Positions 1 to 64,000 of a stretch of DNA of 64,000 nucleotides are shown piece by piece. The stretch covers positions 74,823 to 138,822 of the forward strand of contig NZ_ATYB01000007.1 in NCBI RefSeq assembly GCF_000427465.1. Direction: 5' to 3'. The stretch is from Sinorhizobium arboris LMG 14919 (GTDB taxonomy: Bacteria; Pseudomonadota; Alphaproteobacteria; Rhizobiales; Rhizobiaceae). Below the pieces are notes generated by a model. The model searched no databases. It was not told where the DNA came from and was given only the letters and a program-made list of their open reading frames with translations. The stretch's first letter is position 1. Every line of letters begins with the position of its first letter. The position numbers and the translations under genes are program-made.

Positions 1-1005
1 GGCCTTGTGCGCCAGCATCGGCGGGCCGGCAACGTCGCCGATCGCGTAGATGCCGGCGACGTTGGTCCCGCCGTAGCCGTCGGTGACGATGCAGCCGCGG
101 TCGGTCTTGACGCCAAGCGCCTCGAGGCCGAGGTTCTCGATATTGCCCTGGACGCCGATGGCGGAGATCAGGCGGTCCGCCTTGATCTGCGTGACCTTGC
201 CGTCCTTGGTTTCGACATGGGCCGTGACGTCGTTCGCACCCTTCTCGACCTTCGTCACCTTGGCGTCGGTGAAGATCTTCAGCCCGCGCTTCTCGAGCTG
301 CTTGCGGGCGAAGGCCGAGATCTCCGTGTCCTCGACCGGCATGATCTGCGGTAGGAGTTCGACGACGGTGACGTCGACGCCCATCGACCGGTAGAAGCTG
401 GCGAATTCGATGCCGATCGCGCCGGAGCCCATGACGAGCATGGTTTTCGGCATTTCCTCGGGCTTCATCGCCTCGAAATAGGTCCAGATCAGCTTGCCGT
501 CCGCCTCGATGCCTGGGAGCGCCCGCGGCCGCGCACCGGTCGCGAGGATGATGTGCTTGGCGGTATAGGTACCCTCGCCCTTGACGCCCTTCGGAACCGG
601 ATTCTGAGGCTGGACGGCCGGCTTCGACGGCGCGCCGACGACGATCTCGCCGGGCTTGGTGAGCTTCGCCTCGCCCCAGATCACGTCGACCTTGTTCTTC
701 TTCATGAGGAAGCCGACACCACCGTTCAGCCGTGCCGAGATGGCACGGGAGCGGGCGACGACCTCCTTGACGTTGGCGGTCATCTTCCCTTCGAACGTCA
801 GGCCGTAACTCTTGGCATGGTTGGCATGGTCGAGGATTTCGGCGGAGCGCAAGAGCGCCTTGGTCGGGATGCAGCCCCAGTTGAGGCAGATGCCTCCCAA
901 GTGCTCGCGCTCGACGATCGCCGTCTTCAAGCCCAGCTGCGCCGAGCGGATGGCGGTGACATAGCCGCCCGGGCCCGAACCGATAACGATGACGTCGTAA
1001 GACAT
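1..1005 (-). CDS. lpdA: Dihydrolipoamide dehydrogenase (E3), 3' end outside window
   Basis: E3 of a 2-oxoacid or acetoin dehydrogenase complex; it reoxidises the dihydrolipoyl group on E2 and passes electrons through FAD to NAD+. The reading frame is open from an ATG at 1005 to the window edge, so about 335 N-terminal residues are visible and the dimerisation domain is missing. The start MSYDVIVIGSGPGG is the FAD-binding Rossmann motif, followed by the redox-active disulphide in GGICLNWGCIPTKAL and a second nucleotide motif GSGAIGIEFASF. AAGGA lies 6 nt before the ATG. It is the last visible gene of the dehydrogenase operon and has its own hairpin just upstream. Family assignment is very secure; which complex it serves is inferred from neighbours. 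Confidence 0.96.
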   Translation of the reverse strand, partial: MSYDVIVIGSGPGGYVTAIRSAQLGLKTAIVEREHLGGICLNWGCIPTKALLRSAEILDHANHAKSYGLTFEGKMTANVKEVVARSRAISARLNGGVGFLMKKNKVDVIWGEAKLTKPGEIVVGAPSKPAVQPQNPVPKGVKGEGTYTAKHIILATGARPRALPGIEADGKLIWTYFEAMKPEEMPKTMLVMGSGAIGIEFASFYRSMGVDVTVVELLPQIMPVEDTEISAFARKQLEKRGLKIFTDAKVTKVEKGANDVTAHVETKDGKVTQIKADRLISAIGVQGNIENLGLEALGVKTDRGCIVTDGYGGTNVAGIYAIGDVAGPPMLAHKA

Positions 1006-1014
1006 GAGCATTCC

Positions 1015-1070
1015 TTAAAAAAAGTCGGGGGACCCGCCTCGGCTCGACTGCGCCGCGACAGCGGTCCCCC
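1015..1070 (-). terminator. Hairpin plus T-run between E2 and lpd
   Basis: Read on the minus strand, GGGGGACCGC (1061-1070) pairs imperfectly with GCGGGTCCCCC (1027-1037) and is followed by GACTTTTTTT. This is the form of a Rho-independent terminator placed between the E2 stop and the lpd ribosome site. It would lower lpd expression relative to E1/E2, or act as an attenuator. Whether lpd has its own promoter cannot be seen. Confidence 0.6.
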
Positions 1071-1085
1071 ATAGTTGGGAGGAGA

Positions 1086-2372
1086 CTAGACCAACATGCT
1101 CAATGGATTCTCGATGAGCGCACGGAACTTCGCGAGAAGCTCTGCGCCCAGCGCACCATCCACGGCACGATGGTCCGTGGACAGCGTCACGCTCATGACC
1201 GTCGCAACGCCCAACTCCCCTTCTGCGGTTACCACCGGCCGCTTCTCTCCGGCGCCGACCGCCAGGATCGTGGAATGGGGGGGATTGATGATCGCGGCGA
1301 ATTCCTTCACGCCGAACATTCCGAGGTTCGACACCGCTCCCGTACCGCCCTGGTATTCGTTCGGCTTCAGCTTTCCTGCCTTGGCGCGCACGGCGAGATC
1401 CTTCATCTCGTTCGAGATCGTCGATAGGCTCTTTTGCTCCGCCCGGCGGATGATCGGGGTGATGAGTCCACCCGGGACGGAGACCGCGACGCCGACATCC
1501 GAATGGCTGTGGCGTACCAGATGTTCATCCGTCCAGGACACGTTCGCATCCGGAACGCCCACCAGGGCCAGTGCATAGGCCTTGATGACGAGGTCGTTCA
1601 CCGAAAGCTTGTAGACGGGCACGCTCTCGTCCAGCGGTGCCGCGGCGTTAAGCTCGGCGCGCAATTTCAGGAGCGCATCGAGACGGCAGTCTGCCGAAAG
1701 GTAGAAGTGCGGAACAGTGCTCTTGGCCTCGATGAGCCGCCGGGCGATCGTCCGACGCATGGAGGTGTGCGCCTGAAGCTCATAGGACCCATCGGGAAAA
1801 TGCCGAAGCACGTTCTCGCCTACGAGGTTGTCCGTCGCCTCCGATTGGGCCGCTGTCCGGGTGGGCTCCGCCTGTACCCCGGCATCGGCAACACTGTTCG
1901 CCAGCACATCGGCACTGACAACGCGGCCATGCGGGCCGCTGCCGTTCAATGTGGCAAGATCCAGTCCCCGTTCCCTCGCGAGGCGCCTTGCGAGCGGCGT
2001 CGCGCGGGGTGCGCTTCCCGCTTGCCGTTCAACAGCAACGTCTGCGGCCGGCGCCTTTCCTTCGGACACCACCGGCGGGCTTTGGACGACGGCCGATGCC
2101 GCAGGAGGGACGGCCGTGTCGTTAACGGCCTCTCCCTCGGCATAGATCCAGGCGACGGCGGAGCCGACCGGGATATCCACGCCTTCCTTGCCGGTCACGT
2201 TACGCAGGATCCCGCTTGCCGGCGCGTCAATTTCCATAGCCGCCTTGTCGGTCTCGATCTCGAAAAGGACGTCGCCCTCGTTCACGGCATCCCCCTCGCC
2301 GAAGAACCACTTCGAGATCTTGCCCGTGGCCATGTCCATGTCGACCTTCGGCAAAATGACTTCGGTCGCCAT
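1086..2372 (-). CDS. Dihydrolipoamide acyltransferase (E2) of a 2-oxoacid/acetoin dehydrogenase complex
   Basis: A 428-residue E2. One N-terminal lipoyl domain (about residues 1-80) contains the lipoylated lysine in ETDKAAMEIDAPASG. An alanine/proline-rich linker follows, then a peripheral subunit-binding domain (about 120-160, RATPLARRLARERG) and the catalytic acyltransferase domain ending in the active-site STDHRAVDGALGAELL. A single lipoyl domain and 428 residues fit acetoin- or branched-chain-type E2 better than multi-lipoyl pyruvate E2. The start is 2 nt after the E1 beta stop, so the genes are co-transcribed. Acyl substrate specificity cannot be read from sequence. Confidence 0.93.
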   Translation of the reverse strand: MATEVILPKVDMDMATGKISKWFFGEGDAVNEGDVLFEIETDKAAMEIDAPASGILRNVTGKEGVDIPVGSAVAWIYAEGEAVNDTAVPPAASAVVQSPPVVSEGKAPAADVAVERQAGSAPRATPLARRLARERGLDLATLNGSGPHGRVVSADVLANSVADAGVQAEPTRTAAQSEATDNLVGENVLRHFPDGSYELQAHTSMRRTIARRLIEAKSTVPHFYLSADCRLDALLKLRAELNAAAPLDESVPVYKLSVNDLVIKAYALALVGVPDANVSWTDEHLVRHSHSDVGVAVSVPGGLITPIIRRAEQKSLSTISNEMKDLAVRAKAGKLKPNEYQGGTGAVSNLGMFGVKEFAAIINPPHSTILAVGAGEKRPVVTAEGELGVATVMSVTLSTDHRAVDGALGAELLAKFRALIENPLSMLV

Positions 2373-2374
2373 AT

Positions 2375-3373
2375 CTATCGCACTCCCCTGACAAGGCCAC
2401 GGGCCGCATCGACTATCTCCGGCACCTGCGGGACGGCAGCCTTTTCCAGCTCGGGATTGTAGGGAATCGGCGTCTCGGACCCGCCGAGGCGCAGTATGGG
2501 AGCATCGAGGTAGTCGAACGCCTCGCTCTCGGCAATCATCGCACTGATCTCAGCGCCGACACCAAGCGTTTTCACGCCCTCATAGACGCAGATCAGCCGG
2601 GAGGTCTTCTTGACGCTGGCGATTACCGTTTGCCGATCGATCGGGCGGATCGAGCGAAGATCGATCACTTCCGCGCTCACGCCCTCGCCGGCAAGCACTT
2701 CCGCAGCCTCCAGGGCCTTGTGGACCATGATCGAGGTTGCGACGATCGAAACATCGTGCCCTTCCCTGCGGACCTCCGCCTTGTTGAGCGGCACCGTATA
2801 ATGTCCCTCCGGAACTGGCCCCTTCATCTTGTAGAGCAGCTTGTGCTCGAAGATCATCACGGGATCCGGATCCGCCACGGCAGCAAGGAGCATTCCTTTC
2901 ACGTCATGCGGCGTCGCCGGCTGAATGACCTTCAGCCCCGGCACGTGGCCGAGCCATGCTTCCAGGCTCTGGCTGTGCTGTGCGGCAGCCCCGGTTCCGG
3001 AGCCGGCGGGGAAACGCATAACGAGTGGAACGGACACCGCACCGCCAAGCATGTAGCGCATCTTGGCAGCCTGGTTGACTATCTGCTCCATTGCGAGCGC
3101 GGCGAAATCGGAAAACTGGAACTCGAAGATCGGTCGCAAGCCGGTGACCGCTGCGCCGACGGCGACACCTGCGCCGCCAAGCTCGGAAATGGGGGTATCC
3201 ATAACGCGGTCGGGACCGAAGCGGTCAATCAGATCGCCCGTCACCTGAAAGGCGCCGCCATAGACGCCGATGTCCTCGCCCATGAGGATTACGCGCTCAT
3301 CCGCTTCCATGGCGATCGCCATGGCTTCCTGGATGGCTTGGGAGTAGCTGATTTCTCTGACTGGCGCGTTCAT
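2375..3373 (-). CDS. Thiamine-dependent dehydrogenase E1 component, beta subunit
   Basis: Beta subunit of the heterotetrameric E1 that decarboxylates or cleaves the substrate using thiamine diphosphate. From the ATG at 3373 it is 332 residues, the usual length. Typical features are [20 protein letters not shown] near the N-terminus, [20 protein letters not shown] in the middle and the C-terminal [16 protein letters not shown] segment of transketolase C-terminal domains. The start at 3373 ([12 protein letters not shown]) is chosen because it lies 1 nt after the E1 alpha stop. The alpha2beta2 organisation fits acetoin dehydrogenase (AcoAB) or branched-chain or pyruvate E1. Confidence 0.93.
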
Positions 3374-3374
3374 G

Positions 3375-4406
3375 TCATGCCTCGAGCGTATAGACGTTGT
3401 CAGCGAGATCATCGATAGACGGCATCGGGCTCACCTTCGCGAATTCGATGCCAACGTCGATTTCCTGCTGCACACTGTCGCGGATCGCCTGTAGCTCGTC
3501 CGACGTCGCGATGCCGAACTCGATCAACTGGGCTTCGTAGCGTTTGATCGGATCCCGGTTGGTCATCCAGTCGTCGATCTCGTCCTTCGTGCGGTAGCGA
3601 TTGCGGTCGCTCTTGGAATGTCCGCGATACCGATAGGTCTTGCACTCGATGAGCGTCGGTCCGTCGCCGCGGCGGGCCCGTTCAACCGCCTCATGCGAGG
3701 CTTCCGCGACGTCCGACAGTACGTTGCCGTCGACGATCACACCCGGCATGGAGTAGGCGGCCGCGCGATCGGCGACGTTGGCGACCGCAGTCGAGCGTTC
3801 GGTTGAAGTCGACATGCCGTAGCCATTGTTTTCGCACACAAAAATGACCGGCAGCTTCCAAATCGCCGCCATGTTCAGCGCCTCATGGAAGGCACCCTCG
3901 TTGTTCGCGCCGTCACCGAAAAAGCAGACGACAACCTTGCCGGTGCGGAGCCGTTTTGCAGTGAGAGCCGCCCCGACAGCGATTGGAAGCCCGCCCCCGA
4001 CGATCCCGTTCGCGCCAAGGTTCCCGGTCGATACATCAGCAATGTGCATCGACCCGCCGCGGCCCGCACAATAACCGGTAGTCTTGCCAAAGAACTCTGC
4101 GAACATCCGCTTCACTTCGGCGCCCTTGGCGATGCAGTGGCCGTGCCCGCGATGGGTGGAGGTTATCTGGTCCTCGTTGACAAGAGGCAGGCAGATCCCC
4201 ATCGCGCTCGCTTCCTGGCCGATGGAAAGGTGCATCGTCCCGTGAATGAGTCCGCGCATGTAGCACTCTTCGGCACCTTCCTCGAACCGGCGAATGAGGT
4301 GCATCTTTCGGAGCGCATCGAGGAGCTGCTCGCGTTCGTATTGGCGGTAGATGAAGGGCAGATTGCTGGTCTCTTCTACTTGCATTGCTCGGGCGCGTCC
4401 CGACAT
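3375..4406 (-). CDS. Thiamine-dependent dehydrogenase E1 component, alpha subunit
   Basis: The alpha subunit holds the thiamine diphosphate motif, seen as [20 protein letters not shown] (about residues 170-190), and the phosphorylation-loop-like [15 protein letters not shown] (about 270-285). Length is about 343 residues. The ATG at 4406 is preferred over an in-frame TTG at 4412 because GGAGG lies 6 nt before it. The upstream gene stops at 4409, so the two are tightly coupled. The sequence resembles acetoin dehydrogenase AcoA and pyruvate dehydrogenase PdhA; the setting beside a sugar transporter and a sugar-type regulator does not prove which. Confidence 0.93.
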
Positions 4407-4408
4407 GA

Positions 4409-5734
4409 TCAAGCCTCCTCTCCGTAAACGAGCGCATCCTGCCGCGCGCGGAGTTCCGCAATGCGCGAGCCGGGCGCAACCGACGCGTTCTGATAGGTAA
4501 TGAGCTCTCCTTTACGGATCGGCTGCGTGACGGTACCGCCCTGAAGGAGGCCACACGGGATTGCCGAGGAGGACCGAGCCTCCGGCGCCGTCATGATCCA
4601 GGCTCGATACGAGTACTCACCGATAGCATCAAGCGTTTCGCCGGGCGCAAGGTCCTTCTTAGCGACCGCACAGACCTCTGCGACCGGGGTCGAGAGCGGC
4701 ACCATGTCCGGCTTGCCGTAAAGCACGACACGCGCACAGGTGAGCGGGACCTCGAGCGAGGTGAGGTGATAGGGGCGATGGAAGGTGAAGTAGGGCCCCT
4801 TGCCCATCTTGAGGTCTTCCATGCGCTCGGAAATACGCGGATGCGACATGTCGGCAACAACGAACACGCCCGGCGCCACGCCCTTGCCGATCGAATAATC
4901 GACCACACCGGCCTTCGAGAGGACCCCACCGTCCTTCTCCGGGATCAGGACCGAGGAAAGCTTGTCCAGTGTGGCCGCTGGGCCGTGCATGCCCGGCTTG
5001 TCAGGGACTAGTCCGGTGGCATTTGCGATCGCGGCCATTTCAACCATTGTCTTGGAACCGTCGACGAACTCCACGAGCATGCGGACATTCATGTTCCGGC
5101 GCGCGGCCTCCTCGGCATAGTCGTCTGGAACAGCATCGACGTTCAGCGGATTGTTCTTGCCCTTCCCGGCCGCAACGATCGGATGTCCCATGGCCGACAC
5201 GAACTCGATGAGCTCAATGCATGAAGACGGCTCGTCACCCGCCCCGAGCGAATAGGTCACGCCAAGACGCTCGGCTTCGCTCTTGAGATAGGCGCCGATC
5301 GTTACATCGGCTTCAACATTCATCATCACTAGGTGCTTGCCGTGCTCCATGGCGGCAAGACCGATCTCGGCGCCGACTGCGGGCACGCCGGTGGCATCGA
5401 TGACCACGTCGATGAGGCCACTGTTGAGAATATTGGCCGAATCTGCGGTGATCGCGACCTTTCCGCTTTCAATGGCGGCGTTCAGGTCCATCGAATTGGC
5501 TGCGTCGCGATGATGACCGTCGGCTTGGTAGGCAATGTCCACTGCAGCGCGCGCGCGGGCTACGTTCAGATCGCAAATCGCGCCGATTTCGATCCCTGGC
5601 ATGTGGGCGACACGGGTCACGATGTCAGTGCCCATTTCTCCACTGCCTACAAGGCCTATACGGATGGGCCTTCCTTCCTCCTCGCGTCGCACGAGATCAC
5701 GCGCAAGCCCTGTTGGCGCAACATTGATGGGCAT
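4409..5734 (-). CDS. Predicted NAD(P)-dependent oxidoreductase, homoserine dehydrogenase-like with C-terminal SAF domain (COG4091-like)
   Basis: A 441-residue protein with an N-terminal Rossmann fold ([19 protein letters not shown], about residues 25-45), a central homoserine-dehydrogenase-like region, and a C-terminal SAF-like part (about 360-430, [20 protein letters not shown]). The start at 5734 (MPINVAPTG) is set by GGAG 7 nt upstream. It is the first gene of the operon that continues into E1 alpha, E1 beta, E2 and lpd, so it probably makes or consumes an intermediate of the same pathway. Members of this family are often only annotated as predicted homoserine dehydrogenases; a role in a carbohydrate pathway is inference from context. 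Confidence 0.85.
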
Positions 5735-6200
5735 TTCACTCCTCCCGATATCCACTGTCAGCAATGTAGGTAATGTACATTTGTACTTCCGTCAACATGT
5801 TTGTTCGCGATTGACGGTTCATTATGACAGCGCTTGGGGGGCGCCTCCGTTGACAAAGACGGGTATTTCAAGGAGTTAGACTTTGAACTCGGGAACTCTC
5901 AGCTCCTCCTTTTCGCAGAAGGCAGCAGCGTTGAGCAGACAGGCTCCCACGACGTCGGCGGCCAAGCTACAGGCGTTTCACAGGCCTTGGTATCGTTGAG
6001 CATTCGTCAAGCTTCGCTTGGAAATGGGAATGCTGTGATCGCCCATCGCGAGGCGAGCATATGCTAAACGCCGGAACGCCAATACAAGACGCCCTCAGGA
6101 CAGCAAAGAGAACAAATAATCCAGACTTATAAACAATGTTCGTTTGAGTGGTGTCGCCGAAGGGCTACGCCAAACGCATGCTGCGCTTCCTCGGAGACCT
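5735..6200 (-). promoter_or_regulatory. Upstream region of the dehydrogenase operon, with candidate operator repeats
   Basis: No convincing gene in these 466 bases. Near the operon start lie a perfect inverted repeat GTACA-TT-TGTAC (5775-5786) and a palindrome AACATGTT (5794-5801) followed by TGTTCG. On the minus strand a TTGACG hexamer overlaps this area. Similar TTGTTC/ATGTTCG half-sites recur near 6136 and beside the ABC-transporter promoter, so they may be sites for the SorC-type regulator. The far half of the region shows nothing recognisable. Confidence 0.4.
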
Positions 6201-7184
6201 CTATGTGTCCGTCTGCTCAGCCACCGCCGACAGCAACGCCTTTGCCGTTTGCTCATCGGTTACGAACGTGGTCGGCTTTATGGTGGTGAGTGAGGCGAGC
6301 AGCGCGTGCAGTTTTTCCGGACCGCCCGAGATCAGCACACGCTCCGGCGTGCGACGCAGGCGGTCCAAATCCACCGAGATCACGCGGGAATTAACCTCGT
6401 GATCGATCAGGTTGCCCTGCTTGTCGATGAAGTTGTAAAGGACGTCGCCGACTGCGCCCGCATCGATGAGGGAGCGGCGGTCAGCCTCGCTCAGATAGCC
6501 CGTGCGATAGCTTGTTGTGAGGGCCGAAATCCCTCCGACGGACAATAAGGCGACGTCGAGTTTGTCCGCCATCTCGAAGATGGCCGCAAGCCCACACCTC
6601 TCGAGGAGGGCATGCTTGGTTTCCGGACTGTCGACCACAGCCGGCGCGGGAACCAAGAATCCCTCCCCCATAAATAGTTCCGCGAACTGCCAGGCAAATT
6701 CGGCTGGGTTGAAACGCCGCGCCGCAGAAATGCCCCCCAACAAGGAGACGACGCGGAAGTCTTCAAGAGTAGCCCCAGCAATGAAGGGCAGCGTATTGTA
6801 AAGGGTTCGCCCCCAGCCCACGCCGACCATCATCCCGGATTTCATCATCCCGGATATGAGCGTTCCGGCGGCGGCGGCGATAACTTTCGTAGGGTCTCCA
6901 TCAGGGTCACTGAATGGCGCGACGATTGCCCGCGCTACCCCGAAAGCGATCTCGAGCTCCCTTTCGAGCGCCACCATGTCTGACAGCGGCGACGAAATGG
7001 AAACGCGCACCTCATTACGACGCCGCGCCTCCGCCAAGAGTCGCACGACCATCACGCGATTAATTCCAAGCTGTTTGGCAATATCGTTCTGCGTATAGTT
7101 CTCCACGTGATACAGCCACACGACGCGAGCTCGCAGTCTCTCGGACTCGCTCTGGGCCATCACAACTGGAGACGTGATCTGCAT
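6201..7184 (-). CDS. SorC/DeoR-type sugar-responsive transcriptional regulator
   Basis: A 327-residue regulator. The N-terminal helix-turn-helix (about residues 15-60) reads LYHVENYTQNDIAKQLGINR, followed by the family's RLLAEARRRNEVRV segment. The rest is the sugar-phosphate-isomerase-like effector domain, with VGVGWGRTLYNTLP and LLSVGGI near its middle and a C-terminal LISGGPEKLHALLA. The start at 7184 is fixed by GAGGAA 7 nt upstream, although the frame is open further. The gene lies between the dehydrogenase operon and the divergent ABC transporter operon. SorC-family proteins respond to phosphorylated sugars, which fits the PfkB kinase of this locus. The inducer is unknown. Confidence 0.9.
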   Translation of the reverse strand: MQITSPVVMAQSESERLRARVVWLYHVENYTQNDIAKQLGINRVMVVRLLAEARRRNEVRVSISSPLSDMVALERELEIAFGVARAIVAPFSDPDGDPTKVIAAAAGTLISGMMKSGMMVGVGWGRTLYNTLPFIAGATLEDFRVVSLLGGISAARRFNPAEFAWQFAELFMGEGFLVPAPAVVDSPETKHALLERCGLAAIFEMADKLDVALLSVGGISALTTSYRTGYLSEADRRSLIDAGAVGDVLYNFIDKQGNLIDHEVNSRVISVDLDRLRRTPERVLISGGPEKLHALLASLTTIKPTTFVTDEQTAKALLSAVAEQTDT

Positions 7185-7444
7185 TTTGCGTTCCTCATTG
7201 GTTCTACAGGCGTAGCGGTCGATAGCACACCGCCGCGACGATTTCACCTCCTCGTGCTGGGCGAACACGAGCGGCAGTGGCTCAAGGGACAGTGCCCGTC
7301 CCGCCAAAGTCGGGGACACACTATCGTCTGCCGCTGTCCCATTCGCCTGCCATTTGTCGTCCCAACAGAACAAATATTCGCACATATTGCCGGCCGTTAC
7401 CATTCATGTTCATGGTTAGCCGACCAAAACCCCTGAAAAAAGGG

Positions 7445-7495
7445 TTGACATCGGGCGCGTCGTGAACACATTGTATTTCTGGTTGGCAATTGTTC
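7445..7495 (+). promoter_or_regulatory. Candidate promoter and operator of the ABC transporter operon
   Basis: TTGACA at 7445-7450 is a good -35 element; a weak -10 (CATTGT or TTGTAT) lies 18-20 nt downstream. Overlapping it, GAACACATTG (7464-7473) and CAATTGTTC (7487-7495) form an inverted repeat that is perfect apart from one extra base. This is the right place and size for a SorC-family operator. Inference only. Confidence 0.45.
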
Positions 7496-7610
7496 TATCG
7501 CTCGTGAGGCGAAGATCGCCGCCGCAATGGCGCGGGATGGAGGCCACGCCAAAACAGTCTTGCCTCCATGGGCATTCAACTGGTTAGCTAATATTCGGGA
7601 GGAACAGCTT

Positions 7611-9167
7611 ATGACTATCTTGAGTACGGGTGTGTCGCGTCGCAGATTTCTGCGACAGACCGCGGTGTTGGGCTTGGCCGCCGGTGCGGCCTCCAGCCTG
7701 AGGCTGCCAGCCTTCGCCCAGTCCGATCTTCCGGATATCCAGTCCATTCTCGACAAAATCTCGGTTAAGGACTACGTGCGGGAGGACTACCGCAAGCTCT
7801 ATTCGATGTCGGATGAACCGTTGTGGGATCCCTCAAAAGACTGGATCAGAACGGTCGATTGGGAACAGGTACGTTCGGAACAATCAGGTAAAACCGTCCG
7901 CTTCGCGGTCGGAGCAGCAGACCAGGAGTCGGCGGCTGAGGGTCTCAAGCCGTTCGAACAGTTGTCCGGCATCAAGGTGGAGCTTGTTCCGATCCCGGAC
8001 GATAGCTTCTACGACAAGGCGGTTTCCGAGTTCATTTCGGGCAACGCTTCCTTTGACGCGCTGCAATTTTTCTCCCCGTGGCTGGGTGATTTCGCCGGCC
8101 CAGGCTTCCTGTATGAACTCACCGAGTTCGCCGAAAAGTGGAAGCTCCCGCTTGACGACTTTTACGACACATACCGCCTCAATTACGGCTATTTCGGTGG
8201 AAAGCTCGTCGGCATTCCGTTCGACTGCGATATTCAGATGGTGCACCTTCGCAAGTCGATCATGGAGAAGATCCTTGGCGGACCGATCGATCGTGCGAGC
8301 TCCGTTCCGAGTTATGACGAGCTCATCCGCATCACCGCCGAAGCGAATAAACTCGGTGGTGGTGTATCAGGCGTCGGCTTGATGGCGGCGCGTGGCTTCT
8401 GGGCTACCTACACTTGGGAACACATCGCCGCGCAGGCCGGGTTGAAGCTTTTCGACGACCAGTGGAACCCCCAATTGACGAGCGATGCGGGAATGAAGGC
8501 CATGGAAATCATCATGGCGCTTCAGAAGAACGCCATCGAAGGGGTCTCGGGCGCCGGCTGGGGCGAAAACCGTGCGGCCTGGCTCGGCGGCCAGGTTGCT
8601 GCCAATATTAGCTGGCAGGACAGCGGCACACAGGCCATGCGCCCGGACCAGTCTAAAATCGTTGATGATTTTGTGACGATTTATGAGCCGCGGATTTCGG
8701 GCGGTGTATTCGCTCCGCCGAACATCGCAGGCTCGACATCTTGCGTCGCTGCAACCTCGCAGAACCCCGAAGGCGCCTTTCTGATGCTCGCCTTCCTTAC
8801 AACCTCCTCCATCATGGCCATGAATGAGGCCAACGCCAACGGCGTGGCGCCGGGCTATCGCTCCGTGTTGGCGAATGAGCGGTTAAGAGCGGTCAGCCAA
8901 CCTGCTAAGGTCTGGGCGGATAGCCTTGAACATGCCTGGTGCGCGCCCCGTCTTCCGGGCATGTTCGAGATGGAACAGGCTCTCGGCAACGAAATTAACC
9001 GCGCAGTTACTGGCCAGATCTCCGCCAAGGAAGCTCTTGAGAACGGCCAAGCGGCCTGGAAGAGTATCATGGAGAAGAACGGCGTCTCAGGCGGCAACGG
9101 CCCCGTCGCTTATGCGGACGTGGCCCCAGGCATGTATGTTGGTGGCGGCAAGGCTTTGCCGTTCTAA
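7611..9167 (+). CDS. ABC transporter extracellular solute-binding protein, Tat-exported
   Basis: Periplasmic binding protein of a carbohydrate (CUT1-like) importer, 518 residues. A twin-arginine signal is visible at the N-terminus (SRRRFLRQTAVLGLAAG, ending near AFA-Q), so it is probably exported folded. GGAGG lies 8 nt before the ATG at 7611. It is longer than the usual 410-440 residues because of an insert of about 60 residues between the signal and the KTVRFAVGAADQ strand that starts the fold. It is the first gene of the operon with the two permeases, ATPase and kinase. The ligand is unknown; sugar, polyol or glycerol-phosphate-like solutes are typical of the family. Confidence 0.92.
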   Translation: MTILSTGVSRRRFLRQTAVLGLAAGAASSLRLPAFAQSDLPDIQSILDKISVKDYVREDYRKLYSMSDEPLWDPSKDWIRTVDWEQVRSEQSGKTVRFAVGAADQESAAEGLKPFEQLSGIKVELVPIPDDSFYDKAVSEFISGNASFDALQFFSPWLGDFAGPGFLYELTEFAEKWKLPLDDFYDTYRLNYGYFGGKLVGIPFDCDIQMVHLRKSIMEKILGGPIDRASSVPSYDELIRITAEANKLGGGVSGVGLMAARGFWATYTWEHIAAQAGLKLFDDQWNPQLTSDAGMKAMEIIMALQKNAIEGVSGAGWGENRAAWLGGQVAANISWQDSGTQAMRPDQSKIVDDFVTIYEPRISGGVFAPPNIAGSTSCVAATSQNPEGAFLMLAFLTTSSIMAMNEANANGVAPGYRSVLANERLRAVSQPAKVWADSLEHAWCAPRLPGMFEMEQALGNEINRAVTGQISAKEALENGQAAWKSIMEKNGVSGGNGPVAYADVAPGMYVGGGKALPF

Positions 9168-9171
9168 GTCC

Positions 9172-10119
9172 ATGGCACATCTATCTGAAAAACTTGAAAA
9201 GGGAGCGGCAAAAGCCGCTCCCGCTGCGGCGGTGTACTCGGCCCGCCGCCCTCGCTCCGCGACCGCGAAGAAGATGTTTCCCTATCTTCTTGTCGGACCA
9301 GCGGTCCTGTACTTGCTTGCGATCACGCTCTACCCAGGCCTGTTCGCGATGTATCAGAGCCTTTTCGTCGTCAAGTTCGTGAACTGGTCGTGGGCCGGCC
9401 TCGGGAACTACACGCGGATCGTTCAGGATCGCGAATTCTGGGTTGCACTGGGCAACACCGCAATTATCGGCGGCCTGTCGTTGTCACTCCAGACAATCAT
9501 AGCAATGACAGTTGCGTTCTTTTGCTACCGCGATCCATTTGTACGTGGCTGGCGGATCGTCTTCCTGATGCCCATGCTGTTCATGCCGTCGGCGGTAGCA
9601 TTCATCTGGAAGCTCGCGTTCAACGACGGCCGCGTGATTTCCGATCTGCTGATGTCGCTCGGACTGGTGTCGAACAATGTCGACTGGCTGTCATCCGTAT
9701 GGCTGGCACGGCTTACGCTGATCGTTGCCGATGTCTGGCAGTGGACCCCATTCCTCTTCATCATCTTTGTCGGCGCCCTCCAGGGCCAGGACGAGGAAAT
9801 TGAAGAGGCTGCCCGGCTCGACGGAGCAAGCTGGTCGAGCATCTTCTGGAACATCTCGCTTCCGATGATGCGGCCGATAATCGTCGTGGCGGTAACGCTG
9901 CGCGGTATCGATATCACGACGATGTTCACCAATGTCTACATTATGACCCAGGGCACGCCCGGCGGCGCGACGGAGACAATGAGCTACTTCATCTATCGCC
10001 AGGGCTTCCGGATGTTCAACTTCGGTTATGCATCCGCCGCCTCTGTCCTCATGCTCCTCATCACGATTGTCATCGCCCAAACGATCGTCAAGCGTGCATT
10101 CAAGTCAGGGAAGTCGTGA
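9172..10119 (+). CDS. Sugar ABC transporter permease (MalF-like)
   Basis: A 315-residue inner-membrane permease with about six hydrophobic segments. The EAA loop that contacts the ATPase is EEIEEAARLDGASWSSIFW (about residues 203-223). The start at 9172 is 4 nt after the binding-protein stop; the frame stays open upstream through the previous gene, but that part is antisense-like and not conserved in type. It forms the channel with the next gene. Confidence 0.92.
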   Translation: MAHLSEKLEKGAAKAAPAAAVYSARRPRSATAKKMFPYLLVGPAVLYLLAITLYPGLFAMYQSLFVVKFVNWSWAGLGNYTRIVQDREFWVALGNTAIIGGLSLSLQTIIAMTVAFFCYRDPFVRGWRIVFLMPMLFMPSAVAFIWKLAFNDGRVISDLLMSLGLVSNNVDWLSSVWLARLTLIVADVWQWTPFLFIIFVGALQGQDEEIEEAARLDGASWSSIFWNISLPMMRPIIVVAVTLRGIDITTMFTNVYIMTQGTPGGATETMSYFIYRQGFRMFNFGYASAASVLMLLITIVIAQTIVKRAFKSGKS

Positions 10120-10120
10120 C

Positions 10121-10963
10121 ATGGCCAGCGTTCGCAAATCAGGCGGCGATAACCTTTTCGTCCGCTACATCATCCTCGTCAGTTGGGCGCTGGTCTGCGT
10201 GGTGCCAATTCTGTGGTTCTTGACGATTGGCTTTCGCCCGCGCACCGAGATCATTGTTCCAGAACCCATTTACTGGCCGACTTGGAGCCTGGATGCATGG
10301 CGCCTGCTTGTAAGCGATTGGCCCATCGCGCTCTACCTGCGAAACTCGATTGTGGCCGTAGCGGGGTCCGTCGTAATCGACCTTGTTCTTGCGATCCCGG
10401 CAGCCTTTGCGCTTGCCCGGTACGACTTCAAAGGGCGCGAAGATATCGGCTTCTACATCCTTTCCACGCGGATGATGGCCCCGGCGATCGTCGCTGTGCC
10501 GATCTTCTTCCTCTTCAGGAACATCGGCCTGCTCGACTCCGTCTGGGCTCTCATGCTCATCTACGCGGCTATCAATCTCAGCCTCGTGACCTGGATCATC
10601 CGTAGCTACATGCTGGATATCCCGAAGGAGCTCGAAGACGCGGCACGGACTGACGGCGCAGGTGACCTGACCATTCTCTGGGAGATCATGATACCGGCCT
10701 GTCTGCCCGGCATCATCACCGCGGCGGTCATCGCGGCCATTTTCGCCATCAACGAGTTTCTCTTCACACTCCTCATCGCCTCGACGTCGAAAGCCTACAC
10801 GATGTCAGTTGCGCTCGCCAACTTCACCGGCGGCTCCGATGGGGTGATCTACAACGCAATCGCACTCGTCTCGTTCATCGCCTTCGCGCCGATCCTGATC
10901 CTTGTGATCCTGATCCAGAAGCATCTTTCGCGCGGGCTGACGATGGGTGCCGTGAAAGGATAA
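10121..10963 (+). CDS. Sugar ABC transporter permease (MalG-like)
   Basis: A 280-residue second permease with six predicted membrane segments; the first is YIILVSWALVCVVPILWFL. The EAA loop is IPKELEDAARTDGAGDLTI (about residues 167-187). It starts 1 nt after the previous stop, so translation is coupled. MalG-type partners usually end in a short cytoplasmic tail as here (RGLTMGAVKG). Confidence 0.92.
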   Translation: MASVRKSGGDNLFVRYIILVSWALVCVVPILWFLTIGFRPRTEIIVPEPIYWPTWSLDAWRLLVSDWPIALYLRNSIVAVAGSVVIDLVLAIPAAFALARYDFKGREDIGFYILSTRMMAPAIVAVPIFFLFRNIGLLDSVWALMLIYAAINLSLVTWIIRSYMLDIPKELEDAARTDGAGDLTILWEIMIPACLPGIITAAVIAAIFAINEFLFTLLIASTSKAYTMSVALANFTGGSDGVIYNAIALVSFIAFAPILILVILIQKHLSRGLTMGAVKG

Positions 10964-10966
10964 GCC

Positions 10967-12010
10967 ATGGCTTCCATTCTGCTCAAGAACGTCGTCAAGA
11001 GCTTCGGCTCGTTCGTCGGCGTACAGGACATGAACCTCGACGTCGTCGATGAAGAATTTCTCGTCCTACTGGGTCCATCCGGTTGCGGGAAAACGACGAC
11101 CATGCGGATGATTGCGGGACTTGAACACCCGACGGAGGGCGAGATTCGCATCGGCGGTGCGCTGATGAACGACATCGACGCCCGCGATCGGGATGTGGCT
11201 ATGGTCTTTCAGGGATATGCCCTTTATCCGAACATGTCGATCTACGAGAACATACGATTCCCGTTGAGGATGCGTCAGGTGCCGAAGACAAAGCACGACG
11301 ACCTCATCCGCCGCGCGGCGGAAATGGTCGAACTGGGTCCTTTCCTGGACCGCAAGCCCGGCGCGCTTTCCGGGGGACAACGGCAGCGCGCGGCGCTCGC
11401 GCGCGCAATCGTACGCCAGCCGCAGGTATTCCTGATGGACGAGCCCTTGTCCAATCTGGACGCGAAGCTGCGGGCCAGCATGCGTGTCCAAATCAAGCAT
11501 ATGCAACGGGAACTGAAGGTGACCACCGTTTACGTCACCCACGACCAGATCGAGGCGATGACGCTGGCTGATCGCATCGTGATCATGAACAAAGGCGTCA
11601 TTCAGCAGATCGGGACCCCGGACGACATCTATTCGAACCCTGCCAACACCTTCGTGGCGGGCTTTATCGGTTCGCCGCCGATGAATCTCATCGCCGGCAC
11701 CGCACAGAACGGCACCTTCTCAGCCGCGGGCGTGAAGATTCCCTGCCCTGCAAGTCTCTCCGGAAACATCACGCTTGGCATCCGTCCGGAGGACTGTCAG
11801 GTTGGCGGAGACAACCTTCAGGGGCAGGTCTACGGGGTGGAGCCGACGGGCGACATCACCTACCTCACGGTACGCACGGCGAACAAGAGCATCGAGATCA
11901 AGGCGGGGCGCGAATTCCGCGCGCCGATCGACAGCGCCATCACGGTGGGTTTCGATACAACTCGCCTCTATTTCTTCGGCGAAGACGGCAATCGAGTTGG
12001 GGTGAACTGA
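10967..12010 (+). CDS. Sugar ABC transporter ATP-binding protein (MalK/UgpC-like)
   Basis: ATPase that powers the importer, 347 residues. Visible motifs are Walker A GPSGCGKTTT (about 37-46), Q-loop VFQGYALYP, ABC signature LSGGQRQRAALARA (about 133-146), Walker B VFLMDEPLSNLDA and the switch histidine in YVTHDQIEAM. The C-terminal 110 residues form the MOP/TOBE-type regulatory domain (LGIRPEDCQVGG). The stop codon overlaps the kinase start as TGATG. Confidence 0.95.
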   Translation: MASILLKNVVKSFGSFVGVQDMNLDVVDEEFLVLLGPSGCGKTTTMRMIAGLEHPTEGEIRIGGALMNDIDARDRDVAMVFQGYALYPNMSIYENIRFPLRMRQVPKTKHDDLIRRAAEMVELGPFLDRKPGALSGGQRQRAALARAIVRQPQVFLMDEPLSNLDAKLRASMRVQIKHMQRELKVTTVYVTHDQIEAMTLADRIVIMNKGVIQQIGTPDDIYSNPANTFVAGFIGSPPMNLIAGTAQNGTFSAAGVKIPCPASLSGNITLGIRPEDCQVGGDNLQGQVYGVEPTGDITYLTVRTANKSIEIKAGREFRAPIDSAITVGFDTTRLYFFGEDGNRVGVN

Positions 12011-13005
12011 TGTCGACGACATTCGATCTCAGCTGCGTGGGGTTTTACACCTTCGACGCTCTCTGCCGGCCCGTCACCAACATACCGCCGGGTGGCCAGA
12101 CATATTTCGTGGAGGACTACACACTCGCGGTCTCGGGCGCGGCGGGATCTGCCGCCATCGTCGCCGCCAAATACGGCTTGCGCGTACAGGCGGTCGGAGG
12201 TGTCGGGTACGACGACATGGGCGATTGGGTCCGCATGAAGCTCGGCTCATACGGGGTGGACATACGTATGATGCAGCGCTGCGAGGGCTTTTCGACCTCT
12301 TCCTCGATCGTGACCACACGTCCGGACGGCACGCGTCCAGCACTGCACAAACGGGGCGCCACCGACTCATTCTACGTATCGGATTCCGACATCGACGGAT
12401 TGCTGGACACGAAGATCCTGCACATCGGCGGAGTTGGCCTCATGAATCGCATGGATGATACTGGCAGGACGGCGGAACTGATGTCAGAGGCGCGCCGCCG
12501 GGGCGTGATTACCACTCTCGACGTATTCGCCTCAACGCCGGAAGACCTCCCGAAGGTGGAGGCCCTTCTTCCCTACACCAACTATTTCCTCCCATCCGAA
12601 GAGGAGGCCAAGGCGTTATCCGGATTGACGGAGAACCGCGACCTTGCCCATTTCCTGCTGAGTAGGGGTGCCGGGTGCGTTATCCTGACGCTTGGTGCCG
12701 ATGGCGCCTATTACCTCGACCAGACGGGCCTGGAATTCCATTCTCCAGCCTTCCAGGTCGAGGTAAAATGTACGTGCGGATGTGGAGATTGCTTCAATGG
12801 CGGATTCGCCACCGGTCTCGTCAAGGGGCTCTCTCCCCACCACGCCGTCGAGCTCGGCCAAGCGTCTTCGGCGCTGAACGCGACCGGTCTCGGGAGCCAG
12901 GCGGGCGTTGCAAGTTACGAGGCGACGCGACGATTTATAGAGTCCACTCCGAGACGCGGAGGAGCTATGTTGGCGGAAGCTGGCGTAGCGAAAGCGACGC
13001 AATAG
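12010..13005 (+). CDS. PfkB-family carbohydrate kinase with altered catalytic motif
   Basis: A 331-residue ribokinase-fold sugar kinase. The N-terminal substrate region (VSGAAGSAAIVAAKYGLRVQ) and the ATP region (VILTLGADGAYYL) are intact. The usual DTxGAGD anion-hole motif reads CTCGCGDCFNGG (residues 254-265): the catalytic aspartate (D260) is kept, but the first Asp is Cys and four cysteines cluster in eight residues. Co-translation with the transporter ATPase (TGATG overlap) implies it phosphorylates the imported solute, which may also give the SorC regulator its inducer. Substrate not assignable. Confidence 0.88.
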   Translation: MSTTFDLSCVGFYTFDALCRPVTNIPPGGQTYFVEDYTLAVSGAAGSAAIVAAKYGLRVQAVGGVGYDDMGDWVRMKLGSYGVDIRMMQRCEGFSTSSSIVTTRPDGTRPALHKRGATDSFYVSDSDIDGLLDTKILHIGGVGLMNRMDDTGRTAELMSEARRRGVITTLDVFASTPEDLPKVEALLPYTNYFLPSEEEAKALSGLTENRDLAHFLLSRGAGCVILTLGADGAYYLDQTGLEFHSPAFQVEVKCTCGCGDCFNGGFATGLVKGLSPHHAVELGQASSALNATGLGSQAGVASYEATRRFIESTPRRGGAMLAEAGVAKATQ

Positions 13006-13023
13006 TGTCATGGGGGGTAGGTC

Positions 13024-13722
13024 ATGGGCGTGCGGCCACAATTCGCTCCAGACGCAGCGCAACTGAAGGACGCGCTGCGTGGCTTGCGGTATGCTTTCTG
13101 GAGAGGGTGTGACGCCGTGCAGGGGACGGCGCCGACGAAGCTTCCTCCGCCTGCCTCGACGATAGCACTGACAGCGCTTCGGGAAATGGGGCTGCTCGCC
13201 CGTAGCGTCGACCATATGCTAAGCAGCGTCGTACACACGGTTTTCGGCGAAGTGACGCTTGGATCTCACAAGCTCCAGGACATGATGGTCCCTGGCGGAA
13301 AATCAGAGGAATTCTCCGCTGTATTCTACGAGACGATGAAAATCGTCCTTAGCCACCTGGGCGCCAGCAGGGCGCTTGTCAGCCAGAGCGCCGGGAGAAA
13401 AGCCTTTAGCCAGGTCACGTCGCGCGACGCGCCCGAGCAGTTCGCCGCACAACTAGCCCTCCAGCTTCTCAGGGAAGAGCCTATCCGGATCGATTATCTG
13501 GACGCCCATTCCCCCGTCTCAAAGGAAACTGTCGCGCAGGTCGCTGTCTTTTCCGTTCTGCTGTACCTGCTCTCTGACCGCGAGAGCGGAGACTACGCGA
13601 AGATGATCCAAGCCGCGACCGCTCTGGCAACCGCGCTGCAGGAGGAGATTTTGCAGGCCTTCCGGGCACAGAACGGAGCTGTGCTGTCTTCGCTCTTTGC
13701 GAGGTACGCGGCCCATGTTTGA
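13024..13722 (+). CDS. Hypothetical protein, alpha-helical
   Basis: A 232-residue protein I do not recognise. It is largely helical, has no signal peptide or clear membrane segment, and no catalytic motif. It starts 18 nt after the kinase stop but overlaps the following unknown gene by 8 nt, so the two form a pair. GGGGGTAGGTC just upstream of ATG 13024 is a possible ribosome site. The pair sits between the sugar locus and the mobilisation genes, and may belong to either. Confidence 0.6.
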   Translation: MGVRPQFAPDAAQLKDALRGLRYAFWRGCDAVQGTAPTKLPPPASTIALTALREMGLLARSVDHMLSSVVHTVFGEVTLGSHKLQDMMVPGGKSEEFSAVFYETMKIVLSHLGASRALVSQSAGRKAFSQVTSRDAPEQFAAQLALQLLREEPIRIDYLDAHSPVSKETVAQVAVFSVLLYLLSDRESGDYAKMIQAATALATALQEEILQAFRAQNGAVLSSLFARYAAHV

Positions 13723-14302
13723 TCTTCGCCAGTTAATCTCAAATCTGCCACCGACGAACAAGCCCCTGCGGATCGCCGCCAGACAGCTCCACTGGTTCAG
13801 AACGGCGTTCGAGGCGCACGCTCAATTGTGCGGCGAGCTTATGGGATGTCGCTTTCAGCTCGACGAGTTGAAACTTGCGCGTGCCTTTGTCCGTTGGCTG
13901 AAAAACATAGAGCAACAAAGGCCCGCTCAGAAAACCGAACGCCGCGAGTTCTTCGATTTTGCTCCGTCGCTCATGCTGAGCGAACTCATTGCCGAGATGC
14001 CCCTTATTGCGACCGCGCCTCGGCAGCAGGTCGGGCCCGGACCTGCCGCCGAGTTTTGGCCCGAAGGCTATGTCGCCACGACGTTCTGCCTCACTGTCTA
14101 CGCGGCGACAATCGATCAGGAATTCCACGCGGAGATCAAGATAGACCAGGTAATCGATGACCTGCGAAGCTGGTGGTCTTTCCGGGAGAATGCCAACGAG
14201 GACACAAGCTATGCGGCTGGTTTCTTCCAGAAGGTGCTTGGCAACGAGCCAAACTGGGCGATGCCGGCAAACTTTGCGGCCCGCCGCCACAATCCGGGGT
14301 GA
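13715..14302 (+). CDS. Hypothetical protein, second of an overlapping pair
   Basis: 195 residues from the ATG at 13715, which overlaps the previous gene by 8 nt. The sequence is rich in aromatic and charged residues (for example RQLHWFRTAFEAHAQLCGEL) and looks soluble. No family recognised. Overlap and matched size suggest the two products act together. Upstream in-frame codons (from 13697) exist, but GAGG before 13715 favours the shorter form. Confidence 0.58.
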   Translation: MFDLRQLISNLPPTNKPLRIAARQLHWFRTAFEAHAQLCGELMGCRFQLDELKLARAFVRWLKNIEQQRPAQKTERREFFDFAPSLMLSELIAEMPLIATAPRQQVGPGPAAEFWPEGYVATTFCLTVYAATIDQEFHAEIKIDQVIDDLRSWWSFRENANEDTSYAAGFFQKVLGNEPNWAMPANFAARRHNPG

Positions 14303-14856
14303 AGAGGGGCTGATCGCAGAGCAAGGAGGCTGGTTGCAGAGTAGTCTTTCTGTTGGCGTACGGTCCGCGCCGGCCGACTCGCCGAAAACCGGAGGACCTT
14401 TTGACTGCAGCTGCGCCGACAAACGTTTTGCATCATCATGCCGCCGATGAGGCACCGGATCTCCTCGCCGACCCTTGCGCTTGCCGCTCACCCCGCTGAC
14501 GGCTGTGTTGTTGAGCAACATCAGCCCTCGCGTTTGCCATGTAAACGCGGAAAAAACTGCCGTTCTTGTAAAGCAGAGCTTACGTCAATACCACGTCGCA
14601 TCGGGCGCGTCGCGCATAGGCTCGGCACCCGGATTTGCGACTCCATGTCCGCTGTTGGGCCAAAAACACGTCTTCCGGCAATCGGCTTGGCGACGACCGC
14701 TTAGTCCGCATCTCGGCCGTTTGCGCTGGCCGCAGCGAGCGACCGCCTATCACCGACACGTAAAATCGTACTGCGGCCGCTACCGGGGCGGCTCTCCGAT
14801 TGCACGGCCTGCGAAAGAGCAGCCTGACGGCGCCCATCTCGAAAAACAACTGAGTG
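14303..14856. other. Gene-free stretch
   Basis: About 550 GC-rich bases between two convergent gene sets. Open frames exist on both strands, but none has a ribosome site plus plausible protein composition. No convincing terminator, repeat or RNA gene seen. Confidence 0.5.
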
Positions 14857-15066
14857 TTAGAAGGGCCAGAACCCAGAGAGATAGGCCGCGGTCTCACTTA
14901 GCCCAGCCATCGCGTCACGATACCAGGCCATGAGGGATTCAAAGACTTCCTGGACAAAGGCTAGAAACATGCTGATAACGAAGATGAAGGCAATCCCCTT
15001 CCCCAGGCCATCCTCTTTGGTAGAGTCGGTTTGGATGACGTATTGTTGACGGTTATCGTTGAGCAT
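14857..15066 (-). CDS. Small single-pass membrane protein downstream of the relaxase
   Basis: 69 residues with one hydrophobic helix (about residues 24-45, GKGIAFIFVISMFLAFVQEV) and an aromatic C-terminus. It starts 6 nt after the relaxase stop, behind AAGAGG, so it is the third gene of the mobC-relaxase transcript. Function unknown; a role in coupling to the mating apparatus is only a guess. Confidence 0.6.
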   Translation of the reverse strand: MLNDNRQQYVIQTDSTKEDGLGKGIAFIFVISMFLAFVQEVFESLMAWYRDAMAGLSETAAYLSGFWPF

Positions 15067-15072
15067 TGCCTC

Positions 15073-17685
15073 TTAACGGTCCCGGTCGCCGCGGTCGCGT
15101 TCCCTCTGTTCGATCTGTTCGCGCTCCAGCTCCTCGAGACGAGGAATATGCTTTTGGGCGGGGTCTGTACGTGTCGTTTCTCCGCTGCGCTGCGCGGCCT
15201 CCTTATCCCGATTTAGATGATCTTGTAGGCGATTTGTAGCATCGACGGTGGACGCCAACGCGTAAGCTTCGCGCGTGTCGTTGTCGATCGGCCGCCGATC
15301 CGGCTCATCGCGAACTTCGCGCCGCTGGTCGGCAATAGCATCCACATTCGCCGGCTTCTTGTCCTCTTCGAAGTGATCAGGCGCTGCTTCGGGGTCAAAC
15401 TTCCTCGCCATCTCGTCCAACTCGGCGTCGAAATCCCTTCCCGCCCACGGGTCTTCGATCCTAAACCTTGTATCGACTACGATTCCATGCGCCCTCAGCT
15501 GCTCCAATTGCGGTTCAACACTGTCGACGTGGGCTTCGTGCTCTTCTCTGGCGTGCGAAAGCGACGGTACGTATTCTTCCCCCGGCTCCTCGTCATAATC
15601 AGCTTCTACCCGCGACAGATCCAGAATATCGCCCGGTTTCCACTCGTCGAGCTGCGCATTCATCTCAGAGAGAAATCCGCGTTCGGCTTCCACTTCGTTT
15701 CGGGTCTCTTGCGACATGAAACGGGGCGAGGCCGGATCGCCGAAACGTTCATTGAGACGGTCGAGCCGCTCGCTTATGGTCGCCTGTACTGCCTTAACGA
15801 TCTTTGCCTGATCCATTGCGCGCTGACCGTCCGCATCCCATTCGTCAGTCGCCGCTTCGCGCGGCACTTCCCCACTGTGCTCGGCCAGTGCTTCTTTACG
15901 CTGCTCGTAGAGCTCCACCAACTCACGCTTCTGGTTGACGAAATCTCGGGCGAGGCCGGCTACCTCGTCAAAGTCTGCCCGATCGTCTGCCGAGACCGAC
16001 CGCTCCAACTTGAACAAGGCCGTCTCGACCTTCTTCTCGTAGGTCTCAAACTCTGCTCGTGACATTTCGCGCAATTCCTGACCCTCCGAAACCATCTCCT
16101 GCAATGTAGCCAAATTGATGCGGAAGGTCGATCCAAAATCCGCGCCAATGACAGTGCCGCTCGTTTCCGTCTGCGCTACCGAAACGCTTGATTCTAAATA
16201 CTTGTGGTGCCGCGCGGCATAGGCCACGGTCTGACGATCACCACCCGCCAGAGCGACCTTCTGCCACGATTCCTGAACCTTTATGATGTACTGCCGGCTC
16301 CGATCGCTCTTCGCGACCGTGCGTCGGCCGCTACGCTTCGCGTCATATCGCGCCTGCGCAGCTTCGCTCGTCCCGACATGCTCAGTGCGGCCTTCCCGGC
16401 TCACCGGCCGGACCTGGGTGCGCGTGAATGCCGGCGGGCTGGCAAACTCGCGCCGGTCGGTCATTTCCATCTCAATGCCGTGCTCCCGCGCCTTCTCTGC
16501 CATGACGGATCGCCATTCGCGAAACACGGCAGGCGTCGTCTCGATGCGATCACCGGAATCCGATTTCATCGCCACGATGGCATGGGCATGCACATGCGGA
16601 CGCTTTCCCCCCTCCCCCGCCTCTTTCGGATCGCTAGCCGGATCGTGCATGGCGAAGACATATCGATGGCCAGCAAACTGATGCGCCAGGAAGTCGCGAA
16701 CCGCGGCTTCGAACGCGGCAACGTCGGTCCCGGCCCGAGCCGACATGATGACGTGCATCACGTCGCGGCTCTTGCGGCTGTGGAGCTCGCCGCGCCATTC
16801 TTTCTGCACCAGGTCTCCTGCGACCTTCTCATTCGCTATCAACTGGCCGCGATCGTCGCGAACGTCGTCATGCCGATCGACCAGCCCGCGCAAGCGACTG
16901 GCGCCGAACTCGACGCCATTTCCGTAGCCATGAAAGGAGAACTTCGCCGCAGCCTCGCCCGCGCCCGCGCTGGCGTCGTATCGGCCCTGGATGATGCCGG
17001 CCGCCTTAACGTCGCCCGTTAACCGCTCCCCCTGCCCGCTTCGCAATACGACAAGTCCCTGAACAGTCGCCGAGCCGCCGTCATTTTTCGCGATCGCATA
17101 GGCATAGCGCCGGTCGCCAAAGCCGCTTGTGAGCGTGCTTCTCACCTGCTCGTGCAATGCCTCGTCCGATGCAAAGCCGGACGCTGCGATTTCGACGGAA
17201 AAGCTCCCAATGTCGCGGCTTTCTGCGCGGTTCTGAAAAAGGTGGTCCCAATCGCCACGGATGCGCGACAATTCCTCCCGCCCCTCGAGGATCCTGCCGC
17301 TTTCATTCTCCACCTTCAGCTCGCCGCCACGGGACACATAATTCAGCATCGCACCGACCCGTGCACCGCCGCCGTACGACGCCATTTTAACGACTGCCGG
17401 CTGGCTTCCCCCTGCGATGGCCGCTAGCCGCGCCTCCATAGGTCGCGCGACCGATGTCGCCTGCGCGCGAGGAGCCCCCCTGCCCTTCGATGCCGATCCA
17501 CGACCACCCGAAGCGCCGCCCGAGCCTCCGCCGCCGCCTTCAGCGCCGAGCTGAGCCAACTGCTTCAGGCGCTTTCGCATCTCTTCTTCGGCCGAAGCGC
17601 CGCGCCCGCCAGACGTCATTTCGTGCAGTAGCGCTGCGCGCCGCTGCTCCCATTCGCTGGTGAATGCGCCGAAGAAGATTTCCAA
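15073..17685 (-). CDS. Relaxase/mobilisation nuclease
   Basis: Conjugative relaxase, 870 residues. Motif I tyrosines lie in MASYGGGARVGAMLNYVSRG (Y104, Y116). Motif III with the metal-binding histidines is HVHAHAIVAM near residue 363. A Gly/Ser/Ala-rich linker (50-80) separates a short N-terminal piece. The C-terminal 400 residues are charged and coiled-coil-like. It probably starts at the TTG at 17685, 3 nt after the mobC stop, with GGGGAG upstream; an internal ATG (M23) is the alternative. With mobC and the nick-like site at 18179 it forms a mobilisation unit. No type IV secretion genes are in the window, so transfer would need helper genes elsewhere. Confidence 0.88.
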   Translation of the reverse strand: MEIFFGAFTSEWEQRRAALLHEMTSGGRGASAEEEMRKRLKQLAQLGAEGGGGGSGGASGGRGSASKGRGAPRAQATSVARPMEARLAAIAGGSQPAVVKMASYGGGARVGAMLNYVSRGGELKVENESGRILEGREELSRIRGDWDHLFQNRAESRDIGSFSVEIAASGFASDEALHEQVRSTLTSGFGDRRYAYAIAKNDGGSATVQGLVVLRSGQGERLTGDVKAAGIIQGRYDASAGAGEAAAKFSFHGYGNGVEFGASRLRGLVDRHDDVRDDRGQLIANEKVAGDLVQKEWRGELHSRKSRDVMHVIMSARAGTDVAAFEAAVRDFLAHQFAGHRYVFAMHDPASDPKEAGEGGKRPHVHAHAIVAMKSDSGDRIETTPAVFREWRSVMAEKAREHGIEMEMTDRREFASPPAFTRTQVRPVSREGRTEHVGTSEAAQARYDAKRSGRRTVAKSDRSRQYIIKVQESWQKVALAGGDRQTVAYAARHHKYLESSVSVAQTETSGTVIGADFGSTFRINLATLQEMVSEGQELREMSRAEFETYEKKVETALFKLERSVSADDRADFDEVAGLARDFVNQKRELVELYEQRKEALAEHSGEVPREAATDEWDADGQRAMDQAKIVKAVQATISERLDRLNERFGDPASPRFMSQETRNEVEAERGFLSEMNAQLDEWKPGDILDLSRVEADYDEEPGEEYVPSLSHAREEHEAHVDSVEPQLEQLRAHGIVVDTRFRIEDPWAGRDFDAELDEMARKFDPEAAPDHFEEDKKPANVDAIADQRREVRDEPDRRPIDNDTREAYALASTVDATNRLQDHLNRDKEAAQRSGETTRTDPAQKHIPRLEELEREQIEQRERDRGDRDR

Positions 17686-17688
17686 AGG

Positions 17689-18090
17689 CTACTTCTCCCC
17701 TCGACGCTGATAACCAGCTCGCCGCGTCAGAGCACGCAGCTCGCTCATCACGGCCGCTTGAACCCGCTGCACGTTCTCCAGGTTGATATCCAATTCGCTT
17801 GGGTGGACACCACGGCCGCTGTTGAGCGCCCTCGCAACCTGATTGAGGTTGATCCCGATCATCCGCATGTCTTCGAGCAGAGCCGCCATGACCAGGCGGT
17901 CATCGCCGGTCAGGATCGGCCGAACCCCCGCCCCCTCCAGAAGCAGCGACCGGAAAAAGCTGGACAGCGTCATACCGGCATCCTCGGCAGCCTTCTCGAT
18001 CGCCGCATGTTCGTCACCCGTGACGCGGACATGCACAGTGCGATCTTTCTTCGTCGGCTCGAGAAGAGCGTTGAATTTCCCCTCATCCAT
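17689..18090 (-). CDS. mobC: MobC-type relaxosome accessory protein
   Basis: 133 residues. A ribbon-helix-helix DNA-binding segment (RTVHVRVTGDEHAAIEKAAE, about 17-36) is followed by the helical MobC region with GINLNQVARALNSG. Such proteins bind oriT and help the relaxase nick it. It is transcribed away from the oriT candidate and directly into the relaxase gene (3 nt gap). Confidence 0.82.
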   Translation of the reverse strand: MDEGKFNALLEPTKKDRTVHVRVTGDEHAAIEKAAEDAGMTLSSFFRSLLLEGAGVRPILTGDDRLVMAALLEDMRMIGINLNQVARALNSGRGVHPSELDINLENVQRVQAAVMSELRALTRRAGYQRRGEK

Positions 18091-18127
18091 TTGGCCGTTG
18101 GCCCCCTACTGGCGCTTGCGACAGATG

Positions 18128-18187
18128 ATCGAGGGCTCGTCCCTCGATTGCAGGAAAATGGCGTAGCACATTTTTCCGTATCCTGCC
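18128..18187 (+). other. Candidate oriT with nic site
   Basis: TATCCTGCC at 18179-18187 matches the nick consensus of IncP/VirD2-type relaxases (YATCCTG/Y). About 30 bases to its left is an inverted repeat ATCGAGGG-CTCGT-CCCTCGAT (18128-18148). The site lies in the intergenic region directly upstream of mobC, the usual oriT location. Position and motif are seen; activity is inferred. Confidence 0.6.
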
Positions 18188-18334
18188 TCTCCAAATTGTA
18201 AGGGGAAATTCAACTAAGCAACTCCGAGCTGCCCTCGCTACGCTCGTCCTTTTGTCCTTCCGGACCGGGCCTCCGCCCCGGTCGTTTAATGAGGGAACGC
18301 TCACCAGGAAGGCCTTTGTCTGCCCCTCGTACTC

Positions 18335-18371
18335 AGCCGCAAGGGACGCTCCGCTCTTCGCCCTTGCGGCT
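18335..18371. repeat. 11-bp perfect inverted repeat
   Basis: AGCCGCAAGGG (18335-18345) and CCCTTGCGGCT (18361-18371) are exact complements with a 15-nt loop. It has no T-run, so it is not an obvious terminator. It lies between oriT and the parA promoter region; function unknown. Confidence 0.55.
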
Positions 18372-18569
18372 TCCGTGCGAGCGTCAAAGCCGGCCTTACG
18401 CGGCTCCGGGGTTCACTGATCGGGCGGAGCGTTTAGGTTGGCGCCGCACCGAACGCCGTCGAATGAAGCAGACCGGCAGTCACATGCGAATGTCATGTTA
18501 TATTTCACACGAGTTAGCAGCACGACCTTTTCACATCATGTGTTTATGTGGCCACTGCGAAATGCTTTC

Positions 18570-18681
18570 TCATCGTGTGGAAAATTGTTCCCATCATTCA
18601 GGCATGGTTTAGTTGATTCGATTGACTACACGGTGCGGTGGTGCAATGGTTCCTCATCGTATGAGCAATTGTTCGCATCGT
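18570..18681 (+). repeat. Two iteron-like 28-bp direct repeats upstream of parA
   Basis: Positions 18570-18597 and 18654-18681 share TCATCGT[G/A]TG, AATTGTTC and CATC[A/G]T at the same spacing (about 22 of 28 identical), 84 bases apart, i.e. eight helical turns. A weaker related CACATCATGTG lies at about 18534. The area is AT-rich against its surroundings. Likely a centromere or operator for the ParA and partner pair, or replication iterons. Confidence 0.5.
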
Positions 18682-18731
18682 GTGCACGTGCGAAGTGGAA
18701 CCTCCGTCCAAGTACACGGCGAACTGCCCGA

Positions 18732-19478
18732 ATGACTTTCGGCCATCAGAGGGAGTTGCGACGCTTGCCACTTTTTATTTCTGCCGTGAGCGGCAAGGGT
18801 GGGGCTGGGAAGACAACAGCGGTAATCTTGATCGGCGGGGAGTATGCGCTTCAGGGAAAGCGCGTGCTTCTCATCGACGCAGACGGCCGCCAAAATCTGC
18901 AGGAATGGTGGAAGCGCTGTGACGCAAAGGACAACCTTCCGGACAATATCGAGCTTATAACCGCTGCCCGTCAGACGACCATTCAGCAGCTCCTGGAAAA
19001 CGAGGCGAGCAAGTTCGATGTCGTTTTGATGGACTCCCCCGGGCAAGACACGGTTCTAAGAGACACGATCATCGCTGGATCCGATATTGTGCTCACGCCG
19101 ATCCAGCCGAACCAGGACGAGATCAAGGCTGCGGGACAGGCCGCGGCCGCCACAGCCGATATTTCCGACAAGGTAGGACGGGAAATTCCTCACGCCAACT
19201 TCGTCACTAGGATCACCATGCCGGCGAAACTGCTGGAAGCCTATCGCCTGATCAGGCCGTTCGTGCAGAACCTGCAGGAAGGGGGCTACGACTCCTATCT
19301 GCTCCAAACGGAGCTTATGGAGCGAAATTGCTACCGCGAAATTCGAAACGGCTATGGCACCGTGCAAATGCTCGATCTCACACAGTCGGTGAAAAAAGCG
19401 AGGGCGGAAGTTATGAGCTTGGTTCGGGACATCGAAGCGCTTTTGGCAGGCAAGAAAGAGGTAGCAGCGAATGGCTAA
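18732..19478 (+). CDS. parA: ParA/MinD-family partition ATPase
   Basis: A 248-residue small ParA (type Ib-like, no N-terminal HTH). The deviant Walker A is SGKGGAGKTT near residue 20, Walker B region VVLMDSPGQD, and LLIDADGRQNLQEW is the A' motif. The ATG at 18732 is the best start, although the frame is open further upstream into the repeat region. The next gene overlaps by 8 nt and is the probable DNA-binding partner. Together with the repeats upstream it makes a partition locus separate from repAB. Confidence 0.85.
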   Translation: MTFGHQRELRRLPLFISAVSGKGGAGKTTAVILIGGEYALQGKRVLLIDADGRQNLQEWWKRCDAKDNLPDNIELITAARQTTIQQLLENEASKFDVVLMDSPGQDTVLRDTIIAGSDIVLTPIQPNQDEIKAAGQAAAATADISDKVGREIPHANFVTRITMPAKLLEAYRLIRPFVQNLQEGGYDSYLLQTELMERNCYREIRNGYGTVQMLDLTQSVKKARAEVMSLVRDIEALLAGKKEVAANG

Positions 19479-19902
19479 GGGTCAAACGACCGTTTCCGAC
19501 TTTGCAGTCGCGCCGCGTCGCAGCCGCTCACTGGAGCAAGCTGCGACACCGACGAACTCTGCAATGAACCCGGCTGAGCCGTCGACAGAAACCAGGAATG
19601 CAGATCAGCCTCAAGAGCCTGTACCGGTCGGCACTGAGGCTGGTCAGCCCGGTCTGATCGCCCCGACAGAAGAAGCTCGGCGCGAACGGGCCACCACCAG
19701 AGCATTGCAGCGAGAGGATTCGAGAGTTCGCTTGCGCGACCTGAAGAGGGCGCGCGATCGGGAATCCAAACACTACGTCAATTGCCCGCTGGATTACGAC
19801 ACGAAGATGCGGCTGCAAAAGGCCGCCATTGAGAACGACGTGAAGATGACGGTCATCATGAAGGCGGCGATCGATCAGTTCCTCAAAGATAACGGCTATT
19901 GA
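19471..19902 (+). CDS. Probable partition partner, C-terminal ribbon-helix-helix-like protein
   Basis: 143 residues. The first 70 are Pro/Glu/Thr-rich and disordered. The C-terminal half ends in HYVNCPLDYDTKMRLQKAAI and ENDVKMTVIMKAAIDQFLKD, which resembles the RHH DNA-binding domain of ParG-like partners of small ParA ATPases. It overlaps parA by 8 nt. Role inferred from size, fold and position. Confidence 0.62.
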   Translation: MAKGQTTVSDFAVAPRRSRSLEQAATPTNSAMNPAEPSTETRNADQPQEPVPVGTEAGQPGLIAPTEEARRERATTRALQREDSRVRLRDLKRARDRESKHYVNCPLDYDTKMRLQKAAIENDVKMTVIMKAAIDQFLKDNGY

Positions 19903-19905
19903 CCG

Positions 19906-20298
19906 ATGATAGGCCGCGGGTTCCTCCTTGGCGTGGCCGTCGGCTGCGTCCTCGGCGTGTATATTGCTCCCCATCTCGGCCTCTCGACCATCGGTATGGG
20001 AAGCTTTTCAGAAAGCAACTTGCCTCAATTGAATATTCTGAGAGCCGTACCCGAAAAGGCTACGTGGCCGACAGACGATCAGGCCAAAGTCCAGCTCTTC
20101 GGACTATCCAAATGGGATATAAGTAAGCATGGCAACGGATCAAAAGTGATCATCAATCGTTGCATCCGAATTGCCGGTACCGAGATCGCTTGCGAGCTTG
20201 CCGCGCACTTCAAGTGGATCGAGGGCGAGACGCGAATTGAGGCGGTTTTTCATGGGAAAGACGGCGACTGGACGATGATAGCGGCAAAGAATCGGTGA
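19906..20298 (+). CDS. Hypothetical protein with N-terminal membrane anchor
   Basis: 130 residues; the first 25 (MIGRGFLLGVAVGCVLGVYI) form an uncleaved anchor or signal. The remainder is a small, probably periplasmic domain with two cysteines. It starts 3 nt after the previous gene, so it is part of the parA transcript. No family recognised. Confidence 0.55.
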   Translation: MIGRGFLLGVAVGCVLGVYIAPHLGLSTIGMGSFSESNLPQLNILRAVPEKATWPTDDQAKVQLFGLSKWDISKHGNGSKVIINRCIRIAGTEIACELAAHFKWIEGETRIEAVFHGKDGDWTMIAAKNR

Positions 20299-20522
20299 TT
20301 GCTTTTCTCGTCTGCTTCACCATTGTAATTGTCGGATTGTTGCCCGAATGCTCGGGCGCGAGCTGAAGCATTTCGCTTCGCAGACCCAAAGCAATGGCGA
20401 TCGGAATCCCCCCAAATAGGTAGGGAAATCGCTATGACGCTTCTCAGGCCTCTGTGCGAAATTGCTTCACTGGTGCATGCTGACCGCTGAGGGGCGGTAT
20501 AAATAAAGAAGGGTAAAGGTCG

Positions 20523-21017
20523 GTGACTGATGCAAAGAGCTTGATGCGTGCACGAGGTCTGGTTGAAACAACCGATCCGGAGTTTCCTAGGCCTGTCTTT
20601 CGCCAACCTGGGTTCGACGGCATTCTTACCGCAAAGGAAATGGACGAGAAGATCTCGGCCTGGCTCAAACATACACGCGAGGCCAAGGGTATCTCCCGCG
20701 CCGATGCAGCGCATTTGCTCGGACTGTCGGTAACTGTTTACGGCAGGTACGAGCGGTCAGAAAGTCGAATGACCGTCCCCCGCCTGATTCATCTCTGTGA
20801 GATCATGGGCTTTGTGCCCCTCGATATGCTCTTCGACACAGCGCCGCACTTGTGGGGCAAGACGCCAGAAGAAGCCGAGGAGCGCCGAACTCTGACGCGG
20901 CTTATCGAACGCCTGCCGCCCGAGACTATGCGCGATTTGATTCGGCTTCTGAAGCGCATGACCCCAGGCGAACAGTCGCCGGAAGCGGCTGCCTCCAGCA
21001 TGAGCGAAAGCGGTTAA
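20523..21017 (+). CDS. XRE-type helix-turn-helix regulator
   Basis: 164 residues. The HTH (about residues 47-100) reads LKHTREAKGISRADAAHLLG followed by VTVYGRYERSESRMTVP, a standard Cro/C1 domain. The C-terminal part is helical with LIRLLKRM. The GTG at 20523 behind AAAGG is taken as start; ATG at 20544 is an alternative. It may repress the partition or mobilisation operon. Confidence 0.72.
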   Translation: MTDAKSLMRARGLVETTDPEFPRPVFRQPGFDGILTAKEMDEKISAWLKHTREAKGISRADAAHLLGLSVTVYGRYERSESRMTVPRLIHLCEIMGFVPLDMLFDTAPHLWGKTPEEAEERRTLTRLIERLPPETMRDLIRLLKRMTPGEQSPEAAASSMSESG

Positions 21018-21800
21018 GCGGCCCGTCCTTCAAAATCAGTGGCCCGTGCAGCTAGGAAGAAAAACGGCAGCCGCCCCACTCCCGTTTACCACAGGCTCCG
21101 GCCTTCTCTTCGGCGCAATGTGAAAGCGCGTTCAGGCCTCCGCCTGCTTCGCTCCGCCCAAGGGCGGAGTGGAAAACGGAAGCGGCCCCGGAACTTTTCT
21201 GTTCAGGCGCCCCTCACAGGCGCCTGCTTGTCCAAAATGCCGGTGCCAAGAACCAACATCACAATGCATTCAGCACAACATTCGCAGACAGAATGACCAT
21301 CCGAAATTCGTGCGTTGTTGCAATGCTGCCAGCTCACTCAAGAGACTCTGTGGCCCCAATTCCGCAAGGAAATCAAAATGAAGAACAAAGGACGTCAAAA
21401 ACTGTCGATAATTAACGCTCACGCCACCTTCCTTCCGACCGAAATACCTGTTGATTACATGGACGGATTACAGTTGGTGACATGCTGCCGATTAATATTA
21501 GGGTTCTCTTGTGGAGTTATCGCTTGAGTGCCTCAAGAAGTCTATTTAGGCATCAGTCCGGCCGATCGAAGTGCATCCTCGATGACTTTCCGGATTTTAC
21601 CAAATCGGGTTCATTTTAGGGGCTACCGCCCATCATCCAATATCGAACCTCCCATACGGGATTGATCTAAAAAAACGGCTGAGGCGCCACTGTCGCGGAA
21701 TTCTCGCTGAACAGTGACTTTTGCCATCCTGCCGAAAATGACGGCGTGTTTTTAAGCGAAAACGGCAAAATCGTCCGGCTTGGAAGGATCCTGCCCATGC
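21018..21800. other. Mostly gene-free stretch
   Basis: About 780 bases with no well-supported gene apart from one weak 49-codon frame at 21378-21527. The first 200 bases are GC-rich with short inverted repeats; the rest is noticeably more AT-rich and marks the left edge of the defence island. No insertion sequence ends were found. Confidence 0.45.
21378..21527 (+). CDS. Possible small ORF
   Basis: 49 codons starting MKNKGRQKLSIINAHATFLP with AAGGA 8 nt upstream. Composition is plausible but nothing is recognised and no neighbour supports it. Weak call. Confidence 0.22.
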   Translation: MKNKGRQKLSIINAHATFLPTEIPVDYMDGLQLVTCCRLILGFSCGVIA

Positions 21801-22442
21801 CTAGTTCAGTCGCGTGGCCATGCCCCAACTTCGCACAGGCCACGCATTCGCCCGCTCTGCATCCTCGACGGTAAAGTGGAACTCTTTGAAACGCTGCGCT
21901 TCCAGGAGACGCAGCAGGTCCGAAAACTGCCCCCGCGTCACGTTTAGGGATAGGCTCAGCGACGGGGGGCCCGCGTTTGCGAATAGCGATCCGGCATCCG
22001 TGTATTCGGTCTTCATGGGCGTCGGGGTCATAATCATTACAATACCGGGCCAGCGGAACTTCGGGCTCGGCATCAGCAAGGATGCAGGGATTACCATATA
22101 GGAGAACTCCACACTCTGACGCGGGGGCCCAGGCTGCACGACCTGCCCCAGGTTGACGCTGCCGCCGCCATAGATTTCGCCCTTCCACTCACCCGGCACC
22201 ACGGGTGGCAACTTGAATTCATCCTTCCCTCGCGTGCGTCGTGCCATATCTTCCTCCGGCATGGCTGGACGAACAGAAGCCTTCAAGATCTGCCGGTCCA
22301 GGAACGGTGAAGCTTCGGTTGAGCCGCTGGCGGTGCGCACATCAAAAATGAACGCCAAACGTTCACCGACCGACGCCAATGATTGCTTCCCTTTATGCGC
22401 GCCGGAAGGAGGGTCTCGGAGAATGTCGGTCTGCTTGGCCAT
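21801..22442 (-). CDS. Hypothetical protein
   Basis: About 213 residues from the ATG at 22442. The middle part (WKGEIYGGGSVNLGQVVQPG) and the end (LRLLEAQRFKEFHFTVEDAE) look like a compact mixed alpha/beta fold; no catalytic motif or membrane segment. No ribosome site stands out. It flanks the WYL regulator on the same strand, 290 bases away, and may be an accessory gene of the island. Not recognised. Confidence 0.5.
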   Translation of the reverse strand: MAKQTDILRDPPSGAHKGKQSLASVGERLAFIFDVRTASGSTEASPFLDRQILKASVRPAMPEEDMARRTRGKDEFKLPPVVPGEWKGEIYGGGSVNLGQVVQPGPPRQSVEFSYMVIPASLLMPSPKFRWPGIVMIMTPTPMKTEYTDAGSLFANAGPPSLSLSLNVTRGQFSDLLRLLEAQRFKEFHFTVEDAERANAWPVRSWGMATRLN

Positions 22443-22728
22443 AGTGCAGGCGGCTGGTCGTGGCGAGCGCTTGATGCGACGGCACGACATGCCTGTCAGC
22501 GACAAACGGGTTTGTCAATGACCCCGGGACGCAGATATCCTCCCGGGATATTTGAATTCCTGCAAGGGTGCGTTGGGCCACACCGATTCTTCTTCAAGGT
22601 TGCGGCATGTAGCTGTTTTTGGCAGTTCTTTGTGCGCGAGGTCCGCAGCGCACCTTTACGACTTGATAGGTGGGGTTGCCACCAGGAGGGCAGCAGGCGC
22701 GTGGTGGCGGCGGTGCCGCAAAGCCCAG

Positions 22729-23553
22729 CTATGGTTCCGAGGCAGTATCGTGAGCAGGGCCGGCCTCGATGTATTCAGTGCCTACGCGCTCGAGTCTTGC
22801 TCCATCTCTATCAAGATTCCAGCGGCGGTCGGCGTAAAACTCAATGGCCTTGCGCATTTCGACTACGAGCATGTCGCCGTCAAACGCGTATTCACGACGG
22901 ACAGCGGCAGCTTGCTCCTCTGAAAGGTTGCGGTGGGGGCGCAGAGTGATGCGGGCGATTGTGTGCCAGTCGCGGTCAAACGGCAGTTTCTCTTCCAGCG
23001 GCCTTGTCATGAGGCTGCTTCCAGGCGCAATCCGTTCGGGAACATAGTCGCGGTATTCGCCATGCTTGAAGCTATAGGCGCGCACATGAATGCGCGAGCC
23101 ATCGGAGGCAAAGCGCGTCGGCGCGATCCATTGGGGCGTCTGATCGCCGGATGTCATGGATATGTATTGTACTTCGACGGCCTGCCGGCTTTCGATTGCC
23201 CGGCTTAGCAGAGCGAGGATCGCCGGATCGCTCCGCCGGGTCAGCGAGGGAAGCTCGTCGAAGCGATCAGAGTCGCTTGCCCGCAGCACTCGCTCCCATT
23301 CCCCCAATGAGGATTCGGGGGCGATGGGACGATGCTTCTCCTGCGCAATATAGACCTTTTTGGCGGCGTCGTAGCGCGGCGCGCCCTCTCGGGCCTCGGT
23401 TAGATAGGCCTTGAAGTCCAGAGCCGCCTGCGCCGTCGAAACCCCGAAACGATCCATCAGGTCGCGACGGTTTGCCGTGCCGCGCCAGGTGAAGCACTGA
23501 TCCAGAAAGACCAGCCGCTCGCGCTGCGGATGCTTGAGAGATTCCAGGCTCAT
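22729..23553 (-). CDS. WYL-domain transcriptional regulator, BrxR/CapW-like
   Basis: A 274-residue regulator with the layout of BrxR and CapW: an N-terminal winged helix (about residues 10-60, ANRRDLMDRFGVSTAQAALD), a WYL domain (about 125-195, VEVQYISMTSGDQTPQWIAP) and a C-terminal WCX-like extension. BrxR/CapW proteins repress defence operons and are thought to sense an infection-linked ligand through WYL. Here it is divergent from sbcD across 73 AT-rich bases, so it most likely controls the SbcD-SbcC-SNF2-Hsp70 operon. It is 24 kb from the BREX promoter; control of BREX as well is possible but not shown. Confidence 0.87.
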   Translation of the reverse strand: MSLESLKHPQRERLVFLDQCFTWRGTANRRDLMDRFGVSTAQAALDFKAYLTEAREGAPRYDAAKKVYIAQEKHRPIAPESSLGEWERVLRASDSDRFDELPSLTRRSDPAILALLSRAIESRQAVEVQYISMTSGDQTPQWIAPTRFASDGSRIHVRAYSFKHGEYRDYVPERIAPGSSLMTRPLEEKLPFDRDWHTIARITLRPHRNLSEEQAAAVRREYAFDGDMLVVEMRKAIEFYADRRWNLDRDGARLERVGTEYIEAGPAHDTASEP

Positions 23554-23626
23554 AACAAAGGGCTTGACTCCGATCGAGATATACGTCTAGTTTTTATACA
23601 TATATTTTTTAGATGGATCAATAGTC
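23554..23626. promoter_or_regulatory. Divergent promoter/operator between WYL regulator and sbcD
   Basis: A sharply AT-rich intergenic region. TTGACT at 23564-23569 is a candidate -35 for sbcD; TGTATAAA on the minus strand (about 23593-23600) is a candidate -10 for the regulator. CGTCTA (23584-23589) and TAGATG (23610-23615) form an imperfect inverted repeat, the form expected of a WYL regulator site. All inferred. Confidence 0.45.
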
Positions 23627-24775
23627 ATGAAAATTTTACACACAGGGGACTGGCATCTGGGGCGTCAGTTTTATGGGCAATCGCTCGAAGTCGACCATGA
23701 CTCCATCCTGGATCAGGTGCTGGGGGCGGTAAGGACGTGTTCGCCCGATGTGCTGGTTATCGCAGGGGACATATTCGATCGCGCCTCGCCGCCCGCCACA
23801 GCGGTTCGCCAGTTCAATAGCTTCATCCGGACGGTTCACGCCGATTGCGAAACTTCGATTGTCCTGATCGCCGGCAACCACGATTCCGGTGACAGAATCG
23901 CTTCCTACGCCTCCCTTGCCGATCCGAAGCGACTGCTGATACGCGGCCCTCTTTCGCCCGAGGAGCGCCCCTTGATCCTCGAAGATGAATACGGGCCTGT
24001 CGCGTTTTCGGGTCTACCGTTCGGCAATGAGTTCTCGGCGCGGGAGTGCTACGGGAACGGCTCAATTTCATGTCCCGCCGACGTTGTCTCCGCGCAGGTG
24101 GCATGCGCCCGCGCTCATGTGCCGGGCAATGCCCGCTGGGTTATCGCGGCCCACGTCTTTGTCGCCAACGCGACCCCAAGCGAGAGCGAGCGCTCGCTGC
24201 AAATTGGCGGCATCGAGACCGTCCCATCCAGCGTCTTCGACGGCGCGCACTATGTCGCGCTGGGCCATCTGCACCGGCCGCAGAGCGCCGGCGGCGAACA
24301 TATCCGGTATAGTGGCTCGCCGCTGGCTTTCGGCTTTGATGAAGCAGGTAGCAGCAAGTCGCTTACCATGGTCGATCTTGCCGCCGATGGGTCGGTGACC
24401 CTTCAGCAACTGCCGATCAATCCGCCGCGAGCCGTTCGCGTCCTGAAAGGGGAGTTCGCGGAACTCCTGGACATTGGCAGCCGCGAGCCGTCGGAGGATT
24501 TCATCAAGCTCGTGCTGACCGACAAGAAGCTCCTCATCGACCCGATGGGCAGGATCAGGGAGCACTATCCCAACGCGCTTGCGCTCACCTACGAGCGTGA
24601 CGAGAGCGCGGAACCGATTTTATTGCGCGGCAGCTCCCAGGCCAGGCTCGACGATCCGGTCGCCGTGGTCGGCGAGTTTCTGAGCCAGGTGCGCGGCGAA
24701 GACGGGACGGATGACGAAATGGCGTTGGTAAGCTCCGCACTGGAGCAACTGAATAGCGTGGAGGAGCGGGCATGA
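23627..24775 (+). CDS. sbcD: SbcD-type exonuclease subunit (Mre11 family)
   Basis: A 382-residue nuclease subunit of an SbcCD/Mre11-Rad50 complex that cuts DNA ends and hairpins. Metallophosphoesterase motifs are all present: DWHLG near residue 8, GDIFD near 49, GNHDSGDR near 86, AHVF near 182 and LGHLH near 213. The SbcD capping domain follows. The stop overlaps the sbcC start as ATGA. Chromosomal SbcCD is a housekeeping enzyme; this copy sits in a regulated defence operon, which suggests a dedicated nuclease. Confidence 0.94.
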   Translation: MKILHTGDWHLGRQFYGQSLEVDHDSILDQVLGAVRTCSPDVLVIAGDIFDRASPPATAVRQFNSFIRTVHADCETSIVLIAGNHDSGDRIASYASLADPKRLLIRGPLSPEERPLILEDEYGPVAFSGLPFGNEFSARECYGNGSISCPADVVSAQVACARAHVPGNARWVIAAHVFVANATPSESERSLQIGGIETVPSSVFDGAHYVALGHLHRPQSAGGEHIRYSGSPLAFGFDEAGSSKSLTMVDLAADGSVTLQQLPINPPRAVRVLKGEFAELLDIGSREPSEDFIKLVLTDKKLLIDPMGRIREHYPNALALTYERDESAEPILLRGSSQARLDDPVAVVGEFLSQVRGEDGTDDEMALVSSALEQLNSVEERA

Positions 24776-27700
24776 GACCGATACGGCTTACACTTCGGGC
24801 CTTCGGCCCTTACGCGGGCGAGCAGGTTGTCGATTTCAGGGACGCCCTCGGCGCCGGCCTCTTCGGCATCTATGGCCCGACCGGATCGGGGAAGTCATCG
24901 ATATTCAGCGCGATTTCGTTCGCATTGTTCGGTGAGCCCGCCCGGGACGACCAGGATGCATCGACTTTGAGGTCGGATCACGCGGATCCCAATTGCCTCA
25001 CGGAAGTCGAGCTCATCTTCGAGCTCGGCGCCACGAAGTATCTCGTGCGGCGCAGGCCGGAACAGATGCGGCCAGCCCAGCGCGGCGGCAAGGAGACAAG
25101 GGAGGCGCATTGCGCCTGGCTTTTCGATGTCACCGGCATCCCCCTTGATGAAATCACTTCCGAAAACCAAGGCATCCCGATCGTGGAGAAGAAAGTCTCC
25201 GAAGTGCGTGAAGAGCTTGAGCGAAGGCTTGGTTACGGGAAGGAGCAGTTCCGCCAGATCGTGCTTCTGCCCCAGGGACGATTTGAGAAGTTTCTGGCGG
25301 CGAATACCAACGACCGCCTCGCGATTCTTCGCGACCTTTTCGATGTATCGCTCTACAAGCGGCTGACCCAGAAAATGAAGGACGAGGCGAAGGCCGCCGA
25401 GGAAAAGATCAGGGCCGACCGCCGGGCCTGCGAAAGCAGGCTGGAGCAGGAAGGTTTCGCGACGCTCGAAGACCTTTCGGCGGGTGCGCAGCAGGCGCAG
25501 GAGGAGCAGAAAATCGAGGCTGCTGCGGCGGAGGCGGCAAAGAGCAATGCGGCGCTGGCCGAGCAGAAATTAGCGGCAGCTCATGAAGTAGAGAAGGCCT
25601 TTGCCGAGAACGAAGCAGCGGCGCAAGCGCTGGCATCGATGGAGGCCAAAAGCAAGGAAATCGAAAAGGACAAGACTGTCCTCGGCGGGGCGCTCGTGGC
25701 CAGGAGTTTGAGCGATGTCGATGCCGTCATGCAGCGCGCGCGCACCGATCTGTCCGCAGCAAGCGCGACATGCACGAAGGCGCAGGCCGCGCGCACGGCG
25801 GCAGAAGACGCCTTGGGGAAAGCGGCCGCAGCGCTGGCGGCGGAACAGGCAAAACGCGGCGAGTCCGAAACCATGCGGGAGCAAGGCGCGGCCCTGAAGC
25901 GTCATCGCGAGACGCTGAGTCACGCTGACAAGAAGAAGACAGCGAAGGAGGAAGCAGCGGCTATCGAGCGCGACGCGGCAGCGGCCTTCGAAATCGCGCA
26001 GAATAACCATAGCGCGCTGGTTCGCGAACAAGCCGACACAGCAGCGCGGATCAAGACGGCGGAAACGGTGGCCGGGCAGCGGGCGACCCTGTCGGCTGCG
26101 GCCCAGGAGCTGAAATCAAAGCTCGACGCGGCGCTCAATTACGATCGAGCGCTCAAGGCGGTCAACGATGCGCGGGGTCACGTTGCCGACGCGCGCGAGG
26201 ATCACGAGAAGAATTGCCGGGCGCAGGAAGCTGCGCAGCGCAACTTTGACGAGGCAGAGGCGGCGCTCGCGGGAGCGCAGGCGCAGCATCTTGCCGAAAA
26301 GCTACGGCCTGGAGAGGCATGTCCTGTCTGCGGTTCGCATGAACACCCTGCGCCTGCCCACGGCCAAGCGGAAAGTGCGGGGCGCGACGATGCTTTTACG
26401 GCGGCCCGCAAGGCGCTTGATGGCGCCCGCAATGCAAGCGCTGCCAGTGGCCAGACCCTTGCGGCGAAAGAGGCGACGCTTTCGGAACGACAGTCTCATC
26501 TTGCGGCACTGGTGAAGCCGGAAAACACTGTCGCCGAACTTCAGGAGCACAGCGCCAAGGTTCACAACGATATTGAAACTCTCGGCCCTGCGATCGATCT
26601 CGAAGCATTGCGTGGCGCATTGGAGAGGGTCGAAGGCAGGTTGCCGGAAGCGGGCGCAGCCGTAGAGAGCGCGCGCACAAGCCGCGATCAGGCAATAACA
26701 GGGCATGCCCTCGCCGCCCAGGCGCTGGAGGATGTCCTCGCGTCAGTTCCCGAAAACCTCAGGACGACGGATGCGCTTGAGGCCGCGATTACCGCTGCCG
26801 ATGAAGAGATCAGGAAGCGCGATCTTGCTTTTGAGCAGGCGGTCAAGTCCGAGCGCGACGCCAGTGAGATGCAGATCGCCGCGCTCAAGGACGAGCAAAG
26901 CGCGGCGAATGCCCGCGACGCTGCGCTCGCCAAGCTGCAAGAGGCGGAAGAGAGTTTCGGCGGCCGCCTGGCCGCGAACGGGCTCACCCAGGAGCAATAC
27001 GAAGCCCACAAGGCAAATATCGACCGCATTGAGGAGTTGCAGGCTTCTATCGAGCGCTTTGGACAAGATCTCCATGCCGCTCGCGACAGGGCCGCCCGTG
27101 CCGGCACCAATGTCGAAGGAAAGGATCGTCCTGATGTTGCCGGGCTTAGCGCCGCAGCCGAAGAAGCTACGCAGGTCAGGGATGGGGCCTTTCGGCGGGA
27201 AGCTTCCGCAGTTGCTCGCGCGGAATCTCTGGTAAAGCTTGCCGAAAGCATTGCCGGTGCATTGAGTGGCATCAAGAAGGCCGAGGACGCCTATGCACCG
27301 CTCGCGGCGGTCGCCCATGCGTTCAGCGGCAAGAACAACGCGAACATGGAGCTGGAGGCTTTCGCGATCGCCGCCATGTTCGATCTTGTGCTCGCTTCGG
27401 CAAACGCAAGGTTCAAACCGATGAGTGGGGGCCGGTACAGCCTGGAGCGCGAACGTGACGTTTCCAAGGGCGCCGGCAAGAAGGGCCTCGATATGGTGGT
27501 GCATGACGTGCATACCGGGCGTACTCGCGCAACCGCGACCCTTTCGGGGGGCGAGACGTTTATGGCGGCGCTGGCACTGGCCCTTGGCCTCTCCGACGTG
27601 GTGGAGAGCGTGAACGGGGGCGTTCATCTCGATACGATCTTTATCGACGAGGGTTTCGGAACGCTCGATACGGAGACGCTGGATCAGGCGCTTCAGACCC

Positions 27701-27834
27701 TTCAGGACGTTGTCGGCGAGAGCCGGGCCGTCGGGCTCATCTCGCACGTTGATCTTGTCCAGCAGGCAATTCCGTTAGGATTCCAGATCAGCAAGACGAC
27801 GGGCGGCAGCCATATCAGCCAACGTCTTTCGTAG
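24772..27834 (+). CDS. sbcC: SbcC-type SMC-like ATPase (Rad50 family)
   Basis: A 1020-residue partner of SbcD. Walker A GPTGSGKSSIFSAISF (about 35-50), Q-loop region VLLPQGRFEKFL, a long coiled coil (about 200-860) broken by the zinc hook CPVCGSHEH near residue 517, then the ABC signature TLSGGETFMAAL and Walker B TIFIDEGFGTLD near the C-terminus. All functional elements are intact. It is co-translated with sbcD (4-nt overlap). The SNF2 gene follows after about 160 bases. Confidence 0.94.
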   Translation: MRPIRLTLRAFGPYAGEQVVDFRDALGAGLFGIYGPTGSGKSSIFSAISFALFGEPARDDQDASTLRSDHADPNCLTEVELIFELGATKYLVRRRPEQMRPAQRGGKETREAHCAWLFDVTGIPLDEITSENQGIPIVEKKVSEVREELERRLGYGKEQFRQIVLLPQGRFEKFLAANTNDRLAILRDLFDVSLYKRLTQKMKDEAKAAEEKIRADRRACESRLEQEGFATLEDLSAGAQQAQEEQKIEAAAAEAAKSNAALAEQKLAAAHEVEKAFAENEAAAQALASMEAKSKEIEKDKTVLGGALVARSLSDVDAVMQRARTDLSAASATCTKAQAARTAAEDALGKAAAALAAEQAKRGESETMREQGAALKRHRETLSHADKKKTAKEEAAAIERDAAAAFEIAQNNHSALVREQADTAARIKTAETVAGQRATLSAAAQELKSKLDAALNYDRALKAVNDARGHVADAREDHEKNCRAQEAAQRNFDEAEAALAGAQAQHLAEKLRPGEACPVCGSHEHPAPAHGQAESAGRDDAFTAARKALDGARNASAASGQTLAAKEATLSERQSHLAALVKPENTVAELQEHSAKVHNDIETLGPAIDLEALRGALERVEGRLPEAGAAVESARTSRDQAITGHALAAQALEDVLASVPENLRTTDALEAAITAADEEIRKRDLAFEQAVKSERDASEMQIAALKDEQSAANARDAALAKLQEAEESFGGRLAANGLTQEQYEAHKANIDRIEELQASIERFGQDLHAARDRAARAGTNVEGKDRPDVAGLSAAAEEATQVRDGAFRREASAVARAESLVKLAESIAGALSGIKKAEDAYAPLAAVAHAFSGKNNANMELEAFAIAAMFDLVLASANARFKPMSGGRYSLERERDVSKGAGKKGLDMVVHDVHTGRTRATATLSGGETFMAALALALGLSDVVESVNGGVHLDTIFIDEGFGTLDTETLDQALQTLQDVVGESRAVGLISHVDLVQQAIPLGFQISKTTGGSHISQRLS

Positions 27835-27998
27835 CTAAACAAGGGGTTGCGATAAAATGATCGCGGGCTAACATCGTCGGGCCTGGGCGAGGGATTTTAT
27901 AAGTCGAAGCTGAAATATAAATGAGTAGAAATGTGGAAATGCCCACATGGATATTGTAGTTACTTTAGTGGTTCGTGAAATACTGTGCGGGGGGCACT

Positions 27999-30900
27999 AT
28001 GACGGGCGCAATACAGGAAGAAGAGCCGGCCGGCTGGAACCCGGAAGCGAGCGGAACGCGCGTTCGGCTCCGCGATAATCCGGGCAGGCAGGGAACGACG
28101 ACCGGAAGGGTCAAGAAGGCAGGCACTTTCCTGTTGGTCGAAGTGGATTTCGGCCCGAACGAAAAGCAATACAAGCGCTACGAGCTGCTGGAGCCCATCG
28201 CGGAGGAGGTGCAGATTTTTGATCTGCTTGAGGGCGGTTCATTCGGCGGTCCCAGCGACCTCAGGCGGGTTTTGACCTTTGAGAAGATCAAAGGTGAATT
28301 GACCAACGTCTTCTATTCGATGGAAGCCAGCAACACGGACTTCTATCCGCACCAGTTCAAACCGGTCATGCGGTTTATCGAATCCCCGATCGGCCGGATG
28401 CTGATCGCCGACGAAGTCGGTCTCGGGAAAACCATTGAAGCAACGTATATCTGGAAGGAAATCCAGGCCCGTCATTCAGCCAGGCGGCTGTTGATCATCT
28501 GTCCTGCCATGTTGCGCGAGAAGTGGCGCGAGGATCTGCGCAAGCGTTTCAACATAACCGGCGAAATCGTTTCCGCGAGCACGCTTTATGAACGGGTCAA
28601 GGACATCGCCAGCTACAGGAGCGCGGAGTCTTTTGTCTACATCACCAGCCTGGAAGGATTGCGTCCCCCCGCGAATTACGACGATGAGAATGTCGGCGGC
28701 GTCAGGGCGCAATTCGCCCGCATACTCGACCAGAATACGGCCAGTGAGGAGTTTGCCCTCTTCGACCACGTCGTCATCGACGAGGCCCACTATCTCAGGA
28801 ACCCCTCGACCGCCAACAACCGGCTTGCCCGCCTCCTAAGAGAGGCATCGCATCACCTTGTGCTGCTGACCGCAACGCCGATCCAGATTGGCAGCGACAA
28901 TCTTTACCAGCTTTTGCGCCTAATCGACCCCGATCAGTTCTACGATTCATTCCTCTTTGGGGAAATGCTTTCAGCGAACTCCTGCATAGTGCGCGCGCAA
29001 AGGGCGTTATGGCAGCAGCCGGCCGATATTCCCGCAGCGCTGAAGGCGATTTCCGAGGCGGAGAAGTCCGACTATTTCAAGAATGACGCCGTCCTTGCCC
29101 GCATCAAGGAACATCTTCGCGATGACGCCACCGATGCCGAAAGGCGCGTAGAGATTCTCCGGCTTCTGGAATCGCGCTCGCTTCTTTCCCAATACATGAC
29201 CCGAAGCAGGAAGCGCGAAGTTCTGGAGCGGCGCGTCGAGCGGGCGCCTCAGGTTCTCAGCGTCAGGTTCAGTGCGGACGAAAAGCAGCTCTATGACCAT
29301 GTTACCAGCCGCTTGCGCGATGAAGCGGCGGGCAAAACCGGCGTGTCGCTATTTTCGCTCATCGCTCGTCAGAGACAGATGGCGAGTTCGATTGTCGGCG
29401 CGCTCGAAAGCTGGGGCGACAAGGGCCTTATTGAAGAGCTTCTGTGGGAAGACTTCGGGATTTCGCCGCAGCTCCGTTTAGAGCCGCAGGGCAATAAAGA
29501 TGGCGACGATGCTGTCGATGTCGCCCCGCCCGACATGGGCTTCAAGCACGAGCTTGGCGCGCTGGAAAAAGGCGATGAAAAATATCGCGCGCTCCAGCAG
29601 TTTCTTGCGAATGAGCTGAAACGGAATCCGCGCGAGAAATTCGTCATCTTTGCCTTCTATCGCGGCACCCTCAAATACCTCGCGCGCCGTTTGAAGGCCG
29701 ACGGGATCAATGCGGCGCTGATCATGGGGGATATGGGTAAAGACAAGGACGATCTGATCCGGGCCTTCGCCCGATCGGACGGGCCGTCAGTCCTGCTCTC
29801 TTCCGAAGTCGGAAGCGAGGGTATCGACCTTCAATTCTGCCGCTTTATCGTGAACTACGATCTTCCCTGGAATCCCATGAGGGTGGAGCAGCGGATCGGC
29901 CGTCTCGACCGATTGGGGCAAAAAGCGGAACGCATCTCGATCATCAATATGGTCGTCGAGAACACCATCGAAGACCGCATCCTGATGAGGCTGTATGATC
30001 GCATCAACGTGTTCCGCGAGAGCATCGGCGATCTCGAAGACATTCTCGGGGAAGTGACCGAGCAGCTGCTCGTCAACCTGCTCGATCCGACCCTGACGGA
30101 CGAGGAGCGCGAGCGAAAATCCGTTGAGGCGGAGCTGGCAATCTGCAACACGCAGCGGGAGCAGCAGCGCCTCGAGGAAGAGGCGGTCAACCTTGTCGGC
30201 TTTTCCGACTACATCCTCGACCATATCAGCGATAGCCGTGAAAAGGGCAGATGGCTCAGTGCAAGCGAGCTCCAGTCCCTCGTGGAGGATTTCTTCGCGC
30301 GCAATTTCCCCGGCACCAAATTCGAGGCCGTCACGGGCGCGGAGTATGCCTCGCGCATCACTCTTTCGGAGGAAGCGCGGCGCTCCCTGGGTTACTTCAT
30401 ATCGGAGGCGCGGCCATCGACGAGGACGCAGCTTCATCGAAGCGGCAGACCGCTCCTGTGCATTTTCGACCCGCGCCGCGTCGAGGAGGTTTCGAGCGAA
30501 GCGGAGTTCATCGAGCCAAGCCATCCCCTCATACAGTGGATACGCTTCAGCTACGAGGACGACCAACGCCAGCTCCATCGCGTCACCGCGATCAAAGTCC
30601 CGGCGCATGAGGCCTGCGTACCTCCAGGGGACTATGTATTCAGCGCCCACCGTTGGTCATTCAACGGCCTGAAATCCGATCAGTCGCTTGCCGTCAGGGT
30701 GAAGCCGCTGGGAAGCGACCGTACGTTGGGGGCCTCGGAGGCCGAGGCGCTGATTACCGCTGCCTCGCGCGTGGGTGAGAAGCTGCCGAACGCGGTCAAC
30801 GTGCTTCCGGACATCGAGATCATCTGCGAGGCCGCCGTGACATGCGAAGAAGCGCTGGGCGACGCCTTTTCGGAGCGCCTTTCCGATTTTGAGGCGGAGA

Positions 30901-31145
30901 ACACGGTGCGCTGCGATCAGCAGCGTACCAGCGCCGAAAAGCTCGCGAGCCGCCGCATCGAAGGCTTGAAGGCCCGCGTCGCCCGGTTTCGCGCGGAAGG
31001 GAATCTGCGCCCCGTTGCGATGACGGAAGGTCTCATCAGGAAAGAGGAGGAGCAGTTGAAGACCAAGCTTGATCGCGTTTTACGGCGGCAACAGGTCGAT
31101 CCGACCATGATCCCGCTTGCGGCTGGCGTGGTGAGGGTTGTCTGA
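27999..31145 (+). CDS. SNF2-family DEAD/DEAH helicase (RapA-like core), defence-associated
   Basis: A 1048-residue superfamily 2 ATPase. A small N-terminal beta domain precedes the core: Walker A in LIADEVGLGKTIEA (about 135-148), DEAH box VVIDEAHYLRNPS (about 258-270), motif III LLTATP, and the second RecA domain with SEVGSEGIDLQF and motif VI EQRIGRLDRLGQ (about 625-640). The C-terminal 380 residues are unknown. The ATG at 27999 behind a G-rich site is preferred over GTG 27975. Comparable SNF2 proteins occur in BREX type 3 (BrxHII), DISARM (DrmD) and Dpd systems; I cannot place it in one. It ends 1 nt before the Hsp70-like gene. Confidence 0.9.
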   Translation: MTGAIQEEEPAGWNPEASGTRVRLRDNPGRQGTTTGRVKKAGTFLLVEVDFGPNEKQYKRYELLEPIAEEVQIFDLLEGGSFGGPSDLRRVLTFEKIKGELTNVFYSMEASNTDFYPHQFKPVMRFIESPIGRMLIADEVGLGKTIEATYIWKEIQARHSARRLLIICPAMLREKWREDLRKRFNITGEIVSASTLYERVKDIASYRSAESFVYITSLEGLRPPANYDDENVGGVRAQFARILDQNTASEEFALFDHVVIDEAHYLRNPSTANNRLARLLREASHHLVLLTATPIQIGSDNLYQLLRLIDPDQFYDSFLFGEMLSANSCIVRAQRALWQQPADIPAALKAISEAEKSDYFKNDAVLARIKEHLRDDATDAERRVEILRLLESRSLLSQYMTRSRKREVLERRVERAPQVLSVRFSADEKQLYDHVTSRLRDEAAGKTGVSLFSLIARQRQMASSIVGALESWGDKGLIEELLWEDFGISPQLRLEPQGNKDGDDAVDVAPPDMGFKHELGALEKGDEKYRALQQFLANELKRNPREKFVIFAFYRGTLKYLARRLKADGINAALIMGDMGKDKDDLIRAFARSDGPSVLLSSEVGSEGIDLQFCRFIVNYDLPWNPMRVEQRIGRLDRLGQKAERISIINMVVENTIEDRILMRLYDRINVFRESIGDLEDILGEVTEQLLVNLLDPTLTDEERERKSVEAELAICNTQREQQRLEEEAVNLVGFSDYILDHISDSREKGRWLSASELQSLVEDFFARNFPGTKFEAVTGAEYASRITLSEEARRSLGYFISEARPSTRTQLHRSGRPLLCIFDPRRVEEVSSEAEFIEPSHPLIQWIRFSYEDDQRQLHRVTAIKVPAHEACVPPGDYVFSAHRWSFNGLKSDQSLAVRVKPLGSDRTLGASEAEALITAASRVGEKLPNAVNVLPDIEIICEAAVTCEEALGDAFSERLSDFEAENTVRCDQQRTSAEKLASRRIEGLKARVARFRAEGNLRPVAMTEGLIRKEEEQLKTKLDRVLRRQQVDPTMIPLAAGVVRVV

Positions 31146-31146
31146 C

Positions 31147-32772
31147 ATGGCAAGCTGGCGTGACAGGCTTAAATCACTTCGCGAACGCGTGTTTGGCAGG
31201 GCGGAAGTTCCGCCATCCTCTTCCGAACCGGATGAAGGCGCGGCATCAGATAACGAACAGCCCGGCAATACGGCGTCTCCCCCGCTTGCGCAGGTCCCGC
31301 CTGCCGCTGCGGAGAAGGCACCCGCAAGCCGGGCAAGAGCCCGTGCGGGCAAAGCTCCGGCAACCGTCAAGTCGCAAGACAAGCTGGCGGGGGTCGTATT
31401 GAATGACACTCCGCCACGGAGCGCGCCCAAAGCAACACCGCTTGCCATCAATCTCGGCATTGATTTTGGCACGAGCTTCACGAAAGTCTGCTTTCGCGAC
31501 CTCGGCAGTGAGGTATCGGGAACAGTTGCTGCCGGCAAGGCCGGCAAGGAAGCGCTTGTACCCTCCATTGTCGCAATCGGTTCCGATGGGCGGCTGTTCC
31601 TTGGCGACAGTGTTTCCGGCAAGCAACCCGCCGTCATCGTTCCTTACCTGAAGATGCGCCTTGCGGGCGAGCCGATCGGCGAACGCCTGCCAGAGTTCGA
31701 GGGGATCGACCTGAACAAGGCCGAATCCGTCAGGGCGCTTGCGGCGTGGTTTCTTGCGTCGGTGATCCAGCGTAGTCAGCAATGGCTTGCTGTCCATGAA
31801 GCCGACAGACTGAAGAATCGCGTTCCGGTCTGGTCGGCGAATGTGGGTGTCCCTGTCGAGCATTACGATTCACAAGCGCTTGCGACGTTTGAAGAAGTGC
31901 TTGGCGTCGCCTGGCTGTGGGTCAAAGACGACCAGGTGCCGAAGACGTTCCAGCAGGCGCTGTCTTCGTATGGGGTCACCCAGCCGCGCCTTGTGTCCGA
32001 GGTCACAGACTTTCATGCGGTGCCGGAAATTGCTGCGGCGGTGCAATCGTTCGTTATGTCCCGTGAAGCCGTGCCGGGCATTTATGTCTATTTCGACGTT
32101 GGCGGCGGCACGGTCGATGGCGTCGCGTTCAACTATTTGAATTTCCGGGGGGAACGCCGCATCAATTTCTATTCCGGCAAGGTCGAGCCCGTGGGTGTCT
32201 CCGCGATTGGAACGGCCCTTTCGAAAGGAACGTCCGCCGAAATTGACGCTGTGACATTGGAGGGACTGCTGAAGACCTGCGCGCCATCGGCCCTAGCCGA
32301 GTTCGTTCAAAGAATTCGCAGGCTCGTCGGTTATGTCATCATGACCGCGCGGCAGAAAGACGGCCGGAACTGGCAGGAAGACGCCTTCCAGAGTGCCGAC
32401 TATGAGAGAAAGTTCATCGGCAAGCTATCGACTTCCCGCATGCGCCCATTGGTGGTTTTCATGGGCGGCGGCGGCTCGAAATCCGAGTGGTACAAGAATT
32501 CGATCGAATCCACCTACAAGGCCTTCCAACACCACAACGCAGGCGTTCCACCGTATAAGCTGGTGGAGGTTCCCCGGCCCAAGGACTTCATCATGCCGAA
32601 AGGTAGCGCCGATGAGTTTACTCGCTTCGCAATAGGGTATGGTCTGTCTTTTCCCTTTGGCGAAGGGCCAGACATTGGACTCCCGAGCCAGTTCGGCGAC
32701 GCCGAGAAGCCACGTCAGTGGAGGGCTCCCGGCACGGTTGACTATGCGGATAGCAAAGACGTGTACTGCTGA
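31147..32772 (+). CDS. Hsp70/actin-fold ATPase without substrate-binding domain
   Basis: 541 residues. About 95 N-terminal residues are Ala/Pro-rich and basic. Then comes an Hsp70-like nucleotide-binding domain: phosphate-1 LGIDFGTSFTKVCFRD, phosphate-2 YVYFDVGGGTVDGVAFNY and adenosine motif VVFMGGGGSKSEWYKN. The sequence ends soon after the ATPase fold, so there is no classical peptide-binding domain. ATG 31147 is 1 nt after the SNF2 stop with GAGGG upstream. Likely works with the SNF2 helicase as a switch or assembly factor; this is inference from gene order. Confidence 0.85.
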   Translation: MASWRDRLKSLRERVFGRAEVPPSSSEPDEGAASDNEQPGNTASPPLAQVPPAAAEKAPASRARARAGKAPATVKSQDKLAGVVLNDTPPRSAPKATPLAINLGIDFGTSFTKVCFRDLGSEVSGTVAAGKAGKEALVPSIVAIGSDGRLFLGDSVSGKQPAVIVPYLKMRLAGEPIGERLPEFEGIDLNKAESVRALAAWFLASVIQRSQQWLAVHEADRLKNRVPVWSANVGVPVEHYDSQALATFEEVLGVAWLWVKDDQVPKTFQQALSSYGVTQPRLVSEVTDFHAVPEIAAAVQSFVMSREAVPGIYVYFDVGGGTVDGVAFNYLNFRGERRINFYSGKVEPVGVSAIGTALSKGTSAEIDAVTLEGLLKTCAPSALAEFVQRIRRLVGYVIMTARQKDGRNWQEDAFQSADYERKFIGKLSTSRMRPLVVFMGGGGSKSEWYKNSIESTYKAFQHHNAGVPPYKLVEVPRPKDFIMPKGSADEFTRFAIGYGLSFPFGEGPDIGLPSQFGDAEKPRQWRAPGTVDYADSKDVYC

Positions 32773-32800
32773 ACCGGAAGGCGGGGTTTGGGGAGTAGGG

Positions 32801-33076
32801 ATGACAGAATTGTTGCTGCCGTTTGAAGACCTGCGGATAGAGCTTCCCGACTACGTGAAAGAGGATGGGTCAGCAGCTTCTCAGCTCATTCTCGCGAAAG
32901 AGCCATGCATTCTTCCGGCGGAAGACCCTGAAGAGCGAGGGCAATGGCATTGGACAACGCACCGAATGTTTCAAGAAGCATCTGGTGTCGATTTTCGAAC
33001 AGATTGGCCAACCGGTTCCCCGATCGCTTCAAAGCTCTTGTTAGCCGCTCTAAGGGATGCCGAACCACGCCGCTGA
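32801..33076 (+). CDS. Small ORF at the end of the SbcCD-SNF2-Hsp70 operon
   Basis: 91 residues, 28 nt after the Hsp70-like gene, with GGAG 5 nt before the ATG. The protein is acidic at the start (MTELLLPFEDLRIELPDYVK) with an aromatic centre (GQWHWTTHRMF). No family recognised. It overlaps a possible minus-strand gene for 190 bases, so at most one may be real; the ribosome site and operon spacing favour this one. Confidence 0.48.
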   Translation: MTELLLPFEDLRIELPDYVKEDGSAASQLILAKEPCILPAEDPEERGQWHWTTHRMFQEASGVDFRTDWPTGSPIASKLLLAALRDAEPRR

Positions 33077-33158
33077 CCGGCTCCGAAGAGCGACCCCAGA
33101 CCGCCTTCACGCCCATAATCTGATCGAGTGACCCAGCCACCTCTTCGAAAGTCGGCAT
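32886..33158 (-). CDS. Possible small ORF after brxL
   Basis: About 90 residues from ATG 33158 (MPTFEEVAGSLDQIMGVKAV), with GAGAG upstream; the frame is open back to a GTG at 33221 that would overlap the brxL end by 26 nt. Composition is protein-like. It would be the ninth gene of the BREX operon, but it overlaps the convergent small ORF. Not recognised. Confidence 0.33.
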   Translation of the reverse strand: MPTFEEVAGSLDQIMGVKAVWGRSSEPVSGVVRHPLERLTRALKRSGNRLANLFENRHQMLLETFGALSNAIALALQGLPPEECMALSRE

Positions 33159-33195
33159 ACGCTGCTCTCTCCGCTCGAGCTTTAAGAAAAGGTGC

Positions 33196-35304
33196 TCAAG
33201 CGACCGTACCACCCGCGGCACGGTATATGTCGACCTTCGTTTCCAAGCACTTCCGCAAGCTCAAATCGTGCGACCCCACCTCGAACCAACCACCGGGCTT
33301 CTGGTAGAAGTCGAGACCGCGACCAATCTTAACGACCCACCCGTTGTCGATCCTGATCTCCCGGTCATGCAAATTGGCGTTGAGATTTATTTCCAGCAGA
33401 ACATCGAGCTCTAGCAGGCTCTGCTTGAGTTCTTCGAGCTTTTCGGAAATGTCGGCGAGTTGCGTCTTGTCATCGTAGCCGGTTATCAGCGTTATCTTCT
33501 TCGCGACGCTGTGACGGAGGACTGTTTCACAGAACCTGACGAAGTTCTGAATTTGATGCGGCATGCGAATGTAGGGGTCTTCGATGACGACCGACTTCGC
33601 GCCGCGCAAATATGGGCCAAGGATCGACTCATAACTATGACCGGTGTCGCCATAGAGGATACTAAAATGCTGCTCCCTCAACTCAGGGGCACCCTTATCG
33701 GGCACGATTGACGGCATGTCCGTCGGCTCGACCGATGGCGGCGGGCTTTCTGACCCAGCTGGCGAACTCGGCATTTGGCTCTCGGCCACCGCGTCTTCCC
33801 CGCTCTGCCGCAGGCGGCGTCGCGCGGGCTGCTGGGTTGCCTCGGCATTCTTGGACTCAGGGCAATATACAATGACCTCTTTCCCGGCCGCATCAAAATA
33901 GGAGAGCCCTATCTTCGCAAACTCGTCGTCCGGTTTGCGCTTGTTCATCTGCTCCTTGACGCGACGCCGGCATTCGACCGCGTAGGAGACGTATTCATCA
34001 AACTCCTCGTCGGCCGGGGGGCCGTTGGGATGCAGAATTTTGAGGAAAGCGCAGATTGTCTTCTTGATGCCTTTCTCGTCTCTGCCTTCGACAGATTTGC
34101 CCAAGCGAACGCGGCGGCTGACTTCCTCGTATCGATTGGTGTGCTTAAATTGATAGTGGAAAGCCTCCGCTAGGTAGTCGGTGATGAAGCCGTATCGGTT
34201 CGTCAGAAAGGCGCTGCTGTTCTTGGGCATTTCCCAGCCAGGGATGTAGGCTGCAAAACGATCCATCACGGCAAGATCGAGCTCAGGCGGCAAGGGCTGG
34301 AACAGGTCGTACTCAGTAGAGTTGACAACCTGCTGCACAGACAGATCGATGTTGCCGACAAAGCTCAAGCTCGCATCGGCAATGATCTCTGCGCCGCGCG
34401 AGAAACGGCCATTCGCCATGAAGTCCTTCATGATCTGAATAGTGTCAGGGTCACGGACCTTGATGCCGCCCACTTCGTCGAAAGCGACGGTGTCCCAATA
34501 GCCAACCAGGCCAACTTTGCGGCGCGCGTTATTGTAGAACAGCGTTGCTTTAGTTGCCTGCCCCCCTGATATTAGCGTGGCGTATGGCGAGAATTCGCTG
34601 AAGAAGTACGATTTCCCCGTTCCGCGGGGACCAAGCTCAATATAGTTGTAGTTCGGCTCCACCAACGCAGCTAGGCGCGCTATGAAATGCATCTTCACAC
34701 GGTGGTCGAGTTTTGAAGGCTCCAAGCCGACCGAGCGCATGATCACGTCAATCCACTCGTCGCGACTGAAGCCGTTTCGTCCTTCGGCGTAGCGAGCAAA
34801 ATCAAACCGCGACAGCTGAATCGGGCGCAAATCCTCTATGTAGAAGGCGTAATTATCTTCCTCGATATCGTTATGCGTAAGCGTGACTTCCGCCCAGATT
34901 CCGCCTTCGAGCAGCCGGTCATTGTCGCGGTAGAACTTTTCGCCTATCGCAATCCGCTGAGAGTTGAAGTTCTCTAGGGATGCCCAGTGCCGCTTCTCCT
35001 TCTCGACATAGCGCACATGCACCTTGTCGATGAAGCGGTGACTTCCTTTCGTTGCGACCTTCGACTGCGCGGCATTTGCCTCATCGGGGCGGACGTAATT
35101 GTCCTGCAGGGTCGCAAGCACGGCCTCCATGCCGGCATCGATCTCTGCCTGGCTGTCGCTGGCGCAGAAGCGCGCCAGGAGAAACTCAAGAACGAACGTC
35201 GGCACGTTCGTCCCCTTCTTAATCCGATGCAGGAGATCTTTGCGGACCACCTTTCCATCGAAAGCTGACAGGAGCTTCGTATCCAGTTGGTCGTGCTCAC
35301 TCAT
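33196..35304 (-). CDS. brxL: BrxL-type AAA+ ATPase of BREX with MITD1-like C-terminal domain
   Basis: 702 residues. The N-terminal part matches BrxL (LLSAFDGKVVRKDLLHRIKK), followed by the AAA+ core with Walker A GPRGTGKSYFFSEF (about 222-235) and Walker B VAFDEVGGIKV (about 267-277). After a Pro/Ser linker (about 500-540) the last 155 residues do not look like the Lon-like protease domain of type 1 BrxL. Instead SYESILGPYLRG, VVIEDPYIRMPHQIQNFVRF, HDREIRIDNGWVVKIGRGLD and CLETKVDIYR resemble the phospholipase-D-like C-terminal domain of eukaryotic MITD1. Its start overlaps the pglZ stop (ATGA). BrxL is needed for defence, not methylation, in characterised BREX. Confidence 0.9.
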   Translation of the reverse strand: MSEHDQLDTKLLSAFDGKVVRKDLLHRIKKGTNVPTFVLEFLLARFCASDSQAEIDAGMEAVLATLQDNYVRPDEANAAQSKVATKGSHRFIDKVHVRYVEKEKRHWASLENFNSQRIAIGEKFYRDNDRLLEGGIWAEVTLTHNDIEEDNYAFYIEDLRPIQLSRFDFARYAEGRNGFSRDEWIDVIMRSVGLEPSKLDHRVKMHFIARLAALVEPNYNYIELGPRGTGKSYFFSEFSPYATLISGGQATKATLFYNNARRKVGLVGYWDTVAFDEVGGIKVRDPDTIQIMKDFMANGRFSRGAEIIADASLSFVGNIDLSVQQVVNSTEYDLFQPLPPELDLAVMDRFAAYIPGWEMPKNSSAFLTNRYGFITDYLAEAFHYQFKHTNRYEEVSRRVRLGKSVEGRDEKGIKKTICAFLKILHPNGPPADEEFDEYVSYAVECRRRVKEQMNKRKPDDEFAKIGLSYFDAAGKEVIVYCPESKNAEATQQPARRRLRQSGEDAVAESQMPSSPAGSESPPPSVEPTDMPSIVPDKGAPELREQHFSILYGDTGHSYESILGPYLRGAKSVVIEDPYIRMPHQIQNFVRFCETVLRHSVAKKITLITGYDDKTQLADISEKLEELKQSLLELDVLLEINLNANLHDREIRIDNGWVVKIGRGLDFYQKPGGWFEVGSHDLSLRKCLETKVDIYRAAGGTVA

Positions 35305-37829
35305 ACGGTGTAGTCCGTTTCAAGGGTAAGGGTGAAATAGCTTGCCAGCGTCGTCGGGTTGAGAGCCTTGACCACGAACTTGCCCTCAAACTCCCGGTCC
35401 ATGCCCAGGGCGATCTGCTTACAATCACCGGGCATAAGGGTGATTGTATGGGTGGCGGGGTTCACATCTGCGCTTGGCCGCGGTTCCCCCACGACACGGC
35501 CCTTGGTGTCCTGAGCCTCCAATAGGATTTCAACGCTGATATCGCGCGAGAACATATCGTCCGAAATCAGCGCCACCTCGATGACCGGCACGCGCGTCGT
35601 GATGCGAGTCGCGCCATTGCGATAGCTGAGCTCGACCGAAGAGCGAGAGACAGCCGCTTGCCCTCCAGAATCCAGTCGCGCAACGAGCACTGGAACTACA
35701 GCCTCCGCGAGGGAGGCGCCGCCATGGAAGTAGAGGTGACCGTTGCTGTAAGGGGCCATGCTCCGCGGCAGCGCTGCTTGCGATGCGTCGGTGCGGATGC
35801 CAATCCGCTCAGCGGCCACGACAAGATTATTGCCGTCCTCGTTACCCGTGCCCAGAAGCATACGATCATGGGCATTGACCACCCATTTCCCGAGCGGCTT
35901 GGCGCAAACATCACCATGATCCGCCTGCGCATTCAGGAAAAAGCCGTGATCGGTCGCAATGACAGCGTCGTTGAACCCCATGCCCTTTAGCTTGTGAAGC
36001 GCATTGCGCACGAACTTGAGCGTGGACGGAATTAGCCCGAGGGTGGTCTCCGGATTGTTTTCGAGCTGACTGTCGATCTCCGTTGACCGCAGCACCAACA
36101 AATCCACGGTGGCTGGGATCTTGGGCTTACCGCGAACGAAGTCCCCAAGGGGCATTTCGCTGAAGCGATCACCGAATTTCTTTCGAAGAACGTCCATGCG
36201 GGCGGCAACATTGGTGACCGCCGCACCCCCGAGCTTAGGGACAAGCGCCTCGGTTTCCGTAGACAGCGTCAGCTGTGACCGGGCATCAGGAAGCAAGCTT
36301 GCCATGCCGACCGGTGTTATCGTGGGCAATTGCGCGTAAGCGGCATGGAGCTCGACCGGCCCGTCTTCCGCCAGCATCTTTTCCAGCGCGACCCCGAGTT
36401 CGTAGCGCAGAGCATCGACTAAAATGTACGCCACGCGACGCCCTGCGTCCTTCAGACGCGAACCCACAAAGCGGTCGAATGTTTCAGCATTCGCAAGCCG
36501 CTCCGCTGGCGGCCAGCCGGTTATCGCCAGGTGCTTCATGAAGATTGTTTGCACCTTCTCAGCCAGCCGGCGATAGCGCTGGCGAGATTGCTGAATGACC
36601 TCATGCATCGTGCCGTGGGGATCAATGAATTCCCCGACAGCCTGCTCAAACTCTCGATGCAGGCGATCGACCTCGCGCAGCGTAGTCACAAAGAAGTCGA
36701 TCAGCTCTGACTGCGTGCGCGCGTGATCTGCTAGTTGCCGCTCATAATCATCGCAAGCCTCGATGAGATTGAGGCCCGACCTGACCAGCTCCCACTGCGC
36801 CTGGCTCTCACCCTTTCCAAGCCAAACCGAGCTCTTGTGCCGTGCCAAAACCTTGCGGGCCGCGTCCACATCTCCTGTCGTGATCCCTTTGATCGCGACA
36901 TTGAGGTACGTGCGCTCTTCAAACGGAAACGTATCACGCTCCCCTAGATCTTCGATCGAGGCACACTGCCTCTGGAGATCGAGCTCAGCCTCTACGGTTT
37001 CTGCACGCTCGATGTAGGCCGACCGCCAGCGTGGATCATTGCGCAGGCGCTCGCAAACATCCTCGACCACGGGGCGCGCCTCAACAGGCGCGTGAGGTAC
37101 GCCCATTAGGGACGCCGGCAACGCCCCTGGCAGATCGAAAACGAACTCACTGAACAGAACGAAACGCCAAAGCTCATCGGCTAATGCGCCCCACGTCTTG
37201 CCGCGCGTCTTCACTGCCATCGATAACGTTGCGCGGAGGAACTCGCGCGCTTCGTCGGACCAGCCTTCCTGCCGCTTGAGCTCAGCTGACTGCTTTTCGC
37301 TTGGCACGAGAAGAGCGGTCAGAATTTCGCGCCCTGACTCGACACCCAACGCGGCCCGAAGGTGTGGCCAGCTGGCGCCACCGCCGATGGCATCGATAAC
37401 TGAGAATGCAGGCCCTGACGGCGTAGCAGAGAACGCCTTTCGTATCTCGGTGAGATGATCCGGACGCGCACGAAGGCAAAGGCTCAGATATTCATCGCCA
37501 TCGTCTTGCGGAAAGACCGCGCCGCACTTCCAATATATGGAAAACGGATCAACCTGCATCGCCTCGTCAGTGGCGGGCTTTCGGGCGGGAACATAGATGA
37601 GCACGCCCTCAACCGCGGGGTCGGGCTTGCCAAGATCAACAAGGGCAGTGAGGGCCGCCTGACGCGCCTCAATTCCACTCTCGGACGCATCCACGATAAC
37701 GACCTGGTCGCTGGCCAAGCTAAGGCATTGATCGCGATAGCGATGCTCCGGATCATAAACGACCATGCAGCCCGCCCGCCGAAGACGCGGAAGAAGGATT
37801 TGCTCCTTGATGAAATGTGAAATGCTCAT
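35301..37829 (-). CDS. pglZ: BREX phosphatase-like protein PglZ
   Basis: 842 residues. Alkaline-phosphatase-superfamily metal motifs are seen in VAYILVDALRYELG (about 463-476) and VIATDHGFFLNAQAD (about 621-635). The N-terminal region (FIKEQILLPRLRRAG) and the beta-rich C-terminus fit PglZ. It is core to all BREX types and needed for both methylation and defence; its enzymatic activity is nuclease- or phosphatase-like but debated. It lies about 100 bases after pglX-C and overlaps brxL by 4 nt. Confidence 0.92.
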   Translation of the reverse strand: MSISHFIKEQILLPRLRRAGCMVVYDPEHRYRDQCLSLASDQVVIVDASESGIEARQAALTALVDLGKPDPAVEGVLIYVPARKPATDEAMQVDPFSIYWKCGAVFPQDDGDEYLSLCLRARPDHLTEIRKAFSATPSGPAFSVIDAIGGGASWPHLRAALGVESGREILTALLVPSEKQSAELKRQEGWSDEAREFLRATLSMAVKTRGKTWGALADELWRFVLFSEFVFDLPGALPASLMGVPHAPVEARPVVEDVCERLRNDPRWRSAYIERAETVEAELDLQRQCASIEDLGERDTFPFEERTYLNVAIKGITTGDVDAARKVLARHKSSVWLGKGESQAQWELVRSGLNLIEACDDYERQLADHARTQSELIDFFVTTLREVDRLHREFEQAVGEFIDPHGTMHEVIQQSRQRYRRLAEKVQTIFMKHLAITGWPPAERLANAETFDRFVGSRLKDAGRRVAYILVDALRYELGVALEKMLAEDGPVELHAAYAQLPTITPVGMASLLPDARSQLTLSTETEALVPKLGGAAVTNVAARMDVLRKKFGDRFSEMPLGDFVRGKPKIPATVDLLVLRSTEIDSQLENNPETTLGLIPSTLKFVRNALHKLKGMGFNDAVIATDHGFFLNAQADHGDVCAKPLGKWVVNAHDRMLLGTGNEDGNNLVVAAERIGIRTDASQAALPRSMAPYSNGHLYFHGGASLAEAVVPVLVARLDSGGQAAVSRSSVELSYRNGATRITTRVPVIEVALISDDMFSRDISVEILLEAQDTKGRVVGEPRPSADVNPATHTITLMPGDCKQIALGMDREFEGKFVVKALNPTTLASYFTLTLETDYTV

Positions 37830-37931
37830 CAGTTCAAATCTCTTCTAAATATCCATAATCATTGACAATATCTTCGGCACAGCTCGAAGAGTGAAAGAAA
37901 CAAATGAGCGTTGCAACACTATATTGCATCC

Positions 37932-39866
37932 TCATTCTACGCCGCCTTTCTTCTTCCTCTTGCCATCCTCCGCCAATGAGGCGGGTTCATAGAGCTGTTC
38001 GCGGTCGTGCGCGATGGCGAGTGACTTGTCTGTCTTGCACTTCTCGCGCACGCGGTCCGGCCAATAGGCCATGGCGAGCTGGGCCCAGTCGTATTCCCCC
38101 TTCTCAAGCTTCGTCCACGTGTCCTTCAACACCTTCTGCCAGGGCTTGTGTTGGAACAACTGCCACAACGGCGCGGCAGTGATCTGGACGCCGTCGTCAT
38201 GGTTCGGACGATAGGTCGGCGCGATCTGCAGCAGGGTATCGCGCAACTCGATCAGTTCCAGCTCCAGGCTCTGCAGCCCTTCGAAGGCCTTCTCATCGTC
38301 TCGCGAGCGGGCCGCGCCTTTGTCGCGCAGAGCGGCGGCATCGCGCGCAACCTGCTTCAGGTTCGGTTCCACGAAGTCGTTGACGGCGGTGTAGAGCGTC
38401 TGGCTGGTCAGGCTCGGGTAATAGAGCCAAAGCGTGTAGCTGCCCGAGCTGGTCGACAGCGGCCAGTAAATCGGCGCTTTGCGGCGGCTCTTGCTATACT
38501 GCCTCAGGTGCAGCGGGAAAAAGTCGCGCTGCAGCCAGCGACGCACGTCGCCCGGCACCTCCGTATCGACTCGCGCAAGAAGTTCTTCGATCAGCCGGGC
38601 CAGATCATCAGGGTGACCCCGGTCGTCGACCAGGATGCCATTGTGGGCATGAAACGGCGCGGCGCCGTCAGGCAACATGCCCGGACTCTTGGCTGGTAGC
38701 GGATCGAACGGGTCCGGCTCGGGCGGGGCGTCGCGTTCACCCGTCGCCAGTCGCCAGTCGAAACGGCCAAATGCGACGCCAACAGCCCAGCTAAGTAGGC
38801 CGTCGGTTTGGTCAATCTCGGTAGCACCGTCACCGTCTTCGTTCTCGTCTGCGTCCTCACCGACGTCACTGACTTCTCCGACAGGTGAAGTGGATGGAGC
38901 CCTTGCTGCGACACGGTCAACCTCGCTGAATCCATAGAGCTCGAATGCGATCTCGTCGATCCCCACTTGTATCTCAGCCAGCTCGGCCTCAATGGACGGC
39001 AGGTCATAGCTCCCAACTCGTACGCGCAGCGCGGCCGGCAAATGGAACGCATGAGAGTTCTCCTCTGTGGTATCCAAGGCGCGCTTGAGCGCCCAAGCAC
39101 GACGCGCCAACTGCACCAGCTGTTGTCTGCGATCGTCGTCGGGAGCTGGAAGTGGTGTTGTCTGAATTACTCCAACTTCGAACGAGTGAGCTGCGCCGCC
39201 GGGCCGCGCGTCAGCAGCGGCCAGCTGAACCTCGACAAGCTTGTGGAAAGCACTGCTCAGAGAAATTGCCAAAGCCCAGAACAGAACGTCTTCGTTATCA
39301 TTATAAGCAATTACTGCGGGGCCTTTGTCGCCGAATATGCAATTTCTCGGCATAACTCTCATTGACAAACGGCTCTTAGTTCTTCGTGACCAAGTCAGGC
39401 CTGGCCGGAAATAAAGACCCTTACTGGGTACTATTGCCGATTTATACGTCTTTGTAGTGACTCTCTCCGCCTCCAAATAGGCGCCGTCCTTGAGCCAATC
39501 TACAACAAGGTATACGTCTGCGTAATACGGCCGGAATTCGCCGCCCTTTGGGTGCACCATCCATCGACCAGTTTCCAATTTCACTTCGCACCAAGATCTT
39601 AGGAAGCGGAAATCATCATTGGAATTTACGCCTCGCCTTGGTAGAAATCCCGTTGCCGCACTCTCGAATGCTTCGTGCTTCTTGAAGGTGTTTCGCACCG
39701 AATCGCCTACCCAGTAGGCAAATGAAGCACCAGGGAAAGTTTTGAATGTTTCCGTATTTGCGGGAAATATTCGAGAGTCCTCAATTCCGTTCCGAAAGCT
39801 TCCCACGATTTCATCGAGAGCGTAGTGTTTATCTGTTGCTTCTAGAACACGAAGAAATACTGTCAT
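37932..39866 (-). CDS. pglX: PglX C-terminal half (BREX methyltransferase, target recognition part)
   Basis: 644 residues that match the region following the methyltransferase domain of full-length PglX: FLRVLEATDKHYALDEIVGS, then AYWVGDSVRNTF and a long C-terminal part ending in a basic tail (KRKKKGG). No SAM-binding motif. Its ATG shares a base with the stop of the upstream half (TAATG), so ribosomes can re-initiate. Together the halves total 1272 residues, the usual size of one PglX. It probably carries DNA recognition and pairs with the N-terminal half. Confidence 0.86.
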   Translation of the reverse strand: MTVFLRVLEATDKHYALDEIVGSFRNGIEDSRIFPANTETFKTFPGASFAYWVGDSVRNTFKKHEAFESAATGFLPRRGVNSNDDFRFLRSWCEVKLETGRWMVHPKGGEFRPYYADVYLVVDWLKDGAYLEAERVTTKTYKSAIVPSKGLYFRPGLTWSRRTKSRLSMRVMPRNCIFGDKGPAVIAYNDNEDVLFWALAISLSSAFHKLVEVQLAAADARPGGAAHSFEVGVIQTTPLPAPDDDRRQQLVQLARRAWALKRALDTTEENSHAFHLPAALRVRVGSYDLPSIEAELAEIQVGIDEIAFELYGFSEVDRVAARAPSTSPVGEVSDVGEDADENEDGDGATEIDQTDGLLSWAVGVAFGRFDWRLATGERDAPPEPDPFDPLPAKSPGMLPDGAAPFHAHNGILVDDRGHPDDLARLIEELLARVDTEVPGDVRRWLQRDFFPLHLRQYSKSRRKAPIYWPLSTSSGSYTLWLYYPSLTSQTLYTAVNDFVEPNLKQVARDAAALRDKGAARSRDDEKAFEGLQSLELELIELRDTLLQIAPTYRPNHDDGVQITAAPLWQLFQHKPWQKVLKDTWTKLEKGEYDWAQLAMAYWPDRVREKCKTDKSLAIAHDREQLYEPASLAEDGKRKKKGGVE

Positions 39867-41752
39867 TATCTCTTCTCCAGTGCGTACGCAGCTGCTTCTA
39901 CTAACGCATCATCCATGACGCCCAAGCCCAAGTCTGCCATAACCTCTGGCTTGGCGACGCCGAGAACTATGTCTTCCCGCCAAGCGGCGAAGCTCTTCAA
40001 AAAGAAACAGGTGCGTGATGTTATGGCGCCTAGGCGGCTGCCAGCGCGCATCATCTCCAAACCGCGCTCGACAAAAATTGCAAGCAAGTCGTTCTTGCTT
40101 GAAGGATAAGTCTTGATCAGCTCTTCTTTGGTGTTGGCCGCCAGAGCGCCGAAAGGCGGATTCATCACGACTACATCGAACACTTCCCGACAATGGTCGA
40201 TCATCCGCAGCCCTTGCAGAGCGTCGTCGGCAAACAGCCGTCCCTGATATGTGGATCGCGCCGCGCGGGCAAAATCCGTAAGCGCTCCGCGCAGCCGCGC
40301 CTCGGCCTTCTGCCACTGCTCCATATCTTCAGCGCGAAAGAGGGCACCATGCTCGCCAAAGACCTTGCGGATCAGCGCAGGCAGTTCCTTTTCGACCTTC
40401 AGCAACACACCAAGCTCGGGCAGGCCCTTGAGCATGAACAGCGTCTGCTCGAACAGCTCGGCATCTAGGGGGCCCAGTTCCTCCATGAAGCGCTTGCGCA
40501 GGTCCACCTCGGCCGGCGGGGCCACCGCCGCCACCACATGGCCCTGGCCCACCTGCGGCCGGTCCTTAGACTTCACGCCCGCCTCATGCCAAGCCCGCTG
40601 CGCCCGCAGCCACAGCGCCAGCGACGCGATCTGCGCCGCCCGCGGGTCGATATCGACGCCATAGATGTTGTGCTCGATGATCAGCCGCGGCACGTCGCGC
40701 AGCAAGGCATCCAGGTCGACATAGGTTTCCAATAGCGGCTTCAGATCAGGGCCGCCGCCGGTTTCCCGATCCAGCGCGGCGGGCCCATGGGTCTGCTCCC
40801 ACTCCCAGGTCTCGCGGTAGATTTCCTGGAACAGGTCGAAAGCGTAGAGGCCGAAATGCATCGAACCGCAGGCGGGGTCGAGAAGCTTGATCGTACGCGG
40901 GTCGCGCAGGCGTCTGGCAGACTCTGGCTGCTCATCCGGTTTCACCAGCAGATACTGGCAGCGGTCGCGCAGCGAGGTTTGCCCGCCCGTCCAGTTGAAC
41001 CAGAGCCGCCCCAGCGTATTGTCGACCAGGAATTCCACCACATAGCGCGGCGTGAAGAACTGGTTACGGACGGCGAGCTCTCGACTGTTGCGCGGCGCCT
41101 GGGACGCCTCGCGCATCGCTTTGCGCTCTTCCTTCGAGTTAAAGTACTGGTAGATCCAGCCAATCGTCTCGTCCTCAGCCCAAAGAGGGTCGATCTCCCC
41201 GTGATTAATCAGAGTCAGAAGTTGAACGAGCGCCACCTCGCGAGGGAACAGTCGCCCTTGCGGTGAATAGCGATCAAAGAGAGCTGGCAAATCCTGCGAT
41301 AGCTCGTCAAAGACGCTCAAGAGATACGTCCGATAAGCATCCCCGGTTTCGCCAAGGCCGGCGCCAGCTAGCCGGGAGTAAAGTTGAAAACCTTTGGCCT
41401 GGTAGCCGTTGCCGACAGACTCGATTAGCAGCCCGCGCGCTTCTGCCATACGTAGCGCCGCCAACCGGTTGAGGACGGTGAAGGCTTGTTCGCGCACGAT
41501 CCGGTCAAGGCCGGCAGTGGCATCCGTGCCGGGGCTTGCGCAATAGTGGGCAAGCGTATCGCGCAGGATGCGCGCCGTTTCCCGCTGCGCGTCGGTCAGG
41601 TGACGCAGGTTCTCTATCGGCGTGACTGTGCCGGACGCGGGATCAAGCCCGTAGTCGAGCTGCAGCTGGCGGGTGAACTCCTCCTCTAGCGTTTTGCGCG
41701 CCTCATTCACAAATCGCTGCAAGCGATTTCGCGTCGCCTGATCGAAAGCCAT
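39866..41752 (-). CDS. pglX: PglX N-terminal half (BREX adenine-specific DNA methyltransferase)
   Basis: 628 residues holding the complete N6-adenine methyltransferase: SAM-binding motif I LLDPACGSMHFGLYAF (about 287-302) and catalytic NPPF in VVMNPPFGALAAN (about 527). It stops right after DALVEAAAYALEKR, where a full-length PglX would run on into the second gene. It begins 2 nt after the brxC stop. BREX uses this enzyme to mark self DNA. The split is at a clean stop-start and there is no homopolymer at the junction. Confidence 0.9.
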   Translation of the reverse strand: MAFDQATRNRLQRFVNEARKTLEEEFTRQLQLDYGLDPASGTVTPIENLRHLTDAQRETARILRDTLAHYCASPGTDATAGLDRIVREQAFTVLNRLAALRMAEARGLLIESVGNGYQAKGFQLYSRLAGAGLGETGDAYRTYLLSVFDELSQDLPALFDRYSPQGRLFPREVALVQLLTLINHGEIDPLWAEDETIGWIYQYFNSKEERKAMREASQAPRNSRELAVRNQFFTPRYVVEFLVDNTLGRLWFNWTGGQTSLRDRCQYLLVKPDEQPESARRLRDPRTIKLLDPACGSMHFGLYAFDLFQEIYRETWEWEQTHGPAALDRETGGGPDLKPLLETYVDLDALLRDVPRLIIEHNIYGVDIDPRAAQIASLALWLRAQRAWHEAGVKSKDRPQVGQGHVVAAVAPPAEVDLRKRFMEELGPLDAELFEQTLFMLKGLPELGVLLKVEKELPALIRKVFGEHGALFRAEDMEQWQKAEARLRGALTDFARAARSTYQGRLFADDALQGLRMIDHCREVFDVVVMNPPFGALAANTKEELIKTYPSSKNDLLAIFVERGLEMMRAGSRLGAITSRTCFFLKSFAAWREDIVLGVAKPEVMADLGLGVMDDALVEAAAYALEKR

Positions 41753-41754
41753 AA

Positions 41755-44700
41755 TTACTTCTCTCCCTCGATGATGAGGGAGAGCTCGACGTCCCGATAG
41801 GCAGAGAACTGGCCCCGTAACTGATTAAGGCGCTGAATGAGGGATTCCAAGTCGGCGAGGGTCGTCAATTTCGCCGGCAGCGGAACTGCTTCGGTGAGCT
41901 TCTTGGGACCATCCTCAGCCATGCCCTTCTGCTGCTGCGCTTCGCGCTGCAAAACACGCTCTTTTCCCTGCCGCTGGATGGATCGGCGTAGGTCATCAAT
42001 CGTGCTGTTGATGTCATAGTTGCGGGTCAAGAGCCGCTTCAAACCGGCGAGATCATGTCCTACGCTGAGCTCCAAGGCATCGAGCCTAGCGGCCACGTTG
42101 CTCCGTTCCTCCTGCGTCAGCTCATTCCATTCCGGTACGCGCTGTAGATCATCGAGACCGTCCTTAAGCCGCTGCTTCTGCTGCTCCGCCAGCGTGGCGA
42201 CCGCATCCCTTACACGCGCCTTGGTCTCCGTCAGCTGCGTGCTGAAATCCGCCGTATGACGATAAAACTCATCCGTTGCGATCCAATCAGTCACCGACTT
42301 GAGAGCATCCTCCGAATCTCGGCGAAGGTCGCCGGGAATGCCGGTGTCCGGCAGCTGACCGATCTCGCGGCAGTGATCCTGAAGGTCGCGGAGGGTCGTT
42401 TCGAGCCCGTTGTCGAGAGCCCGTTTGACCTCATGGGTCCACTTCAAGTTGTTATAGATCGATGAGTCCTCAGCCCCTAGGCGCTGCGGCGCATCGGACG
42501 CATCTGTGAAGAGAATGTCGGCAATCTCCTGGTTCATGCCTTTGACGCGGTCACTACCGCCGAGCCCGAGGCGGCTGAGACGCTCCGAAAGAGTCCCATA
42601 CTCCAACTGGAACCGCGTGAAGTGCTTGGCCGTCGCCTTACTGATCTCCTGTTCCAGCGGAATGACGACGTCCCCGACGAGGTCGGTTAATCGCTGTGCC
42701 GCTCGGCCCAGGGTTTCGTTCGAGGGCCGCTCATGGCGAAGCGAAACGCCGACCTGGCGGAAAGAATTGTTGGTTTTGAGCGCTTCAATCGCTTGGGGGC
42801 CGGCCGCGGTGACTTCGCGCCCTGACACAGTGAGCTTGATCTCACCCGCCATCAGCATGGCTGCCAAGATGTAGCGGGTCGTGTCAGGCGACCAGCCGAA
42901 CGGATCGCTTGAGAAATCATCCAGCAGCCGCTTACCGTTGGCGATCCCGTGGCGATCTATGTAGTCGCGGATGCTGATCATCGCGCGGTGATCCGTGCGG
43001 AAGCTCGCCTTTCCAGCAACGGTCTGCACCAACCCTAAAGGATCAAGATTGCTTGCAAGGGCGGCAGGGTTCGCCGCCTTGACGAATCTCTCTGCGTTGT
43101 CAGTGGAGACGCGGACGGGGGCTTCTGCGTAGCGGTCGAAGACCTCGGCAGCCACCTTTGCCAGCAGCTTTTTCGATGCCTCTAAAAGATCAGGATCAAG
43201 CGCAGCAGCCGCTGTTGCCTCTCCGCGAAAAACGAAAGAGCCGGCCTGCAACGACTGCTTGATCTTGCTCTGAAGTTGGAGCGCCAACTTGGCTGCGCGC
43301 TCCAATTGGCCGGCGCAATAATCCCTGATTTCCTGCTCAGGATCATTGCGATGAAGTTCAGCGATGCGCTGGCAGCGATAGATCTCCCCATTCAACTCAT
43401 CAATGTCGGGATTGGTACGCGCGACCAAGCCGATCACATTGCGGTTCTGGCGGCCCCGCGAGTCATCGAGCATCCGCGTGCGCGCCGTTTCTGCGTCGTC
43501 TGGCTTAACGAACTCAACGACCGTCTGAATGGCGTTCTGATCTCCCGATACGCTGGTGACGGCGCTGCCGGACTGGAGTTTTAGCCCCGTAGCAACGGCC
43601 ATCGTTCCCTGGAGAGTGTGGCGCGGTAAGGGGTCGAACACCTCGCGCAAGTTCGCGGCGAAAATGCTCTTCAGATCGACAGTTCTGAGGGCGATGCCGC
43701 CCCGCTCTTCCTCGATGTCACGCAAGCGCTCACTCAAGAAGACGAGATTGCCGTCCTTCTCGCCAAGCGGCACGCGCACGTTGGCAAGCATCTCATCGAC
43801 AGCTTTCTTAACGTCCTCAAGCCGCGAAGGCGCGGTCACGCCAGGCTGCATCAAGGCCGCAACGTTCTGGGCGGTCACCGGCAGGTTCCCCAGAATTTGA
43901 AGAACGGCGATGGTCTTAGCTACCTCTAGGTGGAGATCGCTCCCAAAGTACTCGATTTGTACCTTGCCGACCGATTGATAGATTGAAGGGAACGCGCGCC
44001 TGATATCCTTCTCTAGATCGTCAAAGAGCGTCACGGTTGTAGCGAGCCAGCCAACCGGATTGTCCGCCATAGGCTTCGATCCACCTTCGCCTTTGAGAAC
44101 GTCTTGAATGACTTTGATTGCTGAACGCAGGCCGATGCCGCCTGTCGACTTCGCCAGAGCTCCCAACAGGTGGAGGAGGATATCGAAATGAGCCGGCAAG
44201 AAGGGATACAGATTAATAAAGCTCTCGCGGCTGAAATCGGCGTCGTAGTACTTAGCGTCCTGAAGCTTCGTATTGTGGCGCAGCGCCTGACCGTGCGTAT
44301 CAAACATCTTGCCAAGCTCAGCCGCCCCGGCTGCGGATTTTCCGAGAAGGCGCCGATAGCAAATTTCCTTGATGTCGTTCGACTCAAGGTCGATTTGAAT
44401 CGGAAAGCGATCCTTCAGCTTAAACAGCTTATCGGAATTGAGCGCTGCTCGAGGGTCGTCCTCCGTCAGCGTTTGCTGCGCGGTTGAAATGATCCAGACC
44501 TTGCCGTCCCCCAGCCGCTTCAGATTTTTCGCAAGCCCGTCGAGATTGAGGATCAGGTTGTCGCGCGACGCTACATATTGACCGACTTCGTCAACGACGA
44601 AGATGATGTTCTCTTTGCCGCTCTTTTCACGGACGATGTCGATCATCGCTTGAACGCGCTGATCTTCAAATTCGTAGAAACCTTCGGTGCTCGAAGTGAA

Positions 44701-45387
44701 GGATTTAGGTTCCGGAAACAATGCCGGATACATTTCATGGGCAATCTTAGGAATAAGGCCGTCAATGGCGAGAGGGTTGTTCTGAACCCGCGCCCAATTC
44801 GCTCCTTTGAAGGCGCGAGCGACATGCTCCTCCAGTTCTTGCATGCGGCCATCTTTTTCGACCATGCGCTCGAACGCGGCGACCTTCAGGTTCCGAGAAT
44901 AACCGGCCCATTGTAGGACTTTGAAATACAGAACCGTTGAGACGTCCTCCATCGTGGCGCCGGCGAGCATCTCGCTTGCCAGATCAAGCATCACGACAGC
45001 GGCAGGGAATCGTTTTGCGACCGTAGCGAGCAGCGCTTTGGTTTGGGCCTTGTTAAGCCGGTCCTGAAGGTGATTGATGAAGGGTGTTCCATCGATGGTG
45101 CGTTTGTCATCAAACGCCATACCGAGATACTTCGTGAAAGAGCTCTTGCCCGACCCATAGAAGCCGGAAACCCAGACGCCGATTTCGTTCTCTCCCCCCG
45201 CTTCCATGGCCAGCTGCATACGATCCAGCAGCTTACGGAATTGCTCTTCTATGCTCTCCGTAACGACATACTCGGAGATTTCCGCCTTCAGGCGGTTTTC
45301 CTGCGAAGCGCCATAGCTAATGACCTTCTCAATGTTTCTTTGGATGTCTTTGCTCGGATCGAAAAGCGCGCGGATCGCCATGTTCAT
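41755..45387 (-). CDS. brxC: BREX large P-loop ATPase BrxC
   Basis: 1210 residues with Walker A SGFYGSGKSSFTKYLG (about 74-89) and Walker B NIIFVVDEVGQYVA (about 258-271), as in BrxC/PglY (DUF2791-type). The C-terminal third is helical and coiled-coil-like. BrxC is essential for BREX methylation and defence. It follows brxB by about 18 nt and precedes pglX-N by 2 nt. ATG 45381 is a possible alternative start. Confidence 0.94.
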   Translation of the reverse strand: MNMAIRALFDPSKDIQRNIEKVISYGASQENRLKAEISEYVVTESIEEQFRKLLDRMQLAMEAGGENEIGVWVSGFYGSGKSSFTKYLGMAFDDKRTIDGTPFINHLQDRLNKAQTKALLATVAKRFPAAVVMLDLASEMLAGATMEDVSTVLYFKVLQWAGYSRNLKVAAFERMVEKDGRMQELEEHVARAFKGANWARVQNNPLAIDGLIPKIAHEMYPALFPEPKSFTSSTEGFYEFEDQRVQAMIDIVREKSGKENIIFVVDEVGQYVASRDNLILNLDGLAKNLKRLGDGKVWIISTAQQTLTEDDPRAALNSDKLFKLKDRFPIQIDLESNDIKEICYRRLLGKSAAGAAELGKMFDTHGQALRHNTKLQDAKYYDADFSRESFINLYPFLPAHFDILLHLLGALAKSTGGIGLRSAIKVIQDVLKGEGGSKPMADNPVGWLATTVTLFDDLEKDIRRAFPSIYQSVGKVQIEYFGSDLHLEVAKTIAVLQILGNLPVTAQNVAALMQPGVTAPSRLEDVKKAVDEMLANVRVPLGEKDGNLVFLSERLRDIEEERGGIALRTVDLKSIFAANLREVFDPLPRHTLQGTMAVATGLKLQSGSAVTSVSGDQNAIQTVVEFVKPDDAETARTRMLDDSRGRQNRNVIGLVARTNPDIDELNGEIYRCQRIAELHRNDPEQEIRDYCAGQLERAAKLALQLQSKIKQSLQAGSFVFRGEATAAAALDPDLLEASKKLLAKVAAEVFDRYAEAPVRVSTDNAERFVKAANPAALASNLDPLGLVQTVAGKASFRTDHRAMISIRDYIDRHGIANGKRLLDDFSSDPFGWSPDTTRYILAAMLMAGEIKLTVSGREVTAAGPQAIEALKTNNSFRQVGVSLRHERPSNETLGRAAQRLTDLVGDVVIPLEQEISKATAKHFTRFQLEYGTLSERLSRLGLGGSDRVKGMNQEIADILFTDASDAPQRLGAEDSSIYNNLKWTHEVKRALDNGLETTLRDLQDHCREIGQLPDTGIPGDLRRDSEDALKSVTDWIATDEFYRHTADFSTQLTETKARVRDAVATLAEQQKQRLKDGLDDLQRVPEWNELTQEERSNVAARLDALELSVGHDLAGLKRLLTRNYDINSTIDDLRRSIQRQGKERVLQREAQQQKGMAEDGPKKLTEAVPLPAKLTTLADLESLIQRLNQLRGQFSAYRDVELSLIIEGEK

Positions 45388-45405
45388 CTCACTGCATCAG
45401 TTCGT

Positions 45406-45981
45406 TCACCCGCCCACGTGGACGGAACGGTAATTGCCATCTTCGGGGTAGAAGCCCAGAAACTTCAGTCGCGTCTTGCCAGTCCTCACTCCGGGATAAA
45501 GGAAGACTGTCGGCACATGGAATTTTCCCTGCAACTGGCTCTCGATTGCGCCGATGCGCATAAAGGGATGTAGCGCTTCCAGGTCTGTCACCAAAACTAG
45601 CCCGTTGGGCCTGCCTTCGTGTTTCGTCAGAACCGACTCAAGTCGCGATAGCAGGCCGTTGCCAGTAGCGATGATATCTGCAAGCGCTTTGTTCGAGCGC
45701 TGCCAGTCGAGCGGCGCCGACTTATCCTCGGCCACACAAAGCTCCCAAAACGGATCGTCTCTAAGGAGAGCCCACAACTGCTCCGCGATCGAGAATACTT
45801 CCACTTCCCACTGATCCTGCCGAAGCTTCGAAACCCAAGCAGGCGTTTGCCGCTTGACGTCCAGGATCTGCTCCGGCGGAAAAACGAGGTAGAAGATGGG
45901 CTCAAAACTAGCGTGGCCGAGTTCTCGGCCCTGCTTTATGCGCTCGCGCAGCTCGTCAAAATCAGCTCTTAGAGATGACAT
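45406..45981 (-). CDS. brxB: BREX protein BrxB (DUF1788)
   Basis: 191 residues from ATG 45981 (MSSLRADFDELRERIKQ), with GGAGG 9 nt upstream; overlaps the brxA end by 20 nt. The family pattern FEPIFYLVFPPEQILDVKRQ, the central VLVTDLEALHPFMRIGAIES and the C-terminal FLYPGVRTGKTRLKFLGFYP are clear. BrxB is a conserved component of types 1, 5 and 6. Confidence 0.92.
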   Translation of the reverse strand: MSSLRADFDELRERIKQGRELGHASFEPIFYLVFPPEQILDVKRQTPAWVSKLRQDQWEVEVFSIAEQLWALLRDDPFWELCVAEDKSAPLDWQRSNKALADIIATGNGLLSRLESVLTKHEGRPNGLVLVTDLEALHPFMRIGAIESQLQGKFHVPTVFLYPGVRTGKTRLKFLGFYPEDGNYRSVHVGG

Positions 45982-46747
45982 CGCAAAGCGCCTCCATGCT
46001 TTGGTGCTTCCAGCCGATACGCACGACGTCACCAGCTGCTTGGACGATGAGGTGACCTTTCAATGACAGGCGCTTGAGCTCATCGATGACATCCTCTCGG
46101 CTCATCCCGAAAAGCTGCCAGTCCTCATGCGTTAATAGGGCGTTGTCCCCCAGCCCCTTCAGATGCAGGTCATAGGCAAGGTAAGCGGACGCCGTAGGCG
46201 TAACGCGGTAGGGTAGAATGCGCCTGTTTGACCTGAGCCCTTTTTCCAGGAGCCCGTAGTCAGCACAGGAACCCGTGAGATAGGCCGCTACTCTCCGGAC
46301 GGTCGTCTCGGACCAGCGCTTTGATGTGCGCCCATCGTCGATGGCGCGCTCAACAAATGCGCGCGCATCCTCGGTGCTGATTTGCTGGTAGCCACCCGCA
46401 TAGCGGGACCAGTAGACATCTCGGATGAAGTCTCCCAGGATAGGGTTTGCTCGGCTTGTGAAGAGTAACATAAGCTGCATGAGGTCAGCCACAGGGACGA
46501 ATGGCGCCAGCATTTTCAGATGAGCGGCTGGGGAGGCGTCCGAGACCAGGTAGCGGGGCGCGAAACATTCTGTGACGATGTTGCGCAACCTCCGCGCAGT
46601 GATAGTAGGGAAACTACCAGACTCCCTTGCAACTTCTTGCAATTGCCCCGTGCCCATTCCGGGTACCCAAAGGTCCAGGAGGGCCTTGGTCTCAGCAACC
46701 AACCCCAATCCTGCCTGAAGCTGCGTTGTGTACAGTGCGCTGGCCAC
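45962..46747 (-). CDS. brxA: BREX protein BrxA (DUF1819)
   Basis: 261 residues from a GTG at 46747, 1 nt after the brxE stop. Family features include TARRLRNIVTECFAPRYL, MLLFTSRANPILGDFIRDVY and WSETTVRRVAAYLTGSCADY. BrxA is a small helical DNA-binding protein. The tight spacing indicates one transcript with brxE and brxB. Confidence 0.92.
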   Translation of the reverse strand: MASALYTTQLQAGLGLVAETKALLDLWVPGMGTGQLQEVARESGSFPTITARRLRNIVTECFAPRYLVSDASPAAHLKMLAPFVPVADLMQLMLLFTSRANPILGDFIRDVYWSRYAGGYQQISTEDARAFVERAIDDGRTSKRWSETTVRRVAAYLTGSCADYGLLEKGLRSNRRILPYRVTPTASAYLAYDLHLKGLGDNALLTHEDWQLFGMSREDVIDELKRLSLKGHLIVQAAGDVVRIGWKHQSMEALCDVISKS

Positions 46748-46748
46748 G

Positions 46749-47252
46749 TTACGCTCGCGTCAAATAGGGAAAGGCCTTGATCCCCCGCTCGTAGGCGGAC
46801 GCATAAATGCCAGCCATTTGCACAATGACATTTGACGTGCGCACCGCGTCGATGCTCCCTAGAGAAACGGGGCCATCTGCGACGGTTTTGGATGGGCCGC
46901 CTATCGCGCGGAGCATATCTAGTGCAACGTCTTTGTTTTGTATGAATTCATCTTGGGTCGTTCGACCCTCATCTCCAGCTAGAGCCGTGTGCAGATCATC
47001 TTCTAGCTCTTCTGGCAGCCGAAATATGTGATAGGAGCCGACACTTAGGCTCTCGTCATGCACGAGCCGGGCCGCTTCAGCCACGCCGTGATATTTGGCA
47101 ACATGGCTGGTGCGCGGGAAGACGGGTTCGAGAAACGCCTGACTTGCCGGTTGGTAGAACGAGGTTTTCCACCATCCAAACTGATTGATCTCACCGAGAT
47201 AGCCGACAAGAAGTCGGACTTTCAGCAGATCATTCAACGGGTCGTTTGGCAC
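46749..47252 (-). CDS. brxE: BREX protein BrxE
   Basis: 167 residues. The GTG at 47252 is chosen because AAGGAG lies 6 nt upstream; an ATG at 47276 has no such site. It begins VPNDPLNDLLKVRLLVGYLG and contains INQFGWWKTSFYQPASQAFL, the pattern of the BrxE family, known mainly from type 6 BREX. First gene of the operon. Function unknown in the literature I know. Confidence 0.82.
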   Translation of the reverse strand: MPNDPLNDLLKVRLLVGYLGEINQFGWWKTSFYQPASQAFLEPVFPRTSHVAKYHGVAEAARLVHDESLSVGSYHIFRLPEELEDDLHTALAGDEGRTTQDEFIQNKDVALDMLRAIGGPSKTVADGPVSLGSIDAVRTSNVIVQMAGIYASAYERGIKAFPYLTRA

Positions 47253-47358
47253 TGTAATCTCCTTACCAGCACGCATGCCGAGCTTTGTAAGGGAAGCGCA
47301 GGTCTCTCAATCGATCATCGACTTTGTTCGCCTTCATCGCGCGCCCCCCTTACCACTC

Positions 47359-47550
47359 TCAGCAACTGACCGGCCCGTCGCGTGAAGCCTTCTCCGTATC
47401 TTGCAGCCGCTTCAATCGCTCGAACTCTTCAACGCTCAAAACCACCACGACCGGCCGCCCATGTTTCTCGACCGTGACAGGCTCAGCGCGGGCCGTGTCG
47501 AGCAACAGCCCGAAGGCGTTCTTCGCGTCCTTCGCCGACATGGATTTCAT
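47359..47550 (-). CDS. Phd/YefM-type antitoxin, orphan
   Basis: 63 residues from ATG 47550. MSAKDAKNAFGLLLDTA and TVEKHGRPVVVVLSVEEFER are the standard Phd/YefM N-terminal DNA-binding fold. No toxin follows: downstream is a 24-codon frame and then brxE. It sits just upstream of the BREX operon on the same strand and may bind this promoter region, or be a relic of a lost pair. Confidence 0.75.
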   Translation of the reverse strand: MKSMSAKDAKNAFGLLLDTARAEPVTVEKHGRPVVVVLSVEEFERLKRLQDTEKASRDGPVSC

Positions 47551-49435
<1,885 letters not shown>

Positions 49436-49439
49436 GGCC

Positions 49440-49643
49440 GGTCCGATCGAGGGCTCTCGCGCGGGCCGGCCGCGTATGGGTGATCGGCCGCACGCGCACG
49501 AGCGTGCCGTCCTCGAGCGTGGTGACGAGCGCCAACACCGGGCACGGCCGGTCCTTGTCGCCCTCTTCGCGGCCTTGGAGATGTTGCCAGTGGCAGAGAT
49601 AGTCGCGGAAGACGTGGCCGACTTTGATTTCAGTCGGCAGCAT
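49440..49643 (-). pseudogene. Truncated PemK/MazF-like toxin
   Basis: Starts MLPTEIKVGHVFRDYLCHWQ and continues DKDRPCPVLALVTTLEDGTL then VRVRPITHT, matching the first half of a PemK/MazF-like toxin family. Similarity stops near 49440, where the frame runs antisense into the end of vapC. The start overlaps the antitoxin stop by 14 nt. The toxin half is lost, probably when the VapBC pair was inserted. Confidence 0.6.
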
Positions 49644-49908
49644 TCTTGTCCGTCAGCAGTTCGGCATTGAGATGATCGAAGCCCGGCTCCATTTCGGATT
49701 TTTCTACCGCGGTAAGATCGTCGTCGCTCAGATCCGCCGTCGCCTCGACGCGACGGTCGCGGCGCGACAGCCGCAGATAGTCCTCATAGGCGATGAGCAC
49801 GGTGCGCGGCCGGCCATTCTTGGTGATAATCACCGGCTCACGCACGGCGGCATCCTGATAGGCCCCAAAATTCTTGGAAACCGCCGCGGCGGTCACGGTC
49901 GACGTCAT
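49630..49908 (-). CDS. Phd/YefM-type antitoxin of the truncated pair
   Basis: 92 residues from ATG 49908: TAAAVSKNFGAYQDAA and REPVIITKNGRPRTVLIAYE are typical. The C-terminal tail is acidic. Its toxin gene is truncated, so it may persist only as a repressor acting on the palindrome just upstream. Confidence 0.82.
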   Translation of the reverse strand: MTSTVTAAAVSKNFGAYQDAAVREPVIITKNGRPRTVLIAYEDYLRLSRRDRRVEATADLSDDDLTAVEKSEMEPGFDHLNAELLTDKNAAD

Positions 49909-49932
49909 CGCAAAACTCCTTTTTCCGAAATA

Positions 49933-49947
49933 TACGGAATTTCCGTA
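49933..49947. promoter_or_regulatory. Operator-like palindrome TACGGAA-T-TTCCGTA
   Basis: Perfect 7-bp arms with a single central base, plus nearby partial copies (TTCCGAAATA before it, AATTTCCGC after it). It lies between the divergent antitoxin and tyrosine recombinase genes, where the antitoxin would repress its own promoter and perhaps the recombinase. Confidence 0.6.
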
Positions 49948-49978
49948 ATTTCCGCAAGATCGTCGGAGACTAGGGTCA

Positions 49979-51154
49979 ATGATCGACAATCATAGAGGGC
50001 CGGAATCGGACAGCCAAGCGGTGCACCGCCGCGCCGAGGAACTTGATGCGCTCGACGCCATCCTGCCGTTCGACCGACGCGATCAGCTCGCCGCGCTTTT
50101 GACCGATGACGACGTCGCGACCCTAAAATATCTCGCCGGCCAGGGCATGGGCGAAAACACGCTCAGGGCGCTTGCCTCGGACCTCGGCTATCTCGAGGCC
50201 TGGTGCCGGCTCGCCACCGGCGCCCCCCTCCCCTGGCCAGCGCCGGAAAGTTTGCTGCTCAAATTCGTCGCCCATCACCTCTGGGACCCGGTGAAACGCA
50301 AGGAGGACCCGGCCCACGGCATCCCACCGGAGGTCGAGGCTGGGTTGCGCGCCGAGCGCCTGCTCAGGACTGCCGGCCCGCATGCCCCCGGCACGGTGCG
50401 GCGGCGGTTGACGTCGTGGTCGATCCTGACGCGCTGGCGTGGTCTAACCGGCGCCTTCGGTGCGCCATCGCTGAAGAGCGCGCTGAGGCTGGCGGTCAGG
50501 GCGAGCAGTCGGCCGCGGCAGAGGAAGAGCAAAAAGGCCGTAACCGTCGACGTGCTGCTAAAGCTGTTGCAGGCCTGTGCTGGCGATCGGCTGGTCGACC
50601 TCCGCGACCGGGCACTGCTCCTCACGGCCTTCGCTTCCGGCGGCCGTCGCCGATCGGAGGTCGCGGGACTGCGCGTTGAAGACCTCACCGACGAGGAGCC
50701 GGTCCGCGCCGACCCGAACGACAAGAACTCCCCTCCCCTGCCTTGTCTCAGCATTCATCTCAGCCGCACGAAAACCACCACGAGCGACGACAACGAACAT
50801 GTGCTGTTGATCGGCCGGCCGGTGACCGCCTTGAAGCGCTGGCTCGCCGAAGCCGCGATCAAGGAGGGACCGGTCTTTCGGCGCATCGATCAATGGGGCA
50901 ACATCGACCGGCGGGCGCTGACGCCGCAGTCGGTCAACGTCATTCTCAAAAGCCGTGCCAAGCAGGCCGGGCTCGATCCGGCGCTGTTTTCGGCGCATGG
51001 GTTAAGGTCGGGCTACCTGACCGAGGCGGCAAACCGTGGTATCCCTTTGCCCGAAGCGATGCAGCAGTCACGGCACAAGTCGGTGACGCAGGCGGCGAGC
51101 TACTACAACAATGCCGAACGCAAGCAAGGGCGAGCGGCACGGCTAATCATTTGA
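49979..51154 (+). CDS. Tyrosine recombinase/integrase
   Basis: 391 residues. The N-terminal SAM-like core-binding domain (about 45-180) precedes a catalytic domain with Arg in SGGRRRSEVAGLRVEDL (near 223), HxxR in FSAHGLRSGYLTEA (near 339) and H plus Tyr in SRHKSVTQAASYYN (about 363-376). All catalytic residues are present. It may resolve plasmid dimers or integrate an element. It is divergent from the antitoxin and convergent with repC. Confidence 0.9.
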   Translation: MIDNHRGPESDSQAVHRRAEELDALDAILPFDRRDQLAALLTDDDVATLKYLAGQGMGENTLRALASDLGYLEAWCRLATGAPLPWPAPESLLLKFVAHHLWDPVKRKEDPAHGIPPEVEAGLRAERLLRTAGPHAPGTVRRRLTSWSILTRWRGLTGAFGAPSLKSALRLAVRASSRPRQRKSKKAVTVDVLLKLLQACAGDRLVDLRDRALLLTAFASGGRRRSEVAGLRVEDLTDEEPVRADPNDKNSPPLPCLSIHLSRTKTTTSDDNEHVLLIGRPVTALKRWLAEAAIKEGPVFRRIDQWGNIDRRALTPQSVNVILKSRAKQAGLDPALFSAHGLRSGYLTEAANRGIPLPEAMQQSRHKSVTQAASYYNNAERKQGRAARLII

Positions 51155-51203
51155 GATACGACTGCGTTGGTTCACCTTCCCCGGGGCAGGAATCTAGCCT
51201 CAG

Positions 51204-52418
51204 TCATGACGCCTTACGCCCGGCCGACGCATTCGCCCGCATCAACGCCATCAGCATCGGCCCGAGCGAAAACTCGCCGCACGCCGCCTTTCGCGTGAGA
51301 TCACGCAGATAGCCGCCAGCATTGTTGATGTGCCCTGCCCGCTCGAGGATGCACGCCACGGCAACCGCAGCGTTTTCCGGTCCCATCACCTCGCAGGCAT
51401 CCTGGTAGGCCGATGGGCTGACCCCCAGCATCGATCGAACGACGATCGCCGCCGACATCAGGTCGCGCCAGCTTCCAACGGCGCCGCCCGGCCCATAATC
51501 ATTGATCTCTGGGCAGGCCTTCAGCACCATACCCAACGGGAATGCCTTTATCGGCTCGTTCGTCGGCCGGCTGGACTGTTTCGACTTCGCGCCCTGCTCC
51601 TTTTCAGAGCTAGGTTCAAGTTCATTGCTGGATTCGGTATTTGAATTCTGTATGTGGCGTTCATTTTGAACGGCATTGCTGACCACATTTTCGGAATCTT
51701 CCTGAATTTCCAGCCGGTTGATGATTTCCTCGCGGAACATCTCCAATTCCTCGAGGATCGGCTGTATGTCCGCGATCGTCGGCGTGCGGGGGATGCGCCC
51801 GGTCAGGTCGAGGAAGTGCTCCTCGATACGTCCCCAGTCGCCGGCAGCCCCCTCCTCTATTGCAGCGCTGATTAGCTTGCGGACGTCGCGCCGGCAGATC
51901 GACAAGGCCTCCTTGGTGATGCGGAAGCGCTTGCGCTCCGCGGCCACCTGCTGGGCGGCATGCGCCAATTCCTCGGCGCGCGCCAGGAGCGGGGCCAGGC
52001 TGAAGCCGAACGCCTCCTCGATCGCCCCGCTCTCATCCTTGCGGGCGTAGCGCTTGCCGTTGGCGCTGTCCTTGCGCTGGATTAGCCCGGCGTCGACGAG
52101 CGCGGCGAGATGCCGGCGCAAGGTCGTGCCTGCAATACCGTGCGCGCGTACGGAGAGCTGATCATTCGACGGAAATACGACGAGACCGCGGTTCTCGCAA
52201 AGCTCGTTGTCCGGGTAAAACGTCAGCAGAGCATCGAGCACCGCGAGGGCGCGGTCCTGAATGCCGAGCACCGCCCTCGCCTCGCAGGCGTCCCGGAACA
52301 CCTTCCATTTGTCGGCGGTCTTGCCGGGTTTGATTTCGGCCGTCCGCATTTGCCCTTTGATTTGGGCAAGCGAGATCCGCCGCCGCCCGAAGGGCGTCGT
52401 CACATTTCCAACCTGCAT
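51204..52418 (-). CDS. repC: Plasmid replication initiator RepC
   Basis: 404 residues. ATG 52418 (MQVGNVTTPFGRR) is the conserved RepC start. The winged-helix DNA-binding part contains FPSNDQLSVRAHG and ALVDAGLIQRKDSANGKRYA. A variable Ser/Glu-rich linker (about 250-290) leads to the C-terminal RepC domain (SWRDLMSAAIVVRSMLGVS). RepC binds an origin usually located within its own gene. It is separated from repB by the antisense RNA locus. Confidence 0.96.
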   Translation of the reverse strand: MQVGNVTTPFGRRRISLAQIKGQMRTAEIKPGKTADKWKVFRDACEARAVLGIQDRALAVLDALLTFYPDNELCENRGLVVFPSNDQLSVRAHGIAGTTLRRHLAALVDAGLIQRKDSANGKRYARKDESGAIEEAFGFSLAPLLARAEELAHAAQQVAAERKRFRITKEALSICRRDVRKLISAAIEEGAAGDWGRIEEHFLDLTGRIPRTPTIADIQPILEELEMFREEIINRLEIQEDSENVVSNAVQNERHIQNSNTESSNELEPSSEKEQGAKSKQSSRPTNEPIKAFPLGMVLKACPEINDYGPGGAVGSWRDLMSAAIVVRSMLGVSPSAYQDACEVMGPENAAVAVACILERAGHINNAGGYLRDLTRKAACGEFSLGPMLMALMRANASAGRKAS

Positions 52419-52511
52419 TTCCTTCACCTTTCAGAAGGCAAAAGAAATCCGCTCACCAAAACGGCGCCAAAGACTCTTGACTGGGATTCGGGGAAATGCG
52501 ATTCTCGGTTT

Positions 52512-52567
52512 GCTACAACACAGAGAAGGGCTTCCACGACGGCAACGTTTGGGGGCCTTTTTCTTTT
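52512..52567 (+). ncRNA. Antisense ctRNA of the repABC operon (inc-alpha)
   Basis: The repB-repC gap has the conserved repABC antisense arrangement on the opposite strand: TTGACT (52477-52482), 17-nt spacer, GATTCT (52500-52505), then a short transcript ending in a G/C hairpin and TTTTTCTTTT. Known repABC plasmids encode here a roughly 55-nt RNA that blocks repC expression. Ends are approximate. Confidence 0.72.
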
Positions 52568-52572
52568 GCGGC

Positions 52573-53556
52573 TCAGTCTCCTGTGCGTTTAAATTCTGCG
52601 TAAAGCTCATCGAGCTTATTCGTGAGAAACTCCCCGAAGGCGGGCGCTTCGTCGGCTTTGAGCGCCAACGTGTAAGTCTTGCCGTCAGCCTTGATGCTGC
52701 CCGTCAGCGCTTTTCCCTCTCGTGGTCTCCATGTTTTCGCGGTCGGCTTGGCCGCTTTTCCGAGCAACTGGCCAAGCGCCAGATCAAAGCGTTTGTCGCT
52801 GTCCGCTCCGGAGAACACTTCAGACCCGAACAAGGCCTCCAGCTTCCATAATTTCTTCTCGGAGTAGGCCTCAGCGAACGCGATCCATTTTCTCCTTCCG
52901 TATGCGGGAGTATTGCCGATCTGGGCGACGACACGCGCAGGAATGGACGAGGCAACCGAGATCATCTTCGAAAGTTCGGTTTTGTCCGTAGTGAGCGCCT
53001 TCATGATTACCGCGCGCTTGAAGCCACGCTCTTCGAGAGTCTGCGCGAACATCGCTTTCTCGATGTAAGTCAGGTTGCTGCGGGCGGTGTTTTCCACGCC
53101 TTGCGCGACAACGAGCTCCTCGTCGGCAATCTGCTTGACGACAGCCTTCACCGGAATTCCGAGGATGCGAGCCGCCCTAAGCCGGCGATGACCGTATGCT
53201 ACCTGGTAGCGCCCTTCCCGCTCCGGATGCGGGCGGACTAAAATCGGAACCTCCTGACCGCTTCCCGCAATCGACTGCACAAACGGATCATTTTCCGTAA
53301 GCGCGACTTCCCCGATCCGGTCTCTCACAAAGGAATCGTCAATAAGTTCTGGGTCGAGGTCCTGCACGCGAAGTCCGGCGATCAAGGCTTCCTGCATCGC
53401 CCTCGCCTCTTCCTCCATTTTGCCCAGCGTCAAAGCCATTGAGCGGACCGGGCCAGCCGGCCCGCGTTCCGCTTCCTTCTCCTCCTCAAAGTTGGCCATG
53501 GCCAACTCTTCGACGGCGTCGCCGAAAATACCCTTTAGAGTGTTCCTTCTGCTCAT
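52573..53556 (-). CDS. repB: Plasmid partition protein RepB (ParB family)
   Basis: 327 residues from ATG 53556, overlapping the repA stop as ATGA. The ParB core has YGHRRLRAARILGIPVKAVV (near 120-140) and the HTH region RAVIMKALTTDKTELSKMIS. RepB binds parS. One parS-like palindrome lies inside its own coding sequence (53490-53507). Confidence 0.95.
   Translation of the reverse strand: MSRRNTLKGIFGDAVEELAMANFEEEKEAERGPAGPVRSMALTLGKMEEEARAMQEALIAGLRVQDLDPELIDDSFVRDRIGEVALTENDPFVQSIAGSGQEVPILVRPHPEREGRYQVAYGHRRLRAARILGIPVKAVVKQIADEELVVAQGVENTARSNLTYIEKAMFAQTLEERGFKRAVIMKALTTDKTELSKMISVASSIPARVVAQIGNTPAYGRRKWIAFAEAYSEKKLWKLEALFGSEVFSGADSDKRFDLALGQLLGKAAKPTAKTWRPREGKALTGSIKADGKTYTLALKADEAPAFGEFLTNKLDELYAEFKRTGD
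53490..53507. promoter_or_regulatory. parS-like palindrome, copy 1 (inside repB)
   Basis: AGTTGGCCATGGCCAACT, a perfect 18-bp palindrome near the 5' end of repB. It is identical to the copy upstream of repA. repABC parS sites are 16-bp palindromes of the form GTT-N10-AAC, which this fits. Confidence 0.75.
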
Positions 53557-54749
53557 GCACGGCCCCATGTTCTGTGGACCTCGGCAAGAACTTCGCCGTT
53601 GGCCGCATTCACGGATTCCAGAGCCCGGTCGTAAGTCGACTTGCGCACCTGGCCTTTCTCGATCTCGTATAGCGTCTGTTTCGTTAGCCCTGCGTCCGCT
53701 ATTGACGTTGACTTAAGGACGGTAGCGGTGAGCACATCATTGCCGAACAGGCTACGCAGAAGCGCTACGATCTGAGACTGCGGCCCGTCGAACGGTTCGT
53801 GCCGGGTGACGATGTACTTTATGAAATCATGCTGAAGGTCGCCGCCTGCCTTCCTGACGACGGAAAGCAGGTCTGATGTCATGAGCAGGAATTGGGACAT
53901 CGAAGCTACGTCGACCATTTGAGGATGAATTGTGATGAGCAGAGAGGTGGCGGCACAGACCGCACCAAGCGTGAGGTAACCGAGCTGCGGAGGGCAGTCG
54001 ATAACGACCAGGTCGTAGTCCTGCTCGACCTCCGCAATCGCCGCTCCGACGCGCTTGAAGAACACTTCTCCGTTTCTGGACCGGTCGTTCAGCGCACGCG
54101 GCGTGTCATGCTCGAACTCCATGAGCTCGAGATTTCCAGGCACGAGGTCGAGCCCGTCGAAATAGGTCTTCCTGATGATCTCCTTCAGCGGCCGGCGCTT
54201 CTCATCGTACCGAATCGCGCCATACAGCGTGTCGCCGTCATCGACATCAAACTCCGGCTGCACGCCAAGCATTGACGTCAATGATGCTTGGGGATCGAGA
54301 TCGACCGCGAGAACGCGATAGCCTGCCAGCGCAAGGTATTGGGCAAGGTACAATGTAGTGGTGGTCTTTGCCGAACCGCCCTTGAAGTTGGTAACTGCGA
54401 TCGTCTGAAGCTTCTCGCCCGATCGCCTGCGAGGGAGATATGTGAGTGCGTCCTTAGGCTTGATGGAAGCCATGTGGTGGCGCAGCTCGTTTATCTGGGC
54501 AAGGGTATAGGATCGCCTGCCGTTCGAGGAGACCTCCGGCGTTGGCCCCTTGCCATCGATCGAAAGCTGACGAAGATAACCATCGGAGACGCCCACCATC
54601 TGTGCGGCTTCCCCAGACGTGAACGTCCTGAGCGTCTTCTGCGAAAGCGGCGGAAACAAGCGTTCACGCAGCAGCTTGAGTTGCCTCGAAAGCTGTTTTG
54701 CGTGGCGCTCGATGCGGACATCTGTCGTCGAGACGTTTTGTATATTCAC
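53553..54749 (-). CDS. repA: Plasmid partition ATPase RepA (ParA family)
   Basis: 398 residues from GTG 54749 (VNIQNVSTTDVRI), with AAGGA 11 nt upstream; the frame is open to a TTG at 54836, but the extension does not look like RepA. An N-terminal HTH (FTSGEAAQMVGVSDGYLRQL) precedes Walker A NFKGGSAKTTTTLYL and A' VLAVDLDPQASLTSMLG. RepA represses the operon and drives segregation with RepB. Confidence 0.95.
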   Translation of the reverse strand: MNIQNVSTTDVRIERHAKQLSRQLKLLRERLFPPLSQKTLRTFTSGEAAQMVGVSDGYLRQLSIDGKGPTPEVSSNGRRSYTLAQINELRHHMASIKPKDALTYLPRRRSGEKLQTIAVTNFKGGSAKTTTTLYLAQYLALAGYRVLAVDLDPQASLTSMLGVQPEFDVDDGDTLYGAIRYDEKRRPLKEIIRKTYFDGLDLVPGNLELMEFEHDTPRALNDRSRNGEVFFKRVGAAIAEVEQDYDLVVIDCPPQLGYLTLGAVCAATSLLITIHPQMVDVASMSQFLLMTSDLLSVVRKAGGDLQHDFIKYIVTRHEPFDGPQSQIVALLRSLFGNDVLTATVLKSTSIADAGLTKQTLYEIEKGQVRKSTYDRALESVNAANGEVLAEVHRTWGRA

Positions 54750-54867
54750 GTGAGGGATTTCCTTCCGATGCGCTTTTTGTGCGTCTTTCCCGTAAAAAGC
54801 GTATCGAAAGATGCCATGATTCGGAAATATCGGCAATGAGACCCGCTTTGTCGCGAGTCACAGCAAA

Positions 54868-54885
54868 AGTTGGCCATGGCCAACT
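54868..54885. promoter_or_regulatory. parS-like palindrome, copy 2 (upstream of repA)
   Basis: AGTTGGCCATGGCCAACT again, about 120 bases upstream of the repA start and identical over 18 bases to the copy in repB. Likely RepB-binding centromere site. Confidence 0.78.
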
Positions 54886-54978
54886 GCCAACTTGGAACAA
54901 CGCGCAGAACCACAAACGGCCGGCCGCAATCTCTCCGATTTGGCACGCCGTGAGCATATTGCCCTCAGCGCCCGACCT

Positions 54979-55854
54979 TTATAACGAAGGGACTCTCTGC
55001 TGCTCGTGCAAGAAATCCGCGGCAGCCTGGGCTTTGGCGGCCGCGGTGATGATCGCCCGCTTGTCGTTCTTCAACGCCTTGAGCCAGCTTTCCAGGTAGG
55101 TGGCGGTATTGTCGCGAGGATCGTGGGCCACTCCAAGATCAGCGCAGAGGAATGAAGCGGAGAGCTCGGCAACCAGCTCCTCGATAGCGTAGCTTTCACT
55201 GCCAAATCGACCGCTCAAGTCACGGTCGAGGCGATGCTTTGCGCCTGACCAGTGTGACATTTCGTGCAGCAAAGTCGAGTAGAGGTGAACCTCGTCGACG
55301 AAGCGTGCCCGATCGGGCATGAGGATATCGTCGGGGGCGGGACGATAGCAGGCGGTCGTTCCGCCGTAGGTGATCGCCGCGCCGGTGCTGCGGACGAAGG
55401 TTTCGACGGTCTCAAGATGCGGGACTGGCGTCGCCGGCAGCTCCTCGACCGGTCGATAGAACCGGTCTGGAAGGTTCTCGATCTGCTCGACGTTGAAGAC
55501 CGTGTAGCCCTTGAGATACGGGATCGCGCGTTCGTCGTCATCTTCGCGCTCCTTGGGGGTGAAGGTGCCGTACTTGACGACGAGGGACCCCTTCTCGCCC
55601 TTTCGAACCTGGCCGCCGAGATTCTGAGCTTGGCGGTAGGTCATCCAGGTGTTTTCCTCGTAGCCGGTGAGCTCGCTTGCGAGCCACAGCATCAGGACGT
55701 TGATCCCGCGATAGGCTTCGCCTGTAGCGCGGCGCGGCACGAGGGAGCCGCGGCTGTTTCCGCGCCAGGGCCGAATCCACGGCTTTGTGCCGGCTTCAAG
55801 CTGCTCGATGATGGTATCGGTGATGCGCTGGTAGGTGTCCTTGATGCTCTGCAT
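54979..55854 (-). CDS. ardC: ArdC-like antirestriction protein
   Basis: 291 residues from ATG 55854 with AAGGAG 6 nt upstream. The N-terminal ssDNA-binding domain (DUF1738-like, GTKPWIRPWRGNSRGSLVPR) is followed by a zincin-like domain with zinc motif HEMSHWSGAKHRLDRD near residue 197. ArdC protects incoming plasmid DNA from restriction and is common on mobilisable plasmids. It lies upstream of repABC on the same strand. Confidence 0.9.
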   Translation of the reverse strand: MQSIKDTYQRITDTIIEQLEAGTKPWIRPWRGNSRGSLVPRRATGEAYRGINVLMLWLASELTGYEENTWMTYRQAQNLGGQVRKGEKGSLVVKYGTFTPKEREDDDERAIPYLKGYTVFNVEQIENLPDRFYRPVEELPATPVPHLETVETFVRSTGAAITYGGTTACYRPAPDDILMPDRARFVDEVHLYSTLLHEMSHWSGAKHRLDRDLSGRFGSESYAIEELVAELSASFLCADLGVAHDPRDNTATYLESWLKALKNDKRAIITAAAKAQAAADFLHEQQRVPSL

Positions 55855-56075
55855 TGCCGTCTCCTTCCGTTGGTTGACGGCAAAAAACGGAGATAGCCGA
55901 CGCGAGCCCATGCACCCGAAGGGCCGCAACAGAGTGGAGGACCGCGCCAGCGGTTGCGTGGGGGAGGGGCTATCGTAGCTTGTCCGTCAAATCACCCAAC
56001 GGAAGGAGAGGGCGCAGAACATCGGCGCCTTCCGCTCACGGGTAGCTCTTGCAGCCTATAGAGCCGGTGGGCAGG

Positions 56076-57014
56076 TTACCGCTCGCGATCGTCGTCATCA
56101 CGCTCCCGACTGCGCTGTGCCGCCATTTGCGCTTCGATCGCCTTCAACTCCGGGTTATGGTCCTGCTGTGGCGACCGCGCTGGCGCCGGCTGCTGCGATT
56201 GCGCCTCCTGGGCCGGCTGCTCTCGCTTCACTCGGGAAAAGTCCGATCGGGCAGTGAAGGTAATTTCCTCGTCGTCCGGCAACCTGTCCGGCAGATCCGC
56301 GCGATCGGCGACGATAATCCCTTGATCGACCACAAGGCTGGCAATGTGATCGTCGCGGCCGAGAAGCGTTCCTGTGATCTCCTCGCCCGGGCGGGCTGTG
56401 CGAACATGGTGTTGCAGAGGCTCTTCGCCGACCTCTCGCAAATCTTCGAATGCGGATCGAATGGCCTCCCGGCGGGCCGGGTTCATCGCATCCTCTATCA
56501 CATGCTTCATTGCGGGACTGGACGGGTCGTTCGTGGTCTCGATCGACGCCTCGATCATGCGCGGCTTGGTGATTACGGAAAAATCGATCTCTCGGCCGTA
56601 ATGGCGGCCCAGCTCGGAAATAAACGCCTCCTGAGCACGTCCGTTTCCCTCTCTGAATGGATGCACATAGTTCAACTCTGAGAGGACTTTCCCGGCGCGC
56701 TCAGCGAACTCCTCAGGCGTTGCATTGCGAAGGGTCTGCGGATCTCGGATCGGCTTCAGCGCCTCGTCCAGACCCATTTCTAGGCGCGAGCCGGGCAGGA
56801 AGGACGTGCCGCCCTTAGAGAGGCCGCCGATCGGCTCTACGCGCTGACCCTCGACGACGGGACTTTCGTTGCGCGTATGACCGGCCCATTCGTAGACATC
56901 CTGAAAAATGTAGCCGTGAATCGCCTTCAGGTGAGCCTTGTCGAAATTGCCTTGCGGGCCGTCTCCTTCAGCAATTTCCTGCATCCGCACGGCGGTCGCG
57001 CGATACTCTTTCAC
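56076..57014 (-). CDS. Fic-domain AMP-transferase, N-terminus disrupted
   Basis: 312 residues as it now reads from GTG 57014. The Fic motif HPFREGNGRAQEAF (near 117-130) is intact, so the active site for AMP transfer is present. A C-terminal extension follows with a Gln/Pro-rich tail. The natural start appears to be ATG 57142 (MADERPKGSYTYP), but a 14-bp tandem duplication at 57067-57094 breaks that frame; removing one copy joins 38 further residues exactly. It follows a VbhA-like antitoxin gene, as in VbhA-VbhT modules. Confidence 0.82.
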   Translation of the reverse strand: MKEYRATAVRMQEIAEGDGPQGNFDKAHLKAIHGYIFQDVYEWAGHTRNESPVVEGQRVEPIGGLSKGGTSFLPGSRLEMGLDEALKPIRDPQTLRNATPEEFAERAGKVLSELNYVHPFREGNGRAQEAFISELGRHYGREIDFSVITKPRMIEASIETTNDPSSPAMKHVIEDAMNPARREAIRSAFEDLREVGEEPLQHHVRTARPGEEITGTLLGRDDHIASLVVDQGIIVADRADLPDRLPDDEEITFTARSDFSRVKREQPAQEAQSQQPAPARSPQQDHNPELKAIEAQMAAQRSRERDDDDRER

Positions 57015-57066
57015 GCGCAGCTCGGAATGGGTTTCAATTCCCCATCTGTTTTTCAGAACGTTCTTC

Positions 57067-57094
57067 CGGTCTGGATCGTCCGGTCTGGATCGTC
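57067..57094. repeat. 14-bp tandem duplication in the Fic 5' region
   Basis: CGGTCTGGATCGTC occurs twice in direct tandem (57067-57080 and 57081-57094). Fourteen is not a multiple of three, so it frameshifts the gene start. Two identical copies suggest a recent slippage event. Confidence 0.85.
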
Positions 57095-57211
57095 CGAGGT
57101 GTTGGGATAGGTGTAGGAACCTTTGGGGCGCTCATCAGCCATGGCGAAGCTCAACAAAAAGCCGCCAGCTCTAAGCAGGCGGCCTTCTGCTCTTGAAGGT
57201 TGATCGGGAGG

Positions 57212-57415
57212 TTATCTGACAGGCGGCTCGATCATGAGCTGCCGGTATTCCTCGCGTGTGATGTCGCCGGCGACGTACCGCGCGGTCGCCTCCTCGAGGG
57301 CAGGATCGTGAACATAGCCCTGCCGGATATTGGCAGCGCGCGCCTGCTCGGCGGCCTTGCGCCGCTTCTCGATAGCTTCCGGGGAACGATCCGGACGGCG
57401 GGAATGAACGTTCAT
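57212..57415 (-). CDS. VbhA-like Fic antitoxin
   Basis: 67 residues from ATG 57415 with GGAG 8 nt upstream. RKAAEQARAANIRQGYVHDP and ATARYVAGDITREEYRQL match the VbhA antitoxin domain. In VbhA the inhibitory helix has S-x-x-x-E-[G/N]; here the aligned segment reads A-N-I-R-Q-G, so both Ser and the key Glu seem replaced. Encoded just before the Fic gene. Confidence 0.75.
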   Translation of the reverse strand: MNVHSRRPDRSPEAIEKRRKAAEQARAANIRQGYVHDPALEEATARYVAGDITREEYRQLMIEPPVR

Positions 57416-57535
57416 CGGCAAATCTCCAGTTACGGGCCACCCTAGCAGGAAAAATGCTGAAAATCCAGCACTTTGCCGGATTCTCCGGCCTTTCGAAGGT
57501 GGGCGCCCGGCTGCTCGCCGGGCGCTGTGAGCGGT

Positions 57536-57868
57536 TTAATCGCGGGGTTCCCATTCGATGATCGCCTGCAGGGAGGCGTCGTCCTGGCCGGGGAACCGGC
57601 CGAGATTGGCGTTGTAGCGAAGCTTGCGGATCGAGAGGGTGTAGTACGGCTTGCCGTCCTGGTTCTCTTTCTTCCAGATGCCGCCGACCTCGATGTCATG
57701 GCCGCGCGGTGACTTGGCGTAGACGCGGTGCGTCGGGGCCTTTTCATTGTCGGACTCGAACGGCACGACCTTGATGTCCATGTCGCGGTCGATGGTGGAG
57801 ATGAGGCCGGCGCCCTTTGCGGTGTCGAGGTTGTCGCCGTCGAACTGGATGTAGTTGGTGATGTTCAT
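57536..57868 (-). CDS. DUF736 family protein
   Basis: 110 residues from ATG 57868 (GGAG upstream). Contains DRDMDIKVVPFESDNEKAPT, HRVYAKSPRG and EVGGIWKKENQDGKPYYTLS, the DUF736 pattern. These small proteins are widespread on alphaproteobacterial plasmids and conjugative elements; function not established. Confidence 0.85.
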   Translation of the reverse strand: MNITNYIQFDGDNLDTAKGAGLISTIDRDMDIKVVPFESDNEKAPTHRVYAKSPRGHDIEVGGIWKKENQDGKPYYTLSIRKLRYNANLGRFPGQDDASLQAIIEWEPRD

Positions 57869-58266
57869 GTCTTTCACTCCTCTTTGGTGGTTGCGATGAT
57901 CGTTCCAAGGCACGGCGGAAAGCGGTGCGCACCGTAGGCCGGAGCGTGAGCGGAGGAGGCGAGAGGACGCAAAAATTTGCTTCGCGAGGAAGCCGAAGGC
58001 GGGGAAATTTTTGTGGCGTCCGCTTTGCGTAAACCGGCGCCGACGTGCGAACGAGCGTCAAAAGCAACCGCCTTGGAGGAGTGTGGCTTGAACCGTTTTG
58101 GCAACGTTTCCCCGTTTGTCAGCGGCGTACCAACCGCACAATTTGCAGCAATATTATCCAATACAGCGGCCTGATCAACGGGTTTTGCGGCGATTCGGAC
58201 CAAGACATTGAAGCAATATGGTTCATACGCCGTCGGCGCCATTGCTCCGTATTGGCTATCTCGCGG
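57869..58266. other. Gene-free stretch upstream of DUF736
   Basis: About 400 bases. A minus-strand frame (57874-58242) exists but has the biased composition typical of GC-rich spacer DNA in such plasmids and no ribosome site. It probably contains the DUF736 promoter; nothing else seen. Confidence 0.45.
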
Positions 58267-58774
58267 TCACGGTATCCGGGAAGATTTGGAACGGCGGTAT
58301 TCGTGCGGGCTTTCGATCTCGGCGGACCACATGCCAAAGCCATTATCGCGGGCGCGACTCTCGGCCTGGCCGTACTCGACCTCGCTGATCGAGTGGGTCG
58401 CCGGCAGATACCGTAGCATTGCCTCCGCCAGTCCTGCCTTCACCATCGCAAGGCCGATATCGACGTCCCCAATGAAGCACTGGCCCACCAGGCGGCGATA
58501 CTGATCCTGATCGATGATGTCGCAGCGAACGTGCTGACCGTCGATCATTTTCCCAAGATAGCTGCGAGCTGCCACGCCACGGCCATAACTTCCCGTCTTT
58601 CAATCCGGTCTGGTCGCGCTCGCAAGCATCGATGGCTGCGATCCTGATCCGCTGATTTCTGATGCTGATGGTGTCGCCATCGATCACACGAGCACGGCCG
58701 GAATAATCCGCGGCCTCCGCACCGTGAACGACGACGAGGGCGGCGAAAAGCGGCGGCAAAGCGTTACGTCTCAA
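58267..58774 (-). pseudogene. Thermonuclease (SNase-like) family protein, frameshifted
   Basis: The N-terminal half (from TTG 58774, signal peptide MRRNALPPLFAALVVVHGAEA, then RARVIDGDTISIRNQRIRIA) and the C-terminal half (AARSYLGKMIDG ... ESRARDNGFGMW) are in different frames. One extra G around 58577 explains it: without it the junction reads LWPCVAARSYL. The start overlaps the repC2 stop by 4 nt. Probably inactive, unless the shift is a sequencing error. Confidence 0.78.
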
Positions 58775-60048
58775 TGTCTGACCTCCATGGAATTTCGGGC
58801 GGCGAGCCCGAAGACAGAGCGGGCGAGATGCAATTCGCCCGCGGCGGCGCGGTCCGTCATAGCCCGCAAATATCCTCCCGGCGAGCTGACTTCCTGCCGG
58901 TCGTATTTCTCAAGTGTCACGGCGACGGCGACGGCGGCTTGCTGCTCGCCCATCTGCTCGACCGCGCGGGCGCGGGCATCCTCGGAGATCCCGGCAAACC
59001 GGCACATCAGCGGCACGGCCCGCGCTAGGTCGGCCCAACTGCGGGGGGCAAACCCGTAGGTCTTCAGCGCTGGCACCGCCCTCAGCACGTCTTGTAATGC
59101 CACCATTGCCTGCGGCAAGCGCCGCGGCTGGTTGATTTCGCTCCGGCCTCGCCTCAGGCTTTCTTCAAAAGCCCATTTGCTGGCGGAGCCAGCCTTAGAC
59201 GAACTGAGTTGTTCGGCGTTAGCCGAACGCCGTTCCTGATTACTCTCGTCAAAGGGATGAGGAGTTGTAATCTGTTTGTGCATGCCGTTTTCGACATACG
59301 GGCATGTCATATTTTGCGTTTCTTGCGCTTCTGCCGATCGGCGCGGGAGCTGCATCATCCGCTCTATCAACCACTCCAGAAGAGCCGTTGCCCGGCGTAG
59401 CACGCGACTCGATGCCTTGCCGGCGATTCCCACAATGTTGCTCACCCGCTCGATCCGGGCGCCAAGACGGCTCAAAGAATCCTCCGAGAGACGCGCGGCG
59501 GCCGAGAGAGCATAGCGAGCATTGCGAAGCGCCCCGCGGTAGCGCCGTAGCGCCGCGTCGGCGGCTTTCTTCTGAGCCCGAACCTGTCTCACGAGCTCGT
59601 CAAGCTCGGCATATCGCACGATCAGGATGCGAAGGTCGATTCCGCAACCGTCCGTGATCTCGCCGTCGCCATTGCGGATGGGATAGCGCTTGTAGTTGCC
59701 GCTGTCCTGCATCGTGATCAGGCCAGCGTCGAAGAGGCTGGATAGCATGCGGCTGACGCGACCGACCGACCGGCCAATTTCGAAGGCCAGTTGCTGGTTC
59801 GACTTGAATACGATCGGACGGCCGGACCTGTCGAATGATTCAGCGGGAACCGTATTGATCAGCGCGACCAACAGGTGGCTTTCGGTCCCGTTGATTAGCC
59901 CTGTGCATGTCAGGCTTTGAGCAAGCACGGCCAATTGGGCACGCGTCACGGTTCCGATATCCGCCGACTCTGCCAGACGCCGGAATTGCGCACGCTGCGG
60001 CGTTATCCTGCGGCCGATTGGCCGCTGATGAATTTGGGTATTCCCCAT
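58771..60048 (-). CDS. repC: Second RepC-like replication initiator
   Basis: 425 residues. The N-terminal winged-helix region (PIVFKSNQQLAFEIGRSVGR, SLFDAGLITMQDSGNYKRYP) and C-terminal RepC domain (RSWADLARAVPLMCRFAGIS, SSPGGYLRAMTDRAAAGELH) align with RepC, but the sequence is far from the repABC copy. It has no adjacent repA/repB, only a large ParB-like gene upstream. Its upstream region carries a terminator hairpin on the opposite strand, as in repC antisense RNA loci. It may be a second, repC-only replicon. Confidence 0.88.
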   Translation of the reverse strand: MGNTQIHQRPIGRRITPQRAQFRRLAESADIGTVTRAQLAVLAQSLTCTGLINGTESHLLVALINTVPAESFDRSGRPIVFKSNQQLAFEIGRSVGRVSRMLSSLFDAGLITMQDSGNYKRYPIRNGDGEITDGCGIDLRILIVRYAELDELVRQVRAQKKAADAALRRYRGALRNARYALSAAARLSEDSLSRLGARIERVSNIVGIAGKASSRVLRRATALLEWLIERMMQLPRRSAEAQETQNMTCPYVENGMHKQITTPHPFDESNQERRSANAEQLSSSKAGSASKWAFEESLRRGRSEINQPRRLPQAMVALQDVLRAVPALKTYGFAPRSWADLARAVPLMCRFAGISEDARARAVEQMGEQQAAVAVAVTLEKYDRQEVSSPGGYLRAMTDRAAAGELHLARSVFGLAARNSMEVRH

Positions 60049-60169
60049 TCCTCGTCTCCACTTAGGGACCAGGCAAAGCTTCGCCGTTCACCGAAACGGT
60101 GCTTTTGCAATTGACAGGGAAGGGAGGGTCTGCGAGAAAGGATTCGGCTAATTTATTGACTCATAGACC

Positions 60170-60201
60170 CCGCTTCCGGACTTGTTCGGGAGCGGTTTTT
60201 T
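60170..60201 (+). terminator. Terminator of a probable antisense RNA to the second repC
   Basis: CCGCTTCCG (60170-60178) pairs with CGGGAGCGG (60187-60195) and is followed by TTTTTT. It points away from the repC2 start, 120 bases upstream, in the same place and orientation as the repABC ctRNA terminator. A TTGACA lies at 60111-60116. The RNA itself is inferred. Confidence 0.65.
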
Positions 60202-60489
60202 CTTTTCTGGTCGGGCCTGTCATCTCCATGAAATTTGATCAGAATGCGTGAGCGCCGGAATCACGACTGATTCCGCCATTTAAAAAATAACCCCATAAAC
60301 CAAAAAGGTGCAATAACGTGCTACACGCAAAAGCCTCTAAGGCGTGTGTTTAGCCGCGAATGCCCTTATTTCTTAATAGCTTGCCGCATTTTTGCTGATT
60401 TTAGAACGCCGGCTTTGAGCCCCAAAGCTGAAGCAATTTGATGCACACCAGTTTCTGAAACGCAAGAAAACCCGGGCGGGAAGGGGAGT

Positions 60490-60552
60490 TTGAGGGGAGG
60501 GGGAATCGGGCCTCCCCTCAACATGATTGTGGGCCAGGTCGATCCTGGCCCA
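60490..60552. repeat. Two adjacent strong inverted repeats
   Basis: TTGAGGGGAGG (60490-60500) / CCTCCCCTCAA (60511-60521) is a perfect 11-bp repeat, and TGGGCCAG (60530-60537) / CTGGCCCA (60545-60552) a perfect 8-bp one right after it. They lie just beyond the ParB-like gene stop. No T-run, so they may be RNA-stabilising hairpins or protein sites. The rest of 60202-60622 shows no gene. Confidence 0.6.
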
Positions 60553-60622
60553 CGGTCATCGGCGGTCGTGAAAGCGTGAGGGCCGATCACGCGGAAGGAA
60601 CGTGACCGGCCCGCGACTGATG

Positions 60623-62551
60623 TCACTCAGCCGCTTGGGGGAACTGCTCGTCTTCCGCGATGCTCTCGGCTCCAAGCTCCTGTTCCGCCTCGGCGGGGGC
60701 TATACGAAGCGGGGAGGGTATCCAGCCGGTTCCGGCAACAAGGCGATCTGCGATCGTAACGGCTTCGGACTTTTTGGCGGCGGCTCTCACCGACAATTCC
60801 GCTTCGCTGCCTCTCGCCTCGGCCAACGAAAGCTCAATGGTCGTGCGGTTGACGTGCTTGAAATAGCTGTCGCCGGTCGTCTCGAACCAATCTGGCATGT
60901 TCACTTCGAGCGCTCGGCCAAGCTGGTTCGCCTGCTCGATGCCCTTCTTGCGGTTTGTAAACTTCTTCTCCACCGCATTGACCGAGTGCGCCGCACCGAA
61001 TGCGAGAAGCATCAGCACCATGTCTTGCGGCTGCTCCAACAGCCATTCGAACAGATCGGCAGGGTTTCCCGGCAGGTGATGGCCGTAGTTGTCCGCAAGA
61101 TCGTTGAAGGCGGAAAGCCCCTTGCAGCTTTCGGCGTCCTTCATCGACGGCTCCAAGCGTTCGTGCGTGAGCGACAATTGCAATGCGCTCTGCTCCGAAT
61201 TGTACGGGTAGGCCACGCTGAGCAGCATCGCGTGAACGACGGCGACAAGGGCTACGTCCGGATTGTTCGCCAGTTCGATACGCAAGGCGGCGGTCTTGTG
61301 AGCCGTCAGGTCCTCGATCAGCGCGGCGGAATGGCTGATGCTCGGTGCCTTGGGTGTTGCCGCGCTGATGGCGCTCGGCAAGCCTTCGCCGTCCTCGTCC
61401 CCATCTCCCGCCGCCTCGACTTCTCCCGGCTTCACAAAGCCGCGCTCGATGGCAAGCCGGCCGCAATAGTCGAGGAACACGAAGGTTCCCGCCTGTTCCA
61501 ACGCCTCCGCGCTATAGACTTCCGATCGGGCATTGAGGGTGTCGATCCGCTTTTCGAGGTCGGAAAGCTTCGCCTCTGCCTCGTCGTCGGCCATGCCGCT
61601 TTCAATCAACTCGGCAATCTCGTCGTATTCTGCCTGTGCGGCATCAAGCGCCGCCTGATCTTCATCGGAAAGAGGAAGAGCCTCGGGATAGTGGCGCTTC
61701 ATCGCATGATAACCGGCAGGGGCCGTGGCGGAGCACTCGACCCATTTCCAGCCTTCGGCCCGAACGGTCGCGGCGGCCGTCTCGAGCTTTTCAGCCACCA
61801 ACTTTTCAACCAAAGCGACGTTCATCGCGTAACCGGCGTTGCGGTCGTCGAAGAGATCGCGCTTTACCGATCCACCGGCTTCCTCATATGCAGCCAGCCC
61901 GCCGATGAACTGCACTCGCTTATCCGTCGCCGGAATCATTTCCTCGGTGAGCGCTCGCCGGATGGAATGAGGATCGCGGTTCCAAGAGGTGAGCGAGTTC
62001 CAGACGGCCACCTGCCTTTCGTGATCATCGCTCACTGTGAAGGCCGATAGCTGCGCGAAGCTCATGTTCTCGTCGCGGAAATGCTGCAACAGGACCGGCG
62101 AAACGCGGGCCAGCGCCAGCCGCTTGCGGACGACAGTTTCGGTCGCGCCGAAACGCGCCGCGATGTCGGCAATGTCCTTTCCCTGCTTGGCAAGCGCGTC
62201 GAATGCCTCGTACTGATCGATGGGATGCATATCCTCGCGCATGACGTTCTCTGCGAGGCTGATTTCCGTGGCGATCTCCCCTTCTCGCTCCTTGCATTCG
62301 ACGGGGTAATCCTTGGCGATCTCGCCCGCCTCGGCCAACAGATTGAGCGCAGCCAATCGGCGGCCGCCGGCAACGACGAAATAGCGGCCCTTCTTGTCGC
62401 CCTTACGAACAACGAGGTTCTGCAGAAGCCGGTAGCCGTCGGCGCGAATGTTCGCAGCCAGCGCCTCGATGCCCTCGGCGCTGTAGGTCTTTCGCACGTT
62501 CCTCGGATCGGCGTCGAGCTTGCTCAATGCAACGGTGATGATGTCAGTCAT
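60623..62551 (-). CDS. Large ParB/RepB/Spo0J-family plasmid protein
   Basis: 642 residues. The N-terminal ParB nuclease-like domain (LDADPRNVRKTYSAEGIEAL, VAGGRRLAALNLLAEAG) and HTH (DIADIAARFGATETVVRKRL) are clear, followed by a long helical region unlike RepB. Such large ParB-like proteins are common on rhizobial plasmids. It may be the partition or regulatory partner of the second repC. GGAAG lies 5 nt before the ATG. Confidence 0.86.
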   Translation of the reverse strand: MTDIITVALSKLDADPRNVRKTYSAEGIEALAANIRADGYRLLQNLVVRKGDKKGRYFVVAGGRRLAALNLLAEAGEIAKDYPVECKEREGEIATEISLAENVMREDMHPIDQYEAFDALAKQGKDIADIAARFGATETVVRKRLALARVSPVLLQHFRDENMSFAQLSAFTVSDDHERQVAVWNSLTSWNRDPHSIRRALTEEMIPATDKRVQFIGGLAAYEEAGGSVKRDLFDDRNAGYAMNVALVEKLVAEKLETAAATVRAEGWKWVECSATAPAGYHAMKRHYPEALPLSDEDQAALDAAQAEYDEIAELIESGMADDEAEAKLSDLEKRIDTLNARSEVYSAEALEQAGTFVFLDYCGRLAIERGFVKPGEVEAAGDGDEDGEGLPSAISAATPKAPSISHSAALIEDLTAHKTAALRIELANNPDVALVAVVHAMLLSVAYPYNSEQSALQLSLTHERLEPSMKDAESCKGLSAFNDLADNYGHHLPGNPADLFEWLLEQPQDMVLMLLAFGAAHSVNAVEKKFTNRKKGIEQANQLGRALEVNMPDWFETTGDSYFKHVNRTTIELSLAEARGSEAELSVRAAAKKSEAVTIADRLVAGTGWIPSPLRIAPAEAEQELGAESIAEDEQFPQAAE

Positions 62552-63629
62552 GATGCTTCCCTTTTTCCCTATTCCCGCGAAGCGGCCTCATGCCCGAAGG
62601 GGCAGGAGCCCCGCTCCTGCTCCCGAGCTCGCGCGGAGCAGCGGGGGAGAGGGGGGCAAGGTGACAAATCGGAGGGGGATCACCCGCCCGAGGCGTGAGC
62701 CGAAGGGGCGACGGATGATCCGCACATGCGGATCCGCGTCGATCCTGCACGGAGCGAGCCGAAGGCGAGCGGAGGAAGGACGGGGAGACCGATTTTCGCC
62801 TTGTTGGGGGAGAGGCGGGCAGAGCCCTCTTTCCCCCTCAAAAGTAAACAAAGAGCATATCAGGCGCAGGCGTAGCCGAAGCCAGTTCGCGCACCGCTTG
62901 ACCGGTAAAAAGGGCAGCCGTAGGAGGTTTAGCATTAGCGCCGCCCGAAGGGCGGAAACCGGGACCGACTGCCCCGGCGAGCGGTTCATTTTGGTCTTCC
63001 ACCTCTGGTGCCGGCATTTCCCACAAGCCTTCGGCAAACCCTACGGCGCTACCTGACGGGCGCGGGTTGCCTTCGGCTGCTCCGCTCCCTGAGGGTCGCT
63101 GCGGCCGCTTGCCGGCCTGTGCCGGGCGCGGCTGGAAAACGCATCGCGCGACTACGCTGAACTCCTCAACGGAGTGGTGAGCGGAAGTGCAATTTGGAGA
63201 GCCGGACAGCGGCTCTGCAGGACTTCTGCCATTCATTCACTCCAGACGGGTCGACGGGCATTTCGGCGTGCCGAAAGGCGGGCAAGCTTTTCGGGGGAAA
63301 TTTCAAGAAGTGACGACATAACGCGGATCGCGCATGGAATGCTCGCGCGATTGTCCGAAGATGCGCCCAGACGTCCATTGCCTTCACTGCAGATGGCAGC
63401 TTTGCTTCGAAAAAGTGGTTGGCAAAGACGGGGCAGCGCCCAAAGGGGAGGGGGAAGGGCGCTGCCCTCCGGTCGACTTAGCGAACCTATTGCGGGGAAC
63501 GATAGTCGACCGATGTTGGTGCAGAGGCCGCTCCTACGCGCTGGCAACCAACCACTGATAGAGACAATTCACCCGGTTCGGCCGAGACGTATGCCTGGCA
63601 CGAGAGCCGATCATCAGGGTGGCGGTGCA
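62552..63629. other. GC-rich gene-free stretch
   Basis: About 1.08 kb with no credible gene. It has short inverted repeats such as GATCCGC-ACAT-GCGGATC (62717-62734) and must carry the promoter of the ParB-like gene. Plus-strand frames here lack ribosome sites and look like chance frames. Confidence 0.45.
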
Positions 63630-63989
63630 TCACCCATAATCTTGGCTCACTTTGATGGTCTCAAAGATGACGGAAATGGATCTGAGGATTTCTTGGGCGA
63701 GATAATTAGACGCGGCTGCAGAATCTGCGGCGTCCGCGGACGCAAAGGCCGTGATGATTTGGTCGGGAGCTGTCCAGATTGTATCGCCGATTTGCTCAAC
63801 GACCTCCTTCAGGGAAGCTTCAACCCCATAGCGACAGAAACGGAAATGCCGTCGCAGTCGCAGGTAGACGTGGATTGCCATCGCGGTGGCGAATTCTCGC
63901 TCTTGGCTGCCCAGGAGGTTATGACGCATCTCCGGATCGATTTCCATTAGGGGAATAAGGACGGCGGCTGCGGTCAGTTCCTTGCGCAT
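63630..63989 (-). CDS. Hypothetical protein at window edge
   Basis: 119 residues from ATG 63989 (MRKELTAAAVLIPLMEIDPE). The composition is protein-like and helical, with EVVEQIGDTIWTAPDQIIT and a Ser/Ala-rich segment. No family recognised. Genes beyond 64 kb might clarify its operon. Confidence 0.5.
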   Translation of the reverse strand: MRKELTAAAVLIPLMEIDPEMRHNLLGSQEREFATAMAIHVYLRLRRHFRFCRYGVEASLKEVVEQIGDTIWTAPDQIITAFASADAADSAAASNYLAQEILRSISVIFETIKVSQDYG

Positions 63990-64000
63990 TCCCCGGCCTC

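Follow-up and report, generated by a model that had tools for sequence, protein, structure and literature searches.

What does the stretch between positions 22729 and 33076 encode, one defence system or several neighbouring units? It lies beside a BREX system in a 64,000-nucleotide piece of the Sinorhizobium arboris LMG 14919 genome (the window), and a preliminary description had read it as one tight operon of jointly acting genes. The explanation that we favour, with moderate confidence, is that two mobile modules lie side by side in a defence island next to type 1 BREX, module A (WYL-SbcD-SbcC) being an induced end nuclease and module B (SNF2-Hsp70) a motor/switch pair. The gene-set composition of the locus is well supported, and a defence role is likely, judging from sequence evidence; module borders, co-conservation, predicted folds, and motifs were established by computation.

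Organization of the locus

A WYL regulator gene (22729–23553, minus strand) is separated by a 73-bp divergent spacer (23554–23626) from the plus-strand genes for the Mre11-type nuclease SbcD (23627–24775, 382 aa) and the Rad50-type ATPase SbcC (24772–27834, 1020 aa), which overlap by 4 nt. After 140 nt (to a GTG at 27975) or 164 nt (to an ATG at 27999), a RapA/DrmD-like SNF2 translocase (27999–31145, 1048 aa) and a protein with an Hsp70 nucleotide-binding domain (NBD; 31147–32772, 541 aa) follow on the same strand, only 1 nt apart. A small ORF (32801–33076), previously listed as a possible fifth operon gene, starts 28 nt further on, and BREX, from 33196 on, faces the pair head-on. Open reading frames, profile matches, and motifs of the window thus agree with the gene content and order given in the preliminary description, and its spacings (4, about 160, 1, and 28 nt) are accurate.

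The WYL-SbcCD module

SbcD exceeds the score of its family model (TIGR00619, 161 bits, cut-off 77.65), and phosphoesterase motifs are readable in its sequence, with the catalytic motifs complete. SbcC aligns over its full length with NF041751 (363 bits, cut-off 920) and TIGR00618 (256 bits, cut-off 478.5), in both cases under the cut-off, is above cut-off for AAA_23 and SbcC_Walker_B, and contains a Walker A motif, a CPVC hook, LSGG, and Walker B, as in ABC ATPase halves joined to a zinc hook. Profiles and motifs therefore bear out the proposed identity as an accessory SbcCD, an end-processing nuclease with its SMC-like ATPase. Of 101 genomes of the family, four have SbcC matches of E 1e-33 or better, which we count as strong. 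At E 0.001, 79 of the 101 have some match, but the best outside the four is partial, at 2.8e-10, and the weaker matches are therefore read as ABC-type background. An ordinary housekeeping neighbour is unlikely given such rarity.

The WYL protein matches PF13280 (29.5 bits, cut-off 21.8) and, nearly over its full length, the solved CapW structure 9c5g (query residues 10–251, E 2.5e-29), as well as solved BrxR (E 6.9e-17), which confirms the CapW/BrxR-type regulator divergent from SbcD. The spacer, a predicted promoter and operator, carries TTGAC in 12 of 12 loci compared (the window and its Mycoplana counterpart L005 included); the WYL protein is a putative repressor of the neighbouring operon. 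CapW repression is described as releasable upon phage infection (PMC9122588), and the WYL factor PafBC as triggered by binding of single-stranded DNA (PMC11804915). The main texts of the WYL papers searched (in part of them for sbcD as well) make no mention of sbcC.

All 37 plasmid relatives of SbcD (at least 47% identity) have a related WYL gene divergent at a distance of 70–93 bp; 35 of these plasmids encode SbcC at E 1e-60, 16 of the 35 are typed as conjugative, and plasmid searches returned no SNF2 or Hsp70 match among the 37 records. The WYL-SbcD arrangement is also found in four of five other SbcD genomes of the class; no WYL gene is seen at three SbcCD loci of the window's own family or in L081 (a 7.5-kb contig). 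Module A, spanning 22729–27834, thus probably travels alone. Acquisition of SbcCD as a plain repair nuclease filling a host gap would fit the complete catalytic motifs and the genome search, which found no second SbcC match in the window's genome; as 97 of the 101 family genomes lack a strong SbcC match, and the module carries its CapW/BrxR-type regulator on plasmids, nearly half of them conjugative, we regard this as improbable.

The SNF2-Hsp70 pair

Homology of the SNF2 gene with loci L008 and L047 begins at 27989 and includes a G-rich stretch before ATG 27999, which makes this ATG a likelier start than the open GTG at 27975. The predicted model aligns with RapA over residues 69–1048 and has the RapA-type domain order, the motor motifs are invariant or nearly so across 20 chosen complete sequences, and no nuclease domain was recognised in the protein. 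Among PADLOC profiles, DrmD (PDLC02623) is matched from end to end with 975 bits, a match missed by the preliminary description, compared with 174 bits for HmaA and a cross-match of 147 bits to DrmA. The suggestion that this SNF2 is of the kind used by DISARM and BREX is probably right. A remnant of DISARM, which the full-length DrmD match might indicate, is nevertheless highly improbable: the NCBIfam DISARM_DrmD model scores 441.6 bits, under its cut-off of 610, among the 15 window proteins scanned with PADLOC no best match is to DrmA, DrmB, or DrmC, and the constant partner of the SNF2 protein is an Hsp70. DISARM membership was rejected for want of these core genes among the scanned proteins. 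A PglX half cross-matches a DrmMI model (122 bits).

This partner has, in its predicted model, a poorly ordered N-terminal stretch followed by a DnaK-type NBD (residues about 99–517) with both phosphate loops. The NBD alignment stops close to residue 517 (chain length 541), pLDDT drops from 69 to 36 after residue 510, and the substrate-binding domain is missing; the protein ends in a conserved DSKD tail. No Pfam family, PF00012 included, matches at E 0.001, and NCBIfam and PADLOC gave no match. An Hsp70 search of the genome likewise finds DnaK and one other place (in two pieces) and not the gene at 31147–32772. The predicted fold substantiates the Hsp70/actin-fold ATPase proposed earlier, and since aligning this family by profile with the genome's DnaK recovers just the first of the phosphate loops, with a low probability, we claim no residue-by-residue catalytic match.

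A genome scan started from two peptide patterns, which misses members without them, yielded 37 Hsp70-like loci, 34 of which have an adjoining SNF2 sequence (gap at most 520 nt) in either order (22 SNF2-first, 12 Hsp70-first); in 25 of the 34 pairs the distance to the first possible start does not exceed 30 nt. Within the order, both genes occur in the same 2 of 397 genomes, one being the window's own, and the pair is patchily distributed (2/397 and 3/398 genomes, own genome counted in both). On plasmids, all six SNF2 records (E 1e-60) fall among the seven Hsp70 records. L012 encodes a half-length Hsp70 with no SNF2 gene within 10 kb, and SNF2 remnants lacking the motor remain paired with Hsp70 in L035 and L036, which argues that translocation is not always needed. 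A scan of viral contigs gave seven pattern matches and no relative, and a phage origin of the pair was rejected.

Borders between the modules

Homology between the window and L006 and L007, which have no SbcCD in their 10-kb flanks, runs from 27860 to 32780, showing that the pair has its own leader (27860–27998, plus strand) and ends at the Hsp70 stop. The 164-nt gap thus contains a module border, and the assumption of one tight operon is not confirmed. The leader, with the inverted repeat ATGTGG-6-CCACAT, is not shared with L008 and L047; as a promoter/terminator scan found no excess over shuffles, it is conservation that supports the repeat, and a leader function is putative. The small ORF lies outside the homology block and a protein search returned only the ORF itself, so that it was rejected as a component.

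Could all five genes still form one system, with a WYL-controlled SbcCD nuclease fed by the SNF2-Hsp70 motor/switch to degrade phage DNA from its ends? The Mycoplana locus L005 speaks for this, keeping the window's gene order at high identity (WYL 86, SbcD 93, SbcC 84, SNF2 97, Hsp70 85%) within an unbroken nucleotide match of 89% over 22763–32779. However, WYL-SbcCD stands beside the pair in only one of the 34 pair loci in the flanks compared, which are short on several contigs that end soon after the pair, and in L025 the opposite strand carries a gene distantly resembling SbcD (27%). The closest other relatives (L006, L007, L008, and L047, with SNF2 identities of 95–96%) lack SbcCD in their flanks, trees do not separate the window and L005 from these four (the protein tree being weakly supported), and none of the WYL-SbcD plasmid records is an SNF2 or Hsp70 match. 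On these co-conservation counts we rejected a five-gene system as the main reading and consider it unlikely; there is no support for four or five genes all acting together. The co-conservation that the preliminary description had proposed to look for is absent for the full set in the loci sampled and strong for each half.

Neighbouring genes and BREX

The neighbours of the pair include HmaB/HmaC and PDC-S68, McrBC and Hachiman, SspH, an Eco57I-type methylase with a ResIII-type helicase, and a PLD protein, and cas2 lies about 7 kb from one pair. The defence-island setting proposed for the window locus stands, and at the level of PADLOC profiles, as distinct from system rules, its genes make up no complete known system. 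Other pairs have housekeeping genes nearby (valyl-tRNA synthetase in L008, Obg in L013, aconitase in L014, a histidyl-tRNA-synthetase-type gene in L028), and six of nine further neighbour proteins (eight of the nine cyanobacterial) have no PADLOC match at E 1e-8, leaving room for a non-defence role. The pair could then be an island-borne stress or transcription-recycling unit acting, like RapA, on RNA polymerase, as the RapA fold along the SNF2 chain and the Hsp70 fold of its partner would also allow. Its presence in so few genomes of the order, its plasmid carriage, the recurrent adjoining defence genes, and a DrmD score far above that of NCBIfam RapA (193.5 bits, cut-off 576, from a library other than PADLOC's) make this rather doubtful.

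Both modules occur together in two genomes, those of the window and L005, each with BREX close by, which leaves room for cooperation between them. The head-on orientation towards BREX is real in the window and was rejected as a fixed arrangement, as in L005 the strand that carries the Hsp70 gene also carries BrxA, about 9.5 kb further downstream. BrxC was looked for at E 1e-20, anywhere in the genome, in 19 genomes that have Hsp70 loci (L009's genome left out), and 5 contain it, with identities of 94% in L005's genome, 69 and 49% (two pieces) in that of L026, and 25–28% in three. Of the 60 BrxC plasmids among the matches listed, one is a WYL-SbcCD plasmid. These counts go against fixed BREX components, and the case for a BREX dependence of either module is weak.

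Proposed mechanism and significance

Under the two-module explanation, a CapW/BrxR-type repressor would occupy the divergent WYL/SbcD promoter until it is released by a putative ligand that arises on infection or DNA damage and is probably a single-stranded nucleic acid. The SbcCD then produced would cut replicating foreign DNA at ends, hairpins, and palindromes. In module B, the RapA-like motor may bind and track DNA, possibly DNA bearing RNA polymerase, while the Hsp70 NBD without its substrate-binding domain would be an ATP-dependent switch for loading or assembly, probably acting through putative contact surfaces in the N- and C-terminal non-motor regions of SNF2. As the pair has no recognised nuclease, it would either strip or stall foreign replication or transcription complexes itself or hand the DNA to an adjacent effector, such a hand-over to nucleases being putative. 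We think that module B may be a portable, ATP-switched DNA-scanning core placed beside varied effectors.

Two constant gene sets are thus hidden where profile catalogues would report a lone DrmD and loose genes. Because the motor is hard to separate from the rest in DISARM, BREX type 3, ARMADA, and Hma, the pair offers a testable two-gene unit for the role of RapA-like motors in these systems. The WYL-SbcCD module suggests that plasmids carry a hairpin and end nuclease converted into an inducible weapon or shield.

Comparison with known systems

The window regulator belongs to the same WYL family as CapW and BrxR, and in L077, too, the WYL gene has a BREX operon downstream of it, a single 169-aa ORF intervening; unlike CapW and BrxR, the window's WYL gene is tied to divergent sbcDC. 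DISARM DrmD, BrxHII, and ArmA share the SNF2 family with the window protein: ArmA of ARMADA is BrxHII-like with a RapA (Swi2/Snf2) domain (PMC12458937), and BrxHII has been paralleled with RapA (PMC12839542). In contrast, the fixed partner of the window SNF2 is an Hsp70 NBD, and the term hsp70 is not in the main texts of these two papers. An Hsp70-like protein recruited into defence is described for CoCoNuT CnuD, whose Hsp70s are NBD/SBD units found with McrB/McrC-type proteins (PMC11090510), whereas the window protein is an NBD only, paired with SNF2. Compared with RapA, with which its model aligns, the SNF2 protein is patchily distributed, partly plasmid-borne, coupled to Hsp70, and below the RapA equivalog cut-off.

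Hma is matched in arrangement by the Mesorhizobium locus L009 (L010 and L011 carry the same gene clusters), where genes of the HmaB (methylase) and HmaC (ATPase) families directly precede the pair, so that SNF2 occupies the possible place of HmaA. The pair adds an Hsp70 gene, and neither HmaB nor HmaC was among the best 25 or fewer matches listed for each of the 15 scanned proteins of the window. Neither the SNF2-Hsp70 pair nor the WYL-SbcCD module is described in titles or abstract openings of the openly licensed PMC literature among the matches listed.

Eukaryotic SWI/SNF and INO80 remodellers carry actin/Arp subunits. By analogy only, they share with the window pair an SNF2 motor accompanied by a constant actin-superfamily ATPase. 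We tentatively suggest that in SNF2-Hsp70 a bacterial SNF2 motor might have an ATPase of the actin superfamily as its obligate subunit, following a logic like that of actin/Arp remodellers, and that the pair might act as a portable scanner of invader DNA that stands beside or is plugged into SbcCD, Hma, McrBC, Ssp, PLD, or restriction-modification, and elsewhere works alone.

Gene content and module borders

The 6.85-Mb genome carrying the window encodes, in a real defence island context, all the genes of the preliminary description: a WYL gene (22729-23553, minus strand) divergent from SbcD (23627-24775), then SbcC (24772-27834), SNF2 (likely start ATG 27999, end 31145), an Hsp70-like gene (31147-32772), and a small ORF (32801-33076), after which BREX type 1 genes (BrxL, PglZ, PglX in two halves, BrxC, BrxB, and BrxA) lie on the opposite strand. 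The proposal that WYL to Hsp70 and the small ORF form one defence system probably does not hold, as it reads two modules, WYL-SbcD-SbcC and the SNF2-Hsp70 pair, as one. Nucleotide homology of the window spans 22763 to 32779 with the Mycoplana locus L005 (L-numbers denote loci of relatives in other genomes), 27860 to 32780 with L006 and L007, 27989-32759 with L008, and 27989-32777 with L047, and SbcCD was not seen in the L006 and L007 flanks. From these homology borders, we therefore conclude that the pair moves as a unit. The nearest pair relatives (95-97% for SNF2) include some with and some without SbcCD, and the trees do not group the window and L005 together apart from the other pair relatives. 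By the Hsp70 gene, the nearest records are Mycoplana, Sinorhizobium, Mesorhizobium, Rhizobium, a Rhizobiales, and Shinella. In one lineage, the pair has a leader of its own, containing an inverted repeat with conserved arms and a variable loop.

Elsewhere in the window, the BREX PglX region (37932-41752) consists of two ORFs, of 628 and 644 aa, that abut each other, and the stretch 39041-39872, possibly a swapped recognition region, does not align with the otherwise ~84% identical Mycoplana BREX. A 175-aa ORF without a Pfam match abuts BrxA (46749-47276, minus strand); ORFs of similar size stand before BrxA in L005 and L077. Upstream of the island, a 346-aa protein (18438-19478, plus strand) has weak PADLOC matches to PDC-M28B and mad8.

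The SNF2-Hsp70 pair

The SNF2 and Hsp70 genes are close to inseparable, without a fixed order. A scan seeded with patterns across 84,980 species genomes yielded 37 loci of the Hsp70-like family, and in 34 of these a same-clade SNF2 sequence adjoins the Hsp70-like gene on the same strand. The exceptions are L012 (half-length Hsp70, no SNF2 within 10 kb), L020 (contig starting shortly upstream of the Hsp70-like gene), and L041 (a match of 54 residues, taken as spurious). SNF2 comes first in 22 of the 34 pairs and Hsp70 in 12, all cyanobacterial; the Hsp70 genes of these 12 loci are mostly longer (628-1069 aa; split in L031), and the four tested gave only weak coiled-coil-like Pfam matches. Measured to the first possible start, the intergenic gap does not exceed 30 nt in 25/34 pairs (maximum 520 nt). 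In the reverse test, two of the 397 genomes of the order (the window's own included) gave SNF2 at E 1e-80, the same two as for Hsp70, and all six plasmid SNF2 records (E 1e-60) fall within the seven Hsp70 records.

The SNF2 gene is cut by the contig end in L017 and L030 and broken internally in L027, L029, and L039. In L035 (3362-4798) and L036 (8593-9966), the SNF2 partner lacks the motor core, retaining profile positions ~1-95, part of 148-286, and 737-923, and still stands directly upstream of the Hsp70 gene.

Among the selected neighbour genes surveyed, several belong to defence families. In the Mesorhizobium locus L009, HmaB and HmaC families lie upstream of the pair and a RecD-like PDC-S68 protein downstream, and by clustering L010 and L011 carry the same neighbours. 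L006 and its near-copy L007 have a DEAD-UvrD double-helicase protein, PDC-S68, and an HKD+Snf2-family protein. PDC-S68 stands directly behind the pair in five loci, with the PADLOC match tested in L009 (11820-15638) and L006 (11680-15447) and the other three in the same cluster. Further neighbours include a DrmMI/type IIG-like methylase (L037), an Eco57I-type methylase and a ResIII-domain protein (L021), a PLD protein (L051), a GajB-like helicase (L026), SspH (L032), McrBC, a RecB-like nuclease, and Hachiman on an Aminobacter plasmid, and cas2 ~7 kb from the pair on a Leptolyngbya plasmid. The SspH gene lies upstream of the pair (L032:2-6126) with a class V aminotransferase that may be the cysteine desulfurase of the phosphorothioate system. 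Counting against a defence setting, housekeeping genes occur among the tested positions in L008, L013, L014, and L028; six of nine further pair neighbours had no PADLOC match at E 1e-8.

The WYL-SbcCD module

Strong SbcC matches (E 1e-33 or better) occur in only 4 of 101 genomes of the window's family, which we take as Rhizobiaceae or a group close to it, none above the curated cut-off, the rest being partial and 2.8e-10 or weaker; because of this rarity, SbcCD looks acquired in the window's genome. SbcD gave 59 matches at E 1e-50 among 72,556 plasmid records. All 37 with at least 47% identity carry, 70-93 bp off, a divergent gene related to the window's WYL gene at 40-56% identity, 35 of them also have an SbcC match at E 1e-60, and none is among the SNF2 or Hsp70 records. 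The other 22 (<40% identity) were absent from the WYL matches listed (60 listed, 455 more). Two WYL records without an SbcD match, among the matches listed, are from Rhizobium leguminosarum; the one inspected has a short annotated sbcD adjoining. Within the class, SbcD was found at E 1e-90 in 5 of 384 genomes, the window's own not counted, four of them with a divergent WYL; in the window's family, three SbcCD loci showed no WYL by the same test. At all 12 loci compared, the WYL-SbcD gap contains TTGAC. Transfer genes, transposases, integrase, or restriction genes lie near the module in the six plasmid loci inspected, and four of these six plasmids are typed conjugative. In L077 (9471-13085), one of the four class genomes with a divergent WYL, a single WYL gene is flanked by SbcDC, divergent from it, and by a BREX operon behind it that runs in its own direction; this WYL gene may control both.

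Proposed function and relation to known systems

Beyond the cited facts, we infer from gene anatomy how both modules probably work. Repression by CapW can be lifted on phage infection (PMC9122588), and the CapW-related WYL regulator would control SbcCD. According to PMC12624138, SbcCD (Mre11-Rad50) targets DNA termini and phage N15 shields its hairpin ends from it, so linear, hairpin-ended, or palindrome-rich invaders would be at risk from an inducible SbcCD. The pair contains no recognised nuclease of its own. Its make-up (motor, Hsp70 switch, no nuclease, varied effectors nearby) fits a DNA-tracking core, in which a RapA-type motor and an ATP-switching Hsp70 domain would either displace foreign protein-DNA complexes or pass DNA to a nuclease; in the window's genome, SbcCD and BREX are the nearest candidates.

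By title and opening of the abstract, neither module was found as a described system among the openly licensed papers listed. The pair is the more unusual of the two, and its SNF2 motor comes from a family that several defence systems already employ.
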